This document shows, piece by piece, positions 1 to 64,000 of a stretch of DNA of 64,000 nucleotides (within the stretch, counting starts at the first letter, position 1; every line of letters begins with the position of its first letter). The DNA lies in the NCBI GenBank assembly GCA_003554965.1, contig PWHR01000041.1:78378-142377 (forward strand), read 5' to 3'. The translations under genes and the position numbers were made by a program. The notes beneath the pieces are model-generated. The model saw only the letters and a list, made by a program, of their open reading frames with translations. It was not told where the DNA came from and searched no databases. This DNA is from Thermoplasmata archaeon (GTDB taxonomy: Archaea > Thermoplasmatota > Thermoplasmata > Halarchaeoplasmatales > Halarchaeoplasmataceae).

Positions 1-72
1 GAGTGTCAGGGAAGTGGAGTGTGCGAATTATGCGGTGGGAAAGGTTTGATTGGAAGAGTTAAAGGCGGATAG
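1..72 (+). CDS. C-terminal end of a cysteine/glycine zinc-finger protein (partial)
   Basis: Frame 1 is open from the window edge to a TAG stop and gives a 23-residue tail with the pattern CQGSGVCELCGGKGLIGRV. The paired CxGxG and CxxCxGxG spacing resembles the DnaJ-type cysteine-rich zinc finger or other small zinc ribbons. The start and any other domain lie outside the window, so the full protein cannot be identified. It is too short for the ORF track. It converges with the minus-strand beta-propeller gene that ends at 130. Confidence 0.55.
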   Translation, partial: ECQGSGVCELCGGKGLIGRVKGG

Positions 73-129
73 TTTTCCCTTTCTACTTATCTTCCTGATC
101 CTTTGTGGTCAAATCTCAATAACGCTTTT

Positions 130-1755
130 TCAGAGGCTATCATCAGATTTGGATTCGACAGGCTGGATATCTCTTTTCATCAGAATTAACATCAGTATAA
201 ATATCATCCCTATTATCCCAAGGATCACAACTAGACCCCATGGGACCTCTATCTCTTCATCTGTCTCATCTTCCGGTTCGCCTCCAACAGCGTACAGATT
301 TTCATCATAAGAAGCGATGTAGATCATTCCATTATCATCTATCGTAGGAGACGCAAGTATGCCCACGTCCATTTCAAAGCTCCATCTTTCGGTACCATTT
401 TGATACAGAGAGTAAGCTTCGCCGTAAGCTTCTTCGTCAGCCGAACCGAAGTAAATGTTCCCTTCAGGACCTATAGCAGGAGACGAATGAATTTCATCCC
501 CGACCCCATATATATCCAATCTCTCTTCACCAATCTTTATTTCGTAGTCCTCTCCCTCAACTCTCCATATATTTTCTTCTTCCTTAGTCAGGTTCGCATC
601 TATATTCAATTCATGCCCCTTATCTTCAAAAGCCTCGACTAGTTCAGAAGAGACATTCCCTTCCTCAAGAAATTCTTCATATTCCCCCCTGTCTAGGTCG
701 AACAAGAAGCCCGTATCAAAACTCCACCTTTCCGTACCGTAGGGGTTGATCGCGTAAAGGTTGTTATCTTCTGATCCCACGTATATCGTACCGTCTTCTC
801 CAACAGCGGGAGAAGAAAATATGTTCCCCTCAGTGGAGAAGCGCCACTGCCTGTCGCCTTCTTCATCTAAAGCATAAAGAACGTTGTTGTACGCGCCGAA
901 ATATATATCACCGTTCTCTCCTATAGCGGGAGAAGATCTTATACTAGCCCCGAAATCCGGCGATTCATATCCACCTATAGTATAATTCCATCTTTTGTTC
1001 CCGTCCTGATCAAGAGATAAGAGCTGACCTACGTTTCCCACTCCTGGAGCGGGAGCAAAATTGAATCCAAAATATATATTTCCTTCTTCACAGACTGCCG
1101 GAGTTGAATGAAGCTCACCTACTAATTCTTCTCCATTATATTCTGGAGTGTATCCCCATTGGATAGTACCATTTGGATAGAAGGAATACATGGTGTTTGA
1201 ACCTTCTACATCTCCTGGATCCCCTCCAGGGTTTGATGCGACAAGTATGGTACCGTCATCCCGGACTGTAGGAGATGTTAGGATCTCGCCCTCAAAAGTT
1301 TCATTCACCATCCATCTTTTGGTGCCGTTGTCATAAAAAGAGTAGAATTCTCCTTCTCTCGTCCCCAAATATATGTATCCTTCCGGGGATATCGCTGGTG
1401 TGGAAAAAATATCAGAGGTAGTATTGTAGCTCCATCTCTTTTCACCGTCCTCACTCAAAGCGTAGAGTTCACCCTCTCTGTTCGCTATGTATATCGTGCC
1501 GTCTGAACCGACAATGGGAGAAGAATCTATCCATCCTTGCGTATCATATGTCCAACTGATATTGTCAGAGGGCTCCGATTCTGCATCTTCATTGCGACCT
1601 GTGTTCTCTAAGTTCGCTCTGAACATCGGCCAGACTTCACTTTCTTCATCCTCCTCTTCAGCTACAGTGAATTGAAATGGAGCCACTGAAGTCCCGATAA
1701 GGATTACGACGATTAGAACCACAAGCAGAGGTAATATCTTTGATCTAAACACCAT
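130..1755 (-). CDS. Membrane-anchored PQQ-like beta-propeller surface protein
   Basis: This 541-residue protein has an N-terminal hydrophobic signal or anchor (about residues 8-27), then at least seven repeats of the form SSPA-x-DGTIYxG-LYAL-x-G-x-RW. That is the blade signature of PQQ-type (BamB/quinoprotein-like) beta-propellers. A C-terminal transmembrane helix lies at about residues 500-522, with a short polar tail. Many N-x-S/T sequons and the acidic composition indicate an extracytoplasmic propeller held in the membrane at its C-terminus. One blade has an acidic, helical insertion at about residues 345-410. Such proteins are usually scaffolds or adhesins, and I see no PQQ-enzyme catalytic residues. 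A TATA-like box lies at about 1792-1806 and a weak ggtg Shine-Dalgarno precedes the ATG. Confidence 0.85.
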   Translation of the reverse strand: MVFRSKILPLLVVLIVVILIGTSVAPFQFTVAEEEDEESEVWPMFRANLENTGRNEDAESEPSDNISWTYDTQGWIDSSPIVGSDGTIYIANREGELYALSEDGEKRWSYNTTSDIFSTPAISPEGYIYLGTREGEFYSFYDNGTKRWMVNETFEGEILTSPTVRDDGTILVASNPGGDPGDVEGSNTMYSFYPNGTIQWGYTPEYNGEELVGELHSTPAVCEEGNIYFGFNFAPAPGVGNVGQLLSLDQDGNKRWNYTIGGYESPDFGASIRSSPAIGENGDIYFGAYNNVLYALDEEGDRQWRFSTEGNIFSSPAVGEDGTIYVGSEDNNLYAINPYGTERWSFDTGFLFDLDRGEYEEFLEEGNVSSELVEAFEDKGHELNIDANLTKEEENIWRVEGEDYEIKIGEERLDIYGVGDEIHSSPAIGPEGNIYFGSADEEAYGEAYSLYQNGTERWSFEMDVGILASPTIDDNGMIYIASYDENLYAVGGEPEDETDEEIEVPWGLVVILGIIGMIFILMLILMKRDIQPVESKSDDSL

Positions 1756-1791
1756 GATTTCAGCACCGTATACATATGAGCACTGTGAATA

Positions 1792-1806
1792 GCTTATTTA
1801 TCTTTT
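1792..1806 (-). promoter_or_regulatory. TATA-like promoter of the beta-propeller gene
   Basis: Read on the minus strand the sequence is AAAAGATAAATAAGC, an archaeal BRE/TATA-like element 37-51 nt upstream of the ATG. That leaves room for a short leader. Confidence 0.4.
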
Positions 1807-1889
1807 GGGGAGGTTAATATTGATTATATTGAATAGCTGCTCAAGCTGCGCCTGTGACGGAAAAACCATAATCTATAATATGGAGGCCT

Positions 1890-3137
1890 ATGTTTGGCGG
1901 CCCGATGGAGCTGACGATAGAAGAAAATAAAGGAGACTCTTTCCTTATAAACGAGGAAACCGCTTCTGAGCATTCGATAGAGGATGATGATGTTCTCTTG
2001 GGAAAAAACTCTATGAACCAGAAAGCGATCGCTGGACACGCTGAAACTTGTGACGAAATAGATAAGGAAAAGATAGGGATGCCCAGAGAAAAGTTCGAGT
2101 CTATCGGATTGGATTGTGATTTCAAAATCGAGATCCAAAAGTATAAAGAGGATCTAGTGAGCGTAAAAGAGGTCGATTTTGGTTTCGTAGATCGAAGCAG
2201 TTCAAGCGAAGATCCTCTTTCAACCGTGAAAGAGAATGAAAAGGAATTTCTGAACTTCATAAAAGAAAAGGTTTTTACTAAAAATTCTAAATTTTTTTGG
2301 AATACTCATCAACTACTAGTCTCTATAAAAAGTACCTATCCAAAACTTGGTGTGGATCAAGTAGGTGATTTCACAGACATAGAAGAATGTAATTACGCTT
2401 GGGGAGGAGGTGAACTAAAATCCTTCGACGGAGTACTATTGATCGATATGTCCGGAAGTATGGAGACCGAAGATCTAAAGATGGAAGACATAGAGTGGAT
2501 CGTTGAAAGGATAAACAGCGGTATTCAAGGTAAGATGACCTCTGGATTTTTAAGAAACCTTAAAGATAGGATGAAAATCAAAAGATCTGAAGGTGCAGCT
2601 TTCTGTGCTTTGATGTACCTTGTCCAGAAGATAGGTCGAGGTGTTGGAGATAATATTTCCATAGTACCTTTCAGTAAAGAAGCAAAACCCATTAGATTCA
2701 AAGATCAAAAATTCTTTTCTTCAAAGATCGGATCCACCAGGGAAGCTGCAGAAAACATAATCGAAACCATAAATTATTTTCCAAGAGGACAGACAAATAT
2801 ATCTGGAGCTCTTGATCAAACGATAGAGGTCATGAAAGAGTTTAACAGGGATAAGATGAAGATGATAGTGATTTTAACGGACGGAGAACCCAATCCTTCA
2901 TCTATAGACGATAGTGATAGTGTTAAGAAACTCGTAAATGAAAGGATCGCACCTAGAAGTGATGTTATCATAAACACGATAGGACTAGGAGATGAAGTGG
3001 ATCATCATCTTTTGGAAGAGATCGCCTCTGTAACGGGAGGGGAATACACTTACGTGAACAGTTTGGAAGGCCTTACACAGGCTTATTCAAGATATGCAAC
3101 AAACATCTCAATCAAAGGTACCGTGTTGCCTGACTGA
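1890..3137 (+). CDS. Cdc48N-like double-psi barrel + von Willebrand factor A protein
   Basis: This is a 415-residue soluble protein. Residues 7-100 follow the plan of the Cdc48/VAT N-terminal double-psi beta-barrel: an IEDDDVLLG segment, a hydrophobic strand, then an IGMPREKFESIGLDCD segment in place of the usual IRIDxxxRxNAGVxxGD, then a VKEVDFG strand. Residues 178-400 form a vWA domain with a complete MIDAS: D186-x-S188-x-S190, the Thr in GQTNISGAL, and the Asp in LTDGEP. It is therefore likely a metal-dependent protein-binding adaptor. The start may be the ATG at 1905, because a TATA-like AT-rich element (1867-1880) lies about 25 nt upstream of it, as expected for a leaderless mRNA. At 1890 the ggagg motif is only 3 nt away. 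The gene converges on the GCS2-like ligase with a 16-bp gap. The Cdc48N assignment is by eye; vWA is clear. Confidence 0.85.
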   Translation: MFGGPMELTIEENKGDSFLINEETASEHSIEDDDVLLGKNSMNQKAIAGHAETCDEIDKEKIGMPREKFESIGLDCDFKIEIQKYKEDLVSVKEVDFGFVDRSSSSEDPLSTVKENEKEFLNFIKEKVFTKNSKFFWNTHQLLVSIKSTYPKLGVDQVGDFTDIEECNYAWGGGELKSFDGVLLIDMSGSMETEDLKMEDIEWIVERINSGIQGKMTSGFLRNLKDRMKIKRSEGAAFCALMYLVQKIGRGVGDNISIVPFSKEAKPIRFKDQKFFSSKIGSTREAAENIIETINYFPRGQTNISGALDQTIEVMKEFNRDKMKMIVILTDGEPNPSSIDDSDSVKKLVNERIAPRSDVIINTIGLGDEVDHHLLEEIASVTGGEYTYVNSLEGLTQAYSRYATNISIKGTVLPD

Positions 3138-3153
3138 ATACTCCAATATATCT

Positions 3154-5430
3154 TCAAAGCCCTTCAAAATCGGTGATCTTTATATCACCAATATCTATCG
3201 ATTCAAACCATAGATCGGATCTTTTGTTTTGTGCTGCTTCAACCGATAATGACCTCAAGGTTTTCAGAAAACTTTCAAAATCTGAGGCTTCCTTCTTGTA
3301 GAGTATCAATTGGGAAGGTGAAATGGGTGGTGCAAGAGGAAGGTCATCATCCTTTTTCAAGCTGAAGACTCTAAAAAAGATATTGTTCAAAAAAGGTGTA
3401 TCAATGAGCCCCATCTCCTCGAAATAAGGGATTAAATTCTTTAAGATATTTTGCCAATCCTCATATATGTATTTTGATCCTCTATCAGCCAGTGATCTTA
3501 AGCATTCCGTTCTTTCTTCCCCAACACACACTCTACCTAGCAGGCCGTCTTCGATACTATTCTGCCTGTTCTTCTTAAGCACATCTGTCGGAAGAGGAGA
3601 AGATGACTTAGATATTTTTTTTCCCTTTTCAAATTTATCTTTAGTATAAAGAGCTATAGCTTGAAGGATGATCGCTAAAGAGATCCTATCTAAAGTAGTG
3701 ATCTGTGTATCGAACACCCTAATTTCGATCGTATCGTATCGCGTAAATGGATAAACATCTATCATCCGAAGAGACTCGTCTCTCCTTCCTAGCTTTTGTT
3801 CTAGGTAATGTTTTCCATCAGATCCTGATGATGGAAGTGGAGGAGGCGCTTTGAACTGTTCTTTATTCCTCTTTAATCGCATATTTGGCGAAGGATGTGT
3901 TATTACTAGATTCCCCCAATCATTGAAAGTATAATCTGGTTTTTTGCCATCTATAAAAGGAGAGTTCGATGAAATAGCTATCAGATGTGGAATCAATTCA
4001 CGATAGATATTGTATATCTCCGTCTTTAACTCATTGTTTTTGATTCCAAGATGATGGTGTTCACCGAAGGAAAGACCCTCGGAGTATTTTTCGACTGGGT
4101 TGGTGCCGACTGGGATCACATCAGCATCGATTTTTAGGTCCCTAACCACTTCTTTTATGATCCGATAAAGATGGTATGCCCACCACTCGAGTTCTTCTAG
4201 ATATTCGCAGGGAGGAGTCTGTATCTCAAGGATATTGGTTTCAAAAGTAACGTGAGAATCTTTTCCTAGAATAGAGTAATACCGATCATTATTATCTACT
4301 GAATACTTTATATGTACAGCCTCATATCCTCTGTCATCCTCCTGTATAAAAACATCGTCCTTCCACTTCCTTTGAATAAATTTTTTAGCGCTGTTCTTCA
4401 GTTCTGAAATCTTTTTCCTAGCATCGTCTAAAATCTCTTCAAATATGATCGACATCTGACTTCCTTCCAGCCATCGCCAATCCTTCCTTACTACCTGGAG
4501 TTCTATCTCTATTCCATGAGTAAATGGAAGTCGATTATGTTTTAGTGTTTTGTCACGATAAAGAGATAAAGACTCTTTCTCGATCTTTTTGTAGTCTTCA
4601 ACTCCTGTATCATCGATCATAAAATAGTGATCAGATACCTGGTTATCCTCCTCGATAAGAAATTGGTAATATCCTCCTTTATGGAATGTATTCTTCACCC
4701 CTAACTTGTCTAAGTCCACTCCACAGTTCAAGTTGATCCATTTTTTTGCTTTTAGAATCTTGTTTTTTCTATTTTCATCTATAGAAGGTGTAGAAATAAC
4801 TCGATATCGTTTTTCTTCTTTTAGATATACTCTTCTATATTCATCCACATATAACATCGGAGTAGTGCTTACTTCATCATAGTTTTTATCCTTAAAATCA
4901 ACCTTCCAACTTTCTTTTCTATCACAAATATCTCTTTTGTCCTTTTCTATCTCCCTTCTAGAAACAAATTTATAGTCTATCTCCCTATACTTGAGTATTT
5001 TATTCTTTTCTTGGATAAAAAATACGCCCACTAACCTTCCGTCTGTCATATTAGCTTTCTTTAAACCTATACTTTTTGCCTTAGGATATTCAATATTTAA
5101 TCCTTTTACAACCTTATCCAAAGGTTCGCCGATGCTGTTGAATTTTTCTACTCTTACCTCTTTTTTACTTGGCTCGTCGGGTGGAAGAGGTGGAGGATTA
5201 ATTTTTCGATCTAAATCGTCTTTTTGATCATCATTAATCAGCTTAAGTACGATCAAGAACAGAAGGATTCCCACTATCAGTGCTATCAAAATTAAATATG
5301 GGGTCATAGAGATGAGAAACATGCCTACGATAAAATAAGAAAATACCGATTTATCACGAGTTGTACTTTCTGATACTTTTCTATCTCTCAAATTCTCACT
5401 CTTACCTATTTTTTCCTTCTTAATCCGCAA
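3154..5430 (-). CDS. Membrane-anchored GCS2-type carboxylate-amine ligase with PepSY-like modules
   Basis: This is a 758-residue protein. The basic N-terminus is followed by a long hydrophobic stretch (about 29-65) broken by TP, probably a helical hairpin that leaves the rest in the cytoplasm. A PPPLPP linker (79-84) follows. Residues 95-285 look like repeated PepSY-like alpha/beta modules; the last (222-285) resembles the C-terminal part of both ubiquitin-like proteins next door. Residues 304-600 carry hallmarks of the glutamate-cysteine ligase 2/carboxylate-amine ligase fold: HGIEIELQ, GEHHHLGI, SSNSPFIDG and DTIEIRVFD. The family joins a carboxylate to an amine using ATP. A second PPPLP motif lies at 529-533, inside the catalytic region. 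The C-terminal 150 residues are helical and unrecognised. The start is TTG at 5430 or possibly TTG at 5391; no ATG precedes the membrane segment. The substrate is unknown. A stand-alone gamma-glutamyl ligase role seems unlikely given the added domains. Confidence 0.82.
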   Translation of the reverse strand: MRIKKEKIGKSENLRDRKVSESTTRDKSVFSYFIVGMFLISMTPYLILIALIVGILLFLIVLKLINDDQKDDLDRKINPPPLPPDEPSKKEVRVEKFNSIGEPLDKVVKGLNIEYPKAKSIGLKKANMTDGRLVGVFFIQEKNKILKYREIDYKFVSRREIEKDKRDICDRKESWKVDFKDKNYDEVSTTPMLYVDEYRRVYLKEEKRYRVISTPSIDENRKNKILKAKKWINLNCGVDLDKLGVKNTFHKGGYYQFLIEEDNQVSDHYFMIDDTGVEDYKKIEKESLSLYRDKTLKHNRLPFTHGIEIELQVVRKDWRWLEGSQMSIIFEEILDDARKKISELKNSAKKFIQRKWKDDVFIQEDDRGYEAVHIKYSVDNNDRYYSILGKDSHVTFETNILEIQTPPCEYLEELEWWAYHLYRIIKEVVRDLKIDADVIPVGTNPVEKYSEGLSFGEHHHLGIKNNELKTEIYNIYRELIPHLIAISSNSPFIDGKKPDYTFNDWGNLVITHPSPNMRLKRNKEQFKAPPPLPSSGSDGKHYLEQKLGRRDESLRMIDVYPFTRYDTIEIRVFDTQITTLDRISLAIILQAIALYTKDKFEKGKKISKSSSPLPTDVLKKNRQNSIEDGLLGRVCVGEERTECLRSLADRGSKYIYEDWQNILKNLIPYFEEMGLIDTPFLNNIFFRVFSLKKDDDLPLAPPISPSQLILYKKEASDFESFLKTLRSLSVEAAQNKRSDLWFESIDIGDIKITDFEGL

Positions 5431-5459
5431 AGTATTTTAATTTTATCATAATCACCGGT
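5431..5459. promoter_or_regulatory. Compact divergent promoter between ligase and ubiquitin-like operon
   Basis: Only 29 bp separate the outermost possible starts of the divergent genes. The sequence GTATTTTAATTTTATCATAA is TATA-like on both strands. Because a TATA box needs about 25 nt before transcription starts, the true starts are probably internal: ATG 5493 or 5508 for the plus-strand gene and TTG 5391 for the ligase. A shared core region would couple the two transcription units. Confidence 0.45.
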
Positions 5460-6020
5460 ATGCTATTCGATCCGGTATCGAAAAGTATTGAGATGGAAGA
5501 GAAAATCATGGTAGCGATAGTGACGATCCTAAATTCAGATAAGGAAGAAAGTATACATATGACTCTAGAACCAGAAGAAACCTTCAAGGAGATCAAGGAG
5601 AAATGTGAGGACTATTGGCTTCTTGATGATAATCCTAAAAAAGGAGAATATATTCTTGTGAAAGGGAATCGAATTTTAAATCCCGAGGAATTAGTGATCT
5701 CATTTGGAATACAAGACGGAGACGTTCTAAAATTCGTTAGATCTAGTGAGTTTAACAGTAAAGAACAAGTAGAAAAATATGAGGAAGGATTAAAATTAGA
5801 TAAAACTAATTTAATTGAGGTGTGCGAGGAGTGGTTAAAGAAAAACATCGGATTAAAACCCGAAAAACTTGAGGTTGTCGACAAGGACGATCCTGAAAAT
5901 GAAAGATATAGGGAACTAACTTTGGTCTTCAAAAAAACAGATACGGATGAATTTTTTACTTTAGAAATCAAGGATGGAAAGGTGAAAAATTACATGCCTG
6001 TAAGATACAAACAGGATTGA
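5460..6020 (+). CDS. Ubiquitin-like beta-grasp + PepSY-like protein (paralogue 1)
   Basis: This is a 186-residue, acidic, soluble protein. From Met17 the sequence runs in register with ubiquitin: strand, turn, the IHMTLEPEET strand (compare ITLEVEPSDT), the helix FKEIKEKCED, a LVKGNRIL strand, then ISFGIQDGDVLKFV (compare LSDYNIQKESTLHLVL). A helical linker leads to a second module (about 115-182) with helix EEWLKKNIGL followed by strands. That part resembles a PepSY-like fold and the matching region of the next gene and of the ligase. There is no terminal Gly-Gly; the protein ends in RYKQD. The start at 5460 is the longest choice. ATG 5493 or 5508 fits better with the promoter position, and 5508 aligns with Met1 of ubiquitin. 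The fold call rests on pattern matching by eye. Confidence 0.72.
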   Translation: MLFDPVSKSIEMEEKIMVAIVTILNSDKEESIHMTLEPEETFKEIKEKCEDYWLLDDNPKKGEYILVKGNRILNPEELVISFGIQDGDVLKFVRSSEFNSKEQVEKYEEGLKLDKTNLIEVCEEWLKKNIGLKPEKLEVVDKDDPENERYRELTLVFKKTDTDEFFTLEIKDGKVKNYMPVRYKQD

Positions 6021-6024
6021 TAAT

Positions 6025-6534
6025 GTGGGAAAGAAAATCTTTATGAGGGATCAGAATATAAAAAAAACTGCAGTCATCTATCCTGAGTTTGGTAATAAAA
6101 ATTCTATAAAAAAAATAAAAAGAAGTTTGAAAAACTTTTGGGGATACGAAAATCCCGAAAAACTATGTCTTTTTTATCAGGATGTAGAATTGACTGAAGG
6201 ATATTCTTTAGATACATATGGTATTGAAGAGTTCGATCTTTTGGTTTTGACCCATGAAGATGATCCCGGGTTGAATTCTAATGGAGGAAAAGAGACAAAA
6301 GACCGGGAGATTATTTTAAAATCCAAAGAATGGCTGGATAAAAATATAGGTGTCGAGACCCAGAATATAGAGTTGACTGAGTTCTCACGCTCTGGGAACG
6401 ATGAGAAAAAGGTTATATTTGAGGATAGAGAGGGCAAATCAATCTTCAAATTGTCTTTTTTTGATAACAAGATAAAAGAATATGAGTATGATGTACTCGA
6501 AAAGGATGTAAAGAAGGAGGAATCTTATAGGTGA
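6025..6534 (+). CDS. Ubiquitin-like beta-grasp + PepSY-like protein (paralogue 2)
   Basis: This 169-residue protein is a paralogue of the preceding gene. The segment NSIKKIKRSLKNFWGYENP aligns with TFKEIKEKCEDYWLLDDNP, and LDTYGIEEFDLLVLTHED aligns with ISFGIQDGDVLKFVRSSE. Both end the beta-grasp with the ubiquitin-type last helix-turn-strand. A short linker containing a Gly-Gly pair (residues 87-88) follows. Then comes a PepSY-like module, about 93-160, with KEWLDKNIGV and a KLSFFDNKIKEYEYDV strand pair. The start is GTG at 6025: agga lies 8 nt upstream, and it is 4 nt after the previous stop. An internal ATG at 6043 is the alternative. It is part of a three-gene operon with the amidohydrolase. 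Confidence 0.7.
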   Translation: MGKKIFMRDQNIKKTAVIYPEFGNKNSIKKIKRSLKNFWGYENPEKLCLFYQDVELTEGYSLDTYGIEEFDLLVLTHEDDPGLNSNGGKETKDREIILKSKEWLDKNIGVETQNIELTEFSRSGNDEKKVIFEDREGKSIFKLSFFDNKIKEYEYDVLEKDVKKEESYR

Positions 6535-6538
6535 AAAT

Positions 6539-7660
6539 ATGCTTCGCATTATCGATAATGAGACAAATACGGGAAGGATCTTTTTTGTAAATGACTCACA
6601 CCATCATATAGGGGAAGAGGTCGATGGAAATGAAAACGTTCCTATCGGGGAAAATGGAAGTTATGATTTTTCAAAACGATTGGAAGAAGATATAAAAGAG
6701 AGTTTTAAAAACTGTGCAAATTCAAGATATGAGCCCCCTCCAGAAAACCTCATAATAGAGAGGAATGGTTCTGGTACAGCAAGAGATGATCATCCCCATG
6801 GTATCTTCGATCAGATAGTTGTTTTTCCGATGAAGGATAAATTTAGAGATGAGGGTGAAGTCACCTTTTCTAGGTCCAATAAAAACATCTCTCGATGGGT
6901 CAACGCCGATTACCATAGGAGAAGGTTGATAGGATTTGGAAGAGTAGACCCAGGAGATATAGAAGGAGCTAGGAAAGAGATCAAAAAATTCCCTAACAAG
7001 TACGGTTTGACAGGTTTGAAAATACATCCGGATTCAGAAAGGTTCAAATTGGGTTCAAATGAAGTAATACAACTCTACGTCGACTGTGCTAGGATGGGAT
7101 TGCCGATAATATTCCATACCGGGTATCCCTCAGACGTTAAGGATATACACGAGGGGGTAAACAAAACCATCTCACTCCTGGTTGAAAATGGAATGGAAGA
7201 GCTGGTGAGTCAATTGAACGTCATCATCGGACACTGCAGTTATGAGGAAGAAGAAGTGTTTAGATATCTGAGCCATCCTTGTATATACGGAGAGATGTCA
7301 ACGCTCAGTCAAGGAGAGAGCTTCCTAAATTCGGCTAGAAAAAATATCAGGCTGTCCGATTTTACGAATAATACGTTAAATTATTTCAAAAAGGATGTAA
7401 GAGAAACTCTAAAAGATAAATTTTGGAAGATCTTCCAGGTGAATAGTCACTGGTCAAGCAAAATCATGATAGGAACCGATCATCCCTTTTTGCCCAAAGA
7501 CAACATAACTAAATTATTTAATGCGATTTTTTGCTCTGATATTTCATCAGATCTGGATCCGTGGAGCATACAGAATATACTCGGGAATAACTTAGTAAAT
7601 TTACTCACTCCTAATGTCGGTGTACATGTATCAACGTTCCAATCAGATCATAGTAATTAG
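6539..7660 (+). CDS. Metal-dependent amidohydrolase-superfamily TIM-barrel protein
   Basis: This is a 373-residue protein with metal-ligand positions of the amidohydrolase superfamily (amidohydrolase_2 type): DSHHHIG near the N-terminus (H21-x-H23), GLKIHP, IFHTGYPS (His after strand 5), IIGHCSY (His after strand 6) and IGTDHPF (Asp after strand 8). The family hydrolyses amides, lactones or esters, and some members are decarboxylases. The ATG has a good aggtg Shine-Dalgarno 5 nt upstream that overlaps the stop of the upstream ubiquitin-like gene, so translation is likely coupled. In this context an amide- or isopeptide-cleaving role opposite the ligase is an attractive inference but is not shown. 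The region between the HxH and GLKIHP is longer than usual. It converges with the giant surface protein gene, 8 bp apart. Confidence 0.8.
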   Translation: MLRIIDNETNTGRIFFVNDSHHHIGEEVDGNENVPIGENGSYDFSKRLEEDIKESFKNCANSRYEPPPENLIIERNGSGTARDDHPHGIFDQIVVFPMKDKFRDEGEVTFSRSNKNISRWVNADYHRRRLIGFGRVDPGDIEGARKEIKKFPNKYGLTGLKIHPDSERFKLGSNEVIQLYVDCARMGLPIIFHTGYPSDVKDIHEGVNKTISLLVENGMEELVSQLNVIIGHCSYEEEEVFRYLSHPCIYGEMSTLSQGESFLNSARKNIRLSDFTNNTLNYFKKDVRETLKDKFWKIFQVNSHWSSKIMIGTDHPFLPKDNITKLFNAIFCSDISSDLDPWSIQNILGNNLVNLLTPNVGVHVSTFQSDHSN

Positions 7661-7668
7661 TGGAGTTC

Positions 7669-10600
7669 TTATGGACCTGATAGGTCTATCTCTTCCTTCT
7701 CCTCTTCCGACAAATCGTACATCGACTCATCCTGCTCTGACTCTTCTACTTCATAGAATTCATCTTCATCGAATTCTTCTTCTGTTTCAGTATCTATCTC
7801 CTCATAGCTTTCAGTAGATCCTTTAGAGATGAACATCAAGGCTAGAGCTATTATAATGATAAATACTATACCTATGAGTATGAAAACCATCGGTACACTC
7901 AAAAATCCTTCCTCTTTCTCCTCAACCGTCAATTTCATACTCTCATCCGCATCCTCTATAACTAGATTGTACTCATCCGCATCCTCTATAGTATGAGTGA
8001 CTGTTATAGTCTCGGCTTTACCGGGCTCTATCTCTAACGAATCACTATCTATAGTTTCACCGTCGAGAGTGATCTCTGCTGTATACTCGCCTTCAACTTC
8101 GCCTTTATTTTCCACTTCCACCTCGATCTCGAACTCTTCATACTCTTCAGGCTCTTCCGGATCTATTTCGATACTCAAAACTTCGAACTCAGGTTCTTCT
8201 AGTTGCCCCCCGACCGTCACTAAAACGGCGTCGGAAGTCTCCTGTTCATAAGACGCCTTCACTTCATACTCACCGGGCTGTTCTTCTTCAAATGTACCTT
8301 CTTCTGAAGCATTTGACCATGTGAATTCTCCATCATCATCCGAGATCAAATTCTCGTACTCGTCGTAAGCCTCGGCTGAGAACTCTATCGATCCTCCTAC
8401 TGTTACATTTTGATCCTCTTCAGGCTCTATCTCCACTGTAGATACCTCCGACGGCTCTACTGTCACTATCGTTAGTTCAGATCCAACATCCTCGTATTCT
8501 GCTGTAACTTGGTACTCTCCCGCTTCCGTCTCTTCAAAGGTGCCTAAGGAGGCGTTCTGCCAAGTGAAATCTTTCAAATCGTCAGTTATCAGATTACCAT
8601 ACTCGTCAGATGACTCTGCATTGAACTCTATCGGCTCTCCAGCCTCTACCGTCTCCCCTTCCTCGGTTATCTCTACCGTGTCTACACCTGATGGTTCGAC
8701 CTCGATCGTGATCGTATCAGATTCAATCTCTCCATGAGAAGCTTTCACTTCGTGATCCCCTGCTTCGGTTTCATCGAAAACACCATCGTCAGCCCCAGTC
8801 CAATCAAAATCTGTTTCATCGTCCGTGACGGTGTTGCCATACTCGTCTGAAGCTTCCGCATCTATATCCACTGTTTTACCCGCTTCTATGGTTTTATATT
8901 CCGAGTCGATCTCTATATCAACGGAATCAACATCTGTTGGCTCGACTTTCAGGGTAGCGGTGTCCTCCATTCCTTCATACCCCCCAGTTATATTCCATTC
9001 TCCTGCAGTATAAGGTGTTATCTCGTTATCATTCCAACTAGCGTCATCGATGTCATCGTCCCACTCGACATCATCCGTTACATCATCTCTCTCATTACGA
9101 TATTCGTCGTAAGCGGTAGCGTTAAACTCTTGTGCTTCACCAGCCTCAACCACTGGATCTGTTGGCTCGACTTCGATGTGATCTGTATCAGCTGTTTTGA
9201 CGGTGAATTTCGTCGTCTCCGCGTCATCATCTTCTTCAACATTATCATCAGACCTGTCTATCGAGAATTCTAGTTTGTAATCGTCATCGGCCTCTTCGAT
9301 TATCAGTTCATCAAAAGTAGCTAAACCATCCTCTTCTGTTTCTACCTCAGTTGTACTATAATCTGTTAAATCTCCTGCACCATCTATCGCCTCAACACTT
9401 ACTTCAACATCTTTCACCGTATTATTTTCATCATCCGTTACGAGAGCCTTTGGGTAATCTCCATCGTTACCTGTAAGGGTCTGGCCAGCACGTGTATCTT
9501 TGGGTTCTGTTTCCACTTTTACCGAGGTAGCATCACCTGGCTGGACTTCGACCTTCCCGGTAAAATTATCATCTCCCTCTGCATCTACAGTTACATTATA
9601 GGTTCCGAGTTCGGTTTCAGAATGGATGAAAGTGATCTTATCTGATTCCCCATAAGATAGGTCATCAATCGTTTTTGTTTCTTCCCGTTTTTCATCGATT
9701 TCAAAGGTTAATTCTACGGTTTCATCCACATTACCTGTATTTTTGACATAACCTTTTACCTCAAAATCCTCTCCTGCATCCACGTGATCAGGAACTATAT
9801 CCCAATCGATCAACTCAAAGTCAGTTTCTGCTTCCACTGGATTCTCATCCCAGCTCAGGAACGGATAATCCCATCCATCAACGATGTTCCAAGGCTCAGA
9901 ATCGTCCACCTCTTCTGCTTCAACTCGGGCTATATCCCAAGGATGATCGAGATCTGTATCTGTATAGGTCGAATAACTATACATCTCAGTAGTGTTTTTA
10001 GGTATACCGTCTCCTCCGCACTCTTTTTGGTCCGTTGTTTCATTGTCGAAAAAGGAATCTATCTCATTACCATTCATGATGTCTGATTCCCCTACTAATC
10101 CACCTACCTTCGTTTCTCCTTCTACTTCTCCTATTGCGTACGAGTTCTCTATTGTATCGCTATTACTGCCCGCTAATCCGCCTACATTCTCTGATTCATC
10201 TGATTCACCCGTCACATTTACCTCTGCATGCGACTCTGTTATTTTACCGTCATTCTCTCCTACTAATCCACCTACTTCCGTCTCTCCTTCTACTTCTCCT
10301 TTCGCAGACGAGTCCTCTATTGTATCGCTATTACTACCTACTAGTCCTCCTACATTCTCTGATTCACCTGTCACATTTACCTCTGCATGCGACTCTGTTA
10401 TTTTACCGTCATTCTCTCCTACTAATCCACCTACTTCCGTCTCTCCTTCTACTTCTCCTATTGCATACGAGTTCTCTATTGTTTCGCTATTACTGCCCGC
10501 TAATCCGCCTACATTCTCTGATTCATCTGATTCACCTGTCACATTTACCTCTGCATACGACTCTGTTATCGTCCCACCTGTATCTCCTACTAATCCACCT

Positions 10601-11196
10601 ATGTTCGTGTTACCCTTAACATCTCCTGTCGAATATGAATTATTTACGACACCATCAAGTTGTCCCCCTGTCAGTATGCCTACTCGTTCTTTTCCTTCTA
10701 CATTTGCTTCAATAATCATCAGATTGCTGATTTTTGAATCATCAGTAAATCCAAATAATCCTACAAAATCTTTATCTGATCTATTGATGTACAAATCTCT
10801 TATCTGCGAGTTATTACCATCAAAAATTCCTTGAAATTTACTATCACTGTTACCAATCGGTTCCCATCCATTTTCACTTTCATTCACATACTCATCGTAC
10901 CCATCAGTAGTCTCATTCAAGTCAGCATTCAATGTAAAATTCTGATCCAAGTGCTCTCTTACATTGTTCAGATGAGTCCAATTCTCGATCTCGTAGGGTT
11001 CCTCTTCAGTACCCTCTCCTCCAGCAAATTCATCGTCACCATCGATCCTGATCGGGCTGATCTCCTCGTATTCATCTCCCGACTCCCTGAACTCTTCTTC
11101 GACTCCTATCCCATTAGCCTCTACAAAATTTACACTTATTACACTCGCTAGAAGCATTATTGCAATACCGACTATCCATATCTTATGCTTGCTCAT
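7669..11196 (-). CDS. Giant surface protein: GLUG repeats, CARDB/Ig-like repeats, C-terminal TM anchor
   Basis: This is a 1175-residue, very acidic protein. A signal peptide (about 5-27) is followed by a region with GLUG-type repeats (about 130-380; NVGGLVGxN and xxENSYAxGEV units). A CARDB-like domain starts at about 455. Next come five or more Ig-like/invasin-like repeats of about 90 residues with the signature AxDEYGNxxTDD...FxWxxA...GxFxETEAGEYxVxA. A final beta domain, a transmembrane helix (about 1105-1127) and an acidic cytoplasmic tail of about 48 residues complete it. It is probably a cell-surface adhesin or S-layer-associated stalk. The start is the ATG with ggtg 8-9 nt upstream. 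The Ig-like repeat type is shared with the upstream LRR gene, so the two are related by domain shuffling. Confidence 0.85.
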   Translation of the reverse strand: MSKHKIWIVGIAIMLLASVISVNFVEANGIGVEEEFRESGDEYEEISPIRIDGDDEFAGGEGTEEEPYEIENWTHLNNVREHLDQNFTLNADLNETTDGYDEYVNESENGWEPIGNSDSKFQGIFDGNNSQIRDLYINRSDKDFVGLFGFTDDSKISNLMIIEANVEGKERVGILTGGQLDGVVNNSYSTGDVKGNTNIGGLVGDTGGTITESYAEVNVTGESDESENVGGLAGSNSETIENSYAIGEVEGETEVGGLVGENDGKITESHAEVNVTGESENVGGLVGSNSDTIEDSSAKGEVEGETEVGGLVGENDGKITESHAEVNVTGESDESENVGGLAGSNSDTIENSYAIGEVEGETKVGGLVGESDIMNGNEIDSFFDNETTDQKECGGDGIPKNTTEMYSYSTYTDTDLDHPWDIARVEAEEVDDSEPWNIVDGWDYPFLSWDENPVEAETDFELIDWDIVPDHVDAGEDFEVKGYVKNTGNVDETVELTFEIDEKREETKTIDDLSYGESDKITFIHSETELGTYNVTVDAEGDDNFTGKVEVQPGDATSVKVETEPKDTRAGQTLTGNDGDYPKALVTDDENNTVKDVEVSVEAIDGAGDLTDYSTTEVETEEDGLATFDELIIEEADDDYKLEFSIDRSDDNVEEDDDAETTKFTVKTADTDHIEVEPTDPVVEAGEAQEFNATAYDEYRNERDDVTDDVEWDDDIDDASWNDNEITPYTAGEWNITGGYEGMEDTATLKVEPTDVDSVDIEIDSEYKTIEAGKTVDIDAEASDEYGNTVTDDETDFDWTGADDGVFDETEAGDHEVKASHGEIESDTITIEVEPSGVDTVEITEEGETVEAGEPIEFNAESSDEYGNLITDDLKDFTWQNASLGTFEETEAGEYQVTAEYEDVGSELTIVTVEPSEVSTVEIEPEEDQNVTVGGSIEFSAEAYDEYENLISDDDGEFTWSNASEEGTFEEEQPGEYEVKASYEQETSDAVLVTVGGQLEEPEFEVLSIEIDPEEPEEYEEFEIEVEVENKGEVEGEYTAEITLDGETIDSDSLEIEPGKAETITVTHTIEDADEYNLVIEDADESMKLTVEEKEEGFLSVPMVFILIGIVFIIIIALALMFISKGSTESYEEIDTETEEEFDEDEFYEVEESEQDESMYDLSEEEKEEIDLSGP
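10085..10615 (-). repeat. Near-identical tandem coding repeats (GLUG units)
   Basis: Three copies of a roughly 160-180 bp unit encode NVGGLxGSNSxTIExSxAxGEVEGETxVGGLVGE. They are almost identical at the DNA level; for example ctactaatccacctacttccgt recurs. The high nucleotide identity points to recent duplication or gene conversion inside the surface protein. Confidence 0.8.
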
Positions 11197-11273
11197 ATCT
11201 ATTTCACCATCTTCTTCAAATATTGATCGCTCGATTTTTCATACAATCCGACTTCTGCCTGCAAAGATTTTAG

Positions 11274-11291
11274 CTTTATAATATTTATGCA
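11274..11291 (-). promoter_or_regulatory. Possible TATA element upstream of the GLUG/Ig surface protein
   Basis: On the minus strand GCATAAATATTATAAAGC lies about 80-95 nt before the ATG, in the 198-bp gap between the two surface-protein genes. This suggests a separate promoter with a leader of about 55 nt. Confidence 0.35.
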
Positions 11292-11394
11292 TCGGGACAG
11301 ACCCATGCTCAGACAACGAAGTTGTCCAGTCCAGATTACTTCAACCAGCTGCTCTTCTTTCCCTCTTTTATCGATATAACTGTCATACAAATTT

Positions 11395-14300
11395 TCACTC
11401 ACCTGTCCATTCGTAAATGTTTTCGCCCTCTCTCTGAGGATACAGTATCACCTTTTCCTCTCTGATCAGTTTTTCTAGATTCTCCTCTAATTCACATTCT
11501 TCGAACTCGACGTCTCTTTCATCTCTCAGATGCTCGTAGGCTTTACCCTTAGTCGTCCGACCTAACTGCCGGATGACATCCGATACAACCTCCTGCTGAC
11601 TTAGGTCGGCCTGCCAAGAGGAAGTAAATGACTCAGAAGCGGGTGGTTGCGGGGAAGCCGGAGGATGAACTTGATCCTCGGGATAAGGGCCTTTTTGGGA
11701 GCCCGATGTTTCGCTGAACCCTTTACTCTTCAGGACTACTAATACAACTATTATGATGACTGCGATGATAACCGCCAGCAATATGTAAAAAAGAATTCCA
11801 CTACCGAAGAATCCATCTTCTTCTACCTCCTCTATCTCCAACCTGTAGAGGCGTTCAGTTGTAAGGTTGCGAGAGTCATCTTCTATCTCACAAACTATTA
11901 CATGATCTCCCGGTTCTAAATCTGGTTCATAGGTACGATTCCTCTCTAATTCCCCACCATCTTTGTACCAGGTCACCGTGATATTGTCTTTTCTACTTTC
12001 ATCCACATCTATATCAAGAAGAGGTGAGTCCTCATCTTCACTCCATTCTTTCTCTTCAGCACTAGTATCTATCAGGTCTGCGGTGACGTTGAATTCTAGT
12101 ATGTGCTCCTGTTCGACCTCATCATGACCGATTATATTGAAGTAAACTGTCTCTCCATCCTCGAATTCATAGGTGATATTGTTCTTTTCAAACTCTGCTA
12201 ATTTTCCTTCCATCTCATCCTCGGAAGATCCTATCCAAATCTCGTAATACTCCAAAACTTTACCACCTTTATTTGTCCACTCTAATTCATATTCCAAATT
12301 ATCCTCAAAGATTATGGTCTCGATACCAGTATATTCCAGTTCCGCCTCATCTCTGTCATAATATACCGTTGTATTGTATACTTCTGACCTTATCTCTTCC
12401 TCCGTAAGGAATCGTACGAAAATGGTTTGAAAGCCGTGGGTATCTTCGAGCTCGATGGTCAATTCGTCAGAATATTCATATCGCTCTTTTTCACCGCTTG
12501 TCAAGTTATCCTTAAAGCCAACATCTAATTCTTTTGTCCACTCACAGGCACTCAAATCTAGGGTGACATTCCTACTCTCAGTGATTTCAGGAGACGTGAT
12601 AGAACCTTCCGGTTGAACATTGACTATGACTTCAGAAGAATCTACGCCCTCGTATTCAACTATCACCTCATACGTTCGCGGCTCATCCTTTTCAAAGACT
12701 CCTGTGTTATCCGCTCCGGTCCATTCGAAATCCATTGGATCATCAGTTATCAAGTTTTCAAATCCATCCAAGGCCTCCGCTGTGAATTCTAGCCTCTCAT
12801 CTATAGATATGTTTTTTATCCCCTCAGGATCGGTAGAAACTCTCTCAACTTGACATGGTTCGACAGTCATCTCAGTTTGATCCTTTTCTATCCCTTGAGC
12901 CGAAACCGAGATAGCGTGATCGCCGGCCTGAGTTAATACATCTTTTTCGATGAACAACTTATATGCGCCCTCATCATCAAGTGTTACTGAGTCTTCCTTC
13001 AGCAATCCACTAGATAAGTCCGTCTCAACGGAGAGATCGGTTAATTCTTTTTCCGGTGTCAGGTATCCATACTCATTGTATGATTCAACAACAATTGAGA
13101 ATGGTTCTCCAGCATTGATCTGATCCGGTATATCTTCTATCTCGAGATAGGCCGGTTCGAGCGCTTCGATCTCGAACGACTTTTCATCCCAATCATCTTC
13201 ACTGCTCACGTTAACCATATGGGGACCTACATCACCTATCTCCGAATTCCAAAAAAACGTAGAGCTATTTTTTCCCTCAGCTTCAACGGTCAGATCTTCG
13301 GTCTGTGTATGGACCTGCTCATCATCCTCACCGATTATCTTGAGTTCGATCTCCTGCGTCTTTTCGATTTCACCGAGATTGTCTACTTCATACTCAACGA
13401 AAAATTCTTCACCTTCAAATATCTCTCCAGCATGGTCAGTTATATCTAGCTCAAAGAACGCATCCTCTAAGACCGTTAAGTTGACCTTGGCTGAACTGTT
13501 CTGACTAGCTATTTCGATCTCATATTCACCGGGTTTGTATCCATTGGTACGCCATGTGAATTCTTCTTTCTCTCCTGGTCCTAGCTTAATCTCTTCGTTA
13601 TCTTCTACTTTGCCGTTAATAGTGACATTTATCGGCTGTTCTCCCTCAACGGAACCTGTATTTTTGATAATGTACTCGATCTCTAACTCATCACCCTCAA
13701 TTATTTTTTCATCGTATTCTTCAACCTCAACGGAAAAAAATTCAGGATGATCTATGTGAACATGCCAACCTTCGTCTTGTAGAATATCTCTGTTTTCTCT
13801 ACCAGCAGAAGATGGGACCGAGTTGTTCCTAAGATCTACTTCAGCTTTTACTCTATCTTCTAATTCAAGGCTTTCATTGAGGTCATCAAGAATATCATCC
13901 ACATCTTCCGCGGATAAGTCGTTGTAAGATAGATTTAAAATGTGACCAGCATTCATATCACCAAGATCAGATTGGTTGGAGAACGCACTTTCCCCATAAC
14001 CATCAAAATTATTTCCCTGTAGTTCTAATACTTCCACCTCTGTAAGATCAGAGAATCCATGGGGAATCTCTCCGGATAAATTATTATCAGACAGTCTAAG
14101 TCCTTCTAGATTCTCGAGTTCAGTGAGTTCTAATGGAAGTTCACTTTTTACATGACCATCGCTCCAATCTATCTCTAAAACGTCGGTGTACTCTTCTATC
14201 TCCACTCTAAACTTTTTCGTATCGATATCCTCATGGTCACTCCAATCGAATTCTACATCATTGGTCTCAGTAGACTCCAATACCATTCCATCCCCGTAGA

Positions 14301-16113
14301 ACACCCATCTTGCGGTCTTGTTTTCCTCCACCACTATATCCAGATCAAGCTCGTCCTTTCCATACTCGAACGTGCCGAAGTCGACATACTCTGATTCTTC
14401 AAAGAATGCTGTAACCTCTTGATCATCATCCATTATGATGGTTGTCTCAGCTTTTTCAGGTTCTTCTACTTCACCTTCCCACTCATCAAACACCCATCTA
14501 TCCGTTGATTCTGCTTCTAGAGCCACTTCTTCACCATCGACGAACACTTCCGTGTATGGATATTCCTCCACCAAATCGCTATCGACGTACACCTCACCTT
14601 CTCCTCCATCTCCTACAGGTTCATCAACTGTTAACTCGAACTCCTCTAAAAACGTTGCCTGAGCTGTCTTATTTTCGTCCATCTCGACAGTGATCTCTTC
14701 CTCTTCATAGGTCTCGTCATCAACGGTCCACTCATCGAGCCCCCACCCTTCTTCAGGTACCGCCTCTATCGTTACTTCGGTTCCTTCCGATAATTTCCCT
14801 GTCCATCCATCTTCAACCTCTTGACCCATGATGTTTACCGATCCTCCGTCTCCGTAGTAGATAGTAAGTTCGTACTCGTCTTCATCAGGCACTACATCCA
14901 AATCCCAGTCCACTGCTTCAAGGATGAACACGTCTTCCCAGCCATCAACGGAGGGCTCGGAGTTGTCTGTGAGGTCTACTTCAGCAGGAACCCTATCTTC
15001 CAGATCTAAGCTTTTCACAAGATCAGAAAGGACGGAATCCACGTCTTCGGTTGTGAACTCGTTGTTAGATAGATCTAATATATCCCAATCTTCTTCTAAA
15101 TCTCCTAGATAAGGTTGAGTAGAAAACGCTCCTTCTCCATAACTATCTAAGCTATTGTCCTGTAATTTGACCCTTTCAAGTCCGGTGAGATCTGAAAATT
15201 CTGACGGGATTTCACCCGACAGATTGTTGCGGTAAAGGAATAACCGTTCAAGGTTCTCCAGGTTGCCCAGCTCCGCAGGGATATCGCCTGAAAGATCGTT
15301 ACTGCCTAGCCTTAGAGATTCTAGGTTGGTCAGGTCACCCAGATCTGCCGGGATATCGCCCGACAGATCGTTATATTCTGGATATAACCGTGTAAGGTTG
15401 GTCAGGTTGCCCAGATCCGCCGGGATATCGCCCGACAGATCGTTACCGCGTAGGTTTAGATCTTCAAGGTTGGTCAGGTCGCCCAGCTCCGCCGGGATCT
15501 CGCCCGACAGATCGTTTCTGTTCAAGTATAACCTTTCAAGGTTTTCCAGTTCGCCCAGGTCCGACGGGATATCGCCTGACAGATCGTTTAAGCCTAAGCG
15601 AAAAGATTCAAGATTCGTCAGGCCGCCCAGATCCGCCGGGATCTCGCCCGACAGATCGTTTAAGCCTAAGTTAAGATATTCAAGGTCCGTCAGGTCGCCC
15701 AGATCCGCCGGGATATCGCCGGTCAAATCATCATCCGGCCAATGGATTTGGAAAACGTTCCCGTAATCTTCGATTTCCACTCTGAACTCTCTCAAATCAT
15801 AATCACCGTGCCTGCGCCAGTTAAAATACACGTCGTTCCCCTCTATATCCTCCAATTCCGTTCCATCACCGTAGAATACCCACCTAGCGGTCTCTCCTTC
15901 TTCCATACCTATATCCAGATCTAACTCGTCCTCTCCATACTCAAACGTACCGAAGTCTACTCTATCATCGCTGACCTGCTCTACCGATCCGGAATCTTCT
16001 TCAGCCTCCATCCGCTCCTGGCCTTCAGCGTGACCAACAGCCATACCAAAAATACTCACAACGAGCAGCATCACAACAAAACCAGTAAAGACCATTCTTA
16101 CTCTCTTATCCAT
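11395..16113 (-). CDS. Giant LRR/InlB-like surface receptor with C-terminal TM and cytoplasmic winged-helix-like tail
   Basis: This is a 1572-residue protein. A signal peptide (about 8-28) precedes a first module with an acidic beta domain (DFGTFEYGxDELDLD) and eight or so 24-residue leucine-rich repeats (LTNLExLxLxxNDLSGEIPADLG). InlB B-repeat-like domains (the GWGLDEWTVD type) follow at about 400-560. A second, shorter copy of the DFGTFEYG-LRR module comes next, at about 570-790. CARDB-like and Ig-like domains fill the rest to a transmembrane helix at about 1435-1460. A Pro/Ser-rich linker then leads to about 70 residues that look like a winged helix (QQEVVSDVIRQLGRTT...LEKLIREEKVILY). With the signal peptide outside and one C-terminal helix, this tail should be cytoplasmic. 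A good ggagg Shine-Dalgarno precedes the ATG by 7 nt. Confidence 0.85.
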   Translation of the reverse strand: MDKRVRMVFTGFVVMLLVVSIFGMAVGHAEGQERMEAEEDSGSVEQVSDDRVDFGTFEYGEDELDLDIGMEEGETARWVFYGDGTELEDIEGNDVYFNWRRHGDYDLREFRVEIEDYGNVFQIHWPDDDLTGDIPADLGDLTDLEYLNLGLNDLSGEIPADLGGLTNLESFRLGLNDLSGDIPSDLGELENLERLYLNRNDLSGEIPAELGDLTNLEDLNLRGNDLSGDIPADLGNLTNLTRLYPEYNDLSGDIPADLGDLTNLESLRLGSNDLSGDIPAELGNLENLERLFLYRNNLSGEIPSEFSDLTGLERVKLQDNSLDSYGEGAFSTQPYLGDLEEDWDILDLSNNEFTTEDVDSVLSDLVKSLDLEDRVPAEVDLTDNSEPSVDGWEDVFILEAVDWDLDVVPDEDEYELTIYYGDGGSVNIMGQEVEDGWTGKLSEGTEVTIEAVPEEGWGLDEWTVDDETYEEEEITVEMDENKTAQATFLEEFELTVDEPVGDGGEGEVYVDSDLVEEYPYTEVFVDGEEVALEAESTDRWVFDEWEGEVEEPEKAETTIIMDDDQEVTAFFEESEYVDFGTFEYGKDELDLDIVVEENKTARWVFYGDGMVLESTETNDVEFDWSDHEDIDTKKFRVEIEEYTDVLEIDWSDGHVKSELPLELTELENLEGLRLSDNNLSGEIPHGFSDLTEVEVLELQGNNFDGYGESAFSNQSDLGDMNAGHILNLSYNDLSAEDVDDILDDLNESLELEDRVKAEVDLRNNSVPSSAGRENRDILQDEGWHVHIDHPEFFSVEVEEYDEKIIEGDELEIEYIIKNTGSVEGEQPINVTINGKVEDNEEIKLGPGEKEEFTWRTNGYKPGEYEIEIASQNSSAKVNLTVLEDAFFELDITDHAGEIFEGEEFFVEYEVDNLGEIEKTQEIELKIIGEDDEQVHTQTEDLTVEAEGKNSSTFFWNSEIGDVGPHMVNVSSEDDWDEKSFEIEALEPAYLEIEDIPDQINAGEPFSIVVESYNEYGYLTPEKELTDLSVETDLSSGLLKEDSVTLDDEGAYKLFIEKDVLTQAGDHAISVSAQGIEKDQTEMTVEPCQVERVSTDPEGIKNISIDERLEFTAEALDGFENLITDDPMDFEWTGADNTGVFEKDEPRTYEVIVEYEGVDSSEVIVNVQPEGSITSPEITESRNVTLDLSACEWTKELDVGFKDNLTSGEKERYEYSDELTIELEDTHGFQTIFVRFLTEEEIRSEVYNTTVYYDRDEAELEYTGIETIIFEDNLEYELEWTNKGGKVLEYYEIWIGSSEDEMEGKLAEFEKNNITYEFEDGETVYFNIIGHDEVEQEHILEFNVTADLIDTSAEEKEWSEDEDSPLLDIDVDESRKDNITVTWYKDGGELERNRTYEPDLEPGDHVIVCEIEDDSRNLTTERLYRLEIEEVEEDGFFGSGILFYILLAVIIAVIIIVVLVVLKSKGFSETSGSQKGPYPEDQVHPPASPQPPASESFTSSWQADLSQQEVVSDVIRQLGRTTKGKAYEHLRDERDVEFEECELEENLEKLIREEKVILYPQREGENIYEWTGE
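15190..15735 (-). repeat. Tandem 72-bp leucine-rich coding repeats
   Basis: The 72-bp units encode LxxLxLxxNDLSGxIPADLGxLTN. Seven to eight tandem copies recur with near-identical DNA (for example gccgggatatcgcccgacagatcgtt). This local region is more GC-rich than the rest of the window, which may reflect repeat homogenisation or import of the LRR block. Confidence 0.85.
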
Positions 16114-16174
16114 CTTAGTTCCTCCAACTTCCGCTCTCTCTTTTTCTCTATTGGACCATGCAGAATCATTTTAC

Positions 16175-16187
16175 ATATTTATATCCT
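16175..16187 (-). promoter_or_regulatory. TATA box of the LRR surface protein gene
   Basis: On the minus strand AGGATATAAATATGTAA is a strong archaeal TATA box 62-74 nt before the ATG, giving a leader of about 40 nt that contains the ggagg Shine-Dalgarno. Confidence 0.55.
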
Positions 16188-16346
16188 CGGATTTGTATTT
16201 TCATTTTCATTGGCTATTTTATCTTTTCCTCATACAGACAGTAAAAAAAGGGAGCATCGCCTTACCCCGAGAATATAGCTAGGTCTTACCCTAAATCTAA
16301 CCACTTAACTACTCCTACGAAACGATACTCTGATCTTCATCAGGCA

Positions 16347-16740
16347 CTATTGTTCTTCCTCCTCATGCATCTTCTTCCATTCTTCTTCCGTGTACTGTTG
16401 CTTTTCTTCATAATTTGGCTCCAGTTCGGGAGGCTCGAGGGTTTAGGAGGCTTTTCTTTCTCCACATACTGCTATTACTCCTAATCCTTTCTCAGTTACA
16501 GAGCAAGGAAGAGCCCCACACTCACTGCAGCTATCAATAAGAATAGCCAACAGTAAGCCATTAAGCTATCATCTTCGTCAGTATCTTCTATCTCGGGAAG
16601 ATCTCGTAAAGTGATCTGTTCTTCTCTAGATATGTCCTGAAGTATAGGATAAATGTCCTCTTCCGCATCTCCTTTATCGGAAACATCCCCACGACCGAGA
16701 GTATTAAGTACCGCCTCGTTATTAGCTCTCCACGAGGAAA
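16347..16740 (-). pseudogene. Decayed remnant of a membrane-protein C-terminus
   Basis: The 627-bp gap between the LRR gene and the winged-helix gene has no intact gene, but the minus strand holds protein-like fragments in different frames. One runs from about 16738 down to a TAA at 16496-16498 and ends in an acidic stretch plus the hydrophobic segment AYCWLFLLIAAVSVGLFLAL. After a stop and frame change, a second ends at 16347-16349 with EEKQQYTEEEWKKMHEEEEQ. Together they resemble the anchor and acidic tail of a surface protein broken by frameshift and stop. No start is visible. A fortuitous open frame cannot be excluded. Nothing is seen in the rest of the gap (16190-16346). Confidence 0.4.
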
Positions 16741-17100
16741 ATGGTCCTAGAAATCGATAGAGAGGAGATAGACTGCAACAATGTGATGGAGTGTATCTAC
16801 AGTCTGAACGAGCTTGACAAGGACATCTTGGCGGTGCTGTCCGAGGAAGAAGAGATGACTTCCTCAGAAGTCGCAGAAAAGGTGGAAAAAGATCAGAGCA
16901 CAGCTTACCGCTCTCTAGAGAAGCTCTTTGAGTGCGGTTTGGTTTACAAGGAAAAAAAGAACATCAGAAAAGGAGGCTATTACTTCTTATACTCTCTGAG
17001 ACCTCTAGATAAGGTAAAAGAAGAGGCTTTAGAATGTGTTGATAGATGGTATCAAGAAATGAAAAAAGCCATAGAAGAGATCGATCAAAGTAACCTTTGA
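16741..17100 (+). CDS. Winged-helix transcriptional regulator (TrmB/MarR-like)
   Basis: This 119-residue protein has a winged-helix core: LNELDKDILAVLSEEEEMTSSEVAEKVEKDQSTAYRSLEKLFECGLVYKEKK, then the wing (GGYYFLYSL) and a C-terminal helix for dimerisation. The QSTAYRSLEKL recognition helix is typical of archaeal TrmB/ArsR-type regulators. There is no effector domain, so it is probably a small DNA-binding regulator. It converges with the thioredoxin gene (6 bp apart) and could act on it or on the neighbouring redox genes, although only proximity supports that. The start codon is ATG with no clear Shine-Dalgarno. Confidence 0.8.
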   Translation: MVLEIDREEIDCNNVMECIYSLNELDKDILAVLSEEEEMTSSEVAEKVEKDQSTAYRSLEKLFECGLVYKEKKNIRKGGYYFLYSLRPLDKVKEEALECVDRWYQEMKKAIEEIDQSNL

Positions 17101-17105
17101 AACGA

Positions 17106-17444
17106 TCAAAGATCGAAATTTTTTTCCAATTTTTCTTCAAATTCTTCTAGTTTAAGGACGCCCCTTTTCTTTTCCACCAGTTCTCCGTTTTTGAAGAATA
17201 AAAAGCTCGGGAGGGACTGGACCCCGTATTTAGACGGTATCTGGTTGTTCTTTTCGATGTTGACCTTACCGAATTTTACCTCTCCTTCATACCTATCGGC
17301 CAATTCCTCCACTATTGGATCCATCTGATTACAGGGACTGCACCAGGTCGCCCAAAGATCGAGCACGACGTTTTCGTTATCCTTTACGAAATCATCATGA
17401 TCGGTGTCGCCGACGGTCGTAACGGATTTTGAGTTCGCTGCCAA
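17106..17444 (-). CDS. trxA: Thioredoxin
   Basis: This is a 112-residue protein with the thioredoxin fold signature: VVLDLWATWCSPCNQMDPIVEEL, with active site CSPC in place of the usual CGPC, and the cis-proline in QSLPSFLFF. It reduces protein disulfides in the cytoplasm. The Gly-to-Ser change in the CxxC dipeptide would shift the redox potential. The start is TTG, supported by a strong aggaggt Shine-Dalgarno 6 nt upstream. A TATA box (17491-17502) and an overlapping palindrome lie upstream in the gap shared with the divergent redoxin gene. Confidence 0.9.
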   Translation of the reverse strand: MAANSKSVTTVGDTDHDDFVKDNENVVLDLWATWCSPCNQMDPIVEELADRYEGEVKFGKVNIEKNNQIPSKYGVQSLPSFLFFKNGELVEKKRGVLKLEEFEEKLEKNFDL

Positions 17445-17490
17445 TTTGATACCTCCTGTTTATCGACTTTTTAACCATCGATTGAACAGT

Positions 17491-17518
17491 GATATTTAAT
17501 CTTTTAGACTGGAGTCTA
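17491..17518 (-). promoter_or_regulatory. Thioredoxin promoter with palindromic operator-like site
   Basis: On the minus strand AGATTAAATATC is the TATA box. Just upstream, over the BRE position, is the palindrome TAGACT-GG-AGTCTA (17505-17518). A perfect 6+6 bp inverted repeat at the BRE suits a repressor operator. Confidence 0.5.
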
Positions 17519-17609
17519 GCACTAAACAAAAAACGATCCGGCTATGCAACAGTAAAAATTTCGCTAACAAATCGAAAAATTAAAATCACCTTTATCCACT
17601 GACAGGTAT

Positions 17610-17888
17610 ATGACACAAGATGATGATTCTAAACTTGAGATAGAATTCATATACTCTGAAACGTGTCCTGACTGTCCACCTGCAAAAAAGATATTAGAAA
17701 AAGTCATCGAAGACTTCGAAGGGGTCAACGTTGAGTATATCAAAGTAAAAAACGCGTCAGAAAAATTGAAGAAATACGATATCACGCATATACCTACCGT
17801 TATCATAGATGGCGAAGTGGCCCATGTAGAGACTGTGGAAGAGAAAGAACTGAGAGAGAATATAGAGAGAAAAAAAGAAGAAATATAA
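17610..17888 (+). CDS. Glutaredoxin-like/thioredoxin-fold CPDC protein
   Basis: This is a 92-residue redoxin with YSETCPDCPPAKKILEKVI (active-site CPDC) and the cis-Pro segment THIPTVIIDGE. It resembles small archaeal glutaredoxin-like proteins that act as thiol-disulfide carriers. An AT-rich TATA-like stretch (17574-17586) lies 24-36 nt before the ATG, and aggt just before the start may assist translation. It is the first gene of a likely two-gene operon with the methyltransferase 17 nt downstream. Its divergent partner is thioredoxin. Confidence 0.85.
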   Translation: MTQDDDSKLEIEFIYSETCPDCPPAKKILEKVIEDFEGVNVEYIKVKNASEKLKKYDITHIPTVIIDGEVAHVETVEEKELRENIERKKEEI

Positions 17889-17905
17889 AGCCGAGACAAA
17901 CCAAA

Positions 17906-18901
17906 ATGGCTAGATTGCTATTTGAACTGGTAGGACCGAATTATGATCTTTCCAAGGCCGAAGTGATTGGTGCCCTTCAAGGGTTGAGTTATTCACCGGA
18001 AACAGAAAGATACGAAGAGGGCATTTTGGTACTTCGAACAAATTGTCCACCGCATAAATTGTTTTCAAGATTGGGATTGACCAGGAGGATACATCATCAT
18101 ATAGCAACTGCACCAAGAAAGGGATACGATTTCTCTAAACTATTCAAAGATAAAGATATACCTAAAGGTAGTGCTGCTGTGAGGACTCGCAGGATAAAAG
18201 GACATGAAGCCGATACAAAAGAGATAAGGGAAAAGTTGGGCGCTGTCATAGCTGAAAAAAATTTGATCGATCTCGACGATCCAGATCACGAAATTTACGT
18301 CCTTGTATCTAAAAACCTGTTCATCACAAAGAACATCTATGAATTCGATAGAAAAAGATTTAGTGAAAGGGAGGTGAAAAGAAGACCTTTTTCATGTCCA
18401 ATCAGCCTGAAGCCTTGGTTCACACGTGCCTTGATCAATCTCGCTCGTCCAGGTGAAAAGCCAAGACTTCACGATCCTTTCTGCGGTACTGGAGGTGTCC
18501 TGATAGAAGGATACAACATGGGTCTGAAAGTTTCGGGCGGGGATATCGATGCCGACATGATAGAGGGCTGTAGAAAAAATCTGCGGGAATTCGAGGTCGA
18601 AGCTGAATTAGAGGTTGGAGACGTTTCAGAGACGATCCCCGAAGATATAGATATTATCGTTACGGATCCTCCTTATGGGAGAGCTTCTTCTACTTCAGAG
18701 GAAGATCTCTATTCGATATATCAGAGATTGTTCAGGACTGCTCAAAATAGATTGAAAGAAGAAGGTCATCTTGCTGCGGTGTTTCCGGGATATGATTACA
18801 TCGAGATGGGAGAAAGATATTTGGATCTCGTCGAAACACATATGCTCAAAGTCCATCGATCTCTAGATCGGTACTTCACAACCTTCAAGAAGTTTGAATG
18901 A
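17906..18901 (+). CDS. tRNA (guanine-10-N2) methyltransferase-like THUMP protein
   Basis: This is a 331-residue protein. The N-terminal half (1-150) matches the THUMP-associated RNA-binding region of archaeal Trm-G10/Trm11 enzymes. The C-terminal Rossmann methyltransferase has HDPFCGTGGVLIEGYNMG (SAM-binding motif I), GGDIDADMIEGCRKN (motif II) and the catalytic TDPPYGR motif (family form D/N-P-P-Y). These enzymes methylate N2 of G10 in tRNA. Length is typical. The 3' end overlaps the end of the convergent site-2 protease gene by 17 bp. Confidence 0.9.
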   Translation: MARLLFELVGPNYDLSKAEVIGALQGLSYSPETERYEEGILVLRTNCPPHKLFSRLGLTRRIHHHIATAPRKGYDFSKLFKDKDIPKGSAAVRTRRIKGHEADTKEIREKLGAVIAEKNLIDLDDPDHEIYVLVSKNLFITKNIYEFDRKRFSEREVKRRPFSCPISLKPWFTRALINLARPGEKPRLHDPFCGTGGVLIEGYNMGLKVSGGDIDADMIEGCRKNLREFEVEAELEVGDVSETIPEDIDIIVTDPPYGRASSTSEEDLYSIYQRLFRTAQNRLKEEGHLAAVFPGYDYIEMGERYLDLVETHMLKVHRSLDRYFTTFKKFE

Positions 18902-20744
18902 TCTGAACTCCCCACAACTCAAATGTTTCCTCTTCTCCGGTTTCCCCTGATCTAATAGTAACTTCAAAGTAGACTACAACGTGTTGATCTAGATCGTTGT
19001 CATCTCTCCTCAGTACTGCTTTGAAATCGTATACCTCAGAAAACTCCAGCCGAGGCTCGAGGGTTTCATCATATTCTTCCTCCTTTTCCAAGTTAATACT
19101 CCAGTTTTCCTTACTGAGCTCACGTTCATCCTCCGTTTCCACTCTCATGATTTCTGCGATTATAGTGTAATTGTCTTCTTTTCCTATATTGGTCAAGTTG
19201 AAATCGAATTCACCATTTTCATTTTCCACAAAAAAAGATAGCCTGTCGTATTCCACATCAAATCCGTATCCGATAGAGGTGGTCATCACCTCTCTTTTCC
19301 TCTGAACTTCATCCCTTATGTACGACGAAACCTCAAATGTTATCTCGTTTTCCATCTCTGTAATATTTTCTGTGGGAGAAACGTGAAGGCGATATTCCTG
19401 TTCATCTCCTTTCTCCAGGTTCAGGTCATGATCGGCTTCAATCCACGTTTCATTTTCACTTTTTTCAAAAAGTTCTACGGTCCAATTCTCACTGTGATCG
19501 ATATCGATCTCGTAGTCTATCCCGTCATCGATATCCACGTTTTCGGCCTGATTTTCGACCACGAGAGAGTAGTTGGTATATTCACCTAGAAGAAGTTCCC
19601 GTTCTGGTTCCTCACCCTCTTTCAGCCTCACGTCGAATTCGTAACTGAATTCTTCTTGTTCAACAGGTATAGGATGAAGGGTCATAAAAAGAAGCAAGAT
19701 CGCTACGCCTCCAACGATGACCCTCTTTTTATCCAATTTAGTTAGGTCATTCAAAGGAGGGGGATGTTTAACACCGCCTATGAAAAGCAATATGAAAGCC
19801 AAGACCAGATATCCAAGAAAGAGGGTTATGCCCATGATGACGAAGAAAGCGAAAGCTATATAGCTTATATATTTGGCTTTCTCCCCGAAGAGTGCCCTGA
19901 CCACGTGCCCCCCATCCAGCTGAGAAGCCGGGATGAGATTCAACCCAGTGACGAGAAAACCTACCCAGCCGGCGAAAAGCGTGGGATGCATCGCATCTAT
20001 ATGAGCTACGTCCATCAACCTGCTCATCCCGATCATTATTATAGGATAGTTGAATATCTGACGTAGTCCATCCACTTCTAAAGGAGCCCCGTAAGGGGTC
20101 GTGCCTGCAAGATAAAGACCGATGATCGTTACAGGTATGGCCACGATGAAACCAGCGATCGGTCCAGCGATGCCCACATCCATAAGCGATTTTTTATCAG
20201 GTATCGGCTCCCTTATACTTATGAAGGCCCCGATAGTGCCCAAAGGCGGTGCCATGGGTAAGAAGAAAGGCAGTGAAGCCTTTATACCGTGCCTCTTTGC
20301 CATCAGGTAATGGCCCATCTCATGAGTTCCCAGAATGGTCATCAATGGAAGAGTAAAATAAAGAGCCCCTCTAGATAGGTTATGCAGTGAAAACATATCT
20401 CCCCCAGTATAACTAGCCCACCACCATGCACCAGCTATGAGAGTGGTGCCTATGGTTATAAACAGCATAACTATATTGGCCTTTACGGTTCGGAATTTCC
20501 TTTCCCTCTGTTTCCTTATCTTTATTATATATTCACCGTTCTCCTCGACGAGGTAGGGTATAAAATTTTCAGGAACCATTTTTTTTCTGACTTTATCGAA
20601 TCTATCTTCCAAATCTTCATCAACTGAGGTCTTGATGTAGACAGAAACGATATCGAACTCCACCTCAGTTTTGTAAACTGGAAAGTAGCGACTCACAACA
20701 TCTTGAATGTACTCTATCTCGTTCCCATAATTCTCCGGTTCCAT
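18885..20744 (-). CDS. Site-2-protease-type (M50) membrane metalloprotease with ectodomain
   Basis: The N-terminal region is soluble, about 85 residues. It is followed by a multi-helix membrane domain with the zinc-protease motif GTHEMGHYLMAKRHG (HExxH) and the second zinc motif NLIPASQLDGGH. These are hallmarks of M50 intramembrane proteases, which cleave membrane-bound regulators. A distinctive C-terminal third (about 220 residues) has beta-sandwich NEW3/CARDB-like sequence with sequons and follows the last membrane helix, so it is probably extracytoplasmic. The ORF opens at TTG 20786, but ATG 20744 is preferred because a TATA-like CTTATTAAGT lies 26-33 nt upstream, as for leaderless mRNAs. 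The ectodomain is an addition to the usual core. Confidence 0.88.
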   Translation of the reverse strand: MEPENYGNEIEYIQDVVSRYFPVYKTEVEFDIVSVYIKTSVDEDLEDRFDKVRKKMVPENFIPYLVEENGEYIIKIRKQRERKFRTVKANIVMLFITIGTTLIAGAWWWASYTGGDMFSLHNLSRGALYFTLPLMTILGTHEMGHYLMAKRHGIKASLPFFLPMAPPLGTIGAFISIREPIPDKKSLMDVGIAGPIAGFIVAIPVTIIGLYLAGTTPYGAPLEVDGLRQIFNYPIIMIGMSRLMDVAHIDAMHPTLFAGWVGFLVTGLNLIPASQLDGGHVVRALFGEKAKYISYIAFAFFVIMGITLFLGYLVLAFILLFIGGVKHPPPLNDLTKLDKKRVIVGGVAILLLFMTLHPIPVEQEEFSYEFDVRLKEGEEPERELLLGEYTNYSLVVENQAENVDIDDGIDYEIDIDHSENWTVELFEKSENETWIEADHDLNLEKGDEQEYRLHVSPTENITEMENEITFEVSSYIRDEVQRKREVMTTSIGYGFDVEYDRLSFFVENENGEFDFNLTNIGKEDNYTIIAEIMRVETEDERELSKENWSINLEKEEEYDETLEPRLEFSEVYDFKAVLRRDDNDLDQHVVVYFEVTIRSGETGEEETFELWGVQIIQTS

Positions 20745-20791
20745 CTCAAAATAGATTACCTGCTCGTACTTAATAAGTCTTGTCAAAATAG

Positions 20792-21220
20792 TTAGAATTC
20801 ATCCAAACTCTTTTCTTTCCAACTCTTTCCTTTGCTTATATGCACCACTTCCCAGCCCTCTTTCTCCAATTCATCCGCTATATACTTACGATGGCATTCG
20901 TTTGGATCATCCTCCAAACACATCAAGACCGCTTTTTGTTTTTCAGCCAAATCTTTTAGTTCCTTGAAACCTTCCTTCCACTCCTCTCCTTCCATCTTCT
21001 TTTCGTAATCCTCATCCAATCCTCCTACTTCAGGTATATGCTTATAGGCGATACTCTTCTGGAACAATTCCTGCTTGAGGTTCTCTTTACTGAACTCATT
21101 TCTTCGGGATCTAGGGTTCGATCGAACATCGATCAATCGACTGATCCCTTTTTCCTCGAGCAGTTCTATCAAGAGTCGAAAGTCCTTACCCTCGTAACCT
21201 ATCGTGTATACTTTATCCAT
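20792..21220 (-). CDS. DUF488 family protein
   Basis: This 142-residue protein has YTIGYEGKDF at the N-terminus, DVRSNPRSRR (basic cluster) in the middle, and a VLMCLEDDPNECHRKYIADEL motif. This is the conserved pattern of DUF488 proteins, whose biochemical function is not established. Conserved Asp, Arg, Cys and His residues suggest an active or nucleic-acid binding site. The spacing of 47 bp to the preferred start of the site-2 protease downstream allows cotranscription. It is divergent from the RHH regulator. Confidence 0.85.
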   Translation of the reverse strand: MDKVYTIGYEGKDFRLLIELLEEKGISRLIDVRSNPRSRRNEFSKENLKQELFQKSIAYKHIPEVGGLDEDYEKKMEGEEWKEGFKELKDLAEKQKAVLMCLEDDPNECHRKYIADELEKEGWEVVHISKGKSWKEKSLDEF

Positions 21221-21296
21221 GTTTCTTAATGGAATGGGGAAAATAAAAAATTTTTGATGTTATTAACTGCAGGCGGACTTCTCCTATCGTAACAAA

Positions 21297-21309
21297 ACTA
21301 TTAAATAGG
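21297..21309 (+). promoter_or_regulatory. TATA box of the RHH regulator
   Basis: ACTATTAAATAGG lies 73-85 nt before the GTG start and would place transcription initiation near 21330, just before the leader hairpin. Confidence 0.5.
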
Positions 21310-21337
21310 ATATTCTCATTCGTTTTGTACATACATC

Positions 21338-21356
21338 CGGCACATAAAAGGTGCCG
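21338..21356 (+). promoter_or_regulatory. Leader hairpin before the RHH gene
   Basis: A perfect 6-bp stem CGGCAC/GTGCCG encloses the loop ATAAAAG. The unit CACATAAA-agg is repeated 3' of the stem, where it carries the true Shine-Dalgarno (CACATAAAGGAGG). The hairpin could be an operator for the RHH protein or an RNA element controlling translation. Confidence 0.5.
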
Positions 21357-21381
21357 TATCAACACATAAAGGAGGAAAAAA

Positions 21382-21615
21382 GTGTCTGATACCGAAAGAG
21401 TTAACGTCCGGCTGCCGAAAAGTTTCCTAGAAAGGATCGATTTTTTGGTCGAGATGGACGACTTTTCCTCCAGATCAGAGGCTGTCAGGACCGCCGTGAG
21501 AGACATGTTGTATTATAGGGTGGATCTGGTAGCCGAAAAGGTAGAAAAGATGGCCGAGCAGGAGCAAAAGATGGCGAAGGCTAAGGCCGTCAGAGAAGAA
21601 TATCTTAAAAAATAA
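21382..21615 (+). CDS. Ribbon-helix-helix (CopG/CdrS-like) regulator
   Basis: This is a 77-residue protein with an N-terminal RHH fold: strand ERVNVRLPKSF, a helix, then the FSSRSEAVRTAVRDML helix. A Lys/Glu/Met-rich C-terminal helix probably supports oligomerisation. The family binds operator DNA as dimers of the ribbon. It resembles short archaeal RHH proteins of the CdrS type, but no ftsZ gene is near, so I do not name it. The start is GTG with a very strong aaaggagg Shine-Dalgarno 6 nt upstream. A terminator follows. It is likely a highly expressed monocistronic gene, possibly autoregulated at its palindromic leader. Confidence 0.85.
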   Translation: MSDTERVNVRLPKSFLERIDFLVEMDDFSSRSEAVRTAVRDMLYYRVDLVAEKVEKMAEQEQKMAKAKAVREEYLKK

Positions 21616-21650
21616 GATTCGTTGGGATGGATGCACTCCGATCTGCTGGT

Positions 21651-21682
21651 CCCGGGCCCTTCCGGGGTCTTTTTTATTTTTT
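21651..21682 (+). terminator. Terminator after the RHH gene
   Basis: The stem CCCGG/CCGGG (loop gccctt) is followed by gtcttttttatttttt, a U-rich tract. This is one of the clearest stem-plus-T-run terminators in the window. It also abuts the end of the convergent DUF63 gene. Confidence 0.6.
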
Positions 21683-22862
21683 ACACTCCCATAGCCAACC
21701 TTAAAGTGTTTCTAACGGCCGGTGCGGCACCCAAAATGATCACCATGAACTTTATTATCAATACCATATTATTCATTTCCTTGAACTCATCTTTCAGGAG
21801 AATATCCAGAATGTAGATCACCAGTATCACCAGCAGAATATTTATAGGTATCATGATCCAGGGGCCAGCGGCCTCGATAAATACTTCGGGAAGGACGTGT
21901 TTTTCAACATAGCCGTAGGCGCTTATGCCCCTGTATGTGGAAGATGCATCCAAGAGGTGTGAAAATATTATAAGCAGATTCAGAGGCTGAATGAATATAT
22001 AAAGAACTGTTGAAGCGTCCTTGCCTTTAAATATCTTATCTCCAACCCAAAGTGTCAAAAATATCATGGACGTGATCAAAAGCGTGAGACCCGGGATTAT
22101 GAGGATCTCTTCTGGATTAGCAGAGATAGAATAATAAACATTGTATGATAGAGAGAGTAGTAAGAGCATAATCCCATTGGCCAAAAGAAGATATGTCTCA
22201 TCGAACTTCAGGTATTTAAGTCCTGCAAGATAGAAAACTGCTATCCCGCAGAGCACGATAACGTAAAATTCATGGGAATGGTGTTCAAGAAAAGGGGAAC
22301 TAAAAAGATAGATCAAAGGGGCTGGAGTTATCAATAAAGCTCTGTAGAGGTTTTCTTTCCTTTTCACCATTTGGGCATCGCTTAGGTCAGTAAAGAAATA
22401 CAGCGATATCAAAAAAACGACGAGGAGGCCGAGGACGATATAGATGATCGGTGAGATCATCATCCTATCCAGCAGAGGTCTGAAAAGTCCCTGATCCTCC
22501 AGACTCCTTAACGATCCTCCCAATACAACCCAAGGTATAAGAGAATATATTATCGTTTTTTTTACCTTCACACCGTAGTGATTTAAAAGCTCATAAACCC
22601 CAAAAAATGTCACTATGAGCGCTAGAGCATAGCTTAAAGTGTTCACAGGGTTGTACCCTGCTGTGATGCCGTTCACGGCCTGGCCTTCTGCATCAGCAAC
22701 CACGGGTCCGTAGAAGTACCTCCACAGGAACCTGTCCCAGAAGATTTCTGGAAACAGAAGTGAACCCACCATGAGAATAGCGGAAGGAACCCCGAGCAGG
22801 ATAAGCCAGGACTTAAGCTTGTTTGTTCTGTAAAATTTTGAAGTCTTTTCCCATAGGTTCAT
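21681..22862 (-). CDS. DUF63 family polytopic membrane protein
   Basis: This 393-residue integral membrane protein has about ten hydrophobic helices. The N-terminal segment RYFYGPVVADAEG and GYNPVNTLSYALAL are the conserved signature of archaeal DUF63 proteins, whose function is unknown. The start overlaps the stop of glmS by 4 nt, so it is translationally coupled to hexosamine synthesis genes, which hints at an envelope or glycosylation role. It is the last gene of the leuS-glmU-glmS cluster. Confidence 0.85.
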   Translation of the reverse strand: MNLWEKTSKFYRTNKLKSWLILLGVPSAILMVGSLLFPEIFWDRFLWRYFYGPVVADAEGQAVNGITAGYNPVNTLSYALALIVTFFGVYELLNHYGVKVKKTIIYSLIPWVVLGGSLRSLEDQGLFRPLLDRMMISPIIYIVLGLLVVFLISLYFFTDLSDAQMVKRKENLYRALLITPAPLIYLFSSPFLEHHSHEFYVIVLCGIAVFYLAGLKYLKFDETYLLLANGIMLLLLSLSYNVYYSISANPEEILIIPGLTLLITSMIFLTLWVGDKIFKGKDASTVLYIFIQPLNLLIIFSHLLDASSTYRGISAYGYVEKHVLPEVFIEAAGPWIMIPINILLVILVIYILDILLKDEFKEMNNMVLIIKFMVIILGAAPAVRNTLRLAMGV

Positions 22863-24643
22863 TCCACTGTCACGCTCTTTGCGAGATTTCTAGGTTTATC
22901 TATATCACGATCCAATCTATATGCGGTGTAGTAGGCTATCAACTGAAGAACGACGTTAACCAGAACAGGTGAGAATATCGGAGGGGTGTTCGGTATGAAG
23001 TATGATAGATCCGCTAGTTTTTTCAACTCCTTATCTTCATCCCCCACAATGATCACGGGGCTGTCTCTAGCAGCTATTTCGCCTATATTGCCCAGCATCT
23101 TTTCAAACGTGTGGTCTTTCACCGCTATCGCTATCACAGGGGTTTCAGAAGTCAACAGGGCGAAAGGACCGTGTTTTAACTCCCCAGCCGGGTAACCCGC
23201 AGAATGGATGTAAGCTATCTCTTTCAATTTTAGCGCACCTTCCAACGCTACAGGATAGTTGATATTTCTACCTACGAAAAATATATCTTCAGCTTTAACC
23301 AAGCTTTCAGTCATCTCTTTTATCTCGTTTTTATCGTCTAGGATCCTTTCGACCTTTCTAGGTAATTTTCTCAATTCGTCTTTGTATTCTTCAGCCTTAT
23401 CCTTACTCAACACTCCCTTTCTAAGGCCCAATTCTATAGCCAAGAGATAGAGGATTATGATCTGGGTGGTGAAAGTTTTGGTCGCTGCAACGCCGATCTC
23501 TGGTCCAGCTTGGGTATAGATGACCTCGTCAACTTCTCTAGTTATCGAGCTTTCCATCACATTAGTGACCGCTAAGGTATTACATCCTCGCCTTTTTGCC
23601 TCCCTAGCAGCAGCTATCGTATCGAGGGTCTCACCACTCTGCGAAAACAATATGGTGAAAGGGGTGCTGTCTGATGGTGACGTGTACCTGTATTCAGAAG
23701 ACACCTCGACTGTAGAGGGTATCTCCGCGAGCTTCTCAAATATGTACCTTCCTACGTATCCAGCGTGAGACGATGTACCACAAGCTATGAATTGGACTTC
23801 GTCGAAATCATATTTTGAAAAATCTACGTCTTCAAAAGAGGTGAGCCGTCCCAGTATCGACTCGTGTATGGCTTTAGGCTGTTCAAAGATCTCTTTCAAC
23901 ATGTAGTGCTCGTAACCGCTCTTCTCCGCATCTTCCACGTCCCAATCGATCGTTTTAGTCTCTCTTGTGATAGCCTCGTCGTTCTCGTCCCATATCTTGA
24001 CCTCGTCTCTACTGATAAGTGCTGTATCGCCGTCACGGAGGTACTTGACTTCCTTTGTATAGTAAAGCAGAGCCGGAACATCAGAAGCTACGAAATTTTC
24101 TCCTGAGCCGATTCCTATCACCAGCGGACTTTGATTTCGAGCTACAAGCAGCTCATTAGAGTCTTTTTGAAATACCACGATAGCGTACGATCCTTCTATT
24201 TTTTTGACGACATTTTTGAAAGCTTTCAGTAAATCTCCCTCGTACTCCTCTTCTATAAGGTGGACAATTACTTCACTATCAGTTTCCGATCTGAATTCAT
24301 GACCTCGCTCGATCAATCTATCCTTTATGGTGTTGAAATTATCTATTATACCGTTGTGTACGATAGAGATCTCTTCGTCACAATCCAAGAAGGGATGGGC
24401 ATTTTTGTCAGATGGTTTACCATGGGTCGCCCATCTAGTATGGCCTATACCCGCGTCATGTTCTGGAATCTCCTCTTCAGATAGATCGTCTATCCTGCCT
24501 TTTCTCTTTTGGACGTATATGCCTTCGTCGGTTTTTACTGCTATCCCGGCCGAATCATATCCCCTGTATTCCAATCTTTTAAGGCCGTTAAGTATGACTT
24601 CCCCGACATCCCTCGGACCTGTATAACCGACTATTCCACACAT
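22859..24643 (-). CDS. glmS: Glutamine-fructose-6-phosphate aminotransferase
   Basis: This is a 594-residue enzyme that converts fructose-6-phosphate and glutamine to glucosamine-6-phosphate. The N-terminal MCGIVGYTG carries the catalytic Cys2 of class-II glutamine amidotransferases, with GHTRWATHG and HNGIIDNF nearby. Two SIS domains (about 265-400 and 440-570) include FIACGTSSHAG, LFSQSGETLDT, and a C-terminal KPRNLAKSVTVE that matches the isomerase end. Full length is normal. It sits 4 nt downstream of the nucleotidylyltransferase gene, forming a UDP-GlcNAc precursor operon. Confidence 0.97.
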   Translation of the reverse strand: MCGIVGYTGPRDVGEVILNGLKRLEYRGYDSAGIAVKTDEGIYVQKRKGRIDDLSEEEIPEHDAGIGHTRWATHGKPSDKNAHPFLDCDEEISIVHNGIIDNFNTIKDRLIERGHEFRSETDSEVIVHLIEEEYEGDLLKAFKNVVKKIEGSYAIVVFQKDSNELLVARNQSPLVIGIGSGENFVASDVPALLYYTKEVKYLRDGDTALISRDEVKIWDENDEAITRETKTIDWDVEDAEKSGYEHYMLKEIFEQPKAIHESILGRLTSFEDVDFSKYDFDEVQFIACGTSSHAGYVGRYIFEKLAEIPSTVEVSSEYRYTSPSDSTPFTILFSQSGETLDTIAAAREAKRRGCNTLAVTNVMESSITREVDEVIYTQAGPEIGVAATKTFTTQIIILYLLAIELGLRKGVLSKDKAEEYKDELRKLPRKVERILDDKNEIKEMTESLVKAEDIFFVGRNINYPVALEGALKLKEIAYIHSAGYPAGELKHGPFALLTSETPVIAIAVKDHTFEKMLGNIGEIAARDSPVIIVGDEDKELKKLADLSYFIPNTPPIFSPVLVNVVLQLIAYYTAYRLDRDIDKPRNLAKSVTVE

Positions 24644-24647
24644 GAAA

Positions 24648-25853
24648 TCACACCGCCTTGGAATCCGATTCTAGGTTCTCTCTGATGGTCCTGCCCGATT
24701 TTACTTGGCATCCCTTGCCGATGACTACTCCCGATTCTACCGTAACGCCGGAAGATATCTCGGTGTCTTCTGCGATCATCACTCCTATGTTCTCTACTTC
24801 GTGCAGCCCGTCGTCGGCTTCGACCCTAGAATCTTCAGAGTAGGTTGAAAAGTTAGCTCCGGTGACGACACCTTCTCCGATAACTGAATTCTCTATATTA
24901 GAATGACTTCCGATATGGACGCCTCTCATTATAACGCTGTTCTGTATAACTGTGAAAGGACCGATCTTTGTATTTTCGTCTATACTAGTAGAGGGTAAAA
25001 TGCATGCGTTGGGGCCTATATCGCAACCTTCTCCAATAACCGCTGGTCCTTCGATGAAACTACCCCCTCTGATCCTGGTTCCTTTCCCTATCTTTACGTC
25101 CCCTTTGATGATAACGTTTTCCTGGATCAAACCGTTTATATTTTTATTGATGCCCGTCAATGCAGCACCGTTCACATCTAACAGATCCCACGGGTAGACC
25201 GCGTCTATCCAGGTTTCATCGGTTCTGATCGCTTTGATGCTTTTTTCTTTCAAAATTCTTTGTATAACGGAAGGGATGTCATAATACCCATCTCCCATCG
25301 CCTGCTCTATCCAGTCAAAAATATCTGGAGGGAATGAGCATATACAGGTGGAGATGAGATGGCTGGGGCTCCTTTCGGGCTTCTCTACCAAGTTTTCGAT
25401 CTCCTTGCCTCCCTTTTTAAGCGTAACTACACCGTATTTCGACGGTATATCGCTCTTCGTTATGAGAAGAGAATATTCTTCCATCTCTGCTAAAAGATCA
25501 GCGACAGTCTCTTTCGAGATAACGTTATCTCCTGGTAGTACCAAAAATTCTTCATCTATCTTGTTTTTGGCCTGATAAAGGGCATGAGCTGTTCCTCCTG
25601 AAGGAGGCTGTTTTCTCTGAATGACGTACTCTATATCGGTATCAAAATCATCCCCATCTCCAAAATAGGACATTATCCTCTGCCTTCTATAACCAACCAC
25701 TATCACGATCTGGTTTATCCCGTTATCTACTAACGCTTGCACCACGTACTCCAAGATAGGTTTGTTCGCTACAGGTGCCATAACTTTAGGTTCAGTGGCT
25801 GTAAAAGGCCGCAACCTCGTACCTTCCCCGCCAGCCAATATAACTGCTTTCAT
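24648..25853 (-). CDS. Bifunctional sugar-1-phosphate nucleotidylyltransferase/acetyltransferase (GlmU-like)
   Basis: This is a 401-residue protein. The N-terminal nucleotidyltransferase domain has AGGEGTRLRPFTATEPKVMAPVANKPI, the consensus pyrophosphorylase signature. The C-terminal part (about 230-395) is a left-handed beta-helix with hexapeptide repeats (IGKGTRIRGGSFI, IGEGCDIGPNACI). Archaeal enzymes of this layout make UDP-GlcNAc or dTDP-glucose from the sugar-1-phosphate, and some also acetylate glucosamine-1-phosphate. Neighbouring glmS favours the GlcNAc branch. The exact sugar is inferred. Confidence 0.92.
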   Translation of the reverse strand: MKAVILAGGEGTRLRPFTATEPKVMAPVANKPILEYVVQALVDNGINQIVIVVGYRRQRIMSYFGDGDDFDTDIEYVIQRKQPPSGGTAHALYQAKNKIDEEFLVLPGDNVISKETVADLLAEMEEYSLLITKSDIPSKYGVVTLKKGGKEIENLVEKPERSPSHLISTCICSFPPDIFDWIEQAMGDGYYDIPSVIQRILKEKSIKAIRTDETWIDAVYPWDLLDVNGAALTGINKNINGLIQENVIIKGDVKIGKGTRIRGGSFIEGPAVIGEGCDIGPNACILPSTSIDENTKIGPFTVIQNSVIMRGVHIGSHSNIENSVIGEGVVTGANFSTYSEDSRVEADDGLHEVENIGVMIAEDTEISSGVTVESGVVIGKGCQVKSGRTIRENLESDSKAV

Positions 25854-25899
25854 ATCTTTGTATCTGCGAGGGGCAATTTAAGGATTTTGTCTTTTTGAC

Positions 25900-28749
25900 C
25901 TATTCGATATATATCGCCGGTCTCTTCGGCTTGGAATGCGAGGCTTTATTCTCTGGATCATGTATACCTTCTTCATCGGCCTCCGCTATGTGGATATCTG
26001 CTTCAAAGGTCTTTTCCAGAAACTCTTTGCTCTCCTCGAGGATCTCTTTTTCTCCGAAGTCAACTTCTACCAAACTTTGATATCCGATTTCGGAAACATC
26101 TTCTAGAGCGCTTTTTACGAATGAAGCCAAGTCATCTGAAGGGGCGTCTACCTCTTCGACTATCTCGCCCATCAGACCCATACCTTTTTCTGGATCTTCG
26201 AGCACTTTTTCGAATGCCTGTTCCTTCCATGCTTCGGCCACGTAGATGTAGATATCGTGTCCCTCTACTTCTGCTATATCCAGTATGTGTTTGATATCTT
26301 CCTGTACTTTTTTCACATACTCCTCCCGAGCCTCCGCCAGTTTTGAGACCTTATCTTCATCGTACTCGGGCATGAGTTCTTGAGTGATGAAATCGATGTT
26401 CCACTCCTCGGATAACTCTTCCGCTATATGCGGCGTGAAAGGGGTTAACAAACGTACGAGTTTCTTTCCTATTTTTTGCAATAGTTCTCTGTTCTCTCCG
26501 CCTCTCTTGAGGTACCATTCGATCTCCGATGGTATATCGTAGAAGGCGATGTTCGCTCCCTTCCTTATCTCGTACTCCTCCATCACTTCGTGATATTCCT
26601 TGAGGAGTTCATTGAACCTTGAGATCAGGTAATCATCGATGGCTTTTTCTTCACCTTTCAATTCTTTGATTTTTTGGATCATATCCCATAACGAATTCAA
26701 TTTCTTCTGATAGATCAAAGCTTCTTCTTCACTCCACTCTTTATCCACGAAAGGACTGGCCGAGTGAGCATAAAAGAGCCGTAAAGTGTCCACGCCGTAT
26801 TTCTCTGCGGCATCGGGTATAGGTTCAGCGCCACCTTTAGATTTCGATATCTTGCCTCCTTTACCGACCAGCCACCAGTTGACGAATATACCTTTAGGCC
26901 TTTCCTCTTCTTCTAGGAGAGCGACGTGATTCATCAGGAAGACGGGGAAGTGCACGGTCATGTGCTCTTTTCCGCCCAAGTTAAGGTCGAGAGGATACCA
27001 GTAATCGAAATCTTCTCTTATCTCTTTCAATTTATGTTCAGGTATACCTGTAGTTTTTGAGATTTCTTGAACTTCACCCTTGCCCTGGTAAACGTGATCG
27101 AAAAATTCTTCTGACATCTGGTCAGCTTTCAGATCGCCTTGGTTGTAGTGTTTGGCCAGTATGTAGTAAGCTGGATAGAAAGTAGAGTCCGCTATAGCCT
27201 CGATTATCCATTCTTCGTTGAAGGGGAAATTTGTGCCCATCCAATTACCTTTTCGCGCGCATGAACGGTCCTGGAACCATTCTATCGTACTGGGTAGATT
27301 ATCGGCATAGCTCTGAGGTTTGATCATCATCTTTTTTGCTTGATCGACACTCGCTTCTGTCAGTTCTTGGTCCGAATACCTTATGAACCATTGGTCCGGT
27401 ATCTTGCCGACGACGACTTTTCCTCCACACCGACAGATGACTTCTTCTGAAAGGTCGTAGAAAACATCGGCTTTGCCCTCGCTGATAAGGTCGTCTTTTA
27501 TCCTTTCCTTAGCTTCCTGTACTCTCATACCGGCGTAATCTTTGCAGCTATCCAACATGCGTCCGGTGTGGAAACCCGCTCTGTATATCTTTTCCGTGGC
27601 CTCCTCCAATTTTTCTTCTTCCTCCTGCGACTCTATGTCCAATTCATCGACTATCTTTTCAGCGGGCATGGTGCCCCATTCTTCCGACTCGATGATCTCT
27701 ATCGGCTCTACATCGGTCAAGTCCAGATCGTACTTTTCTATCAGTTCTTCATCTTCCTTTATATCTTTCAGCGCTACGTAGTCGTAGGGCGCGTCGCTCG
27801 GAACGCTAGTGACTATCCCAGTTCCGAAGTCGGGATCTAGGAAACTTGCCGGCAGGATGATCATCTCCCTATCTATGCCGGGAGCGAGCACTTTTTCCCC
27901 TACCATCTTCTCCCCTTTGATCGTCCCTTTTTCCTTCACAGAATCTTTCTGATAGGTGAGCTTTTCCACGGCCTCTTCACTCATTATCCACTCTTCACCT
28001 TCGATCTCTACTATCTGGTACTCGATCTCCGGATCCACCCATAGATTGGTTTGACCGAATACCGTCTCGGGTCGGAGAGTAGCGGCGGTGACGTACCTGT
28101 CGCCGTACTCGAATTTGAGCAGCGTGAACTCCTGCTTCTCGGCGTTCCCTCCTTCAGATAAATCAGTTTCTGAAGGGTCGACAGCGACGGGACCGCACTC
28201 GACGCACTCAGTGCCGAAGTAGGGTTTCTGAGTGAGGAGATCCTTTTCCTTCAGCTTTTTGAACTGCCATGTGATGAACTTCTTGTAATCCTCTCTTATA
28301 GTGTGCGTAAAATAATCGAAATCGATGGAGAAGCCGAATTTTTTCCAATAATCTTCTTTGTAAACTTCGTTAAAATACTTTACCACTTCTTCCGGGTCCT
28401 TCATCCTCTCTATATCTTCCTCTGTCGCTCCGTTCTTCTTCATGTACGCTATCTTCCCCTCGTCGTTCTCTTCGAGCTTTTTCGCCAGACTGATCGCCTG
28501 GTTGCCGGTTGGATGTGTCCCTGCCGGGAACAGGACGTTATAGCCTTTCATCTGCTTGTATCTAGCGAGGATGTCAGTGTAAGTGTAGCATCTCATGTGC
28601 CCCAAATGAAGGAACCCGGAGATGCCGGGATAGGCGAAGATGAGGTAGAAAGGCTCTCTATCCTCATCTCTTTCCGTTTTATGCACTTTGTTCTCTTCCC
28701 ATCTTTCGCGCCACTTTTCTTCGATCTCTACGTGGTCGTAGGTTTCCAT
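25900..28749 (-). CDS. leuS: Leucyl-tRNA synthetase
   Basis: This is an archaeal/eukaryotic-type class I LeuRS of about 949 residues. The HIGH-like motif is HLGHMRCYTYTD and the KMSKS motif reads KISKSKGG. The CP1 editing domain shows TAATLRPETVFGQTNLWV and a D-rich segment. It charges tRNA-Leu. The ORF opens at TTG 28755, but ATG 28749 is as likely, since a TATA-like TTTTTAATT lies about 28-36 nt upstream of it. It heads the minus-strand cluster with the nucleotidylyltransferase and glmS; the 46-nt gap to the next gene allows separate initiation. Confidence 0.97.
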   Translation of the reverse strand: METYDHVEIEEKWRERWEENKVHKTERDEDREPFYLIFAYPGISGFLHLGHMRCYTYTDILARYKQMKGYNVLFPAGTHPTGNQAISLAKKLEENDEGKIAYMKKNGATEEDIERMKDPEEVVKYFNEVYKEDYWKKFGFSIDFDYFTHTIREDYKKFITWQFKKLKEKDLLTQKPYFGTECVECGPVAVDPSETDLSEGGNAEKQEFTLLKFEYGDRYVTAATLRPETVFGQTNLWVDPEIEYQIVEIEGEEWIMSEEAVEKLTYQKDSVKEKGTIKGEKMVGEKVLAPGIDREMIILPASFLDPDFGTGIVTSVPSDAPYDYVALKDIKEDEELIEKYDLDLTDVEPIEIIESEEWGTMPAEKIVDELDIESQEEEEKLEEATEKIYRAGFHTGRMLDSCKDYAGMRVQEAKERIKDDLISEGKADVFYDLSEEVICRCGGKVVVGKIPDQWFIRYSDQELTEASVDQAKKMMIKPQSYADNLPSTIEWFQDRSCARKGNWMGTNFPFNEEWIIEAIADSTFYPAYYILAKHYNQGDLKADQMSEEFFDHVYQGKGEVQEISKTTGIPEHKLKEIREDFDYWYPLDLNLGGKEHMTVHFPVFLMNHVALLEEEERPKGIFVNWWLVGKGGKISKSKGGAEPIPDAAEKYGVDTLRLFYAHSASPFVDKEWSEEEALIYQKKLNSLWDMIQKIKELKGEEKAIDDYLISRFNELLKEYHEVMEEYEIRKGANIAFYDIPSEIEWYLKRGGENRELLQKIGKKLVRLLTPFTPHIAEELSEEWNIDFITQELMPEYDEDKVSKLAEAREEYVKKVQEDIKHILDIAEVEGHDIYIYVAEAWKEQAFEKVLEDPEKGMGLMGEIVEEVDAPSDDLASFVKSALEDVSEIGYQSLVEVDFGEKEILEESKEFLEKTFEADIHIAEADEEGIHDPENKASHSKPKRPAIYIE

Positions 28750-28912
28750 ATCCAACTCGAATATACCTGCTCAATTAAAAACTTTCGAATCTAGAGCTCC
28801 ATTAAAGAACGGTAAAAGTTATTTCTTTAAGAGGACAAGAAGAAATTCTAGAGATATGGTTAACATGATTCTACTTATCCCAATTGATCCGATCGATGCG
28901 GGGTGATCTTCG

Positions 28913-28984
28913 ATGGTTCTTCATCGGCAGTATCATAGGTTTCTTGCCCGCAAAAGAGAATACGGCAGGTTAGGAGTGACATGA
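28913..28984 (+). CDS. Possible 23-residue basic peptide or leader peptide
   Basis: The short frame encodes MVLHRQYHRFLARKREYGRLGVT. It has a strikingly good archaeal Shine-Dalgarno, gggtgatc, 4-5 nt before the ATG. It lies in the 287-bp gap upstream of the ABC transporter genes, which otherwise holds only AT-rich promoter sequence. It is basic, unlike the acidic proteome around it. I recognise no family. It could be a small protein, a leader peptide or chance. Confidence 0.25.
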   Translation: MVLHRQYHRFLARKREYGRLGVT

Positions 28985-28995
28985 TCCTGTCAATC

Positions 28996-29030
28996 TAAAA
29001 ATTTATTTAACCGATCAGTTTTTATATGCT
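28996..29030 (+). promoter_or_regulatory. Promoter region of the ABC transporter operon
   Basis: Two TATA-like stretches, AAAAATTTATTTAACC and GTTTTTATATGC, lie 13-47 nt before the ATG at 29043, which suggests a leaderless or short-leader transcript. Confidence 0.4.
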
Positions 29031-29042
29031 GGGCGTTAAACG

Positions 29043-29804
29043 ATGATCTCAGTAAAAAATCTCACCAAGTACTATGGAGAAAAAGCTGCAGTCAAAGACC
29101 TCAGTTTTGAAGTGAAAGAAGGTGAGATCTACGGGCTTTTAGGTCCGAACGGCAGCGGAAAGACCACCACGATGAGGATCCTCAGCGGTATCATCGAACC
29201 TTCAAGTGGTAGAGCTGAAGTACAGGGCCTGAACGTGAAAGAACATCCCGTCGAAGTGAAGAAGAAAGTAGGTTTCATACCGGAAAACCCGAAGACGTTC
29301 GAAAGTCTTACCACCATAGAGCTCTTCAACCTGATCGGCAGTATAAGAGGGATCGAAGAGAAGAAACTCAGAAAAAAATTAAACCGCCTGGTCAAAGCTT
29401 TCGAATTGGAAGAGTACATGAACCAGTACGTTGGTTCACTGAGTTTTGGCACCAAACAAAAAGTTTCGATAATTTCGGCCATCCTACACGATCCTGAAGT
29501 CATCATAATTGACGAAGCCATGAACGGGCTCGATCCAAAGATGGCGAAGATATTCAGAGAGATACTTTTCAACTTAAAAAATAAGGGTAAATCGATGATC
29601 TTTTCAACGCACGTTTTACCTCTTGCGGAGATGGTCTGTGATAGAGTCGGGATGATAGCAGGAGGGCAACTGATAACTGAAGGTACCGTGGAAGATCTGA
29701 AGGAGAAGTCGCACGAGAAAGATTTAGAAGACGTCTTCCTAAAACTCACCAAGAGCGAGACCGAAGTCAGTCGAGTGGTCAACGCCTTAAGAGGTTCTAT
29801 GTAG
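29043..29804 (+). CDS. ABC transporter ATP-binding protein
   Basis: This is a 253-residue nucleotide-binding subunit with Walker A GPNGSGKTT, the signature region GSLSFGTKQKVSI (LSFGTKQ in place of LSGGQ), Walker B VIIIDEAMNGLD and the switch His in STHVL. The degenerate signature is common in ABC-2-type exporters and Cu-processing (NosF-like) ATPases. The gene abuts the permease gene with no gap. It most likely powers the neighbouring permease; the substrate is unknown. Confidence 0.93.
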   Translation: MISVKNLTKYYGEKAAVKDLSFEVKEGEIYGLLGPNGSGKTTTMRILSGIIEPSSGRAEVQGLNVKEHPVEVKKKVGFIPENPKTFESLTTIELFNLIGSIRGIEEKKLRKKLNRLVKAFELEEYMNQYVGSLSFGTKQKVSIISAILHDPEVIIIDEAMNGLDPKMAKIFREILFNLKNKGKSMIFSTHVLPLAEMVCDRVGMIAGGQLITEGTVEDLKEKSHEKDLEDVFLKLTKSETEVSRVVNALRGSM

Positions 29805-31298
29805 ATGATTCAAAAGAAAGACCTGAAGATCGTGATGGTCCTCTACCGAGAACTGCAGTACCGTGCAGCTGAAAAAGATCCATCTATAGAGGGAGAGGAA
29901 GAGCTGAAAAAAAAGATAAAGGAAGCCAGCAACGTGAAGAAAAAGATGTTGAAACAATCGCTTTTGTTCCTTCCTTTTGGATTGATGCTTTCAACACCCA
30001 TGTTCGCGGCCGACGAAGAAGGTATAATAGCGGCGGTCATGACTTCTGTGGCTGTAGTGCCTTTCGTTTTTGCCCTTTACAACACCGTGGCCCAGTGTGC
30101 TCAGTTAGATTCTCTAGGAGTCTTCGAACCTTTGAAAAGTCTTCCGATAGATGTCCGTTCAAAACAGTTGAGCCTTCTACTGTCGATCGATCTCATACCA
30201 CTCTTCTCTTTCGCTCTGCCCGCTGTCATCTATTTACTGATCTTTCATCCACTCAACGGTATTTTGGCCGCGCTGTGGGTATTAACAGGTTTCTTGATCG
30301 GCCACACGCTTGGGTTCGTCGTCTATTCAGAATTCGGCTTCAAACTCGGCAGCGGAGGAAGCTCCGACCTTCTCAAAACCGTTTTGAAAGTTGCTGGTCT
30401 GATAGCCTTCATGGGTCTGTTTTTCGCATGGAATTTCCTCCAAGATGTCCTAATAGCTAGGGCAGATATGCTTCTCAGATATTCCGTTGTGTATCCTCTC
30501 TCAGCTGGGGCCATATTCGACCCTGTACAAAATTTCATCACCCTAATACTCCATCTGGCTTTGATCATCCCTCTCTACCTCTACGTTGTGAACCGAGTTT
30601 GGAAAAGACTGCTTAAGAAGAAAGAAGTCTCGATAAGGAAGAAAAAGTCTCAGTATCATGTGTCTTCGAAGAGCGCTGTCCGTTCACTACTTATGAAAGA
30701 CCTAAAGATGCTGTTCAGGAGGACCAGTTCATTGGTCGGTTTCCTGATACCGATCCTTATAATACTGCCTCAGGTAGTCATGTCTGTTCAAGATGACGGA
30801 TTGACCCTACTGCAAACGAGTGCTTTTATCTTCCTTTTAGCTGCTTTCGGCATCATGGCCCTAGAATCGATACTCTCTGTGGATTCAAACTCTATAGATT
30901 TTCTGAAAACCCTTCCTCTGAAAAAGAAGACGTACGTGGAGAGCAAGGTACTTTCTCTCTCCATAATACCCATCGCGGTGAGCCTAGTATTGGTGGGTTT
31001 GGGCACTTACTTCGACCCGATAACGTTGATAACCATCCCTTACGCGTTCCTTCTCCCGCTGATCTCATCCTCTATAGTCCTTTCTTATCTCTTCAGCTAC
31101 GAAGATGAAAAGATCGGTATACCGGACTTCAGCTTCGTCAACGACTTCTTGAAATTCATCTTGCTGATGATCCTAGTAGGGATCGCTTTCGGCGCCATCG
31201 CTCTACCCTTGTTCACTCTTCCGATCCTTTATGGAGTCCCGTTGAGCTATCTGATCGCGTGCTTAGTACTCTTTTACCTCTACCTGAGAAGGAATTGA
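29805..31298 (+). CDS. ABC transporter permease (multi-span membrane protein)
   Basis: This 497-residue protein starts with about 50 basic cytoplasmic residues, followed by roughly 12 hydrophobic helices in two halves separated by a basic loop (KRLLKKKEVSIRKKKSQ). The two-fold arrangement with a short lumenal insertion is typical of large ABC-2-type permeases found next to NosF-like ATPases. The AUG directly follows the ATPase stop (TAGATG), so translation is coupled. Export of lipid, peptide or drug is possible and cannot be decided from sequence. Confidence 0.85.
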   Translation: MIQKKDLKIVMVLYRELQYRAAEKDPSIEGEEELKKKIKEASNVKKKMLKQSLLFLPFGLMLSTPMFAADEEGIIAAVMTSVAVVPFVFALYNTVAQCAQLDSLGVFEPLKSLPIDVRSKQLSLLLSIDLIPLFSFALPAVIYLLIFHPLNGILAALWVLTGFLIGHTLGFVVYSEFGFKLGSGGSSDLLKTVLKVAGLIAFMGLFFAWNFLQDVLIARADMLLRYSVVYPLSAGAIFDPVQNFITLILHLALIIPLYLYVVNRVWKRLLKKKEVSIRKKKSQYHVSSKSAVRSLLMKDLKMLFRRTSSLVGFLIPILIILPQVVMSVQDDGLTLLQTSAFIFLLAAFGIMALESILSVDSNSIDFLKTLPLKKKTYVESKVLSLSIIPIAVSLVLVGLGTYFDPITLITIPYAFLLPLISSSIVLSYLFSYEDEKIGIPDFSFVNDFLKFILLMILVGIAFGAIALPLFTLPILYGVPLSYLIACLVLFYLYLRRN

Positions 31299-31347
31299 GA
31301 TAAAAAGGACCGAAAAACTATTTTGTAATGCCGAGATACCTAACAAG

Positions 31348-31920
31348 ATGGCGCATTTCATTGTATTGGAAGGAATAGATGGTTCTGGTAAATCCAGCAT
31401 CGCAGATTTCATAGCCGATATTTACGAAGAGGTTCACACCACACGGGAGCCCTCCAATTCTGAACCAGGAGAGCTCGCCAAGAAGATCAGCAGTGAAAAT
31501 ACTTCACCATATTTCGACCTTTTTCTGTATTTAGCGGACCGGGTCGAGCACACCGAGAAGATAAAGGAAAAATTGGATGAGGAAATAAACGTTGTCTGTG
31601 ACAGGTACTGGGGTTCAACGGCAGCCTACCAGTCCGCCTATGAAGAAATCGAACTAGATTATACCGTTGATATACAGGAACCTTTTTTGCTAGAACCTTC
31701 CTTGACGATCTTACTGGATATAGATCCCAAAACATCACTTAAAAGGATATCGAACAGGACATACAAAAGCAAATACGAACGGTTGAGTTTTCTCAAAAGA
31801 GTGAGGGAAAATTATCTCACCCTAGCAGAGAGAAAGAATTGGACGGTGATCGACGCCGAAGCCGAACTTTCTAAGGTAAAAGAACGAGTCAAAAGAGAAT
31901 TAGAAGAGTTGAAAATTTAA
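31348..31920 (+). CDS. tmk: Thymidylate kinase
   Basis: This is a 190-residue P-loop kinase with FIVLEGIDGSGKSS (Walker A), TREPSN (phosphate-binding DRY/REP region), VVCDRYWGSTAAYQSA, and the LID-like SLKRISNRTYKSKYE. It phosphorylates dTMP to dTDP. The lid is shorter than in bacterial enzymes, and the protein is slightly shorter than typical (about 200-210). It sits 49 nt after the ABC permease and may share its transcript, but has its own upstream AT-rich region. Confidence 0.92.
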   Translation: MAHFIVLEGIDGSGKSSIADFIADIYEEVHTTREPSNSEPGELAKKISSENTSPYFDLFLYLADRVEHTEKIKEKLDEEINVVCDRYWGSTAAYQSAYEEIELDYTVDIQEPFLLEPSLTILLDIDPKTSLKRISNRTYKSKYERLSFLKRVRENYLTLAERKNWTVIDAEAELSKVKERVKRELEELKI

Positions 31921-31969
31921 AAGAAAAGGGTTTTTTGGAAAGATCTTCGATAGAGCGGGATATCTTAGT

Positions 31970-33640
31970 TTACATTCCGCCCATACCAGGAGGCATTCCG
32001 CCCATTCCGCCGCCGGGCATTCCGCCAGCGCCGCCGGGTGGACCTCCAGCTTCGTCGCCGCCTCCACCTTTGGAAGCGACTACGTCGTCGATCCTCAAGA
32101 TCATGTTTGCAACCTCTGTAGCGCTCTCTATCGCCTGTGTCTTTACTCTCAACGGTTCAACGACCTTGGATTCCACCATATCTGATACGTCGCCGCTGAT
32201 TATCTCTATCCCGTGGTTCTTCAGTTTCTCTTTTTCATGTGCAGTGTTCAGTTCCATCAAAACGTCTATTCCGTCGATACCTGCGTTCTCTGCTAATGTT
32301 CTCGGTATGATATCTAAAGCATCGGCGAAAGCCTCAACGGCCAGTTGTTCTCTGCCTTCGATGGTGCCTGCATAACTTTTGAGCCTATTGCTCAATTCTA
32401 TCTCGATCGCTCCACCGCCTGGGAGTATTGCACCGTCTTCAGTAGCTACAGCAACCACTTTCAACGCATCGTGCACCGCTCTTTCTAGCTCGTCTACGAC
32501 ATGTTCCGTTCCGCCTCTCAGCAGCAATGAAACGGCCTTGCCTTCTTCAGCATCTTCAACGAAAGTCATATGGCTGTCACCGACCATCTTTTCTCTAACG
32601 TAACCGGCTTTACCGAGGTCATCAGATTCCAGATCGGAGAGGTTCGTCACTATGTTTCCACCTGTCGCTCTGGCGAGTTTCTTCATATCAGATTTCTTGA
32701 CTCTCCTTATCGAGAAGATGCCTTCTTTGGCTAAGTAGTGCTGAGCTAGATCGTCTATGCCTTTCTGACATAGGAGCACGTTAGCGCCTGAATCTTTCAC
32801 TTGCTGAACCATCTCTCTTATCGATTCTTCCTCTTTATTCACGAACTGCTCTAGTTGATCAGGATCGGTGATCTCTATCTCCGCATCCACTTCAGTTTCC
32901 TTTATCTCAAGGGCGGAGTTCAACAGAGCTATCTTTGCATCTTCGACTTCAGTAGGCATGTTTTCGTGCAGTCTCTCTTTGTCTAGAAGTACTCCGTTGA
33001 TCAATTCAGTGTTTTCTACTGCGGCTCCAGCTTTCTTCTCCACTTTGACATTATCTATGTCAACAGTGTAGGAACCGTCTTCTTTCTGGGCTACATGTCT
33101 GACTGCCTTGACTGCTAGTTCAGCCAATCTCTCCTTTTCACCTTCGATAGCTTTGCCGGTCATAGCGGTCATCGCTATCTCTCTAAGTTTCTCTTCGTCC
33201 TCTATATCGAGTTCTATCTTGCTATCCTCTAAGATCTCTCTAGCCTTCATCGAAGCCAATCTAAAGCCTTTAGCTATGACGCTTGGATGAACATTCTGCT
33301 CTATGAGATTTTCAGCGTGTTTCAAAAATTCTCCCGCTAAAACTACAACAGTGGTGGTCCCATCCCCACATTCATCATCTTGACTTTCGGCCATCTCGAC
33401 CGCCATCTTTGCGGCGGGATGTTCTATATCTATCTCATCAAGGATGGTCGCACCATCGTTGGTGATCACCACATCACCCAAGCTATCCACTAACATCTTG
33501 TCCATTCCTTTTGGTCCCAACGTAGTCCTTACCGCATCAGCCACAGCTTTGGCCGCTGCGATATTGTTCTTCTGTGCGTCTCTTCCTCTTTCTCTTTCCG
33601 TGTCTTCTTTCAAAAGCAATATCGGTTGATTTCCCATCAT
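31970..33640 (-). CDS. Group II chaperonin (thermosome) subunit
   Basis: This 556-residue subunit shows [13 protein letters not shown] (ATP-binding/hydrolysis motif), [14 protein letters not shown] at the N-terminus and a C-terminal Gly/Met-rich tail ([18 protein letters not shown]) that projects into the ring cavity. It folds proteins in the cytoplasm as a double ring. The start has two consecutive ATGs, with aggtg 7 nt upstream of the first. A consensus BRE/TATA (33680-33696) drives it. It is the only thermosome gene in the window. Confidence 0.98.
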
Positions 33641-33679
33641 GTTCGTTCACCTTTTGACGGTTCTCAGAAAATTGAGGTT

Positions 33680-33696
33680 CTATATAAAGATTTTCA
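33680..33696 (-). promoter_or_regulatory. Thermosome BRE/TATA promoter
   Basis: The minus strand reads GAAAATCTTTATATAG, a near-ideal archaeal BRE plus TATA box 40-56 nt before the ATG, with an aggtg Shine-Dalgarno in the leader. Confidence 0.65.
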
Positions 33697-33801
33697 CTGA
33701 TGGGCTCTGTAGAATACCTTTGTTTTAGCCGATCTAAAGTTATAACAATCATTTTTTACGAAGGTCAACTAGATGTTTTTCTGCTAAATTACCAATTATT
33801 T

Positions 33802-33815
33802 CTCCTAATTAGGAG
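33802..33815. promoter_or_regulatory. Perfect 14-bp palindrome CTCCTAATTAGGAG
   Basis: A perfect palindrome lies in the gap between the tfb stop and the thermosome promoter, about 105 bp upstream of the TATA box. It may be an operator for thermosome control. No T-run follows on the minus strand, so a terminator for tfb is less likely. Confidence 0.35.
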
Positions 33816-33872
33816 CTTTTCTACTGAGCCCACTGATGGGAGATCCATCTTAGAAAAAGAAAGAATGGTTTT

Positions 33873-34826
33873 TCAAACTTCAATATCGATATCCAACTTT
33901 TCGACCAGTTCCTTGTACCTGTTCCGGACGGTGACCTCCGTTACCGCTGCCACATCTGCCACTTCTCTCTGAGTCCTCCGCTCGTCACCGTTGATAGAAG
34001 CTATGTAGATTGACGCTGCGGCCAAGCCAGTAGGCCCCTTTCCTGAGATGAGTTCTTTTTCTTCTGCCTGGTCGATGATGTTACCAGCTATCTTTTTAAC
34101 CTTGCCGCTCAGATCTAACTCACTGCAGAACCGACTGAGATATTCCTGGGGCTTAGTAGGTTTTAACTTCAATATCAATTCCCTGCTCAAAAATCGGTAA
34201 GTCCTACCTATCTCTTTTCTGTCTGAAGATGTCGCGTCTGCGATCTCGTCAAGAGTCCTAGGGACTCCTGCTTTCCTACATGCTGCATAAAGGGAAGCGG
34301 CCACAACACTATTTATACTCCTTCCTCTGATCAGATTTTTCTTGACCGCTTTTCTGTAAACTACCGCCGCGGTCTCTCTGATATTCTTCGGTAAGCCCAT
34401 GGTGGAGGCCATCCTATCCATCTCTGTCAAAGCATAAGCTAGATTTCTTTCAGTCGCGTCTGAAACTCTGATCCTTCTCTGCCATTTCCTCAGCCTATAT
34501 ATCTGAGCCTTCTTCTTGCTGGGGATAGCTCTTCCATAGGAATCCCTATTGGATGAATCGATGCCCGTTGAAAGACCTTTATCGTGTACCATCTCAGTCA
34601 TGGGAGCCCCGGTTCTAGCTCTACTCTCCTCCTGCTTCATGTCGAAAGCCCGCCATTCCGGTCCCTCGTCTATATATTGATTATCGATAACCAATCCGCA
34701 GTCCTCGCATATCAGTTCGCCTCTGTCGTAGTCCTGGGCGAGGTGCCTACTGCTGCATTCAGGACATTCGGTTATCTTTTCAACTGAGCTTGATGCTTCC
34801 TCCTCTATCTTTATATCATCATCCAT
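33873..34826 (-). CDS. tfb: Transcription initiation factor B (TFB)
   Basis: This is a 317-residue archaeal TFIIB. The N-terminal zinc ribbon is [24 protein letters not shown], followed by the B-reader linker ([17 protein letters not shown]) and two cyclin-like repeats (about 120-210 and 215-310). The C-terminus [23 protein letters not shown] contacts the BRE. It recruits RNA polymerase to TBP-bound promoters. The start directly follows the gar1 stop, so the two genes form an operon. Confidence 0.98.
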
Positions 34827-35060
34827 CTATATCTCCTCCGCATAGATCGGCTCGTTTGAAATAGAGATCCTTCTATGAGGTTCAAAATGGGTTTTTATCT
34901 CCAAAAAAGGGTCATCGACCGGCCCGAATATCCATGTAACTTTTCCGATATTTTTCTTCCTTTTATCCATGATCTTCGTTCCTACTTCTAAAGGGGTTGA
35001 AAACCGCCCGATTATATCTCCCTCACTCGTTATGCGTACTACCTCTCCTCTATTTTTCAA
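34827..35060 (-). CDS. gar1: H/ACA ribonucleoprotein subunit Gar1
   Basis: This is a 77-residue protein with the Gar1 beta-barrel: GEVVRITSEGDIIGRFSTPLEVGTKIMDKRKKNIGKVTWIFGPVDDPFLEIK. It matches the core domain that binds Cbf5 in pseudouridylation complexes. It lacks Gly-Arg tails, as usual in archaea. The start is TTG with an excellent aggagg Shine-Dalgarno 7 nt upstream. Gar1 next to TFB is a recurrent archaeal arrangement. Confidence 0.92.
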   Translation of the reverse strand: MKNRGEVVRITSEGDIIGRFSTPLEVGTKIMDKRKKNIGKVTWIFGPVDDPFLEIKTHFEPHRRISISNEPIYAEEI

Positions 35061-35163
35061 AAGGGGACCTCCTAATATATCGGTATCTAAACCTTAAAAG
35101 TGTAGCAACAGTTGATATATTTAAACCTTTCGTAAAACTTTATTAGTGATTGTCACAACCACT

Positions 35164-36084
35164 TCAGAATAGATAAAGCAGCGGATTTCCGATCAAAAAC
35201 GAGATCAAAAAGCCGATCGAGATCGGTGCTATAAATGGTATCTTTGGAGTGGTCCAAACAATTTCTCTACCGTGAGACCTCAAAGATTTGAGCTTCTCTT
35301 CTGAACTCGAACGTGGAAAGAGTTCGGTCTTCAATTTCCCGTTCTCGTAATACTCCATGGGCCACACGAAAGAATCCTCTATCTCTTCGACACTCTTTTT
35401 AAAACCAAAGAACATCCTAGGAAAATCTAGATCCCTCTTATAGAGATTTATCAAGAGATAACCGATAGGAAGAACTAAAACGACCAGAGAGGCATTCAGT
35501 AAAATGACCAAAGTGAAGGGAAATAGGGTCTGCATCAAAGGTATTAGTTCAGAAGCTAGTGCCGTCCTGGTCAGTCCAGGTATCTGAGGATAGAAAGGTA
35601 CTAGCACAGCCAATGTTATCACAGCTTTAGCATCCGCCCCACCGTAAAGGATGTATAAGAAGTATAGAAGGAAAGCGAACAACATCATACCGGGTATCAT
35701 CGCTAAAGTCCAGAAAATCATCGATCCTCCCAAAACGAACACCATATAAACAAAAACTATCACCGGGATCAATAACCATAACAGGACCTTGAAATTCAAT
35801 CCGTCTTTCGAATATACAGGAGGCCTTTCAACGAAAGCCTCAGAAAAAATTATCCCTATGGGTATGAATATCAAAAAATGCGTCCAAAATATTTCGTTTC
35901 CCAGCCAAAATTTTCTAATTAAAAGCTCAGTGAAAAGGATGAGGATACCGACGGAACCCATTATTATCCAAAGTTTATTGGGAACTCGCCTCGTCTTCAG
36001 ATCTTTGATAGAAGCAACTGATAAAAATCCTATCCCGACAAGTAGTCTCGCGATAGAAAAATACCAGAGTTCCATGGTATCCAC
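35164..36084 (-). CDS. Type IV prepilin/preflagellin peptidase (A24 family)
   Basis: This 306-residue membrane protein has about eight helices. The two catalytic Asp motifs are ASIKDLKTRRVPN and YGGADAKAVITLAVL (family form GxGDxK/GGADAK). It removes leader peptides from archaellin or type IV pilin precursors at the membrane. A loop of about 70 residues between the last helices, with charged sequence, is larger than in PibD/FlaK. The start is GTG at 36084 or ATG at 36075. It lies 9 bp after the beta-CASP RNase gene. No pilin genes are in the window. Confidence 0.87.
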   Translation of the reverse strand: MDTMELWYFSIARLLVGIGFLSVASIKDLKTRRVPNKLWIIMGSVGILILFTELLIRKFWLGNEIFWTHFLIFIPIGIIFSEAFVERPPVYSKDGLNFKVLLWLLIPVIVFVYMVFVLGGSMIFWTLAMIPGMMLFAFLLYFLYILYGGADAKAVITLAVLVPFYPQIPGLTRTALASELIPLMQTLFPFTLVILLNASLVVLVLPIGYLLINLYKRDLDFPRMFFGFKKSVEEIEDSFVWPMEYYENGKLKTELFPRSSSEEKLKSLRSHGREIVWTTPKIPFIAPISIGFLISFLIGNPLLYLF

Positions 36085-36093
36085 TTTTTATGC

Positions 36094-37317
36094 TCAGATC
36101 TCCAGTTCTTGTCCCTCTTCGGGAGTGTAAACATCGAACTCCGAAAGATCTTCAGCCAATTCTTCTCTCCTCTCACCATGGCAGAGCACGATATTTTCTG
36201 GATCACAACCTTTTGCGAACTCCACTAGTTCGTCGTGGCCAGCATGAGCGGAGAAATCATATTTCTCAACATCACATGAAACAGGTAATGTAGCCCCTTT
36301 ATCTCTGATCATCCCGTTTTCTAACAACCTATCCCCGTTGGTCCCTTCTACCTGGTAACCGGTCAATAATATTGAACTGTTGGGGTCTTTCCTTATGTCC
36401 CTCAAATATTCCAAAACAGGTCCTCCTTCCACCATGCCGCTGGTGGTCACGATGACCTCGGCATTTTTTGCCTGTTTTCTCGTAGAAGGGGATCTTACTT
36501 CATTGGCGTTTTCCATAGCTCTCTGCAAGGCTTTAGGTGAACGTAAAAACCCTTCGTGATTCAAGTATATCCTGCTGACTGTTCTTCCCATCCCATCATA
36601 CCATACATCATAGTTTCCATCGTCTAAAACCATCAGTATCTCTTGGGTCCGTCCTACTGCGAATACAGGCACAATCACTTGACCTCCTGCATCGAGTGTT
36701 TCGTCTATTTTATCTAGGAACTTTTTCTCCGTCTCTTTCCTGTCATCGTGATTTTCTCCACTGTAAGTGGATTCCATTATCAGATTATCACACTCGACCG
36801 GATGAGTCCCCCAAAGCAAACGCGTATTTTTGGTATTTATATCTCCTGTGAACAATGTGGTCTCTTCTCCTTTGAGTTCGAACATGCCAGACCCGGGTAT
36901 GTGGCCTGCCGAGTGAACTTCGATCTCCATACCTCCTATATCCCTTTTCGAGTTATAACCGACCAGGTCGAAGGCGGCTTTAGTATTTTTTATATCTATC
37001 TTTTCGTAATGTTTTGGGTATCCTTCTATATCGGCTATTTTCAAACTGTCGTAGAGCAGAAGTTCTGATACCTCTACGGTAGGATGAGTAGCTAGGATTG
37101 GGATATCGTTCTGCCTCAAAAGAGAGGGGATCATCCCGCAGTGATCTAGATGAGAATGGCTAAGGAATCCCATATCTACCAATGGAGCTCTCATGGGATA
37201 TTGGGGAGGATCATCAGGCAACATCCCGTGATCGAATATCAGCGAAAAGTCGTCGTATTGCATAACCAACGAAAGTGGACCTACGTTTGATGCGCTGCCG
37301 AGAAAATTCAATTTCAT
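36094..37317 (-). CDS. Beta-CASP metallo-beta-lactamase ribonuclease (CPSF-like)
   Basis: This 407-residue nuclease has the metallo-beta-lactamase motif SHSHLDHCG, HSAGHIPGSGMF, TGDIN, and the beta-CASP motifs including TSGMVEGGPVLEYL and the C-terminal HAGHDELVEF and CHGE. These define the archaeal CPSF2/aRNase J group of RNA-processing enzymes acting in 3'-end processing and decay. It lacks the N-terminal KH domains of aCPSF1. It appears to lead a two-gene unit with the A24 peptidase. Confidence 0.92.
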   Translation of the reverse strand: MKLNFLGSASNVGPLSLVMQYDDFSLIFDHGMLPDDPPQYPMRAPLVDMGFLSHSHLDHCGMIPSLLRQNDIPILATHPTVEVSELLLYDSLKIADIEGYPKHYEKIDIKNTKAAFDLVGYNSKRDIGGMEIEVHSAGHIPGSGMFELKGEETTLFTGDINTKNTRLLWGTHPVECDNLIMESTYSGENHDDRKETEKKFLDKIDETLDAGGQVIVPVFAVGRTQEILMVLDDGNYDVWYDGMGRTVSRIYLNHEGFLRSPKALQRAMENANEVRSPSTRKQAKNAEVIVTTSGMVEGGPVLEYLRDIRKDPNSSILLTGYQVEGTNGDRLLENGMIRDKGATLPVSCDVEKYDFSAHAGHDELVEFAKGCDPENIVLCHGERREELAEDLSEFDVYTPEEGQELEI

Positions 37318-37466
37318 ATATTTTCACTTCACATATTAAAGGATAGGTAAGTATTATAAAGGATTTGCCTTTGAGGTCAATTATTCTCTATCACGCCAGC
37401 CAAAGGTAGGTACAATAGAGGATAAAAAAGAATTAATAGGAAGGGTTCAATGGTTCTTTGATCGGG

Positions 37467-38930
37467 ATGCGCAACCGGATAATCAGAAAACTAGCGGAGA
37501 AAAATACGGTGATCACGCCAGATGCATTGGAGTATTTGAGCGATGTAGATCATCCTGATTGTCCTGAATCTATACTGGAAAGGCTAGAAAAGGATGAAGA
37601 TCTCCCTTTTCCGGTTTGTAAAGATACTATATCCTGTTTTCTGAACGAGATGATCGAACCATCGGAACTAGAAAAACCAGAAGAGAGGGATCCTCCCGAG
37701 AGACTAGATAAAATACCAGAAAACAAAATAGATATTTTGAAGGACGTATCAGGAGAATCAACGTGCACCGGAAAAGTGGAAGAATTTCAGAAATACTTTT
37801 CTGATAGATATGAACGGCTCAAGGCAATAGTGGAAAAAAGACGTGACGGAAAAAAGTCACGGCCCATAAGCCGCATATCGAACAGACCGGGTAACGCCAC
37901 GATAATTGCGATGATCAGAGATCTATATACTACATCTAGTGGAAACAAGATGTTGACTCTCGAAGACCCCACTGGAGAGATGAGAGGTTTCATTTCTGCG
38001 GACAGCGATGCCTTCGAGAAAGATCTGCTTGAGGACGAAGTAATATTGGCTAAGGGTGAGGTTTGGGAAAATAACGGTGACTTTGAAGAAACCTTTGCGA
38101 TCGAGGAGATAAAAAGGCCCGGCATACCGAAAATGAACGATCATTCTAGACCAGATTTTTCTGGAAAGATCGCTTTTTTAGGAGATATACACGTAGGGAG
38201 TGACACGTTTCTAGAAGACGAATGGTCCGATTTCAGATCATGGATAAATTCAGACGAAGGCGCAGCTGAGTATATAGAATATCTTGTTGTGCCAGGTGAT
38301 CTGATAGACGGGATAGGTATATTTCCAGATCAAGAAAAGGAACTTAACATTATAGATGTGAACGAACAGTACCGTAGATTGGCCCAGATGTTCAAACAAT
38401 TGCCCGAAGATATAACCATAATAACTATACCTGGCAATCACGACATCGTCAGGAACACAGAACCACAGCCCTGCCTCCCAGAAGATATACAGGAGTTGTT
38501 CCCGCCCAATGTTCTGTTCTTCAGTAATCCGGCACTTCTGGAAATCGAGGGATTGAAAATACTGGCCTATCACGGCAGCAGCATAAATGATCTTTCCGAC
38601 ATGCTCCCTCAGGTGACTAGCGAGAGACCTGTCACTGCCATGAAAGAGATGATGAAAAGAAGACATCTTGTCCCGGTATATGGTAAAAAGACCTCTATAG
38701 CTCCCGAAGAGAAGGACTATATGGTGATAGATGAGGTCCCCGACATCTTCGTCACAGGTCATATACACAGGACCGAAGTGGAAGATCACCACGGAATAGT
38801 GATGATCAATTCTTCCACTTGGCAGGCACAGACTGAATACCAGAAGATGAGAGATATCAAACCCGATCCGGGAAAAGTAACCATCCTTGAGCCTAATACT
38901 AATAAAGTATCTATACGTGATTTCAGTTGA
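37467..38930 (+). CDS. polB: DNA polymerase D small subunit (DP1)
   Basis: This protein of about 487 residues has an N-terminal helical region, an OB-fold (about 150-220) and a C-terminal calcineurin-like phosphoesterase domain with FLGDIHVGSDTF, VPGDLIDGIG, IPGNHDIVRNT, YHGSSINDL and GHIHRTEVE. These are the motifs of the PolD exonuclease subunit (3'-5' proofreading). The catalytic large subunit DP2 is not in the window. The ORF opens at TTG 37458, but ATG 37467 is favoured because AATTAATAGG (37431-37440) lies 27-36 nt before it, suggesting a leaderless start. The stop overlaps the HD hydrolase start. Confidence 0.95.
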   Translation: MRNRIIRKLAEKNTVITPDALEYLSDVDHPDCPESILERLEKDEDLPFPVCKDTISCFLNEMIEPSELEKPEERDPPERLDKIPENKIDILKDVSGESTCTGKVEEFQKYFSDRYERLKAIVEKRRDGKKSRPISRISNRPGNATIIAMIRDLYTTSSGNKMLTLEDPTGEMRGFISADSDAFEKDLLEDEVILAKGEVWENNGDFEETFAIEEIKRPGIPKMNDHSRPDFSGKIAFLGDIHVGSDTFLEDEWSDFRSWINSDEGAAEYIEYLVVPGDLIDGIGIFPDQEKELNIIDVNEQYRRLAQMFKQLPEDITIITIPGNHDIVRNTEPQPCLPEDIQELFPPNVLFFSNPALLEIEGLKILAYHGSSINDLSDMLPQVTSERPVTAMKEMMKRRHLVPVYGKKTSIAPEEKDYMVIDEVPDIFVTGHIHRTEVEDHHGIVMINSSTWQAQTEYQKMRDIKPDPGKVTILEPNTNKVSIRDFS

Positions 38931-39589
38931 TAAGAGAATACCAAAATATCTGGAAGGAGGCTAAAAAAGAATTATCCACTTCTGCGCACGGCTTAGACCA
39001 CACCAAGAGAGTTTATGAGCTTTGTAAAAAAATGGAAGATGAAAATACAAATAGTGATGTCCTATTACCTGCGGCCATACTCCACGACATAGCAAGATAT
39101 GAGGAAGACAACGACGATACTGGAGAGGTAGATCATGCGATATTGGGTGCAGATAAAGCCGCGAAGATCCTAAAAGAGACAGGTTTCGAAGATCGACAGA
39201 TCGACAAAATCAAGCATTGTATAAAGGCTCACCGCTTTCGTTCCGATGAAGAACCAGTAACTACAGAGGCCAAGATCCTCTCAGACGCTGACAAGCTCGA
39301 TGCGATTGGAGCTGTCGGAGTTGCTAGGATGTTCATGTTGGCCGGAGAGTTTCAAGAACACCTTTATCGAGATGTAGATCCTGAAGAGTATGTTGAAGAA
39401 AACATGGCTAAGAACGGTAGAGTGAAGGATATTTCGGAACACTCTCCAAATCTAGAATACGAACTGAAGCTGAAAAAAGTGCCTGATAAGTTGTATACTG
39501 AAGAGGCAAAAAAGGTGGGACGTCAGAGGCTGGATTACATGGATTCTTTTTTTGATAGATTGAAAAAAGAGATCGACGGAAAGATATGA
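38927..39589 (+). CDS. HD-domain metal-dependent phosphohydrolase
   Basis: This is a 220-residue protein with the HD-family motifs AHGLDHTKRV (His), AAILHDIARYE (His-Asp) and a later ADKLDAIGAVGVAR (Asp), consistent with a YedJ-like nucleotidase or phosphohydrolase. The substrate cannot be assigned. The TTG start overlaps the DP1 stop by 4 nt, so it is translated with DP1. The link to DNA replication is only by operon. Confidence 0.9.
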   Translation: MIREYQNIWKEAKKELSTSAHGLDHTKRVYELCKKMEDENTNSDVLLPAAILHDIARYEEDNDDTGEVDHAILGADKAAKILKETGFEDRQIDKIKHCIKAHRFRSDEEPVTTEAKILSDADKLDAIGAVGVARMFMLAGEFQEHLYRDVDPEEYVEENMAKNGRVKDISEHSPNLEYELKLKKVPDKLYTEEAKKVGRQRLDYMDSFFDRLKKEIDGKI

Positions 39590-39661
39590 GTACACTCGAT
39601 TATAGTCCTAAATTTTATATCAGGTTAGGAAAGTCAAAGGGCAATCCCATCGGTGTTTGAA

Positions 39662-42600
39662 ATGCTGAAATCAGAGAAAAAATATATGATTTTATCATAT
39701 CTAGAAGGATTTGAAGAGTTCAAGGAGGAAAAAGAAGTTCCCTATGAGCAGACTTTGGAAGGTATCATCGAAACAACGGACATGGAAAAAAGTGTGATAT
39801 CTGAAGGTCTAAAAAATTTCAAAAAAAAGGATTTTTTAGAGGAAAAGATGAAGAGAATCATCGGCACCAACAGAAAAAGGAAAGTCTACTTCCTTACTGA
39901 AAAAGGAGAAGAAAGAGAAAATGAAATTTGGGAGAAGATCAAAGATAGAGAGATCATCCTCAAGATCAACGAAGAAAAAAGTAGACTTAGCTTAAATAAG
40001 GTCAGTAATATGCTCGATGGACGGAATCCTATCGTTAAAGTTTTGAGTAGGTCGGATGAAAACGGCGTTGTCGATTTAAATGAATTGGGGGAAGACACAG
40101 ATATCTTCGTCGGCAGGGAGAGGGAATTAAAGATATTGAAAGAACGATTAAAGAAAGTTAAAGCCGAAGGTTCCTATCTGCTTTTGATAGAAGGTGAGGC
40201 TGGAATAGGGAAAACATCCTTGGTTTCCAAACTAGAACCTTTTTCTCGTGAACTAGGTTTCGAATTTTTAAATGGGGGTTGCCAGAGTGAGATGTCAGAT
40301 CCTTACTTACCTTTTAAAGAAGCCTTCGATGAATTTATCGAGGAGAAATTAGGAGTCGTTAACGATTCATCAGCGACTTTCATGGGAAACGTTGATCTCC
40401 TCGAAACGAAGGAAAGAAAATTGTTCGATGCAAAGAAAAAAGAAACTTTCTATGAAACAACAAAACATGTGAGGGAGATCGCGCAGGAAAAGCCTCTTGT
40501 CGTTTTTTTGGATGATCTCCAGTGGGTAGATAAAGCCTCATTAGATATCCTGGCTTATATGACCGAGAAATTGGAGGAGTCCCCCGTATTTTTCATAGGG
40601 ACTTACAGGCGGGAGGAAGTTTCCGAGGACCACCACCTGGTTGAAACAATGTACGAGCTCCAGAGGAAAAATAATTTCGAAAAGATGAGTTTGAATCCAT
40701 TGAGTGATGCCTACATCGGCGAGATGATCAAAGGTATCTTTATGAAGGAAGAAGTCCCTGATGACTTTATCAATATGGTGTACGAAAAGACAAGGGGAAA
40801 TCCACTTTTTATAAAGGAAAGTATAAATCAGATGATAGAAGACGACTTGATCGACCTAGATCAAAACAGATTTCCCAAAAAAAGCGATCATATAAGGATC
40901 TCTAAGATCATAGATAACGTTATCGAGAGAAGGGTAGAACGTTTAGATAGGCGAACAAAGAAAGTTATCGAAGTAGGCAGCGTGATAGGAGGAGAGATCC
41001 CTTTTGATTTACTATCACAAACGCTTGAGAAAAACGAGATGGAACTTTTAGATGATATAGACATCCTTATAAACGATCGATTATGGGAGGAAAGGATCAA
41101 TAAAGGTACATTCACTTTCTCCCATGATCTGATAGAGGAGGTCGTTTATAAAAAGATAAAAGGTTTAAAGAAAAGGAGTTTGCACAAAAAAGTAGCAAAA
41201 AATATAGAAGATATCTATGAGAACGAAATAGAAGAGTGGTATTCAAATCTAGGTCGGCATTATGAGAGAGGAGACGAATTTTTGAAGGCTTCCGACTATT
41301 ATGTGAAGGCTGGTGAAAAGGCTGAAAGTATTTTTGCTAATGAAGACGCTGTAGAGATGTATGAAAAGGCTCTAGACGCTATCGAAAAGATAGAGGAAAA
41401 TAAAACTAAAAAAATCGATGTCATGAAAAAAATAGCTAGGGCTTATTCACTCCGAGGTGAATTTAAAAAGAGCAGAGAATTTCTTAATAAAGTGTTACAG
41501 ATCACAGAAGATGAAAAAGAAGAACAGGAGATGTACAGCAAGATCGCAAAAACCTATCATCAACAGGGAGATTGGGACAAATCTCTCGAGTACGTTGACA
41601 AGGGTTTGTCAGTCTACGACGAAGAAAATATCGAGACCTGTGAACTTTTGAGCTTGAAGAGTTTCTCATACCAGAAAAAAGGGGATTACGAGAAAGCTAG
41701 AGATATATGCGAAAAGGAAAAAAAGGTCGCTGAAAAAGTTGGAGGTGATGAAGAGCTCAGTCAAGTTTACCATGACTTGGGTGCGACTTTGATGCGGACT
41801 GGCGAATTGGAGGAAAGCGTATCCAATCTTAAAAAAGCTATGAAGATAAGAGAAAAATCCGATGATCTGCTCAACCTGTATAAGTCCATGAACAACATTG
41901 CGATAGTTTATATGAACAAAGGTGACTATCAAAAATCAAAGGAATATTTCGAAAAGAGTCTTGAGATCGCTAGAAAACACAACTTCAATAGTGAAATGGG
42001 GGGCATCCTGAACAATACCGCCTATCTGTATTCATTGATCGGTAAACTTGACGAAGCTATTGAACTCCACAAAGAAAGTGCTGAATGGAGTGAAAAAACT
42101 GAGGACATGGAGACCAAAGCTCTATCGATGGGAAATCTAGGGAACGTTTACCTTAAAAAAGGAGAGATGAACAAGGCTAGAAAATACATCGAAAAGGCTG
42201 TTGAGATGATGAGAGAACTCGGATATAGCTATGGATTGTTGGTCGATCTCCAGCATTTAGGTCATCTGAATAAAAAAGAAGGAAAGATGGATGAAGCTTT
42301 GGAAGCTTTTAAAGAAAGTCTAGAAGTGGCTCAAAGAACAGGGATAAAAAGGAGAGAATGCATGTCTTTGAATAGATTAGGAGATCTACATATGACCTTG
42401 GGTGATTTCGAGGAAGCGAAAAGATATTTCACCAAGGCTGAGAAACTAGCCGAGGAGATAGGCACCCCTGATACTGGAGCGATAGCAAAACAGGGATTGG
42501 GATATCTCCATTTGATGGAAGGAAACATCGATGAAGCTGAAAAATATCATGAAGAAGGATTGAAACTTGCTAAAGAGGCGAACGACGAAAAATCTTTGAT

Positions 42601-42991
42601 ACTAAATCAGATAGGTATGGGAGAAATTTGCCTAGAAAAAGATGAGGTGAAAAAGGCAACAGAACTCTCCTCGAAAGTCACTGAATCCATGAAAAATAGG
42701 GAGGACCCCGAGCTGTTTTTTAGAAATCAAATTTTGAAAACGAGTATAAAGATAAAAGAAAATGATTTCGAGGAAGCGGAAAGATATTTGAGAGAAACTT
42801 TGAACCGAGCCAAAAAAGTAAGAGATAAGATTTGGAGAGCAAAGACTCTACACATGAAAGGTTTATTTCATTTAGAGATGGAAGATTTAGAGAAAGCAAG
42901 GGAAATCCTGCAAGAAGCACTTAGCAGATTAGAGGAACTCGATATGATATGGTGGAGCGAAAAAACGAAAGATAGGATATCTCAAATCTGA
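39662..42991 (+). CDS. STAND ATPase with N-terminal winged helix and C-terminal TPRs (paralogue 1)
   Basis: This is a protein of about 1109 residues. A winged-helix module (1-90) ends in KVYFLTEKGEE. A conserved linker (DGRNPIVKVL) leads to a STAND-type NTPase with FVGREREL, Walker A GEAGIGKTS and Walker B LVVFLDDLQWVDKASLDIL, plus a GxP-type C-terminal ATPase region (VIEVGSVIGGEIPF). From about residue 550 to the end are 12 or more tetratricopeptide repeats. The layout is that of MalT-like signal-transducing regulators, in which TPRs sense a ligand and the ATPase switches the DNA-binding head. The ORF opens at GTG 39653, but ATG 39662 aligns with the paralogue's start. A TATA element lies at 39610-39621. 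Confidence 0.92.
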   Translation: MLKSEKKYMILSYLEGFEEFKEEKEVPYEQTLEGIIETTDMEKSVISEGLKNFKKKDFLEEKMKRIIGTNRKRKVYFLTEKGEERENEIWEKIKDREIILKINEEKSRLSLNKVSNMLDGRNPIVKVLSRSDENGVVDLNELGEDTDIFVGRERELKILKERLKKVKAEGSYLLLIEGEAGIGKTSLVSKLEPFSRELGFEFLNGGCQSEMSDPYLPFKEAFDEFIEEKLGVVNDSSATFMGNVDLLETKERKLFDAKKKETFYETTKHVREIAQEKPLVVFLDDLQWVDKASLDILAYMTEKLEESPVFFIGTYRREEVSEDHHLVETMYELQRKNNFEKMSLNPLSDAYIGEMIKGIFMKEEVPDDFINMVYEKTRGNPLFIKESINQMIEDDLIDLDQNRFPKKSDHIRISKIIDNVIERRVERLDRRTKKVIEVGSVIGGEIPFDLLSQTLEKNEMELLDDIDILINDRLWEERINKGTFTFSHDLIEEVVYKKIKGLKKRSLHKKVAKNIEDIYENEIEEWYSNLGRHYERGDEFLKASDYYVKAGEKAESIFANEDAVEMYEKALDAIEKIEENKTKKIDVMKKIARAYSLRGEFKKSREFLNKVLQITEDEKEEQEMYSKIAKTYHQQGDWDKSLEYVDKGLSVYDEENIETCELLSLKSFSYQKKGDYEKARDICEKEKKVAEKVGGDEELSQVYHDLGATLMRTGELEESVSNLKKAMKIREKSDDLLNLYKSMNNIAIVYMNKGDYQKSKEYFEKSLEIARKHNFNSEMGGILNNTAYLYSLIGKLDEAIELHKESAEWSEKTEDMETKALSMGNLGNVYLKKGEMNKARKYIEKAVEMMRELGYSYGLLVDLQHLGHLNKKEGKMDEALEAFKESLEVAQRTGIKRRECMSLNRLGDLHMTLGDFEEAKRYFTKAEKLAEEIGTPDTGAIAKQGLGYLHLMEGNIDEAEKYHEEGLKLAKEANDEKSLILNQIGMGEICLEKDEVKKATELSSKVTESMKNREDPELFFRNQILKTSIKIKENDFEEAERYLRETLNRAKKVRDKIWRAKTLHMKGLFHLEMEDLEKAREILQEALSRLEELDMIWWSEKTKDRISQI

Positions 42992-43030
42992 GTCCTTTCT
43001 TCAACTGCCCAAAAAGATACATGCGAGAAA

Positions 43031-43040
43031 ACTTTATTAG
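43031..43040 (+). promoter_or_regulatory. TATA element of STAND paralogue 2
   Basis: ACTTTATTAG lies 24-33 nt before the ATG at 43064, which suggests a separate leaderless promoter rather than read-through only. Confidence 0.45.
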
Positions 43041-43063
43041 ATGTAAAGTTATACTTATCCAAT

Positions 43064-46000
43064 ATGTTAGATCTGGATAAGAAAAATCTAGTTTTGGTAC
43101 ATCTACAAGGTTTTGAGGAATTTAAAGATGAAGATGAGGTACCTTATGGAGTGACCGCGCGTGGAATTGCCGCTGAAGTAGGTTTAACAAAAAGTGAACC
43201 GTTCAACACTCTCGATGAAATAGAAGAGGAAGGTTTGATCGAAGAGAACACCAGATATATCCTAGGAGAGAACAGAGAAAGAAATGTGTACTTTTTGACA
43301 GAAGAAGGAAAGGAAGAAGAAAAAAGATTTTGGAATGACATCAAGGATGAAAAATTTACTTTGAAGACGGGCGACGGAGAAAAAAATCTCTCGATAAAGA
43401 ATATCAAAAACCAAATGACCGGTAGAAATCCAGTTCTCAAAGCACTCCAGAACATCGGTGAAGATGAGATTATAGACATCACCGCATTAGGTGAAGAAGG
43501 TAAAGTTTTCATTGGAAGAGAAAAAGAACAACAAAAACTCAAAGAAGGTCTAAAAAATACGAAAAAAGAGGGAACAAAAACATATTTTGTGGAGGGTGAA
43601 GCCGGCATCGGGAAGACCTCATTGGTATTTAAATTGAAACCCTTCGCTAAAGAACTAGGATTCGAATTTTTGGTCGGGACCTGCCAGAGCGAAACATCAG
43701 ATCCTTATCTTCCGTTTAAGGAGGCCTTTAGTGATTACATAGAGAATAGGGTTGATATAAAAGATGAGGCTGGCGTGACTTTCATAAGGTCCGATGATGA
43801 AGATAGTCCAGACGATAAGAGATTATTTGATGCAAAAAAAAGCAAAACATTTTATGATACGACCAACTCAGTGAGAAGGATCGCTGAAAGGAATCCTTTG
43901 GTTGTATTCTTGGACGATCTCCAATGGGTGGATAGAGCAACCCTTGAGATTTTAGTATACATGAATAAAAATCTAAAAGATGTCCCTGTGTTTTTTATAG
44001 GTACCTATAGGTCAGAAGATGTTTCAGAAGACCATCATTTAGTCGAGATGATGAGAAGGCTGAATAAGGAGAAGATTTTTGAGAAAATCGAATTAGACCC
44101 GCTAACCTACGAGGATACAGAGAGAACCGTCAAAGGTGTACTAGGTACTGAAGATGTTCCAAAAAAGTTCATCGATGATATCCATGAGAAAACAGAAGGA
44201 AATCCACTATTCATAAAGGAGTGTATCCAACAGATGCTAGAAGAGAGGATAGTAAAGCCTGAAGAGGGGAAATTCCCTCGAAAGAGTGATGAAATATCTG
44301 TTTCAGATCTTGTCTACAATGTAATAGAAAGAAGGATAAATAGATTGGACGATGAGACCGTCAAAATCATAGAAGTGGGCAGTGTGATCGGAGGAGAGAT
44401 ACCCTTCGATCTGCTCTCAAAGACGGTCGAGATAGATAGTATGGATCTTTTAGATCATGTAGATATGTTGATAGACAACCAGCTGTGGGAAGAAAAACCA
44501 GGCGAAGAATCTTTCACATTCTGCCACCAGTTGATACAGGAGACTGTTTACACCAATCTGAGCAATCTGAAAAAGATATTACTCCACAAGAACGTGGGAA
44601 AAAATATAGAAGAACTGTATGAGGGAGAACTCGATCTGTGGTATTCAGATCTGGGAAGACATCATAGAAGAGCTGAAAAATTCAGCGATGCGATGGAATA
44701 TTACTTAAAATCCGGCGAAAAGGCCAAGAGCAATTACTCTCAAAAAGATGCCATCGAGATGTACGAGAAAGCTCTGGAGATGGCAGAAGAAGCAGGGGAA
44801 GAAGAAAAAGAATTGGAGATAAAAGAAAAACTGATCGATACCTATCGACTCTTGGGAGACTACCATAAATGTAGAGAGATCATAGACTCCGTTCTGGAGA
44901 TGGATATCGACAAAGGTAGCCGTATGAGGATGTACGGAAAAAAATCAAGCACTTATTGGATCAAGAGAGAATTGACTGAGACACTCGAAACGGTAGAAGA
45001 AGGGATGAAACTGATCGAAACTGATGAGGAACGGTCCGATCACTCAGAAGAAGTTTTTAAATTACTGAGCCATAAAGCTTGGTCTACGCTTCAAAAGGGA
45101 GATATAGAAGATGCGCACGAGATATTCGAAGAGTTGAAAGAGATAAGCCAAGAAACGGGAGATGATGATCTTATCGCCAGGTCACATCATAATCTGGGAT
45201 CATTTTATTACCATATAGGAAAGATGGATGCGGCCACAGAACACTTTGAAAAATCCATAGATGTCTTCAGAGAAGCTGATGAGAAGAAAAAACTGATCAA
45301 TTCTTTGAACAACCTAGGATTGGTCAAAATGTACAAAAGTGACTACGATGAAGCGGAGGAGTATTTCAAAGAAGGTTTAGAAAAATGCAAAAAATGGAAA
45401 GATATAGTAGGAGAGTCCACAGCGTTGAATAATCTTGGAGATGTCTATAGAGACAGAGGGGAGTTCGAGAAGGCTTTGGATCATTTTGAAAAATCTAAAT
45501 CGATCGAGGAGAAGATATCTAACGAAAATGGAGTTGCCCGGTGTTTGAATAATATGGGGATAGCCCTCCGGATGATGGGTGAATTAGATAAGGCTTTAGA
45601 GTACCATGAAGAATCATTGAAGACATATAGGGGAAGTAATATAAAATTCAGAATATCTTGGGTGCTGGAATCTATGGGTGAAGTTCTAAAGCTTAAGAAA
45701 GATTACGATAAGGCCTTGGAAAGATTTCAAGAGGCATATGAGATATTCCAAGAAGTCGGTGAAAACGGTCAAGCAACTGTCTCCTTAGCTTACATCTCGG
45801 AAATATTTCTGGAAAAAGATATGCCTGACAAGGCCTTACAAAATGTTAAAGAAGCTGTAGAGAGAACAGAGGAAGTCGAACTAAATCTGGTAAAAGCGGT
45901 CTGTAAAAGGAGCAAGGGCAAGATACATAGAAAGCGAGGAGAACTTAAGAAAGCCAAAAAGGAACTTACCGAAGCAAGGGACCTTTCAAAAGATCTTGAT

Positions 46001-46183
46001 CCAACCGAGCATCCCAAATTCCTTTATGAGTTAGGTCTGTTGCACTTAGAGATGGGTGAACACGATCCAGGCAAAGAAGTCTTGGAAGATGCCCTTGATT
46101 CCTTTGAAGAACTGGGTATGTCTCTTTGGGCTAAACGGACACGAAATGCTTTGTATGATCTAAAAAATACTGAGTCACCCTAA
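43064..46183 (+). CDS. STAND ATPase with N-terminal winged helix and C-terminal TPRs (paralogue 2)
   Basis: This 1039-residue protein is collinear with the upstream paralogue: winged helix (1-90), linker TGRNPVLKAL, FIGREKEQ, Walker A GEAGIGKTS, Walker B LVVFLDDLQWVDRATLEIL, VIEVGSVIGGEIPFDLL, then TPRs to the end. The head differs (KSEPFNTLDEIEEEGLIEEN), so its DNA target is likely to be different. The TPR region has diverged more than the ATPase, as expected if each protein senses a different signal. The ATG start is aligned with paralogue 1. Confidence 0.92.
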   Translation: MLDLDKKNLVLVHLQGFEEFKDEDEVPYGVTARGIAAEVGLTKSEPFNTLDEIEEEGLIEENTRYILGENRERNVYFLTEEGKEEEKRFWNDIKDEKFTLKTGDGEKNLSIKNIKNQMTGRNPVLKALQNIGEDEIIDITALGEEGKVFIGREKEQQKLKEGLKNTKKEGTKTYFVEGEAGIGKTSLVFKLKPFAKELGFEFLVGTCQSETSDPYLPFKEAFSDYIENRVDIKDEAGVTFIRSDDEDSPDDKRLFDAKKSKTFYDTTNSVRRIAERNPLVVFLDDLQWVDRATLEILVYMNKNLKDVPVFFIGTYRSEDVSEDHHLVEMMRRLNKEKIFEKIELDPLTYEDTERTVKGVLGTEDVPKKFIDDIHEKTEGNPLFIKECIQQMLEERIVKPEEGKFPRKSDEISVSDLVYNVIERRINRLDDETVKIIEVGSVIGGEIPFDLLSKTVEIDSMDLLDHVDMLIDNQLWEEKPGEESFTFCHQLIQETVYTNLSNLKKILLHKNVGKNIEELYEGELDLWYSDLGRHHRRAEKFSDAMEYYLKSGEKAKSNYSQKDAIEMYEKALEMAEEAGEEEKELEIKEKLIDTYRLLGDYHKCREIIDSVLEMDIDKGSRMRMYGKKSSTYWIKRELTETLETVEEGMKLIETDEERSDHSEEVFKLLSHKAWSTLQKGDIEDAHEIFEELKEISQETGDDDLIARSHHNLGSFYYHIGKMDAATEHFEKSIDVFREADEKKKLINSLNNLGLVKMYKSDYDEAEEYFKEGLEKCKKWKDIVGESTALNNLGDVYRDRGEFEKALDHFEKSKSIEEKISNENGVARCLNNMGIALRMMGELDKALEYHEESLKTYRGSNIKFRISWVLESMGEVLKLKKDYDKALERFQEAYEIFQEVGENGQATVSLAYISEIFLEKDMPDKALQNVKEAVERTEEVELNLVKAVCKRSKGKIHRKRGELKKAKKELTEARDLSKDLDPTEHPKFLYELGLLHLEMGEHDPGKEVLEDALDSFEELGMSLWAKRTRNALYDLKNTESP

Positions 46184-46197
46184 CTAGGATTGATAAC

Positions 46198-48759
46198 ATG
46201 ACAGGATCTATTCCTGAAAATGAAGATAAATACCTAGATGATTGCATCTTCGTTGGGCGAGAAGAAGAGCTTGAAAAACTCAACTCGTACCTGAAAAAAT
46301 TGGAGGAAGGAGAAGGTCAAACCATATTTATTGCGGGAGAACCTGGTGTGGGCAAGTCTAGATTGGCAGTTGAGATAAAAAATAGAGCTAAAGATAAAAA
46401 TGTTGACGTGATGACAGGCGTCTGCAGATCTGAGTTCAGGAGACCATATTTTCCTTTCAGAAAAGCATGGTTTGAAAGCAAAGGAAAACCTCTCCCTTCT
46501 TTGAGAAGGATAAAAAACCAAGATCGAGTGGTAGTAGATAACCAGGATATGTTGGTAGCAAACCGGAATGCGGCCTTTTACGAAACTTTTAAAGAATTGG
46601 AAAAAGAAGCTGACAACACTCCGCACCTGATCGTCCTAGAAGATCTACATCTTGCTGACGAAGGAACTTTGAATCTGTTCAACTATTTGGCGGATAGGCT
46701 CAGCCAGAACCCCATAATTTTTTTAGCGACGTACCAACCTGGAGATGCAGTACCTGGGAGTGCGTTTATAAATATGAAGAACAGACTTTCGAGGAAAAAC
46801 ATATTCGAAGAGATAAATTTAGACCCTCTTTCAATAGAAGAAGTTGAAGTTTTAGCTAAAAAGCTACTGGGTGAAGTCGACATCCCTAAAGATTTTTTAG
46901 AAATTTTGTACGATAAAACAGATGGTAATCCTCTCTTTATCAGAGAAGGTATCCAACATATGGCTGAAGGGGGGCTTATAAATTCCAGCAAAGATAGATA
47001 CCCCCGGTCTGAAGAAGAATTCATACTACCTGAGGTGCTTAGTGATGTGGTGGTCCGAAGAACCTACAAATTGAAAAGAGAGGTTAGAAAGATTTTACAG
47101 TTGGGTAGCGTCATCGGAGAAAAGATACCTTTTTCCTTACTAGTAGAAGCTTCAGACCTGGAGGAAATGGTCGTTTTGGATCATGTAGACGCACTGATAG
47201 ACCATAATCTCTGGTTAGAGACCGAGGATGGGTCATTTAGGTTTTCCCATGATATCATGAGAGATATCATATATGACGGGTTGGGGAGATGGGTCGAAAA
47301 ACAGAGATTACATAAAAAAGTAGTAGATGCGGTGAAAGTGGTCTATGAAGATGAAATAGAAGACAAATATCCTTCCATGGCTGATCACTTACACCAGGCC
47401 GAAGAATATAAAAAAGCGGTGGAATATTATGTCGAATCTGCGAAAATAGCAGAGAGTATCTATGCATATGAAGATGCTATCGAGATGTATGAAAACGCTT
47501 TAGATATCTCTGAAAAAAGGATAGAAAGTAAAGAGACTAAGATCGAGATAATCAAAGAACTAGCACAAGCTTACAGGTTGATCGGTAGATACGAAAGAAG
47601 TGGGACGCTTTTGAAAAGGTCTATGATTTGGACCTCTGATTCCGAAGAAGAACAAAGAATCAACCTGTTGATAGTTACGGGATTATTGGAGCAAGGTAAG
47701 ATCGAAGAGGGACTCGATATCATAGAGAAGAGATTATCACTTGAGCCTGAAGACTCCGTATTGAAGGGAGAGTTTCTGAGTAAAAAAGGATGGGGGCTTT
47801 TGAGAAGTGGTAAGTTCAAAAAGGCACGCGAATTTTTTGAAAAGGAAAGAGAACTCGCTGAAGAAATTCAGGATGAACATTTGATAGCTCAGTCCCATCA
47901 TGATATAGGAGGTTCTGCCTTAAAACAGCAGAATTTTGAGGAGGCAAAAAAGCACCTCGAAAAAGCTAGGGAGATAAAAGAAGAATTAGGTGATCCGAGC
48001 GATCTGACTAAAACCCTTAATAGTTTAGCAGGAGTATATTATTTTAAAGGATTATATGATAAAGCACTCGACGAATTCCACGATTGTTTGAATCTATATG
48101 AAGAGATGGGCGACAAAGCAAAGATGACCATCGTAAACAATAATATAGGTATGACCTATCAAAAACAGGGCGATTTGGAACAGGCCTTGGAATATCTTAA
48201 TAAAAGTCTAGAACTGGCAGAGCAAACGAACAATGAATTTGAAAAAAGTCGAGTGATCGTGAACCAAGGGCTCACGTACATGGTAAAAGATGAAATTGAA
48301 AAAGCAGCAGAACTCCTGGAAAAAGGACATCGACTAGCTGAATCTTCTGGCAACTTGGATAAAAAAGTCGAGGGTGAATATTTATTAGGTATTTTAAAAA
48401 TAAAAAATGAGGATGTCTCTCAAGCGGAAGGAAATTTGAAAAAGCTTAGGGAAGGTATTTCAGAAAGAGATGTAGATAAAGATGAAGGACTAGTCGAGTT
48501 ACTAGAAGGTCTGATCCGCCGAGAAAAAGGAGAATTAAAAGAAGCTAGATCGCTTCTTGAAGGGGCGCTTGATATCTTCGCTAGTATCGATGCACTGGAT
48601 AAAAAGGCGATCACATTATACGAATTAGGTAAACTTCAGGACGAATTGGGTGAGAAAGAAGAATGTAGAGAAAATATCAGAAATGCATTAACTCATTTTG
48701 AAAAAAATGGTATGAGGTTCTGGATAGCACGATGTGAAGAAGCTCTCGAAGAAGAATAA
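46198..48759 (+). CDS. STAND ATPase-TPR protein without N-terminal winged helix (paralogue 3)
   Basis: This 853-residue protein starts almost directly at the ATPase: DDCIFVGREEELEK, Walker A GEPGVGKSRL, Walker B HLIVLEDLHLADEGTLNLF, then LQLGSVIGEKIPFSLL and about ten TPRs. It lacks the roughly 145-residue winged-helix/linker region of the two upstream paralogues. ATG 46198 is 14 nt after the previous stop, so it is probably cotranscribed with paralogue 2 and may work as an accessory or decoy subunit. An internal start has not removed the head, because no winged-helix code precedes it. Confidence 0.9.
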   Translation: MTGSIPENEDKYLDDCIFVGREEELEKLNSYLKKLEEGEGQTIFIAGEPGVGKSRLAVEIKNRAKDKNVDVMTGVCRSEFRRPYFPFRKAWFESKGKPLPSLRRIKNQDRVVVDNQDMLVANRNAAFYETFKELEKEADNTPHLIVLEDLHLADEGTLNLFNYLADRLSQNPIIFLATYQPGDAVPGSAFINMKNRLSRKNIFEEINLDPLSIEEVEVLAKKLLGEVDIPKDFLEILYDKTDGNPLFIREGIQHMAEGGLINSSKDRYPRSEEEFILPEVLSDVVVRRTYKLKREVRKILQLGSVIGEKIPFSLLVEASDLEEMVVLDHVDALIDHNLWLETEDGSFRFSHDIMRDIIYDGLGRWVEKQRLHKKVVDAVKVVYEDEIEDKYPSMADHLHQAEEYKKAVEYYVESAKIAESIYAYEDAIEMYENALDISEKRIESKETKIEIIKELAQAYRLIGRYERSGTLLKRSMIWTSDSEEEQRINLLIVTGLLEQGKIEEGLDIIEKRLSLEPEDSVLKGEFLSKKGWGLLRSGKFKKAREFFEKERELAEEIQDEHLIAQSHHDIGGSALKQQNFEEAKKHLEKAREIKEELGDPSDLTKTLNSLAGVYYFKGLYDKALDEFHDCLNLYEEMGDKAKMTIVNNNIGMTYQKQGDLEQALEYLNKSLELAEQTNNEFEKSRVIVNQGLTYMVKDEIEKAAELLEKGHRLAESSGNLDKKVEGEYLLGILKIKNEDVSQAEGNLKKLREGISERDVDKDEGLVELLEGLIRREKGELKEARSLLEGALDIFASIDALDKKAITLYELGKLQDELGEKEECRENIRNALTHFEKNGMRFWIARCEEALEEE

Positions 48760-48853
48760 GGGTTCATTAGACTCTTTTGACTAATATTAAATACTATCGG
48801 GGTAATGGTCTAAAGACGAGAGTTATAACCGATCGTAAGGTTGTGAGGATAAC

Positions 48854-50497
48854 ATGGTCGAAGATTTAAACGAAAGATTTGAAGAATTTGAAGAAGAAGT
48901 TTTTGAGACCTTTATGGAGAGAAATCCAACGATGGCCACCCACCTAGGTGTCCACGAATACGACGATCAACTCCCTGATTTATCTAAAGAAAGAAGGTTA
49001 GAAGATATTGAACTTCTTGAAGGATGGTTGGAAAGGCTTGATGACTTCGACGAGGAGAAGTTGAACGATGATAATAAGCTAGCTAAAAAATTAGGTATGC
49101 ACATCTTCGAACTTCAGCTGTTTTGGATGAAGGAGATCGAATTGTGGAAGCAGAATCCGTCCGCTCCTAATACTATCGGTAGTTCTATATTTCCTCTACT
49201 GAAAAGAGAATTTGATCCTGTAGAAGAAAGATTGAAGAGTATAAAGGGTAGGATAGAAGAGATACCAAGGGTGCTTCAAGAGGAAAGGTCGAAACTTGAG
49301 GAACCTGTAAAATTATGGATAGACGTTGCTGTAGAATCCGCCAAGCAGCTGCCGATGCTTTTCAAACTGGTCCAGATGCTTATGAAAGAAAACGATTCTT
49401 TCAACCAGGAAGATCTTTCAGAGTTAAGCGAAGCGATAAACCAGGCGGATTCTGCTCTAGAAGAGTATATCGATTGGTTAGAGGCTAAAAGGAAAGATGC
49501 CAAGGAAGATTACTCGATAGGTGAAGAAAGATTTGAAGAACTTTTGAAAAAGAGAAAATTGGGTTACGATTCCTATGAGATACTCCAGATAGGAGAAGAA
49601 CTGCTGGAAAAAGCACAGAATGATATGGAAAAGTACGCAGAGAAGATCGATGCCGATGAAGATGTCAAAACTGTCCTTGAAGAAGTTAAATCCAAAACCC
49701 CAGAAAGCTTCGAGGAAGCTCTGAAATGGTATGAGGAAGGTTTGACGGACGCGAAGAAGTTTATCGAAGAGAAGGACCTAGCGAGTATTGTGGAAGATGA
49801 AGAGATAGAGGTCACTGAGACTCCCGAGTACATGAGGAATATAATCCCATTTGCAGCTTACATCCCTCCGGCAAAGTTTGATGACACAAAAGAAGGTATA
49901 TACGTTGTGACACCACCGGAGGATCCGGAAAGATTGAATAATTACTCTTACTGGGACGTGAGAAACACGACGGTTCATGAAGGCTATCCCGGTCATCATC
50001 TTCAGATGGCTTCCGCCACTACGAACGATGATGTTTTCCGCATATTCTCCCAGGCGGTTGAAACCGTCGAAGGATGGGCCCATTACTGTGAAGAGATGAT
50101 GAAAAAAAATGGTTTCGACGACACTCCGGAGGCTTGGCTTATCCAGACCAACGACGTGGTTTGGAGAGCTGCTAGAATAATCGTGGATGTGAAACTAAGC
50201 ACCGGAAATATGTCATTCGAGGAAGCAGTGGATTTTCTTGTTGAAACAGTAAATATGGACAGGAAAGATGCGGAGAAAGAAGTTAAGAGGTACACCCAGA
50301 ACCCAGCCTATCAGTTGAGCTATCTTCTAGGTAAAGAGATGATCAAGGAATTGAAACAAGATGTAAAGGAAAAGATGGGGGATGCATACAGTGAAAAGTT
50401 CTTCCACGATACCATACTTTTCGCCGGTAGTGTACCTATGAGATATCTAGAGGATATATTTAAAAGAAAGGTAGAGGAAAAGTTAGAAAAGCAGTGA
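48854..50497 (+). CDS. DUF885-family zinc-metallopeptidase-like protein
   Basis: This is a 547-residue, largely helical protein with the zincin motif TTVHEGYPGHHLQ (HExxHH) followed by VEGWAHYCEEMM, characteristic of DUF885 proteins. It has no signal peptide, so it is cytoplasmic, and it probably cleaves peptides. A good gtgagg Shine-Dalgarno precedes the ATG by 5 nt, and TATA-like AATATTAAATAC lies at 48783-48794. It converges with pyrE. Confidence 0.88.
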   Translation: MVEDLNERFEEFEEEVFETFMERNPTMATHLGVHEYDDQLPDLSKERRLEDIELLEGWLERLDDFDEEKLNDDNKLAKKLGMHIFELQLFWMKEIELWKQNPSAPNTIGSSIFPLLKREFDPVEERLKSIKGRIEEIPRVLQEERSKLEEPVKLWIDVAVESAKQLPMLFKLVQMLMKENDSFNQEDLSELSEAINQADSALEEYIDWLEAKRKDAKEDYSIGEERFEELLKKRKLGYDSYEILQIGEELLEKAQNDMEKYAEKIDADEDVKTVLEEVKSKTPESFEEALKWYEEGLTDAKKFIEEKDLASIVEDEEIEVTETPEYMRNIIPFAAYIPPAKFDDTKEGIYVVTPPEDPERLNNYSYWDVRNTTVHEGYPGHHLQMASATTNDDVFRIFSQAVETVEGWAHYCEEMMKKNGFDDTPEAWLIQTNDVVWRAARIIVDVKLSTGNMSFEEAVDFLVETVNMDRKDAEKEVKRYTQNPAYQLSYLLGKEMIKELKQDVKEKMGDAYSEKFFHDTILFAGSVPMRYLEDIFKRKVEEKLEKQ

Positions 50498-50505
50498 AAA
50501 GCGAT

Positions 50506-51021
50506 TCATTCCAGCAGGTCATCCGCGCTTATCAAAGATATCAGTTCCACTCCTTCTTCTCTCAATCTTTTTTCAGCACCTTCGTTCCTGTCGACTACAA
50601 CCAAGACTTTTTCGACCTCGGCTCCCAAATCTCTCAACACTTTGACGGTTTCAACGGCCGATCCTCCAGTGGTTGTTACATCCTCCACCACCGTGACTTT
50701 CTCTCCTTCGGTCAATTTGCCTTCCAACCTGCCTTCTGTTCCGTGCCCCTTGCTCTCTTTTCTTATCATCAGAAAAGGTTTTTCTGTCTCTAGAGAGACC
50801 GCTGAGGCGATCGGGACCGCACCCAGCTCCATACCTGCTATCTTATCACTTTCTACGTATTTAGACATTTCAGAGGCTATCTTTTTGAGTATCTCCGGTT
50901 CAGTACTCGCAAGCTTTATGTCTACATAGTAACTGCTCTTCTTGCCCGAGGTCAGCGTGAACTCACCATACTTTATCGCTCCACAATTTTCCAACATTTC
51001 CTTCAACATATTTCTCACCAT
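50506..51021 (-). CDS. pyrE: Orotate phosphoribosyltransferase
   Basis: This is a 171-residue enzyme with the PRPP-binding motif VVVEDVTTTGGSAVETV and FTLTSGKKSSYYVDIK near the N-terminus, typical of archaeal OPRT. It makes OMP from orotate and PRPP in pyrimidine synthesis. Its start overlaps the stop of the carS gene by 7 nt, so it is the last gene of the creatininase-carS-pyrE operon. Confidence 0.95.
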   Translation of the reverse strand: MVRNMLKEMLENCGAIKYGEFTLTSGKKSSYYVDIKLASTEPEILKKIASEMSKYVESDKIAGMELGAVPIASAVSLETEKPFLMIRKESKGHGTEGRLEGKLTEGEKVTVVEDVTTTGGSAVETVKVLRDLGAEVEKVLVVVDRNEGAEKRLREEGVELISLISADDLLE

Positions 51022-51563
51022 GGTTCTTTCTTCAATCCAAGTTTGTATCCGATTATATTAACCCCTCGGTGAAGAACGGGTAACATGAGGATTATAATGA
51101 TGGTGCCGAGTATCCCGGGATAATCAAGATATATATAGGCGAACCAATCATGGCTTACTATATAAGTCAACAAGAAGGCTCCGACAACAAAATCGTATCT
51201 ATCGATGATCGGAGATTTACTCCCTCTAGCTTTTCCCAGCCTTCTCTTGACAAAACTTCCCCCTATATCCCCAAAAAGTGATCCGAATGAGAGTGATAAT
51301 ATCGCTATCAAACCACCAGGTAAAGACGGATAGATAGATATAAATGGATTAAAGATAAAGTGGAGTACAATACCGATCAGAGCTGCAGAAAGACCTCCTC
51401 CCAATAGACCTTTCCACGTCTTGCCGTCTCCAAATATTCTTTTTCCCCTCCATATTTTTCCTCCATCGATCGGTGCACCTCCTCCAAATACCACAGCTAA
51501 TGAATTAGCTATCATCGCCGGTATGAATGATATTATCACCACTAATACATCTCCTGCCATCAT
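51015..51563 (-). CDS. carS: CDP-archaeol synthase
   Basis: This 182-residue membrane enzyme has five or so hydrophobic helices. The conserved CarS segment ANSLAVVFGGGAPIDGGKIWRGKRIFGDGKTWKG and a second SFGSLFGDIGGSFVKRRLG are both present. It makes CDP-archaeol for polar lipid synthesis. The ORF track extends it to 51716, but that extension is a frame inside the creatininase gene. The two ATGs at 51560 and 51563 give the normal family length and follow an agga Shine-Dalgarno. Confidence 0.95.
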   Translation of the reverse strand: MMAGDVLVVIISFIPAMIANSLAVVFGGGAPIDGGKIWRGKRIFGDGKTWKGLLGGGLSAALIGIVLHFIFNPFISIYPSLPGGLIAILSLSFGSLFGDIGGSFVKRRLGKARGSKSPIIDRYDFVVGAFLLTYIVSHDWFAYIYLDYPGILGTIIIILMLPVLHRGVNIIGYKLGLKKEPW

Positions 51564-51577
51564 ATCAAATCCTGATT

Positions 51578-52336
51578 TTAATCTAGTCTCATAACCACTT
51601 CTATCCTCTTCTTCAACCTTTCTATCCCTGCCTCCCACAATTTTTCGCCTTTTTCTTTGGTAGCTCTCTCGGGATCTCCTAACACACCGGTTCCGGTCAA
51701 TTCGTGGGTGTTCCAAGCGAAGGAAAATTCGGGATCGTTATCGAATTCGAGTTCTTGGTCCGGAAACTCCATCTCCTTTTCAGGTATCATCCTTTCATCC
51801 AAAAGGTTTTCACGTGCGGCCAACACCAATGAAGTTTCGAATTCCCCCGCGTGCACGTCGTTTTCACTATCTACCAATTCCTCTTTTTCTGGATCCATCA
51901 GTTTAAAAGAATCGATGAAAACATCCATGCCCGTTTCCTTTTTCAACTTCCTCGCAGCCATCTCTATTGTCGACTCGTTACCTCCGTGCCCTGTAAATAT
52001 TATCAGTTTTTTGAAACCGTTCTGCAATACTGATTGTCCTATATTGACGATTAAGTCTTCAAATGTATTAGGTTCGATAGTCACGGTCCCAGGAAACCCC
52101 ATATGATGCTCGCTGACCCCGTAAGGTATCAAAGGGAGGATCGGTGGTCTAGGAGTTTCTAAACGTTTGACCGCCTTTTCGACGATATATTCAGCATCGT
52201 AACTGTCGGTATCCAAAGGGAGATGAGGGCCGTGTTGTTCCAAACTACCGATAGGGAGAATTGCGGTATCGATCATCTCAGCTCTCTTATTCAATTCCCA
52301 ACGATTCATCTCGCCCCATCTGATCTTCTCTTCCAT
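51578..52336 (-). CDS. Creatininase-family amidohydrolase
   Basis: This 252-residue enzyme has the creatininase signature: ILPIGSLEQHGPHLPLDTDSY, PYGVSEHHMGFPGT, FTGHGGNES and DVHAGEFETSLVLA. Metal ligands Glu, His, Asp are visible. Archaeal members include FAPy deformylases (ArfB) in riboflavin/F420 synthesis and other amide hydrolases, so creatinine itself is an unlikely substrate. The gene is 14 nt upstream of carS and begins the operon. Confidence 0.88.
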   Translation of the reverse strand: MEEKIRWGEMNRWELNKRAEMIDTAILPIGSLEQHGPHLPLDTDSYDAEYIVEKAVKRLETPRPPILPLIPYGVSEHHMGFPGTVTIEPNTFEDLIVNIGQSVLQNGFKKLIIFTGHGGNESTIEMAARKLKKETGMDVFIDSFKLMDPEKEELVDSENDVHAGEFETSLVLAARENLLDERMIPEKEMEFPDQELEFDNDPEFSFAWNTHELTGTGVLGDPERATKEKGEKLWEAGIERLKKRIEVVMRLD

Positions 52337-52441
52337 GGAACGGTATTAGCTTCCTATTTTTACTTTTTTCGTAATCCCGGTGAAAAAAGCTGCGGCTCAT
52401 TTTTAGGCCTCTCCTCCTAATCCGTCCGGTAAAAGAAAACA

Positions 52442-52449
52442 CTTATTAA
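52442..52449 (+). promoter_or_regulatory. TATA element of guaB
   Basis: CTTATTAA lies 30-37 nt before the ATG of guaB and gives little or no leader. Confidence 0.5.
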
Positions 52450-52478
52450 CCAAAGAAACACTGGCAGTTCTGATAACC

Positions 52479-53924
52479 ATGACTTTCGAAAAAGGTGTTA
52501 GTTTCGATGACGTGCTTTTAGCCCCTAAAAGGACTGATCTGGAAAGGGATGAGGTTGATACTTCAACTGAGTTAACTGATAATATAAAGATGAAAGTTCC
52601 AGTCTTAAGCTCTCCGATGGATAAGGTCACCGCCGATGAGATGGCCATAGCCATGGCTAGAGAAGGTGGATTAGGTATTATACACCGCAATCTCGACATC
52701 AAGAATCAGGTCCAGATGGTAAAAAAAGTGAAAAGATCGGAAAATTGGATAATAAGAAATCCTTACGTAGTTTCTCCAGATTTAAAAGCTAGAAAAGCTA
52801 AAAAGATCATGGAAGACAAAGATATTTCTGGTTTGCCCGTAGTGAAGGGAGACAAACTGATCGGCATCGTAACAAAAAGGGATCTGCGTTTTGAAACTGA
52901 GCTTGATAAAGATGTCAACGAAGTTATGAGCCATGATCTGATAACCGCAGGACCTGATACAGGGATGGAAGAAGCAAAATCCATACTCAATAAAAATAAG
53001 ATAGAAAAACTCCCACTTGTTGATGAGAACGACGAACTCGAAGGGCTTATCACAGTTAGAGATATCGAAAAGAAGAAACAACATCCCCAAGCGACTCTAG
53101 ACGAAAATGGTCAGCTTATGGTGGGAGGCGCAGTAGGTCCTGACGAGTTCGGTAGAGTGGAAGCACTTGTTGAAGCAGGAGTGGATTTGATAATCGTTGA
53201 CACAGCTCACGGCAACTCTGATTTCGTCATAAACTCTACAGAAAACATAGTGGAAAGTTTCGATGTAGATGTGATGGCAGGGAACATAGCTACCACAGAA
53301 GGGGCTGAAGCTTTGATAGATATAGGTGTGGATTCACTCAGAGTCGGTATAGGACCAGGCTCTATTTGTACTACCAGGATCGTCTCTGGTATCGGCGTCC
53401 CTCAGATAACAGCTATTCAGAAAGCCTATGAGGCGACGAAAAATAACGGAGTTTCAATAGTTGCTGATGGGGGCATCAGATACAGTGGTGATGCGGCTAA
53501 AGCCCTGGCATGTGGGGCAGATTCAGTAATGCTGGGAAACATGTTAGCCGGTACGGAAGAGGCTCCGGGCAGAGTAGTTTTCCGAGGGGGAAGAAAATAC
53601 AAAGAATACAGAGGCATGGCTTCTATTTCCGCATTGGAGATGAGAGAAAAGAACAGATACGGACAGGACTTTGAAAAGAGAGAAGAATACGTACCAGAGG
53701 GTGTGGAAGGTTTAGTTCCGTATAAGGGAACTGTTTCAGAAGTACTTCATCAACTGGTCGGAGGAATACGTTCCAGCATGGGGCATCTAGGTGCTAGAAC
53801 CATTGAGGAGATGCGCGAGGCAGAATTATATGAGATCTCCGAAGGTGGAAAAGAGGAGAGTTACCACCACAACGTGGAGATAACTGAAGACACTCCTAAC
53901 TATCACTGGAGAGGTAGAAGGTAA
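52479..53924 (+). CDS. guaB: Inosine-5'-monophosphate dehydrogenase
   Basis: This is a 481-residue enzyme of guanine nucleotide synthesis. The TIM-barrel is split by a CBS pair (about 93-200: [13 protein letters not shown]). Catalytic loop [11 protein letters not shown] contains the active-site Cys, and the flap RYGQDF and [14 protein letters not shown] sit near the C-terminus. It oxidises IMP to XMP with NAD+. The C-terminal tail is short. It is a monocistronic gene in a gap of 142 bp upstream and 113 bp downstream. Confidence 0.97.
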
Positions 53925-54037
53925 AGAATAGTAACGAACTCCTATTACCTTTCGATACGACCGTTTATATTAGCTTCTATCTCTTCCTGTATCATCACCA
54001 ATCGACACACTAAATCTTTTACTGAGTTGTAACCTGT

Positions 54038-54904
54038 TTAACGATATTTTCTATTGTGCCGAATATTTTCCGCTGCTTTCATTCCAGCTGCGACGCCCAT
54101 CCCCCAGCTTAAAGACGCCTGTCTGTAAGTGCCCAAAACCGTGCTCCCTATAACAAAAAGTTTTTCCTCCTCCGTTTCTCCAGTAGGAAATTCAACTTCC
54201 TGAGGATCAAAATCATAAAAAATTTCGGGAAACCGCGGTTCCCTGCCGATAGCGGTTATGACTTCATCGGCTCTGAATTCACCTTCTTCGGTCTGGAGGT
54301 AGAACTCCTCGTCACACTTTTGTATCTTCTCTGGTTCTGTCTTAATTTCCTTTACCCCTTTTTCTTCAGCCCTTTTTACCAGAACCGGCAAAGCCTTAGG
54401 TGCACTTCTTCTCATGATCATGACTTCTCCACCTAATCTTTTGACCCTCAGAGCGTAGTCATAGGCGGCATCGCCCCCTCCGATTATTATGATCTTTTCA
54501 CCGGAATGATCTCTCCAGTCAGGATGTGTAATTTCACCCTCAAATCCCATTTTTATTGGTTGTGTTCCCGTAGCTAGTATCAAGATTGAGGCTTTTTCGA
54601 TATCGTTATCAAGGTTCAAAGAGAAGCTATTTTGTATACTCTCTATACCTATTACTTCCTCATTCCTTACAGTGATACCGTACTTAGAGACTATCTTCCT
54701 GAACTCCTCCACCATGTACTTCCCTTCCCTTCCAATAAAGCCAGGAAAATTCTCTATCTTATTGGCCTGGTAGATCAGACCTCCTACTCTTTCTTTTTCG
54801 AAAACTACTATCTCGTCGATCCCTTCGCGTACCAGCTGCTGAGCTGCCGCTATACCGGCTGGTCCAGCACCTACTACTGCAACCTCTCTTTCGCTTCTTG
54901 GCAT
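54038..54904 (-). CDS. FAD-dependent TrxR-like pyridine nucleotide oxidoreductase without CxxC
   Basis: This protein of about 288 residues has two Rossmann motifs, EREVAVVGAGPAGIAAAQQL (FAD) and GEKIIIIGGGDAAYDYALRVKRLGG (NAD(P)H), and the C-terminal FAD-binding FVIGSTVLGTYRQASLSWG. It resembles thioredoxin reductase, but the redox-active CxxC expected before the second Rossmann motif is absent (HPDWRDHSG). It may be a ferredoxin-NAD(P)+ reductase or similar electron-transfer flavoprotein. The ORF opens at 54931; ATG 54904 has ggag 8 nt upstream and is preferred. It overlaps the isochorismatase gene by 31 nt. Confidence 0.82.
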   Translation of the reverse strand: MPRSEREVAVVGAGPAGIAAAQQLVREGIDEIVVFEKERVGGLIYQANKIENFPGFIGREGKYMVEEFRKIVSKYGITVRNEEVIGIESIQNSFSLNLDNDIEKASILILATGTQPIKMGFEGEITHPDWRDHSGEKIIIIGGGDAAYDYALRVKRLGGEVMIMRRSAPKALPVLVKRAEEKGVKEIKTEPEKIQKCDEEFYLQTEEGEFRADEVITAIGREPRFPEIFYDFDPQEVEFPTGETEEEKLFVIGSTVLGTYRQASLSWGMGVAAGMKAAENIRHNRKYR

Positions 54905-55509
54905 GTTAATATCTCCGCTATCCCGTGGCATAGGGCCTTTAAGGCGGAAACGTGGGTCTCTTCCGTTGCGGTAGCAGTTCCGTCAGCCAGGAAGAATACC
55001 CTGTAATCTCTAACGAAGGCATCCCTTGCGGTTGTCGCGCAGCACATGTCCGTCATGACCCCTCCTATCACCACGTTTTCTACATCCTCAAGAATACTAT
55101 CAAGATCAGTCCTGTAAAAAGAGGAATATCTCGGTTTTACCACGACACTCCCCTCGACTTCGATCCTCTCGTCTATCTCCGCTTCAGGACCTTCTCTTAT
55201 TATATCTCTCCACCATTCTTCCATCACTCCTTCATCACCCTCTTCTTGCACAGTTCTTGTATAGATGACCTTACCGCCATGATGATCGTAGAATTCGACC
55301 AGCTCATTTAAATTTTCGATGATCGTCTCTCCTGAAGGTAGGTAAGCGTGAGATTCAGGTGAAAGAAAAAAGCTCTGCATGTCTATTATGAGGAGAGCGC
55401 TATCTTTTATCTTCAGCTTTTCAGACCATCTTTTCCTGAATGGCAGTTCTTCAATCCACTCTTCTGCCTTCGCTTTCAATTCGGAAGTATCCATCTCATG
55501 GTATGACAT
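54874..55509 (-). CDS. Isochorismatase-fold cysteine hydrolase
   Basis: This 211-residue protein has the catalytic triad of the family: ALLIIDMQSFF (Asp), VVKPRYSSFYRTDLD (Lys), and VVIGGVMTDMCCATTARDAF (Cys). It resembles nicotinamidases and N-carbamoyl amidohydrolases; the substrate is not predictable. A GTG at 55515 overlaps the upstream stop, and ATG 55509 has aggtg 5 nt upstream. It overlaps both neighbours, so the three genes form a tightly coupled operon. Confidence 0.88.
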   Translation of the reverse strand: MSYHEMDTSELKAKAEEWIEELPFRKRWSEKLKIKDSALLIIDMQSFFLSPESHAYLPSGETIIENLNELVEFYDHHGGKVIYTRTVQEEGDEGVMEEWWRDIIREGPEAEIDERIEVEGSVVVKPRYSSFYRTDLDSILEDVENVVIGGVMTDMCCATTARDAFVRDYRVFFLADGTATATEETHVSALKALCHGIAEILTCQEAKERLQ

Positions 55510-55511
55510 AT

Positions 55512-56435
55512 TCACACCTTTTCTTTTTCGCCTCTACTCTCTTCAAAATGAGAAAGAAGTATCTGACCGCAGTTACTCTTTATCTCATTCTCCTTCAATT
55601 CACCTATACTCAGGTAAACCTCGAAAGGCCCATCCTTCAGTTCCTCGATAACCGGATACTTCTGTGCCTCATCCGAGGTGAAAACGTTGATGAGTTCGTT
55701 CTTCCTGGCATTGCAAGTAGGATTTAAAGGGGTTATCTTCAGTGCGAAAACTTCTGGATCGAATGTGCTTTCCAAAACTTCAGGTTCTATCTGACCATTT
55801 TTTGATAAGGCGAAGTTGAGGGTGACTTTCCTTCCGCCAGAATAGAATTCTTCACCGTAGTTAGATATTTTCTCAAGAGACCATTTTTTGTCCGGTATCA
55901 AAAAATCTCTTTCTTCTTTTTCGGTAGAATGTACGGAGAACTGCAACTGGAAATTACCATGATAGACCTTATGGTTCAACTTTTTGAGTTCTCCAAACCA
56001 TTCATCCGTTCCTTCAGGAGCTATCGTAGATATGCAGGGCATGTAATTTTCTGGTGAATATTTTTCCCTGACCGTTTCGATGGTCTTTATCACTGAGTCG
56101 TTCAAGGCGGGATCACCGATCCTTGCGAATTGGACCTTGAATTTATCCGAATTCACCGTATCATAAGAACCGTGCTTCTCCACAAGATAATCGATCTGTT
56201 CCATAATCTCCTCTTTCGTGAGAGGACCCTCATAAAATCTATTGGCATCACAAAATTTGCAGTTCAAAGGACAGCCAGAAAGGCTAGATAGTATCAAAAC
56301 CCATTTATCCGCTCTGCTCTCCACCCCGCCTAAAGACTCTACAAATTCCACATACTTACCATCACCTAGATCGGCAAGATAAGCAGTGGCGACATCCTCG
56401 TCACCTTTCTTTTCCAGTATCTTCATCTTCTTCAC
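55512..56435 (-). CDS. RlmN/Cfr-like radical SAM protein (short form)
   Basis: This 307-residue protein has a 4Fe-4S radical SAM motif SSLSGCPLNCKFCDANRFYEGPLTKEEI, closely matching the RlmN/Cfr pattern (CxxxCxxC, then GxLTxxEI). Two further RlmN-like segments are GRKVTLNFALS and KITPLNPTCNA. Near the C-terminus is SNCGQI, equivalent to the ACGQL methyl-carrying cysteine. The usual N-terminal helical RNA-binding domain is absent or replaced. It is likely an archaeal relative that methylates RNA adenosine, though the substrate is uncertain. It is the first gene of the three-gene operon. Confidence 0.82.
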   Translation of the reverse strand: MKKMKILEKKGDEDVATAYLADLGDGKYVEFVESLGGVESRADKWVLILSSLSGCPLNCKFCDANRFYEGPLTKEEIMEQIDYLVEKHGSYDTVNSDKFKVQFARIGDPALNDSVIKTIETVREKYSPENYMPCISTIAPEGTDEWFGELKKLNHKVYHGNFQLQFSVHSTEKEERDFLIPDKKWSLEKISNYGEEFYSGGRKVTLNFALSKNGQIEPEVLESTFDPEVFALKITPLNPTCNARKNELINVFTSDEAQKYPVIEELKDGPFEVYLSIGELKENEIKSNCGQILLSHFEESRGEKEKV

Positions 56436-56530
56436 CTTGTTGTCAAATAATCTATTCCCGTTTCGAAATAACGGTCTTCTACATCACTACGAAGTTATTT
56501 AAATTTACGCTGAGCTTTATGCCAACAGGG

Positions 56531-56541
56531 ATAATTTTATC
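56531..56541 (+). promoter_or_regulatory. TATA element of the DUF504 gene
   Basis: ATAATTTTATC lies 27-37 nt before the ATG at 56568, consistent with a leaderless mRNA. Confidence 0.5.
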
Positions 56542-56567
56542 AGATCCTATTCGTTATTAGGCTGATC

Positions 56568-56810
56568 ATGAGAACTCCGAGAGACGTGCTTAATGAACTG
56601 AAGTGGAGAAAAGATGAAGATCTAGGTGAAGCAAAAATTTTCTACGTTCATCGAGGAGCTCCAGGTGATTTTAGAACTCTCTCTGGATCAGAAATAGAAG
56701 ATCTTGGCAGGTCTTTCATCAAGTGCGTGGAAGGACACATACCCTACCATCGAGTCTTCAAGATAGAATATGAAGGGGAAATAGAGTTTGAAAGAGAGCG
56801 AGAGAGATGA
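56568..56810 (+). CDS. DUF504 family protein
   Basis: This 80-residue protein has the DUF504 pattern: MRTPRDVLNELKWRK, YVHRGAPGDFRTLSG, and the HIPYHRVFKIEYEGEIEFERE C-terminus. The family is a small archaeal RNA-related fold of unknown role, which may bind nucleotides. The gene is short but complete. It is convergent with the translin gene. Confidence 0.9.
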   Translation: MRTPRDVLNELKWRKDEDLGEAKIFYVHRGAPGDFRTLSGSEIEDLGRSFIKCVEGHIPYHRVFKIEYEGEIEFERERER

Positions 56811-56836
56811 TATATGCTCCTGAAACATAGGAAGAT

Positions 56837-57463
56837 TCAAAGTTCTTGCTTTAACTCCTCCATCTTCTCTCTCAGGCGTTCATTCTCCATTGAATTGGTG
56901 ATATCGCCTCTAGTCTTCTCAACCAAATTCCGAGCCATGTCCTGCTTATTCCTTATAGGAAGGACCGCATTTGGGTAGTCGAACTCCATGATCATGTTTT
57001 TGATCTCTTCCATCTTTTCGTGGATTTCTCTTGCCTTTTCTACATTGCCCTCTGAGAGTTCATCGAGCACCATCCTTCTGAGTTCTCCCACTACATCCGC
57101 GAGTCCCAGAACATAGGAGCTCGGCGTTATCTCCAATTCCTCAGGAGATTTTGGTTCTTCACCCTTGCTTATAGCTAACAAGATATGCGCCTCAGCGAGC
57201 TCCTGAAATCCGTTCCTCAGGAATCCAGCGTGATAAAGCTCAGGATGATCGTCAACGATGCTCTTGATCTTGGTCACCTCTTCAAGCGCTTCCTGTAATT
57301 TTCCTTTACAGTTTTCCCCTCTGTGGATTTCCTGGATCACGTTCTTCGAGATCCGCCTGATCGCTCTAGAGGACTTCATGACGAGCTCTCTCACCGTGTC
57401 CTTATCGTCCAGCTTATCGTCAATTCCCTCTACAACTTCTCTTAAACTCTCAATTTCAATCAT
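56837..57463 (-). CDS. Archaeal translin-family RNA-binding protein
   Basis: This is an all-helical, 208-residue protein with RELVMKSSRAIRRISKNVIQEIHRG, the segment ELAEAHILLAISKG and a C-terminal YPNAVLPIRNKQDMARNLVEKTRGDI. This pattern is that of translin/TRAX-type proteins, which form nucleic-acid binding octamers. Acidic residues of the TRAX nuclease (EE) are not evident by eye. The gene overlaps the end of purD by 4 nt, so it is cotranscribed with it. The reason for pairing with purine synthesis is unclear. Confidence 0.85.
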   Translation of the reverse strand: MIEIESLREVVEGIDDKLDDKDTVRELVMKSSRAIRRISKNVIQEIHRGENCKGKLQEALEEVTKIKSIVDDHPELYHAGFLRNGFQELAEAHILLAISKGEEPKSPEELEITPSSYVLGLADVVGELRRMVLDELSEGNVEKAREIHEKMEEIKNMIMEFDYPNAVLPIRNKQDMARNLVEKTRGDITNSMENERLREKMEELKQEL

Positions 57464-58791
57464 ATCTCTCCCCTTACCCTTTTCATGTTCTCAATCTTCC
57501 TCTGAATACTTTCGGGCTTGCCTATGTCGTGCCTCATCTGTATCTTATCGCCTTCTACATAGCTCAGGGCCTCTTCGCTGACCTCCTCAGCATCTTCCAA
57601 CTTCTCCGCGTAACCAACCACAGCTAAAGCTCGAGAAGTGGTCGTGAATATTTCTCCGTCTCTTTCGTCTACTGAAGCATAATAGAGTTGAGCGCCCGCA
57701 TCCTCTATGGCTTCTTCATCTACATCGACTTTATTACCTCCTTCCGGTTCTATACCATAGCCTTCTGGAACTACGTACTTGCAGACACTCGATTTTTTCT
57801 CGAAAGAGACTTCTAGATCAGAGATATCGCCTTCGGCAATCTTTTCACAGAGTTTTACATAATCACTTTCCAGTAGAGGGAGCACGTTCATAGCCTCTGG
57901 ATCACCCCATCGGCAGTTGAACTCAACTATCTTTGGCCCTTCAGTCGTCAACATGAACTGCCCGTAAAGTACTCCTTTGTACGGCTTACCGTCTTCTTTC
58001 ATCGCCTTCAACGTTTCTTTTATTATATTCACGCTTTTATCATATATCGACTGATCGAGAAATGGCAGAAGCCCGTCAGCCTGTGAATAAGAACCCATTC
58101 CACCTGTATTAGGCCCTTCATCACCCTCGAATAGCCTTTTATGGTCCTGTACAAGAGGCATGGGTATGATGTTTTCACCGTCGGTGAAAACCTGAAGGGT
58201 GTATTCTTCTCCTTCTAGTCTCTCCTCCAGGACCACTTTAGGTTTACCACCTATCTTCTCTTCTAGAACCTTCTCGCAGTATTCGATCACTTCCTTCTTA
58301 TTCTCAAGATGTTCTCCCATCACCTTTACTCCTTTTCCCCCGGTCAATCCGACGGGTTTCACAGCTAGCTCTCCCTCGTAGTGGGCTAGAAAATCCTCTA
58401 CATCCTCTATATCGTCAAATACCTCATATTCCACTCTCCCAGGAAGATCGTATCTGCTTTGCAGGTCTCTCATGAACTCTTTTGAAGTCTCTATCTTGGC
58501 AGCTTTTTTGTCAGGACTAGCGCATTTGATATTCCTATCTTCCAAAGCGTCTACTATCCCATTACCGAGTGGAGCTTCGGGTCCAACTACCGCTATATCA
58601 ACTTCTTTATCTTCAGCCCATGACACCACACTTTCGATCTCAGTACCTTTCTCCAGAAGATAATCTTCTGCCAATCTAGCGATGCCTGGATTCTTGTTGC
58701 CCATGGCAGCATATATCTCTGCTCCATCTTCAACTAAAGCTCTAACTATCGTGTGCTCTCTAGCTCCTCCACCTACAGTAAGTACTTTCAT
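57460..58791 (-). CDS. purD: Phosphoribosylamine-glycine ligase (GAR synthetase)
   Basis: This 443-residue ATP-grasp enzyme has MKVLTVGGGAREHTI at the start, VVGPEAPLGNGIVDAL, the ATP-grasp loop KPVGLTGGKGVKV, and the motif IVEFNCRWGDPEAMNVLP. It joins phosphoribosylamine and glycine in purine synthesis. Length is standard. A 67-bp gap separates it from the PRC-barrel gene. Confidence 0.97.
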   Translation of the reverse strand: MKVLTVGGGAREHTIVRALVEDGAEIYAAMGNKNPGIARLAEDYLLEKGTEIESVVSWAEDKEVDIAVVGPEAPLGNGIVDALEDRNIKCASPDKKAAKIETSKEFMRDLQSRYDLPGRVEYEVFDDIEDVEDFLAHYEGELAVKPVGLTGGKGVKVMGEHLENKKEVIEYCEKVLEEKIGGKPKVVLEERLEGEEYTLQVFTDGENIIPMPLVQDHKRLFEGDEGPNTGGMGSYSQADGLLPFLDQSIYDKSVNIIKETLKAMKEDGKPYKGVLYGQFMLTTEGPKIVEFNCRWGDPEAMNVLPLLESDYVKLCEKIAEGDISDLEVSFEKKSSVCKYVVPEGYGIEPEGGNKVDVDEEAIEDAGAQLYYASVDERDGEIFTTTSRALAVVGYAEKLEDAEEVSEEALSYVEGDKIQMRHDIGKPESIQRKIENMKRVRGEI

Positions 58792-58858
58792 GTTATCGAA
58801 TCACATAAATGATTTGTGGGATATAAGGTTTATTTCAGCGAAAAGTGAGAATCTGTGC

Positions 58859-59485
58859 CTATCTTTTACTTTTTTCTATGTACTTTTCTTTCTTTCCCCG
58901 AAGTCTTATACACTCTTTTCCAACATCTATTATCTCACTCGCCTCTATCAACACTGTCTCTTTATCGAGATCGATGTAGGATGGAACTGGTTCTTCTTCA
59001 AAAGATGTCGGAGGGATGCTTATCGTCGCGTCGTCTATAGACATCATAGGGATAGCATAGGTGTCTTCTCCTTTTTCTTCATCGTGAGCACGGATCAAAC
59101 TGGTCACAACCTTGATATATTCGAGGTCGCCGTCTTTGCCTTTATGGGCTTCTTCAACTCTGCCTATCTCCGTCGTATCTATATCTAACACTCTAGTTCC
59201 TACTAGATTTTTAGCGGGAGTTATCCACAATTTGATAAAATCTCTAGTTATCTTTTCTACATACTTGAGATTGATTCGTAGATATTTTCCGAAAAAGCCC
59301 TTATGGATAACCAATCGCGTGGGATTCAAAGTGGTAAGATTGATCTCTATATCACTGACGCTGCCTAGTTCTTCACCGTCGCCGTCGTAGACTTTCGTAC
59401 CTTTTATATTGTTAAAAGTGGTCCTTCCGTCAGATGAGCCCTCTACTTCCTTTTCAGGGGAGTTTTCTCGGGTCATTCCCATCAT
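58859..59485 (-). CDS. Tandem PRC-barrel domain protein
   Basis: This 208-residue protein has two PRC-barrel copies. The first (about 28-95) contains GTKVYDGDGEELGSVSDIEI; the second (about 110-190) contains GTRVLDIDTTEIGRVEEAHK. The fold is a small beta-barrel seen in RimM and photosynthetic reaction centre H subunits. It binds RNA or proteins, and its exact role here is unknown. It is divergent from the GNAT gene. Confidence 0.85.
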   Translation of the reverse strand: MMGMTRENSPEKEVEGSSDGRTTFNNIKGTKVYDGDGEELGSVSDIEINLTTLNPTRLVIHKGFFGKYLRINLKYVEKITRDFIKLWITPAKNLVGTRVLDIDTTEIGRVEEAHKGKDGDLEYIKVVTSLIRAHDEEKGEDTYAIPMMSIDDATISIPPTSFEEEPVPSYIDLDKETVLIEASEIIDVGKECIRLRGKKEKYIEKSKR

Positions 59486-59553
59486 TTATTCTATGTGAAA
59501 GAGATATACTTTAGTTTTCCCCTATTTTATCCACGTACGAAAATAACCGACAT

Positions 59554-59562
59554 CTATTTATC
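59554..59562 (+). promoter_or_regulatory. TATA element of the GNAT gene
   Basis: CTATTTATC lies 23-31 nt before ATG 59585, supporting that start and a leaderless mRNA. Confidence 0.5.
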
Positions 59563-59584
59563 TGGTTCATCCGATGCTCTAAAC

Positions 59585-60406
59585 ATGCGGGAAAGGAAGA
59601 AAACAGTACGTCTAGACAAAAAAAATTTTGATGACATCATCTGCTGTCCTGGAGGAGCAGAATTGAAGAGGAACGATCTAAAAGGACCATTGGATAACAC
59701 GGTCGATTGGAGAGCTTATATGATCGAAAAGGGGATGGAAGGGATAATAGAGTATGATGAGGGAGAAGCTGTAGGTTTTGTCGAATATATGCCAGCAGAA
59801 GATGTCCCTTTACCTATAATCGCGCCAGGTGCCGCCGTTCTCATGTGTTTTCATTGGGTTAAACCTTCGATGAGCGAGAAAGAACATCTGAACTCGGAAA
59901 GAGAACTGGTAAAAAAAGCAGTGGAAATGACTTCAGATTCCTTTACTGGAATGGCAACCCTAGCCTGGGATCATCCCATCCATTTTCCGATCAGTATGAT
60001 GAAAGCATTGGGTTTCAAAGAGATAGAAAAAGATGCTCACCTCTCTCTAATGTGGTATGAGCACGAAGACGAAAATGTTGAATCACCAGAGATGTTCGAA
60101 ACAGAGTTCGAACCGAGAGATCTCTCAAGCGAAGGAAAACTCGCTATCGATCAAGCTTACAGTAACAGGTGTCCTTTCAGCATAAACAACTCTAGGAAGT
60201 ATGAAAAATGGATCCAAGAGATCGACGATACGCGCATAGAACACGAAATTTACAACATAGATACCAGAGAAGAAGCTCTTAAATATTCTGTATCGCCTTG
60301 GGGATGGGAATGGCTATTTTTGAACGGAAGAAGAATAGAAACTTTCCGATTGGAAAAAGAAGATATGATTGAAAATGTAAAAAAGGAGTTAGAAAGAACG
60401 GAATGA
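59585..60406 (+). CDS. GNAT-family acetyltransferase with C-terminal thioredoxin-like extension
   Basis: This 273-residue protein has a GNAT-like core of about 160 residues: EGEAVGFVEYMPAEDVPLP, HWVKPSMSEKEHLNSERELVKKA and SMMKALGFKEIEKDAHLSLMWYE. The C-terminal 80 residues (CPFSINNSRKYEKWIQEI then EIYNIDTREEAL and WEWLFLNGRRI) resemble a YoaP/thioredoxin-like domain. The acceptor is unknown. The ORF track starts at 59495, but the Met at 59585 is preferred because of the TATA position and because the upstream part is promoter sequence. Confidence 0.75.
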   Translation: MRERKKTVRLDKKNFDDIICCPGGAELKRNDLKGPLDNTVDWRAYMIEKGMEGIIEYDEGEAVGFVEYMPAEDVPLPIIAPGAAVLMCFHWVKPSMSEKEHLNSERELVKKAVEMTSDSFTGMATLAWDHPIHFPISMMKALGFKEIEKDAHLSLMWYEHEDENVESPEMFETEFEPRDLSSEGKLAIDQAYSNRCPFSINNSRKYEKWIQEIDDTRIEHEIYNIDTREEALKYSVSPWGWEWLFLNGRRIETFRLEKEDMIENVKKELERTE

Positions 60407-60429
60407 AAATTATTGGAGGGGAAAACCAA

Positions 60430-60440
60430 AAATATTAATA
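60430..60440 (+). promoter_or_regulatory. TATA element of srp54
   Basis: AAATATTAATA lies 26-36 nt before the ATG, which fits a leaderless transcript. Confidence 0.5.
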
Positions 60441-60465
60441 ACCCTTTAGACCGATTCGTTTACCC

Positions 60466-61800
60466 ATGGCTCTTGAAAAACTCAAAGAAGGTTTACGCGG
60501 TGCTGTAGATAGGATCACGAAAGCAAGCCACGTCGATGAAAGCTTGGTCAAGGAGGTTGCAAAAGATATACAGAGGGCGATGATAGAGGCCGATATCGAA
60601 GTTCAATTGGCACTAGAATTGACTGAAAAGATTAAAAATAGAGCTGTTGAAGAAAAACCTTCTGGAGGGATGAGTGCTAGAGAACATCTGATCCGCATAA
60701 TACATGAAGAATTCGTCAGTATAATGGGGGATGGAACGGAATTAAAACTTCAACCTCAAGTAATAATGATGGTCGGTCTTTACGGGATGGGTAAAACTAC
60801 AACCTGCGGAAAATTAGCCGCCTATTTCCAGAAGAGGGGACTTAACACTGGTTTGATAGCAGGTGACACTCACAGACCTGCTGCGTACGATCAGCTCGAA
60901 CAGGTAGCAGAAGATGCCGGAGTGCCGGTCTATGGAGATCCAGATGCAGAAAAAGCTCCACGAGTCGTGAGAGAAGGCATGAACCAATTCGATGACTACG
61001 ATGTGGTAATAATAGATACCGCCGGAAGACATTCTTTAGAAGACGACCTCATCAAAGAGATCAAATTGATAAAAAATATAGCGGATCCAGACGAAGTCAT
61101 ACTCACCGTTGATGCATCCATAGGACAGCAAGCCGGGCCTCAAGCTAAAGCTTTCCATGACGCAGTGGGAGTCACTAAAACTATAATAACGAAGATGGAC
61201 GGCTCCGCGAAAGGTGGAGGCGCGCTAAGTGCCGTTGCCGAAACCAACGCTCCCGTGGCTTTTATAGGGACTGGAGAGAGGATCAAAGACCTGGAAGAGT
61301 TCGAACCTAAAGGTTTTACCTCTAGACTACTCGGCATGGGAGATATAGAGAAGCTGTTAGAAAAGGCCGAAGAAGTCGTCGATGAAGAACAGGCAGAGGA
61401 GACCGCTAAAAGGATGCTCGCTGGAGATTTCGATCTAAAAGACATGTACGAGCAGATGGAGATGCTCACAAGCGTCGGTCCTCTACAGAAGATAGTCGAT
61501 ATGCTGCCGATGGGCCCAAGCAGTATATCTGACGACGAGATCATGGCGACTCAGACTAAATTGGATGAGTTCAGGATAATAATGGACAGCATGACCGAAG
61601 AGGAGATGGAGAACCCTAAAAAGATAAAAGGCGATCGGATCAGGAGGATAGCTAAAGGTTGTGGAAGGAGCCCAAAAGATGTTCGGGATCTTTTAGGCCA
61701 CTACAAGAAAACGAAAAAAGCCATAAAGGGATTCTCCGGAAATCGAAAGATGAGAAAACAGTTGAAAAAGCAGCTTGAGTCCGGTAATCTGAACTTCTGA
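60466..61800 (+). CDS. srp54: Signal recognition particle GTPase SRP54
   Basis: This 444-residue protein has an N-terminal helical bundle and a GTPase domain with GLYGMGKTTT (G1), GDTHRPAAYDQL, VIIDTAGRH (G3), TKMDGSAKGGGAL (G4) and a C-terminal Met-rich M domain (MEMLTSVGPLQKIVDMLPMG and RIAKGCGRSPKDVRDLL). It binds signal sequences and 7S RNA for cotranslational targeting. The 7S RNA gene is not in the window. Length is typical. Confidence 0.97.
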   Translation: MALEKLKEGLRGAVDRITKASHVDESLVKEVAKDIQRAMIEADIEVQLALELTEKIKNRAVEEKPSGGMSAREHLIRIIHEEFVSIMGDGTELKLQPQVIMMVGLYGMGKTTTCGKLAAYFQKRGLNTGLIAGDTHRPAAYDQLEQVAEDAGVPVYGDPDAEKAPRVVREGMNQFDDYDVVIIDTAGRHSLEDDLIKEIKLIKNIADPDEVILTVDASIGQQAGPQAKAFHDAVGVTKTIITKMDGSAKGGGALSAVAETNAPVAFIGTGERIKDLEEFEPKGFTSRLLGMGDIEKLLEKAEEVVDEEQAEETAKRMLAGDFDLKDMYEQMEMLTSVGPLQKIVDMLPMGPSSISDDEIMATQTKLDEFRIIMDSMTEEEMENPKKIKGDRIRRIAKGCGRSPKDVRDLLGHYKKTKKAIKGFSGNRKMRKQLKKQLESGNLNF

Positions 61801-61815
61801 TAACCAGAGTTCCGA

Positions 61816-62970
61816 TCACTTGAAATTCTCTTCACAATCTTTGACTAAAAATTCATTAAATCTATCTTCCGCTTTTTCTCTTTTGCGCTGATGTTTTGAT
61901 AAAAATTTATTTATGTTGTCTTTTAAAAGTTGTTTGCAGGGACCACACAAGATATCTCCAGCCCTACATCTATCTGCGATATCTTCCACTTTTTCATCGT
62001 CGCTCTCAAAGATATAATAACGGTAATTCTGAACGGAACATATATCTGGATCGCCACCTTTTTCTCTCTGTTCTGAAGCGGAAATCCTTCCACCGGTGAA
62101 GGCTTCGTTTATCTTCTCATCCACATCTTCTGGTTTGTCCGTGGTGAATATCGTCGTCTTGGGTTGACTGGCGGACATCTTTCCAGTTCCGTCCAAAGAA
62201 GGAGCGAGTTTGTTGTGGAGGAGCGCAGGCTTCAGATATCCTATCGTTTCAGCAACGTCTCTGGTCAATCTAAAGTGGGGGTCCTGATCTATACCACACG
62301 GTATCAGAACCGGTACCTTTTCACCTTCGAGTTCACTCGGTAAAAAGCATGGAGCGGACTGGATCGCAGTATAAAAGATGCTCCCTACGTTTGTAGAATT
62401 ATCAAAGCCAAAAACCGCTTTTACGTTAGAAAAATTGAGTCTTTTACCTACTTTCAAAGCTAAAGGATATAACTCGTGTATGAAGTCAGTATCGATGAAG
62501 ATATGAGTTTTTTCAGGATCGAAACCTAAAGCGATTATATCTTTTGCATTCTCCAAGGCATAGGAATGTGTGTCATCTAAAGTACTGTCAAAATTGAAAA
62601 GAAACTTTTCGTCGTCAGTAAGCTGGAAGTACAAATCTACACCGAATTGATCCTGCATCCATTTGGCGAAAATCCAGGGCATCAAGTGTCCCACGTGAGT
62701 GTGTCCGGAGGGACCTCTACCTGTGTACAGAGCGAATTTTTGACCTTCTTCATAGTTATCTAGTATCCAATCGAAATCTCTGTGGGAGTAGAAAATGCTC
62801 CTTCTCAACATGAAGTGTGTTTCTCCTACAACCTCTTCGATCCTCTCAAGCAGCTCATCATCTAAACTGTCAGTCCCAAAATCCTCAATCAATTTCTGAT
62901 AATCTATATTGCCTTCGACTTCCCAAGGAGTCACGGTAAATCCTTCTTCCGAGCGGTCGTTTTCCTGCAT
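61816..62970 (-). CDS. trpS: Tryptophanyl-tRNA synthetase
   Basis: This 384-residue class I synthetase of the archaeal/eukaryotic type has GPSGHTHVGHLMPWIFAKWMQ (HIGH-like) and GTGKMSASQPKTTIF (KMSAS). A Cys-rich segment (CRAGDILCGPCKQ) near the C-terminus is a possible metal site. It charges tRNA-Trp. It converges with srp54 16 nt away. Confidence 0.96.
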   Translation of the reverse strand: MQENDRSEEGFTVTPWEVEGNIDYQKLIEDFGTDSLDDELLERIEEVVGETHFMLRRSIFYSHRDFDWILDNYEEGQKFALYTGRGPSGHTHVGHLMPWIFAKWMQDQFGVDLYFQLTDDEKFLFNFDSTLDDTHSYALENAKDIIALGFDPEKTHIFIDTDFIHELYPLALKVGKRLNFSNVKAVFGFDNSTNVGSIFYTAIQSAPCFLPSELEGEKVPVLIPCGIDQDPHFRLTRDVAETIGYLKPALLHNKLAPSLDGTGKMSASQPKTTIFTTDKPEDVDEKINEAFTGGRISASEQREKGGDPDICSVQNYRYYIFESDDEKVEDIADRCRAGDILCGPCKQLLKDNINKFLSKHQRKREKAEDRFNEFLVKDCEENFK

Positions 62971-63061
62971 GTTGTCCCTCTCCCATAATCCACGTTCTTA
63001 AATAATATTTTCCATTCTTTCAACGATCTTCAACTTTTAGTTTAGCCTCCCCAGGACAATC

Positions 63062-63069
63062 TTAAATAA
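63062..63069 (+). promoter_or_regulatory. TATA element of the YdjM-like gene
   Basis: TTAAATAA lies 22-29 nt before ATG 63091 and would give a leaderless mRNA. Confidence 0.45.
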
Positions 63070-63090
63070 CGGTCATGATATTTTGGGGTG

Positions 63091-63468
63091 ATGAGAAAAA
63101 AGAGCCATATGATAGGTGCAGTGATCTTCGGCATTTTGGGTTATTACCTCTGGCACTTCCTTCATCGAGTCTTCATTATTTCACCAGATCCCTCATTGGA
63201 ATCTACACTCACTTCCATCTTATCTATGGACGTTCTGCTTTTCCTTGTGATGATAGCTTTCTCTATAATCGGTGGTTTGTTACCTGACATCTTAGATCCT
63301 CCTTTCACCAAACGTCACAGGTCCTTCGCCCACAGTAAGACACTGTTCATTATCCTCGTTATTATCTGGGTATTAACACTCTATATGTTGCTCGTTGAAA
63401 GATCTACAGTGATATGGATGCTCTATTTTTTTCTGATGGGATACTTATCCCACTTAGTGCTCGATTGA
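63091..63468 (+). CDS. YdjM/DUF457-like membrane protein (short)
   Basis: This protein of about 125 residues has four hydrophobic helices. IGGLLPDILDPP, HRSFAHSK and GYLSHLVLD are the conserved residues of the YdjM/DUF457 family of membrane-bound putative metal-dependent hydrolases. The sequence stops at HLVLD, where the family usually continues (D-S-x-T-P), so this protein may be C-terminally shortened. The start is ATG 63091 (GTG 63088 possible). Confidence 0.7.
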   Translation: MRKKSHMIGAVIFGILGYYLWHFLHRVFIISPDPSLESTLTSILSMDVLLFLVMIAFSIIGGLLPDILDPPFTKRHRSFAHSKTLFIILVIIWVLTLYMLLVERSTVIWMLYFFLMGYLSHLVLD

Positions 63469-63556
63469 AAATCCGATAGAACCGTTTATCTTCTTTTTTC
63501 TTCCTCTTTAATTCAGAATTCAAATTGGTACAGAGTTCAAACTCAACAAAATAGGC

Positions 63557-63580
63557 AGATGCAAAAAAAGATGCAAAAGC
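63557..63580 (-). terminator. Possible terminator downstream of 23S rRNA
   Basis: On the minus strand, cttttgcatctttttttgcatc has a T-run of seven and repeated gcatc elements just 3' of the mature 23S end. Confidence 0.3.
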
Positions 63581-63615
63581 CACACGCAGACCTGTCAAAT
63601 GACCAAACTGGCAGC

Positions 63616-64000
63616 TAGACCACAGTCCAGACGTTTAGTAACCGTGAGCTGAATACGTCGCCGAAGCTCCGTACTCACACCCCGGCTCTATCTAACCCGT
63701 CTTTTACGGGGGTCTTTAAAGGTGCCTCTTTTCGGGGGGAACTTCAGGCTTAGATGCTTTCAGCCTTTATCCCCTACGGCGTAGCTACCCAGCGATGCCC
63801 TCTCGGACAGCTGGTAAACCAGTGGCCGCGAAGCCCTGTTCCTCTCGTACTGAGGGCCCCTTCCCCTCAGGCACCAGTACACCTCTACTAAAAAGAAACC
63901 AACCTGGCTCACGACGGTCTAAACCCAGCTCACGACCCCTTTTAATGGGCGAACAACCCCACCCTTGCCAGATGCTGCACCGGCAGGATAGAGGGAGCCG
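63616..64000 (-). rRNA. 23S ribosomal RNA, 3' end (partial)
   Basis: The minus strand contains universally conserved 23S 3'-domain sequence: the sarcin-ricin loop AGTACGAGAGGAACAG, GTCGTGAGCTGGGTTTAGACCGTC in helices before it, and the closing GAGTACGGAGC region. The gene continues off the window. The mature 3' end is estimated from the last rRNA-like sequence (about 63610-63625). No 5S gene follows it in the 130 bp before the YdjM-like gene. Confidence 0.9.

Follow-up and report, generated by a model that had tools for sequence, protein, structure and literature searches.

Five neighbouring genes at positions 1890-7660 of the window (the whole stretch of 64,000 nucleotides analysed here) form a conserved module, which combines a GCS2/YbdK-type carboxylate-amine ligase and an amidohydrolase with a vWA protein and two ubiquitin-like (Ubl) proteins. 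Our best model, held with slightly less than even confidence, is that the membrane-tethered YbdK-like ligase and the amidohydrolase write and erase one amide, and that the vWA and Ubl proteins guide them as non-covalent adaptors.

Results

The anatomy of the locus, its conservation, the co-occurrence of its genes, their intact active sites and a domain fusion were established directly. All five predicted ORFs were found at the positions given below. G001 and G002 keep the set with its gene order unchanged, as does G003 up to its contig end, so the order is shared by four genomes of the genus, the window's included, one of them cut by the contig. This clustering is far beyond chance. We surveyed 300 Thermoplasmata genomes, which are draft assemblies and do not count as independent in phylogenetic terms. 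Of these, 10 carry both the GCS2-amidohydrolase pair and the vWA gene, 2 carry the pair alone, 2 carry vWA alone and 286 carry neither (12 genomes with each; Fisher 3e-15, or 3e-5 at genus level). The pair had no vWA match in G031 and G061, both about 82% complete, and vWA was found without GCS2 or amidohydrolase in G074 and G105. Full-length Ubl genes with the C-terminal domain described below (WL) were present in 7 of the 300 genomes, all within the 14 having GCS2/amidohydrolase or vWA (Fisher 8e-11).

In the distant families f4, f15 and f22, the ligase and amidohydrolase genes overlap or are no more than about 10 bp apart. They form a trio with vWA in f15, and the vWA gene of f4 lies apart from them. 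In f4 and f15 the pair lies amid housekeeping genes with no Ubl alongside, and an adjacent Ubl-WL gene is missing from 7 of the 12 genomes that have the pair (outside or beyond the genus pattern). Therefore, the two enzymes are independent of Ubl-WL. The ligase, amidohydrolase and vWA proteins all split alike, with f1 and f22/f11 on one side and f4 and f15 on the other. A phylum-wide GCS2 search in a draw of 390 gave the window's genome alone (the f4 and f15 genomes were seemingly outside the draw), so the module is rare. The earlier note had grouped the five genes as one system, and our results agree that they are a conserved module, that the two enzymes form a conserved pair whose active sites are intact, and that the vWA protein co-occurs with this pair. 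Two outcomes had been named beforehand as fatal to the proposal, namely no ubiquitin fold in the small proteins and no co-occurrence of the genes; both were looked for, and the fold is there and the genes co-occur.

The ligase (3154..5430, minus strand, 758 aa, TTG start) was assigned by Pfam, NCBIfam and Foldseek. It matched Pfam GCS2 at 7e-7 (29.3 bits, above the cut-off of 21) and the NCBIfam YbdK family at 7.5e-15 (55 bits). Its predicted model, which is of low confidence (pLDDT 65), matched YbdK (1tt4/1r8g) in Foldseek at 1e-11 with about 16-17% of the structurally matched residues identical, and Dop was also among the matches. The catalytic domain (3157..4536, minus strand), supported by conservation and the YbdK alignment, has GIEIE as its GhExE signature. 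The active-site residues E308, E310, E402, H458, H460, E569, R571 and D574 are intact, and the catalytic residues, aligned to YbdK, are conserved in nine of nine relatives. The ligase scored below the curated family and equivalog cut-offs (TIGR02050, PRK13515-13518; best 55 bits versus 176.4), and the known glutamate-cysteine ligase families were rejected as far out of reach (PRK13518 model, 23.5 versus a cut-off of 395). Judged by its sequence, it is a GCS2/YbdK superfamily member outside the known families. The window's genome has one GCS2-fold gene.

A transmembrane segment is predicted near the N-terminus of the ligase (5236..5292, minus strand, residues about 47-65; Kyte-Doolittle 3.28 over 19 residues from residue 47), and the model has helices at 29-40 and 44-67. 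The segment is strongly hydrophobic in three of four genus members (Kyte-Doolittle 3.3-3.5); G003 has a weak one (1.7), and f4 and f15 have none. The membrane anchoring proposed earlier for the GCS2 enzyme is thus supported for most of the genus, but not for the distant families, and is doubtful in G003. Since the f4 and f15 ligases are soluble and f4 lacks the Ubl, both the anchor and the Ubl are inessential to the core.

The last gene (6539..7660, plus strand) encodes an Amidohydrolase_2-family metallohydrolase (Pfam Amidohydro_2 9.3e-9, above the cut-off). Its metal site (HxH, Lys, His, His, Asp) is formed by H21, H23, K161, H193, H232 and D314, all invariant across nine relatives. Further profile matches (1e-11 to 1e-13), from f9 and from other genomes of f1, cover short stretches and were treated as general amidohydrolases.

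The vWA protein (1890..3137, plus strand, 415 aa) contains a vWA domain (about 2421-3089, plus strand; Pfam VWA 3e-13) with an intact MIDAS (DxSxS plus a second Asp), whose residues D186, S188, S190 and D331 are kept in ten relatives. The N-terminal region (about 1890-2189, plus strand) resembles the double-psi barrel of Cdc48N. Its sequence likeness is weak (about 0.1 for Pfam CDC48_N, which misses the cut-off), and hhalign against 17 genuine Cdc48 N-domains gave 79% probability for an in-register alignment of the full domain. A Cdc48N-like N-terminus is plausible, but as an assignment it is weaker. Neither the cluster nor its relatives have a MoxR AAA+ gene among their ORFs.

Ubl1 (5460..6020, plus strand) is followed by its paralogue Ubl2 (6025..6534, plus strand), which was recognised by alignments. 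Homologues place the start of Ubl1 at 5508, which suggests that translation begins there (Met17) and not at 5460. The divergent intergenic region (5431..5507) contains the A+T-rich stretch AGTATTTTAATTTTATCATAAT and likely holds the promoters for the ligase (minus strand) and for the Ubl1-Ubl2-amidohydrolase operon (plus strand). The ubiquitin-fold domains lie at about 5514-5741 and about 6025-6252. Their Pfam ubiquitin matches were under the cut-off (8e-4 for Ubl1 and 6e-3 for Ubl2). A profile of the family with its relatives matched solved PDB ubiquitins, with values of about 1e-6 where the chain has a single domain. In its AlphaFold model, Ubl1 forms a beta-grasp, for which Foldseek returned NEDD8, ubiquitin, SUMO and Caldiarchaeum ubiquitin (TM-score about 0.7-0.8 to NEDD8/ubiquitin, by target length). 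These results bear out the ubiquitin-like nature claimed for the two proteins. The domain is also homologous to Thermoplasmata ubiquitin (HMM 3e-19 to 1e-8).

A C-terminal domain of one helix and four strands follows the beta-grasp in the AlphaFold model of Ubl1 (about 5802-6002), and its counterpart in Ubl2 lies at about 6301-6495. We named it the WL domain after AKxWLxxNIGV; it had been called PepSY-like, and this identity was dropped because Pfam gave no match. The WL domain is common to the Ubls and the ligase (residues about 219-284; 4579..4776, minus strand). The Ubl family HMM matched the N-terminal half of the ligase (2.5e-10 in G003 and 1e-4 in the window; 1.3e-8 over profile positions 77-155), and the predicted model has a helix and four strands in this region. 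In G029, Ubl, WL and vWA are fused as one protein; a scaffold would be expected to show such a fusion, and it points to an adaptor role for the Ubl.

The earlier note had also suggested that the Ubl could be ligated to targets. Our results do not support this. The C-terminal ends vary (YKQD, EESYR, KV, GR, KM, VE, EG, KR, LQS, PLR, RPL), with no conserved tail among 12 aligned relatives, neither Gly-Gly nor the Glu/Gln end of Pup, so a Pup-like tail was excluded. E2 (PF00179), which is present in 67 of 150 genomes of the class, and the JAB/MPN protease (PF01398) were not found in five genus genomes, and no E1 (ThiF-type) gene lies within the five-gene cluster. Other Thermoplasmata carry true E1-ubiquitin-E2-JAB operons, with a ubiquitin that ends in EGG. 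Such operons are common in Thermoplasmata, and we found no earlier description of them for the class. The tails, the folded WL domain after the Ubl and the absence of E2 and JAB led us to reject the Ubl as a conjugated tag; the Ubl proteins look like adaptors. In conclusion, the conserved module, the ubiquitin folds, the enzyme pair and the vWA link of the original proposal are supported, and its ligated tag is not.

Genes of the system were also found beside type IV filament genes. In the window's genome (G000:C28), AH2 and a Ubl adjoin pilins, a GspE-like ATPase, TadC and a HerA-like ATPase. At G105:C32, Ubl and vWA lie on either side of the same filament gene set, and at G074:C157 a vWA gene is 2 kb from filament ATPase genes. 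These are 3 of the 13 loci of that filament type; the ten others, from related genomes, showed none of the system's genes in the region read. No filament gene adjoins the window cluster itself, and that filament type was not found in f4 and G029. With 3 of 13 loci only, the filament was dropped as a universal partner.

Two other candidates were dropped. A virus-borne origin was set aside since amidohydrolase and vWA relatives were absent from the viral contigs searched, and a known anti-phage defence system since none of the five proteins had a PADLOC match.

Discussion

We infer the reaction chemistry, the protein target and the docking geometry of the preferred model as follows. With ATP, the ligase would phosphorylate a carboxylate and then couple it to an amine; in the GCS2/YbdK family this is usually the gamma-carboxylate of glutamate. 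The amidohydrolase may hydrolyse the same amide or a closely related one. The vWA protein, with its MIDAS and Cdc48N-like parts, and the two Ubl-WL proteins would be non-covalent docking parts; through them a target, either a protein or a peptide, would reach the ligase on the cytoplasmic side of the membrane. UBX and Ubl domains dock on Cdc48/p97, and in the same way the Ubl domain here would probably bind the Cdc48N-like or vWA protein. The shared WL domain would link Ubl and ligase, and the Ubl itself would stay unconjugated. A fuller statement is that archaea have a reversible protein amidation (e.g. glutamylation), performed by a membrane-bound GCS2-type ligase and an amidohydrolase, and steered by ubiquitin-fold proteins that sit on a Cdc48N-vWA hub as non-covalent adaptors, and that in the window's genus these adaptors are repurposed relics of a lost E1-E2 ubiquitin pathway. 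We offer it tentatively, as possible but on balance doubtful.

The main rival is small-molecule gamma-glutamylation of the FluG kind, which we consider unlikely by a modest measure. Here the GCS2 enzyme would make, and the amidohydrolase break, a gamma-glutamyl amine or amino acid, as proposed for FluG, with the vWA and Ubl proteins as regulators. The product might be a thiol, a polyamine, a compatible solute or a signal. To our knowledge, nearly all characterised GCS2/YbdK enzymes use free amino acids as substrates, which favours this rival, as does the Ubl-free pair among housekeeping genes in f4 and f15. The FluG pathway also has a gamma-glutamylated intermediate (PMC6478659). However, the neighbourhoods have no metabolic genes in common, and the ligase is far under every characterised GCS2 equivalog cut-off. 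Moreover, the constant co-occurrence of a protein-binding vWA partner, with a WL domain and membrane anchor in the ligase of one branch, suggests protein docking. Regulatory reasons can keep gene neighbours together, but a conserved neighbourhood with no joint function is very improbable, because the co-occurrence persists without adjacency in f4, the parts share or fuse domains, and three proteins have the same phyletic split.

We infer a filament link from the three adjoining loci, and archaeal T4P loci are known to have vWA proteins associated with them (PMC4858521). On these grounds the system could regulate a type IV filament or secretion apparatus, with vWA and Ubl in the pilus apparatus and the GCS2 and amidohydrolase enzymes modifying a pilin or ATPase. 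The ten filament loci without system genes, the window cluster without a filament neighbour, and f4 and G029 without that filament type make this improbable. Least probable of all is an E1-independent conjugation, in which the GCS2 enzyme would join the Ubl C-terminus to targets as PafA does with Pup. The Ubl folds are real, Foldseek also gave Dop, PafA probably has its origin in GCS2, and there are Pup ligases with a membrane anchor (PMC2588565). Against it stand the variable Ubl ends, the WL domain behind them, the Ubl fused ahead of vWA and the distant GCS2-amidohydrolase loci without Ubl; the conjugable Ubls of the class end in EGG and accompany E1, E2 and JAB.

The module resembles several known systems in part. 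FluG of Aspergillus also pairs an amidohydrolase with a glutamine-synthetase-fold gamma-glutamyl ligase, in one protein with essential catalytic residues in both regions (PMC6478659). In contrast to the module, FluG is a single fused, cytosolic polypeptide with a GS-I-type ligase and neither vWA nor Ubl, whereas the ligase here is of GCS2/YbdK type and partly membrane-bound. YbdK/GCS2 ligases (PDB 1r8g, 1tt4) have the same catalytic domain with GhExE and all key residues, but not the extra transmembrane and WL domains or the fixed amidohydrolase and vWA partners. Pupylation (PafA/Dop/Pup) likewise combines a GCS2-derived ligase, sometimes membrane-anchored, with a reversing activity (PMC2588565). 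However, the module has no Pup and no Glu/Gln tail, its small proteins are of ubiquitin fold, and its eraser, a TIM-barrel amidohydrolase, is no paralogue of the ligase. The archaeal E1-Ub-E2-(RING)-JAB systems (Caldiarchaeum, PMC5654768) and the Thermoplasmata operons have a homologous Ubl domain, but the genus lacks E2 and JAB, and its Ubls have an extra WL domain and no Gly-Gly tail. MoxR-vWA ternary systems use a MIDAS-bearing vWA domain as a substrate-binding hub (PMC7159879), and ArnB and other T4P-associated vWA proteins occur near archaeal pili (PMC4858521). Unlike these, the cluster has no AAA+ gene, and its vWA protein carries a putative Cdc48N-like domain and has an amide ligase and a hydrolase as enzymatic partners.

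As the earlier note supposed, the set appears to be undescribed: no publication on a GCS2, amidohydrolase, Ubl and vWA set was found in a search that covered few subscription journals. If the preferred model is true, it would be a second route that ties the amide-ligase fold, the source of the Pup ligase, to ubiquitin-fold proteins, and the ubiquitin domain would here be an adaptor and not a tag. This bears on the roles of ubiquitin domains before or beside conjugation, and the protein set is compact and open to in vitro tests.

A neighbouring surface protein has a conserved cytoplasmic tail, DEEKDEIDLSGP, which was considered as a substrate signal used across the genome. G000 and G002 each contain this tail a single time, so this idea was dropped and the surface protein is simply an orthologous neighbour.

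Organization and conservation of the five-gene cluster

The genome containing the window is a Thermoplasmata genome of 2.33 Mb, in which the window occupies positions 78378-142377 of contig C22, and the closest named relative is a contig of Thermoplasmata archaeon B1Sed10_20. ORF reading found the five genes where an earlier note had placed them: a vWA protein (1890-3137, +), a GCS2 ligase (3154-5430, -), the ubiquitin-like proteins Ubl1 (5460-6020, +) and Ubl2 (6025-6534, +), and an amidohydrolase (AH; 6539-7660, +). The vWA and GCS2 genes are convergent with a gap of 16 bp, GCS2 and Ubl1 are divergent, and Ubl1, Ubl2 and AH follow in series with gaps of 4 bp. The start of Ubl1 is probably at 5508, because homologues begin at its Met17. 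Two regions beside the cluster (7669-11196 and 11395-16113, -) encode very large secreted proteins, in which GLUG-like, Ig-like and plant-type leucine-rich repeats occur. The cytoplasmic tail of the first, EEKEEIDLSGP, was also found in the neighbour in G002, a genome of the same genus.

All five genes keep the identical order in two other genomes of the genus (G001 and G002), and also in G003 up to its contig end. Beyond the genus, families f4, f15 and f22 (locus L064) also have GCS2 and AH side by side, the two genes overlapping or lying no more than ~10 bp apart. In f15 the pair is directly followed by a vWA gene whose product shares the N-terminal domain; in f4 the vWA gene occupies a separate genome location and is present in 4/5 genomes. 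Profile searches within Thermoplasmatota covered 300 genomes of the class, all drafts or MAGs. Of these, 12 have GCS2/AH and 12 have the vWA protein, with 10 genomes shared between the two sets (Fisher's exact test, 3e-15 at genome level and 3e-5 at genus level). Phylogenetic independence does not hold for these counts; three separate lineages have both, namely f4, f15 and the window's own family f1. GCS2, AH and vWA show the identical split into branch B (f1 with f22/f11) and branch A (f4 with f15). The gene order in the genus and the GCS2/AH-vWA statistics show that the module is conserved in Thermoplasmata. The f15 trio is accompanied by two ZPR1-like zinc-finger paralogues and a NOG1-like GTPase (L018 13381-14254, L019 12686-13614).

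Domains and active sites of the encoded proteins

The ligase matched Pfam GCS2 at 7e-7, and it scored 55 bits against the NCBIfam YbdK family, whose cut-off is 176; therefore it is a GCS2/YbdK superfamily member outside all curated families. Foldseek with its weak predicted model (pLDDT 65) retrieved YbdK at 1e-11, followed by glutamine synthetases and by Dop, a depupylase. The catalytic residues E308, E310, E402, H458, H460, E569, R571 and D574 were invariant among the relatives compared. Since the GhExE motif and histidine residues are intact, the ligase would be catalytically active. AH (Amidohydro_2, 9e-9) has invariant H21, H23, K161, H193, H232 and D314, and with its metal site intact it adjoins the ligase in four lineages. 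The vWA protein (Pfam VWA, 3e-13) has invariant D186, S188, S190 and D331. In hhalign, its N-terminus could be aligned from end to end with 17 Cdc48 N-domains of the genomes analysed (probability 79%), and its Pfam CDC48_N match was only ~0.1.

The Pfam ubiquitin matches of the Ubl proteins (8e-4 and 6e-3) were both under the cut-off, and the profile of these proteins and their relatives matched single-domain ubiquitin chains in PDB at ~1e-6. In the AlphaFold model of Ubl1, residues 19-94 form strand-strand-helix-strand-helix-strand (Ubl domain pLDDT ~73-94), and Foldseek matched the model to NEDD8, ubiquitin, SUMO and Caldiarchaeum ubiquitin. The small proteins were rightly described as ubiquitin-like. 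Residues 115-181, a helix followed by four strands, form the C-terminal WL domain. Full-length Ubl-WL proteins occur in only 7/300 genomes (G000, the window's genome, G001, G002, G003, G029, G061 and G105), every one of them belonging to the 14 genomes that carry GCS2/AH or vWA (Fisher 8e-11). The WL domain was also detected within the ligase of the genus (HMM 2.5e-10 in G003, 1e-4 in the window), with a further match over profile positions 77-155 (1.3e-8 in G003), and a single G029 protein contains Ubl, WL and a branch B vWA in series. From this co-occurrence, the WL domain inside the ligase and the G029 protein, the sequences indicate that Ubl, WL, vWA and ligase are tied together.

Proposed function and its alternatives

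Cdc48 N-domains bind UBX domains, which have the ubiquitin fold. GCS2-fold enzymes phosphorylate a carboxylate and couple it to an amine through an amide bond (PMC2588565), and vWA-MIDAS domains bind extended peptides (PMC7159879). In FluG, an amidohydrolase is fused to a GS-fold gamma-glutamyl ligase (PMC6478659), whereas here amidohydrolase and amide ligase are separate neighbouring genes. Because of these precedents and the conserved AH adjacency, we tentatively favour a writer-eraser pair: the ligase would join carboxylate and amine on a predicted protein target, AH would remove the amide, and the vWA and Ubl proteins would be adaptors steering both to that target. Gamma-glutamylation of a small molecule is a less likely function, and it is very improbable that the genes are unrelated neighbours.

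A filament-specific function is doubtful. A second AH and a third Ubl-WL protein adjoin a type IV filament locus on another contig of the window's genome (L063 1223-11737), which encodes pilin-like proteins, a GspE-like ATPase, a TadC-like protein and a HerA-like ATPase. That gene set is flanked by a Ubl-WL gene and a vWA gene in G105 and has a vWA gene ~2 kb away in G074, and there is precedent for vWA proteins close to archaeal pili (PMC4858521). The stretches read at ten further loci with this type of filament contained no system gene. The filament link holds in three genomes but is not general. Least probable of all is conjugation of Ubl to targets, the E1-independent ligation put forward in the earlier note: no common C-terminal tail is kept across 12 aligned Ubl-WL proteins, and genome searches of the window's genus found no E2 (PF00179, 0/5 genomes) and no JAB.

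Comparison with ubiquitin operons of Thermoplasmata

An E2 match (PF00179) was present in 67/150 Thermoplasmata, and complete E1-Ubl-E2-JAB operons were read in several other families (L095, L096, L152, L154, L155, L157, L158); our literature search found no paper on such operons of Thermoplasmata. Their E1 matched ThiF at 1e-44 to 1e-50, and their Ubls (73-96 residues) are homologous to the window's Ubl family by HMM (3e-19 to 1e-8). In contrast to the window's genus, in which neither E2 nor JAB was found, these operons have both genes, and their Ubls terminate with PDPEGG, in some cases followed by several more residues. Three genomes of the family to which the window belongs (G005, G007 and G014) encode a fusion of Ubl and E2-like domain, the latter with no catalytic cysteine at the usual place (L090 6330-7007, L150 4408-5094, L156 4448-5131). 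In the simplest history, conjugation may have been lost in this family and the Ubl survived as an adaptor. A Cdc48N-like protein of 95-98 aa and Trk-type potassium transport genes lie beside all three fusions. A second type of ubiquitin operon was seen in G039 (L094 2022-3344), where the gene for an E1-like ThiF protein, extended by a long C-terminal region, adjoins those for a longer E2 of 178 aa and a 401-aa JAB protein; matching E2 and JAB were found in G029 (L093).

Follow-up and report, generated by a model that had tools for sequence, protein, structure and literature searches.

A double-psi beta-barrel (DPBB) of the Cdc48 N-domain kind is fused in the window (the whole stretch of 64,000 nucleotides analysed here) to a vWA domain rather than to an AAA+ ring, and the gene for this protein lies in a cassette of five that runs DPBB-vWA, ligase, Ubl1, Ubl2, amidohydrolase; two other genomes of the genus (G002 and G001) have all five genes in this order and on corresponding strands. 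The initial annotation had proposed such a fusion, and it was borne out by profile comparison and Foldseek for the barrel and by Pfam for the vWA domain. Our preferred reading, plausible though somewhat short of probable, is that the DPBB-vWA protein is soluble and cytoplasmic and acts as the adaptor, or scaffold, of a module for reversible amide ligation, to which the ubiquitin-like proteins (Ubls) were added as partners in this genus. The gene set suggests a docking and modification system that has gone undescribed; a literature search of incomplete coverage, in which absence is not proof, returned no account of these genes in combination. The features are collected in Table 1.

Table 1. Features of the cassette and its flank (positions in the window).
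Feature	Position	Strand	Remarks
DPBB-vWA protein, 410 aa	1905..3137	+	orthologues 60-70% identical in three congeners; 12-member family
N-terminal DPBB (Cdc48 Nn-like), residues 1-96	1905..2192	+	
alpha/beta linker, residues 97-170	2193..2414	+	homologous in all 12 proteins of the family; distinct from the Cdc48 Nc barrel
vWA domain, residues 171-405	2415..3119	+	Pfam VWA 3e-13
MIDAS motif D181-x-S183-x-S185	2445..2459	+	plus T297 (2793-2795) and D326 (2880-2882)
GCS2/YbdK-type carboxylate-amine ligase	3154..5430	-	Pfam GCS2 7.1e-7; NCBIfam YbdK family 7.5e-15; PDB YbdK 7.9e-13
Ligase: N-terminal hydrophobic anchor	about 5236-5292	-	hydrophobicity
Ligase: KWL-type domain	about 4588-4773	-	
Ligase: catalytic domain	about 3166-4536	-	GhExE 'GIEIE', HHH and ExR conserved
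Ubl1: ubiquitin-like domain (from about 5508) and C-terminal KWLxxNIG-type domain	5460..6020	+	Pfam ubiquitin 8.4e-4; no GG tail
Ubl2: second ubiquitin-like protein	6025..6534	+	same two-domain build
Amidohydrolase (Amidohydro_2 TIM barrel)	6539..7660	+	Pfam 9.3e-9
GLUG/CARDB surface protein, C-terminal TM and acidic tail ending EIDLSGP	7669..11196	-	flanking, possibly linked

The open reading frame was taken to start at position 1905, because the orthologues align from the Met there and do not use the upstream Met at 1890. Full-length orthologues were present in three of the four other genomes of the genus, with 43-56% identity in the N-terminal part versus 69-77% in the vWA part. Together with two more distant sets of full-length relatives within the class they make up the family of 12; outside the class, the protein was matched at the vWA level only. 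Among named sequences, the closest relatives are from Thermoplasmata MAGs, of which two derive from sediment samples called 'Sed10' and one bears the label GSL, and the host of the gene set is a salt-lake archaeon. The vWA domain scored above the Pfam cut-off and was the sole domain found in the protein by the Pfam search, with no AAA+ D1 or D2. All five MIDAS residues (D181, S183, S185, T297 and D326) were invariant in 12 of the 12 proteins, and metal-dependent ligand binding would therefore be expected. The earlier statement that neither the protein nor its neighbours include an ATPase also stood: no AAA+ gene occurs within the cassette, and the contig's nearest gene for a CDC48_N ATPase lies at a distance of about 29 kb. 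Nor does a MoxR gene adjoin the vWA gene, the MoxR genes of this genome all being on other contigs. A tree of vWA domains, with long branches placed together and the domain mis-cut in one or two rows, was set aside. Two short stand-alone CDC48_N-like proteins of 93 and 103 aa, without AAA+ domains, are encoded elsewhere in the window genome (L006:7557-7838 and L007:6652-6963), one of the genes being followed closely by a TrkA-like gene. The window's first gene is closely preceded by one for a TPR protein whose C-terminal part has consecutive zinc-finger repeats of the CxxC(x)G type (L005:15278-16450, ending near window position 72).

The identity of the N-terminal barrel was examined by structure prediction and by profile comparison. 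AF2, given four sequences, predicted residues 1-96 as two b-a-b-b halves; the models were of middling confidence (pLDDT 54 for the full length, and 63), and the full-length model served only for the order of elements and for rough matches. When a 102-aa model of the N domain was submitted to Foldseek, p97/Cdc48 N domains and AMP phosphorylase filled nearly all of the best 50 rows, a ranking to which the over-representation of p97 in the PDB contributes a caveat. The best match had an E of 2.3e-3 and a TM of 0.62 over about 72 columns, with p97/Cdc48 Nn at the top. A profile of the 12 N domains matched, among PDB sequences, designed DPBBs (E 3.3e-6), archaeal AMP phosphorylase (6.3e-5), yeast Cdc48 (1.8e-3) and the DPBB of TMAO reductase (1.9e-3), with the non-DPBB acyl carrier protein among its weaker rows. 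Profile-profile scores were 39.5 for VAT-N, 43.7 for Molydop and 42.3 for AMP phosphorylase, against column-shuffle maxima of 16.8 (40 shuffles), 13.4 and 16.6, respectively. Pfam CDC48_N matched the window protein alone at E 0.03-0.05 (about 14-15 bits, below the cut-off of 35.1), which was too weak to serve as a stand-alone basis for identity, and several relatives in the family matched Pfam Molydop_binding instead (best E 2e-4). That the N-terminal domain folds as a DPBB is thus well supported. The Cdc48/VAT N identity proposed at first holds at the level of the fold (DPBB, Nn) and not as a specific assignment, since the scores for the AMP-phosphorylase and Mo-bis-PGD barrels are about equal; Cdc48 ties with the other two by sequence and is the best of the three by predicted structure.

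The resemblance to the N domain of Cdc48, p97 and VAT covers the Nn fold, about 80 aligned residues and the N-terminal position, and goes no further. The four-stranded Nc barrel that should follow Nn is absent; the matches stop at residue 80-93, after which a predicted helix and strands lead into the vWA domain, where Cdc48 has its AAA+ rings. In p97 the UBX site sits between Nn and Nc. Because the Nc half is absent, the cleft through which Cdc48 receives ubiquitin cofactors is missing here. Archaeal AMP phosphorylase carries an N-terminal barrel of comparable profile similarity, joined to a phosphorylase and not to a vWA domain. A Cdc48-type N barrel has thus been parted from its ATPase, and in several archaeal lineages it sits on a putative metal-dependent docking domain.

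The presence of ubiquitin-like genes nearby was confirmed. The Ubl profile matched ubiquitin and RAD23 in the PDB, and both Ubl domains are therefore true members of the ubiquitin family. The closest relatives of the Ubl1 domain in the class are encoded beside E2, E1 and JAMM, and in several of these relatives GG stands at or close to the C-terminus; the window Ubls differ from them in having no GG tail, and a search of five genomes of this genus (G000-G004) gave no E2 match. In Ubl1 and Ubl2 the Ubl domain is not C-terminal and the tails are unconserved, with no constant Glu, Gln or Gly-Gly. With a second domain, such tails and no E2 match in the genus, conjugation in the manner of ubiquitin is unlikely. 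The KWL-type C-terminal domain of the Ubls recurs in the ligase, with i-Evalues of 5.2e-9 (L038) and 1.4e-5 (window) at a nominal search space of 1000. In G029 a Ubl with its KWL-type domain is fused N-terminally to a vWA domain, in the place of the DPBB (L040:8804-10111), and this vWA domain is 33.6% identical to that of the window protein (E 2.6e-41). We regard this fusion as the strongest sign that Ubl and vWA may act together. Compact operons in several class genomes (L080-L087) combine the gene for a Ubl that has GG at or close to its end with those for an E2, an E1-like ThiF protein and a JAMM protease.

The remaining two enzymes of the cassette have intact candidate active sites. The window ligase has the GhExE motif and its companion residues, as do GCS2/YbdK ligases and PafA, GhExE being the signature named for GCS2 and PafA (PMC2588565); the ligases of family f4 carry AhExE. 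It differs from these enzymes in its membrane anchor, its KWL-type domain, the company of an amidohydrolase and a Ubl without a Pup-type tail. In the amidohydrolase, the candidate metal ligands H21, H23, H193, H232 and D314, plus K161, are invariant. A scan for promoters and terminators and a search for repeats gave nothing above chance, and a defence-system reading was dropped as PADLOC returned no match. The codon pattern of the EIDLSGP tail of the flanking surface protein occurs once in the window genome (G000) and once in G002 (L037:2-397), beside the cassette both times; the surface protein beside the G001 cassette lacks this tail.

We then compared the distribution of the genes across genomes. 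Four of the cassette genes were found in the same order in G003 before the contig ends, and G004 (83% complete) gave no match to the vWA, Ubl1 or ligase proteins, so the cassette may be accessory. Among 400 genomes of the class, DPBB-vWA and GCS2 occurred together in 10, DPBB-vWA alone in two and the ligase alone in two; co-occurrence in 10 of the 14 genomes holding either gives a Fisher p of 1.7e-16, uncorrected for kinship, and the independent lineages behind it are few (f1, f4 and f15, with f22 split and f11 having the vWA protein only). The GCS2 and amidohydrolase genes were adjacent in f4, f15 and f22 genomes wherever the contig permitted a view, and in the same cassette in f1. In f15 (G029 and G039) the order is ligase, hydrolase, DPBB-vWA, the last directly downstream at L075 and L106; in f4 the ligase-hydrolase pair and the DPBB-vWA gene occupy separate places of the same genomes, and no Ubl1 relative was found there at E 1e-3. 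These two families thus have the DPBB-vWA protein with the ligase-hydrolase pair, mostly without Ubl genes. The association of the DPBB-vWA protein with the pair is wider, and probably older, than that with the Ubls, and for this reason we favour a scaffold of an amide-ligation module in which the Ubls, probably not conjugable in the conventional way, are partners in some lineages.

The domains, the intact active-site and MIDAS residues, the gene order, the co-occurrence, the Ubl-vWA fusion and the common KWL-type domain are read directly from the sequences, and from them we infer each binding event and each reaction, with its substrate, in the following scheme. The GCS2-type ligase, membrane-anchored in most members of the genus, would join a carboxylate to an amine using ATP, and the amidohydrolase would reverse the ligation or trim the product. 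The DPBB-vWA protein would hold enzyme and target together, its vWA domain clamping an acidic residue of a partner via the MIDAS metal and its DPBB docking on another component. In this genus the Ubls would be added partners, most likely MIDAS ligands as the Ubl domains of Rsa4 and Ytm1 are for Rea1, and the KWL-type domain common to Ubls and ligase would link those two. Crystallography of Rea1 has shown how its MIDAS binds the Ubl domains of Rsa4 and Ytm1, the contact being made by the metal and a Ubl glutamate (PMC6624252; also cited in PMC6509490). The cassette resembles that system in a MIDAS-competent vWA domain and putative ubiquitin-like partners; it differs in having no AAA+ motor and no evident ribosome-assembly context. 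Given this precedent and a barrel without Nc, the MIDAS appears the better candidate for the Ubl site, and docking there rather than on the barrel is more likely. If the adaptor reading is true, the cassette would encode ubiquitin-like docking that involves neither E1 nor E2 nor an AAA+ motor. Against it, the ligase and vWA genes are convergent and so not one transcript, the vWA gene does not adjoin the ligase pair in f4, and G105 and G074 (74-85% complete) have a DPBB-vWA protein with zinc ribbons near secretion-type T2SSE genes, with no ligase found. The latter proteins carry two C-terminal zinc ribbons at loci with T2SSE ATPases (L070:8997-10460 and L071:8258-9703), and on the contig of this gene G105 also has T2SSF, a HerA-like ATPase and a Ubl protein. 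An extended form of the adaptor reading, which we consider quite improbable as a whole, is archaeal protein modification in which the membrane-bound ligase and the amidohydrolase write and erase amide links on a protein, perhaps on the Glu-rich tail that the flanking surface protein has in the cytoplasm, the adaptor chooses the target, the Ubls are MIDAS ligands and not conjugated tags, and the build may share ancestry with Iml1/DEPDC5.

Alternatively, the genes may form a metabolic operon, in which a small molecule, an amide or a gamma-glutamyl compound, is formed by the ligase and cleaved by the amidohydrolase, and the DPBB-vWA protein helps in assembly or metal loading, as vWA partners do in systems of the chelatase and CoxE types. 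In agreement with this alternative, YbdK/GCS2 enzymes have small molecules as substrates, the f4 genomes have the vWA gene at a distance from the ligase-hydrolase pair, and no conjugatable protein tail is conserved; however, the usual partner of such vWA helpers is an AAA+ ATPase of the MoxR type, whose genes are on other contigs here, and a membrane anchor and Ubl partners would be odd for a soluble metabolic pathway. We judge a metabolic operon rather unlikely.

The initial annotation had instead expected the barrel to contact the Ubls, which would make the DPBB itself the receptor for both, as the N domain of p97/Cdc48 is for UBX and ubiquitin-bound cofactors. The fold match to p97-N, including UBX complexes, and the Ubl genes in the cassette are in keeping with this. 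With only Nn present, the barrel lacks the Nc side of the UBX site; DPBBs without any binding to ubiquitin resemble it just as closely; in f4 genomes the DPBB-vWA protein and the ligase-hydrolase pair are retained, with no Ubl1 relative found; and the structurally documented contact between a vWA domain and a Ubl goes via the MIDAS metal (PMC6624252). A barrel receptor is therefore unlikely.

A Pup-like conjugation, with the GCS2 ligase attaching the Ubls to targets and the amidohydrolase removing them, could be imagined from the ligase and Ubl genes lying together, from the view that PafA is GCS2-derived and from the membrane segment of some Pup ligases (PMC2588565). Pupylation uses a partner with a conserved C-terminal Glu or Gln, whereas the Ubl tails here vary and do not follow the Ubl domain directly, and f4 and f15 have the ligase-hydrolase pair with no separate Ubl proteins found; we hold this scheme to be very improbable.

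The order DPBB then vWA is not unique, because Iml1/DEPDC5 (GATOR1/SEACIT) has an NTD like Sec18/NSF followed by a SABA domain like Sec23 (PMC8534245). That the window protein corresponds in prokaryotes to Iml1/DEPDC5 and serves as a scaffold that controls a small GTPase at the membrane is still less probable: a weak full-length profile match to DEPDC5 (E 0.013, the DPBB only), a Foldseek match to 7t3b_A (E 1e-5 over 426 columns, from a weak model) and a NOG1-type GTPase gene that immediately precedes the ligase gene in the two f15 genomes (L075:3932-4891 and L106:6907-8154) point that way, yet the far smaller protein ends after the vWA domain without SHEN, DEP or CTD domains, the sequence likeness is limited to the DPBB, and the gene company is other, with no GTPase gene in the window cassette. 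The tie to Iml1/DEPDC5 is a lead, not membership, and with the domain order in common it becomes testable whether that eukaryotic architecture arose in archaea. In both f15 genomes, two short zinc-ribbon-like proteins are encoded after the DPBB-vWA gene.
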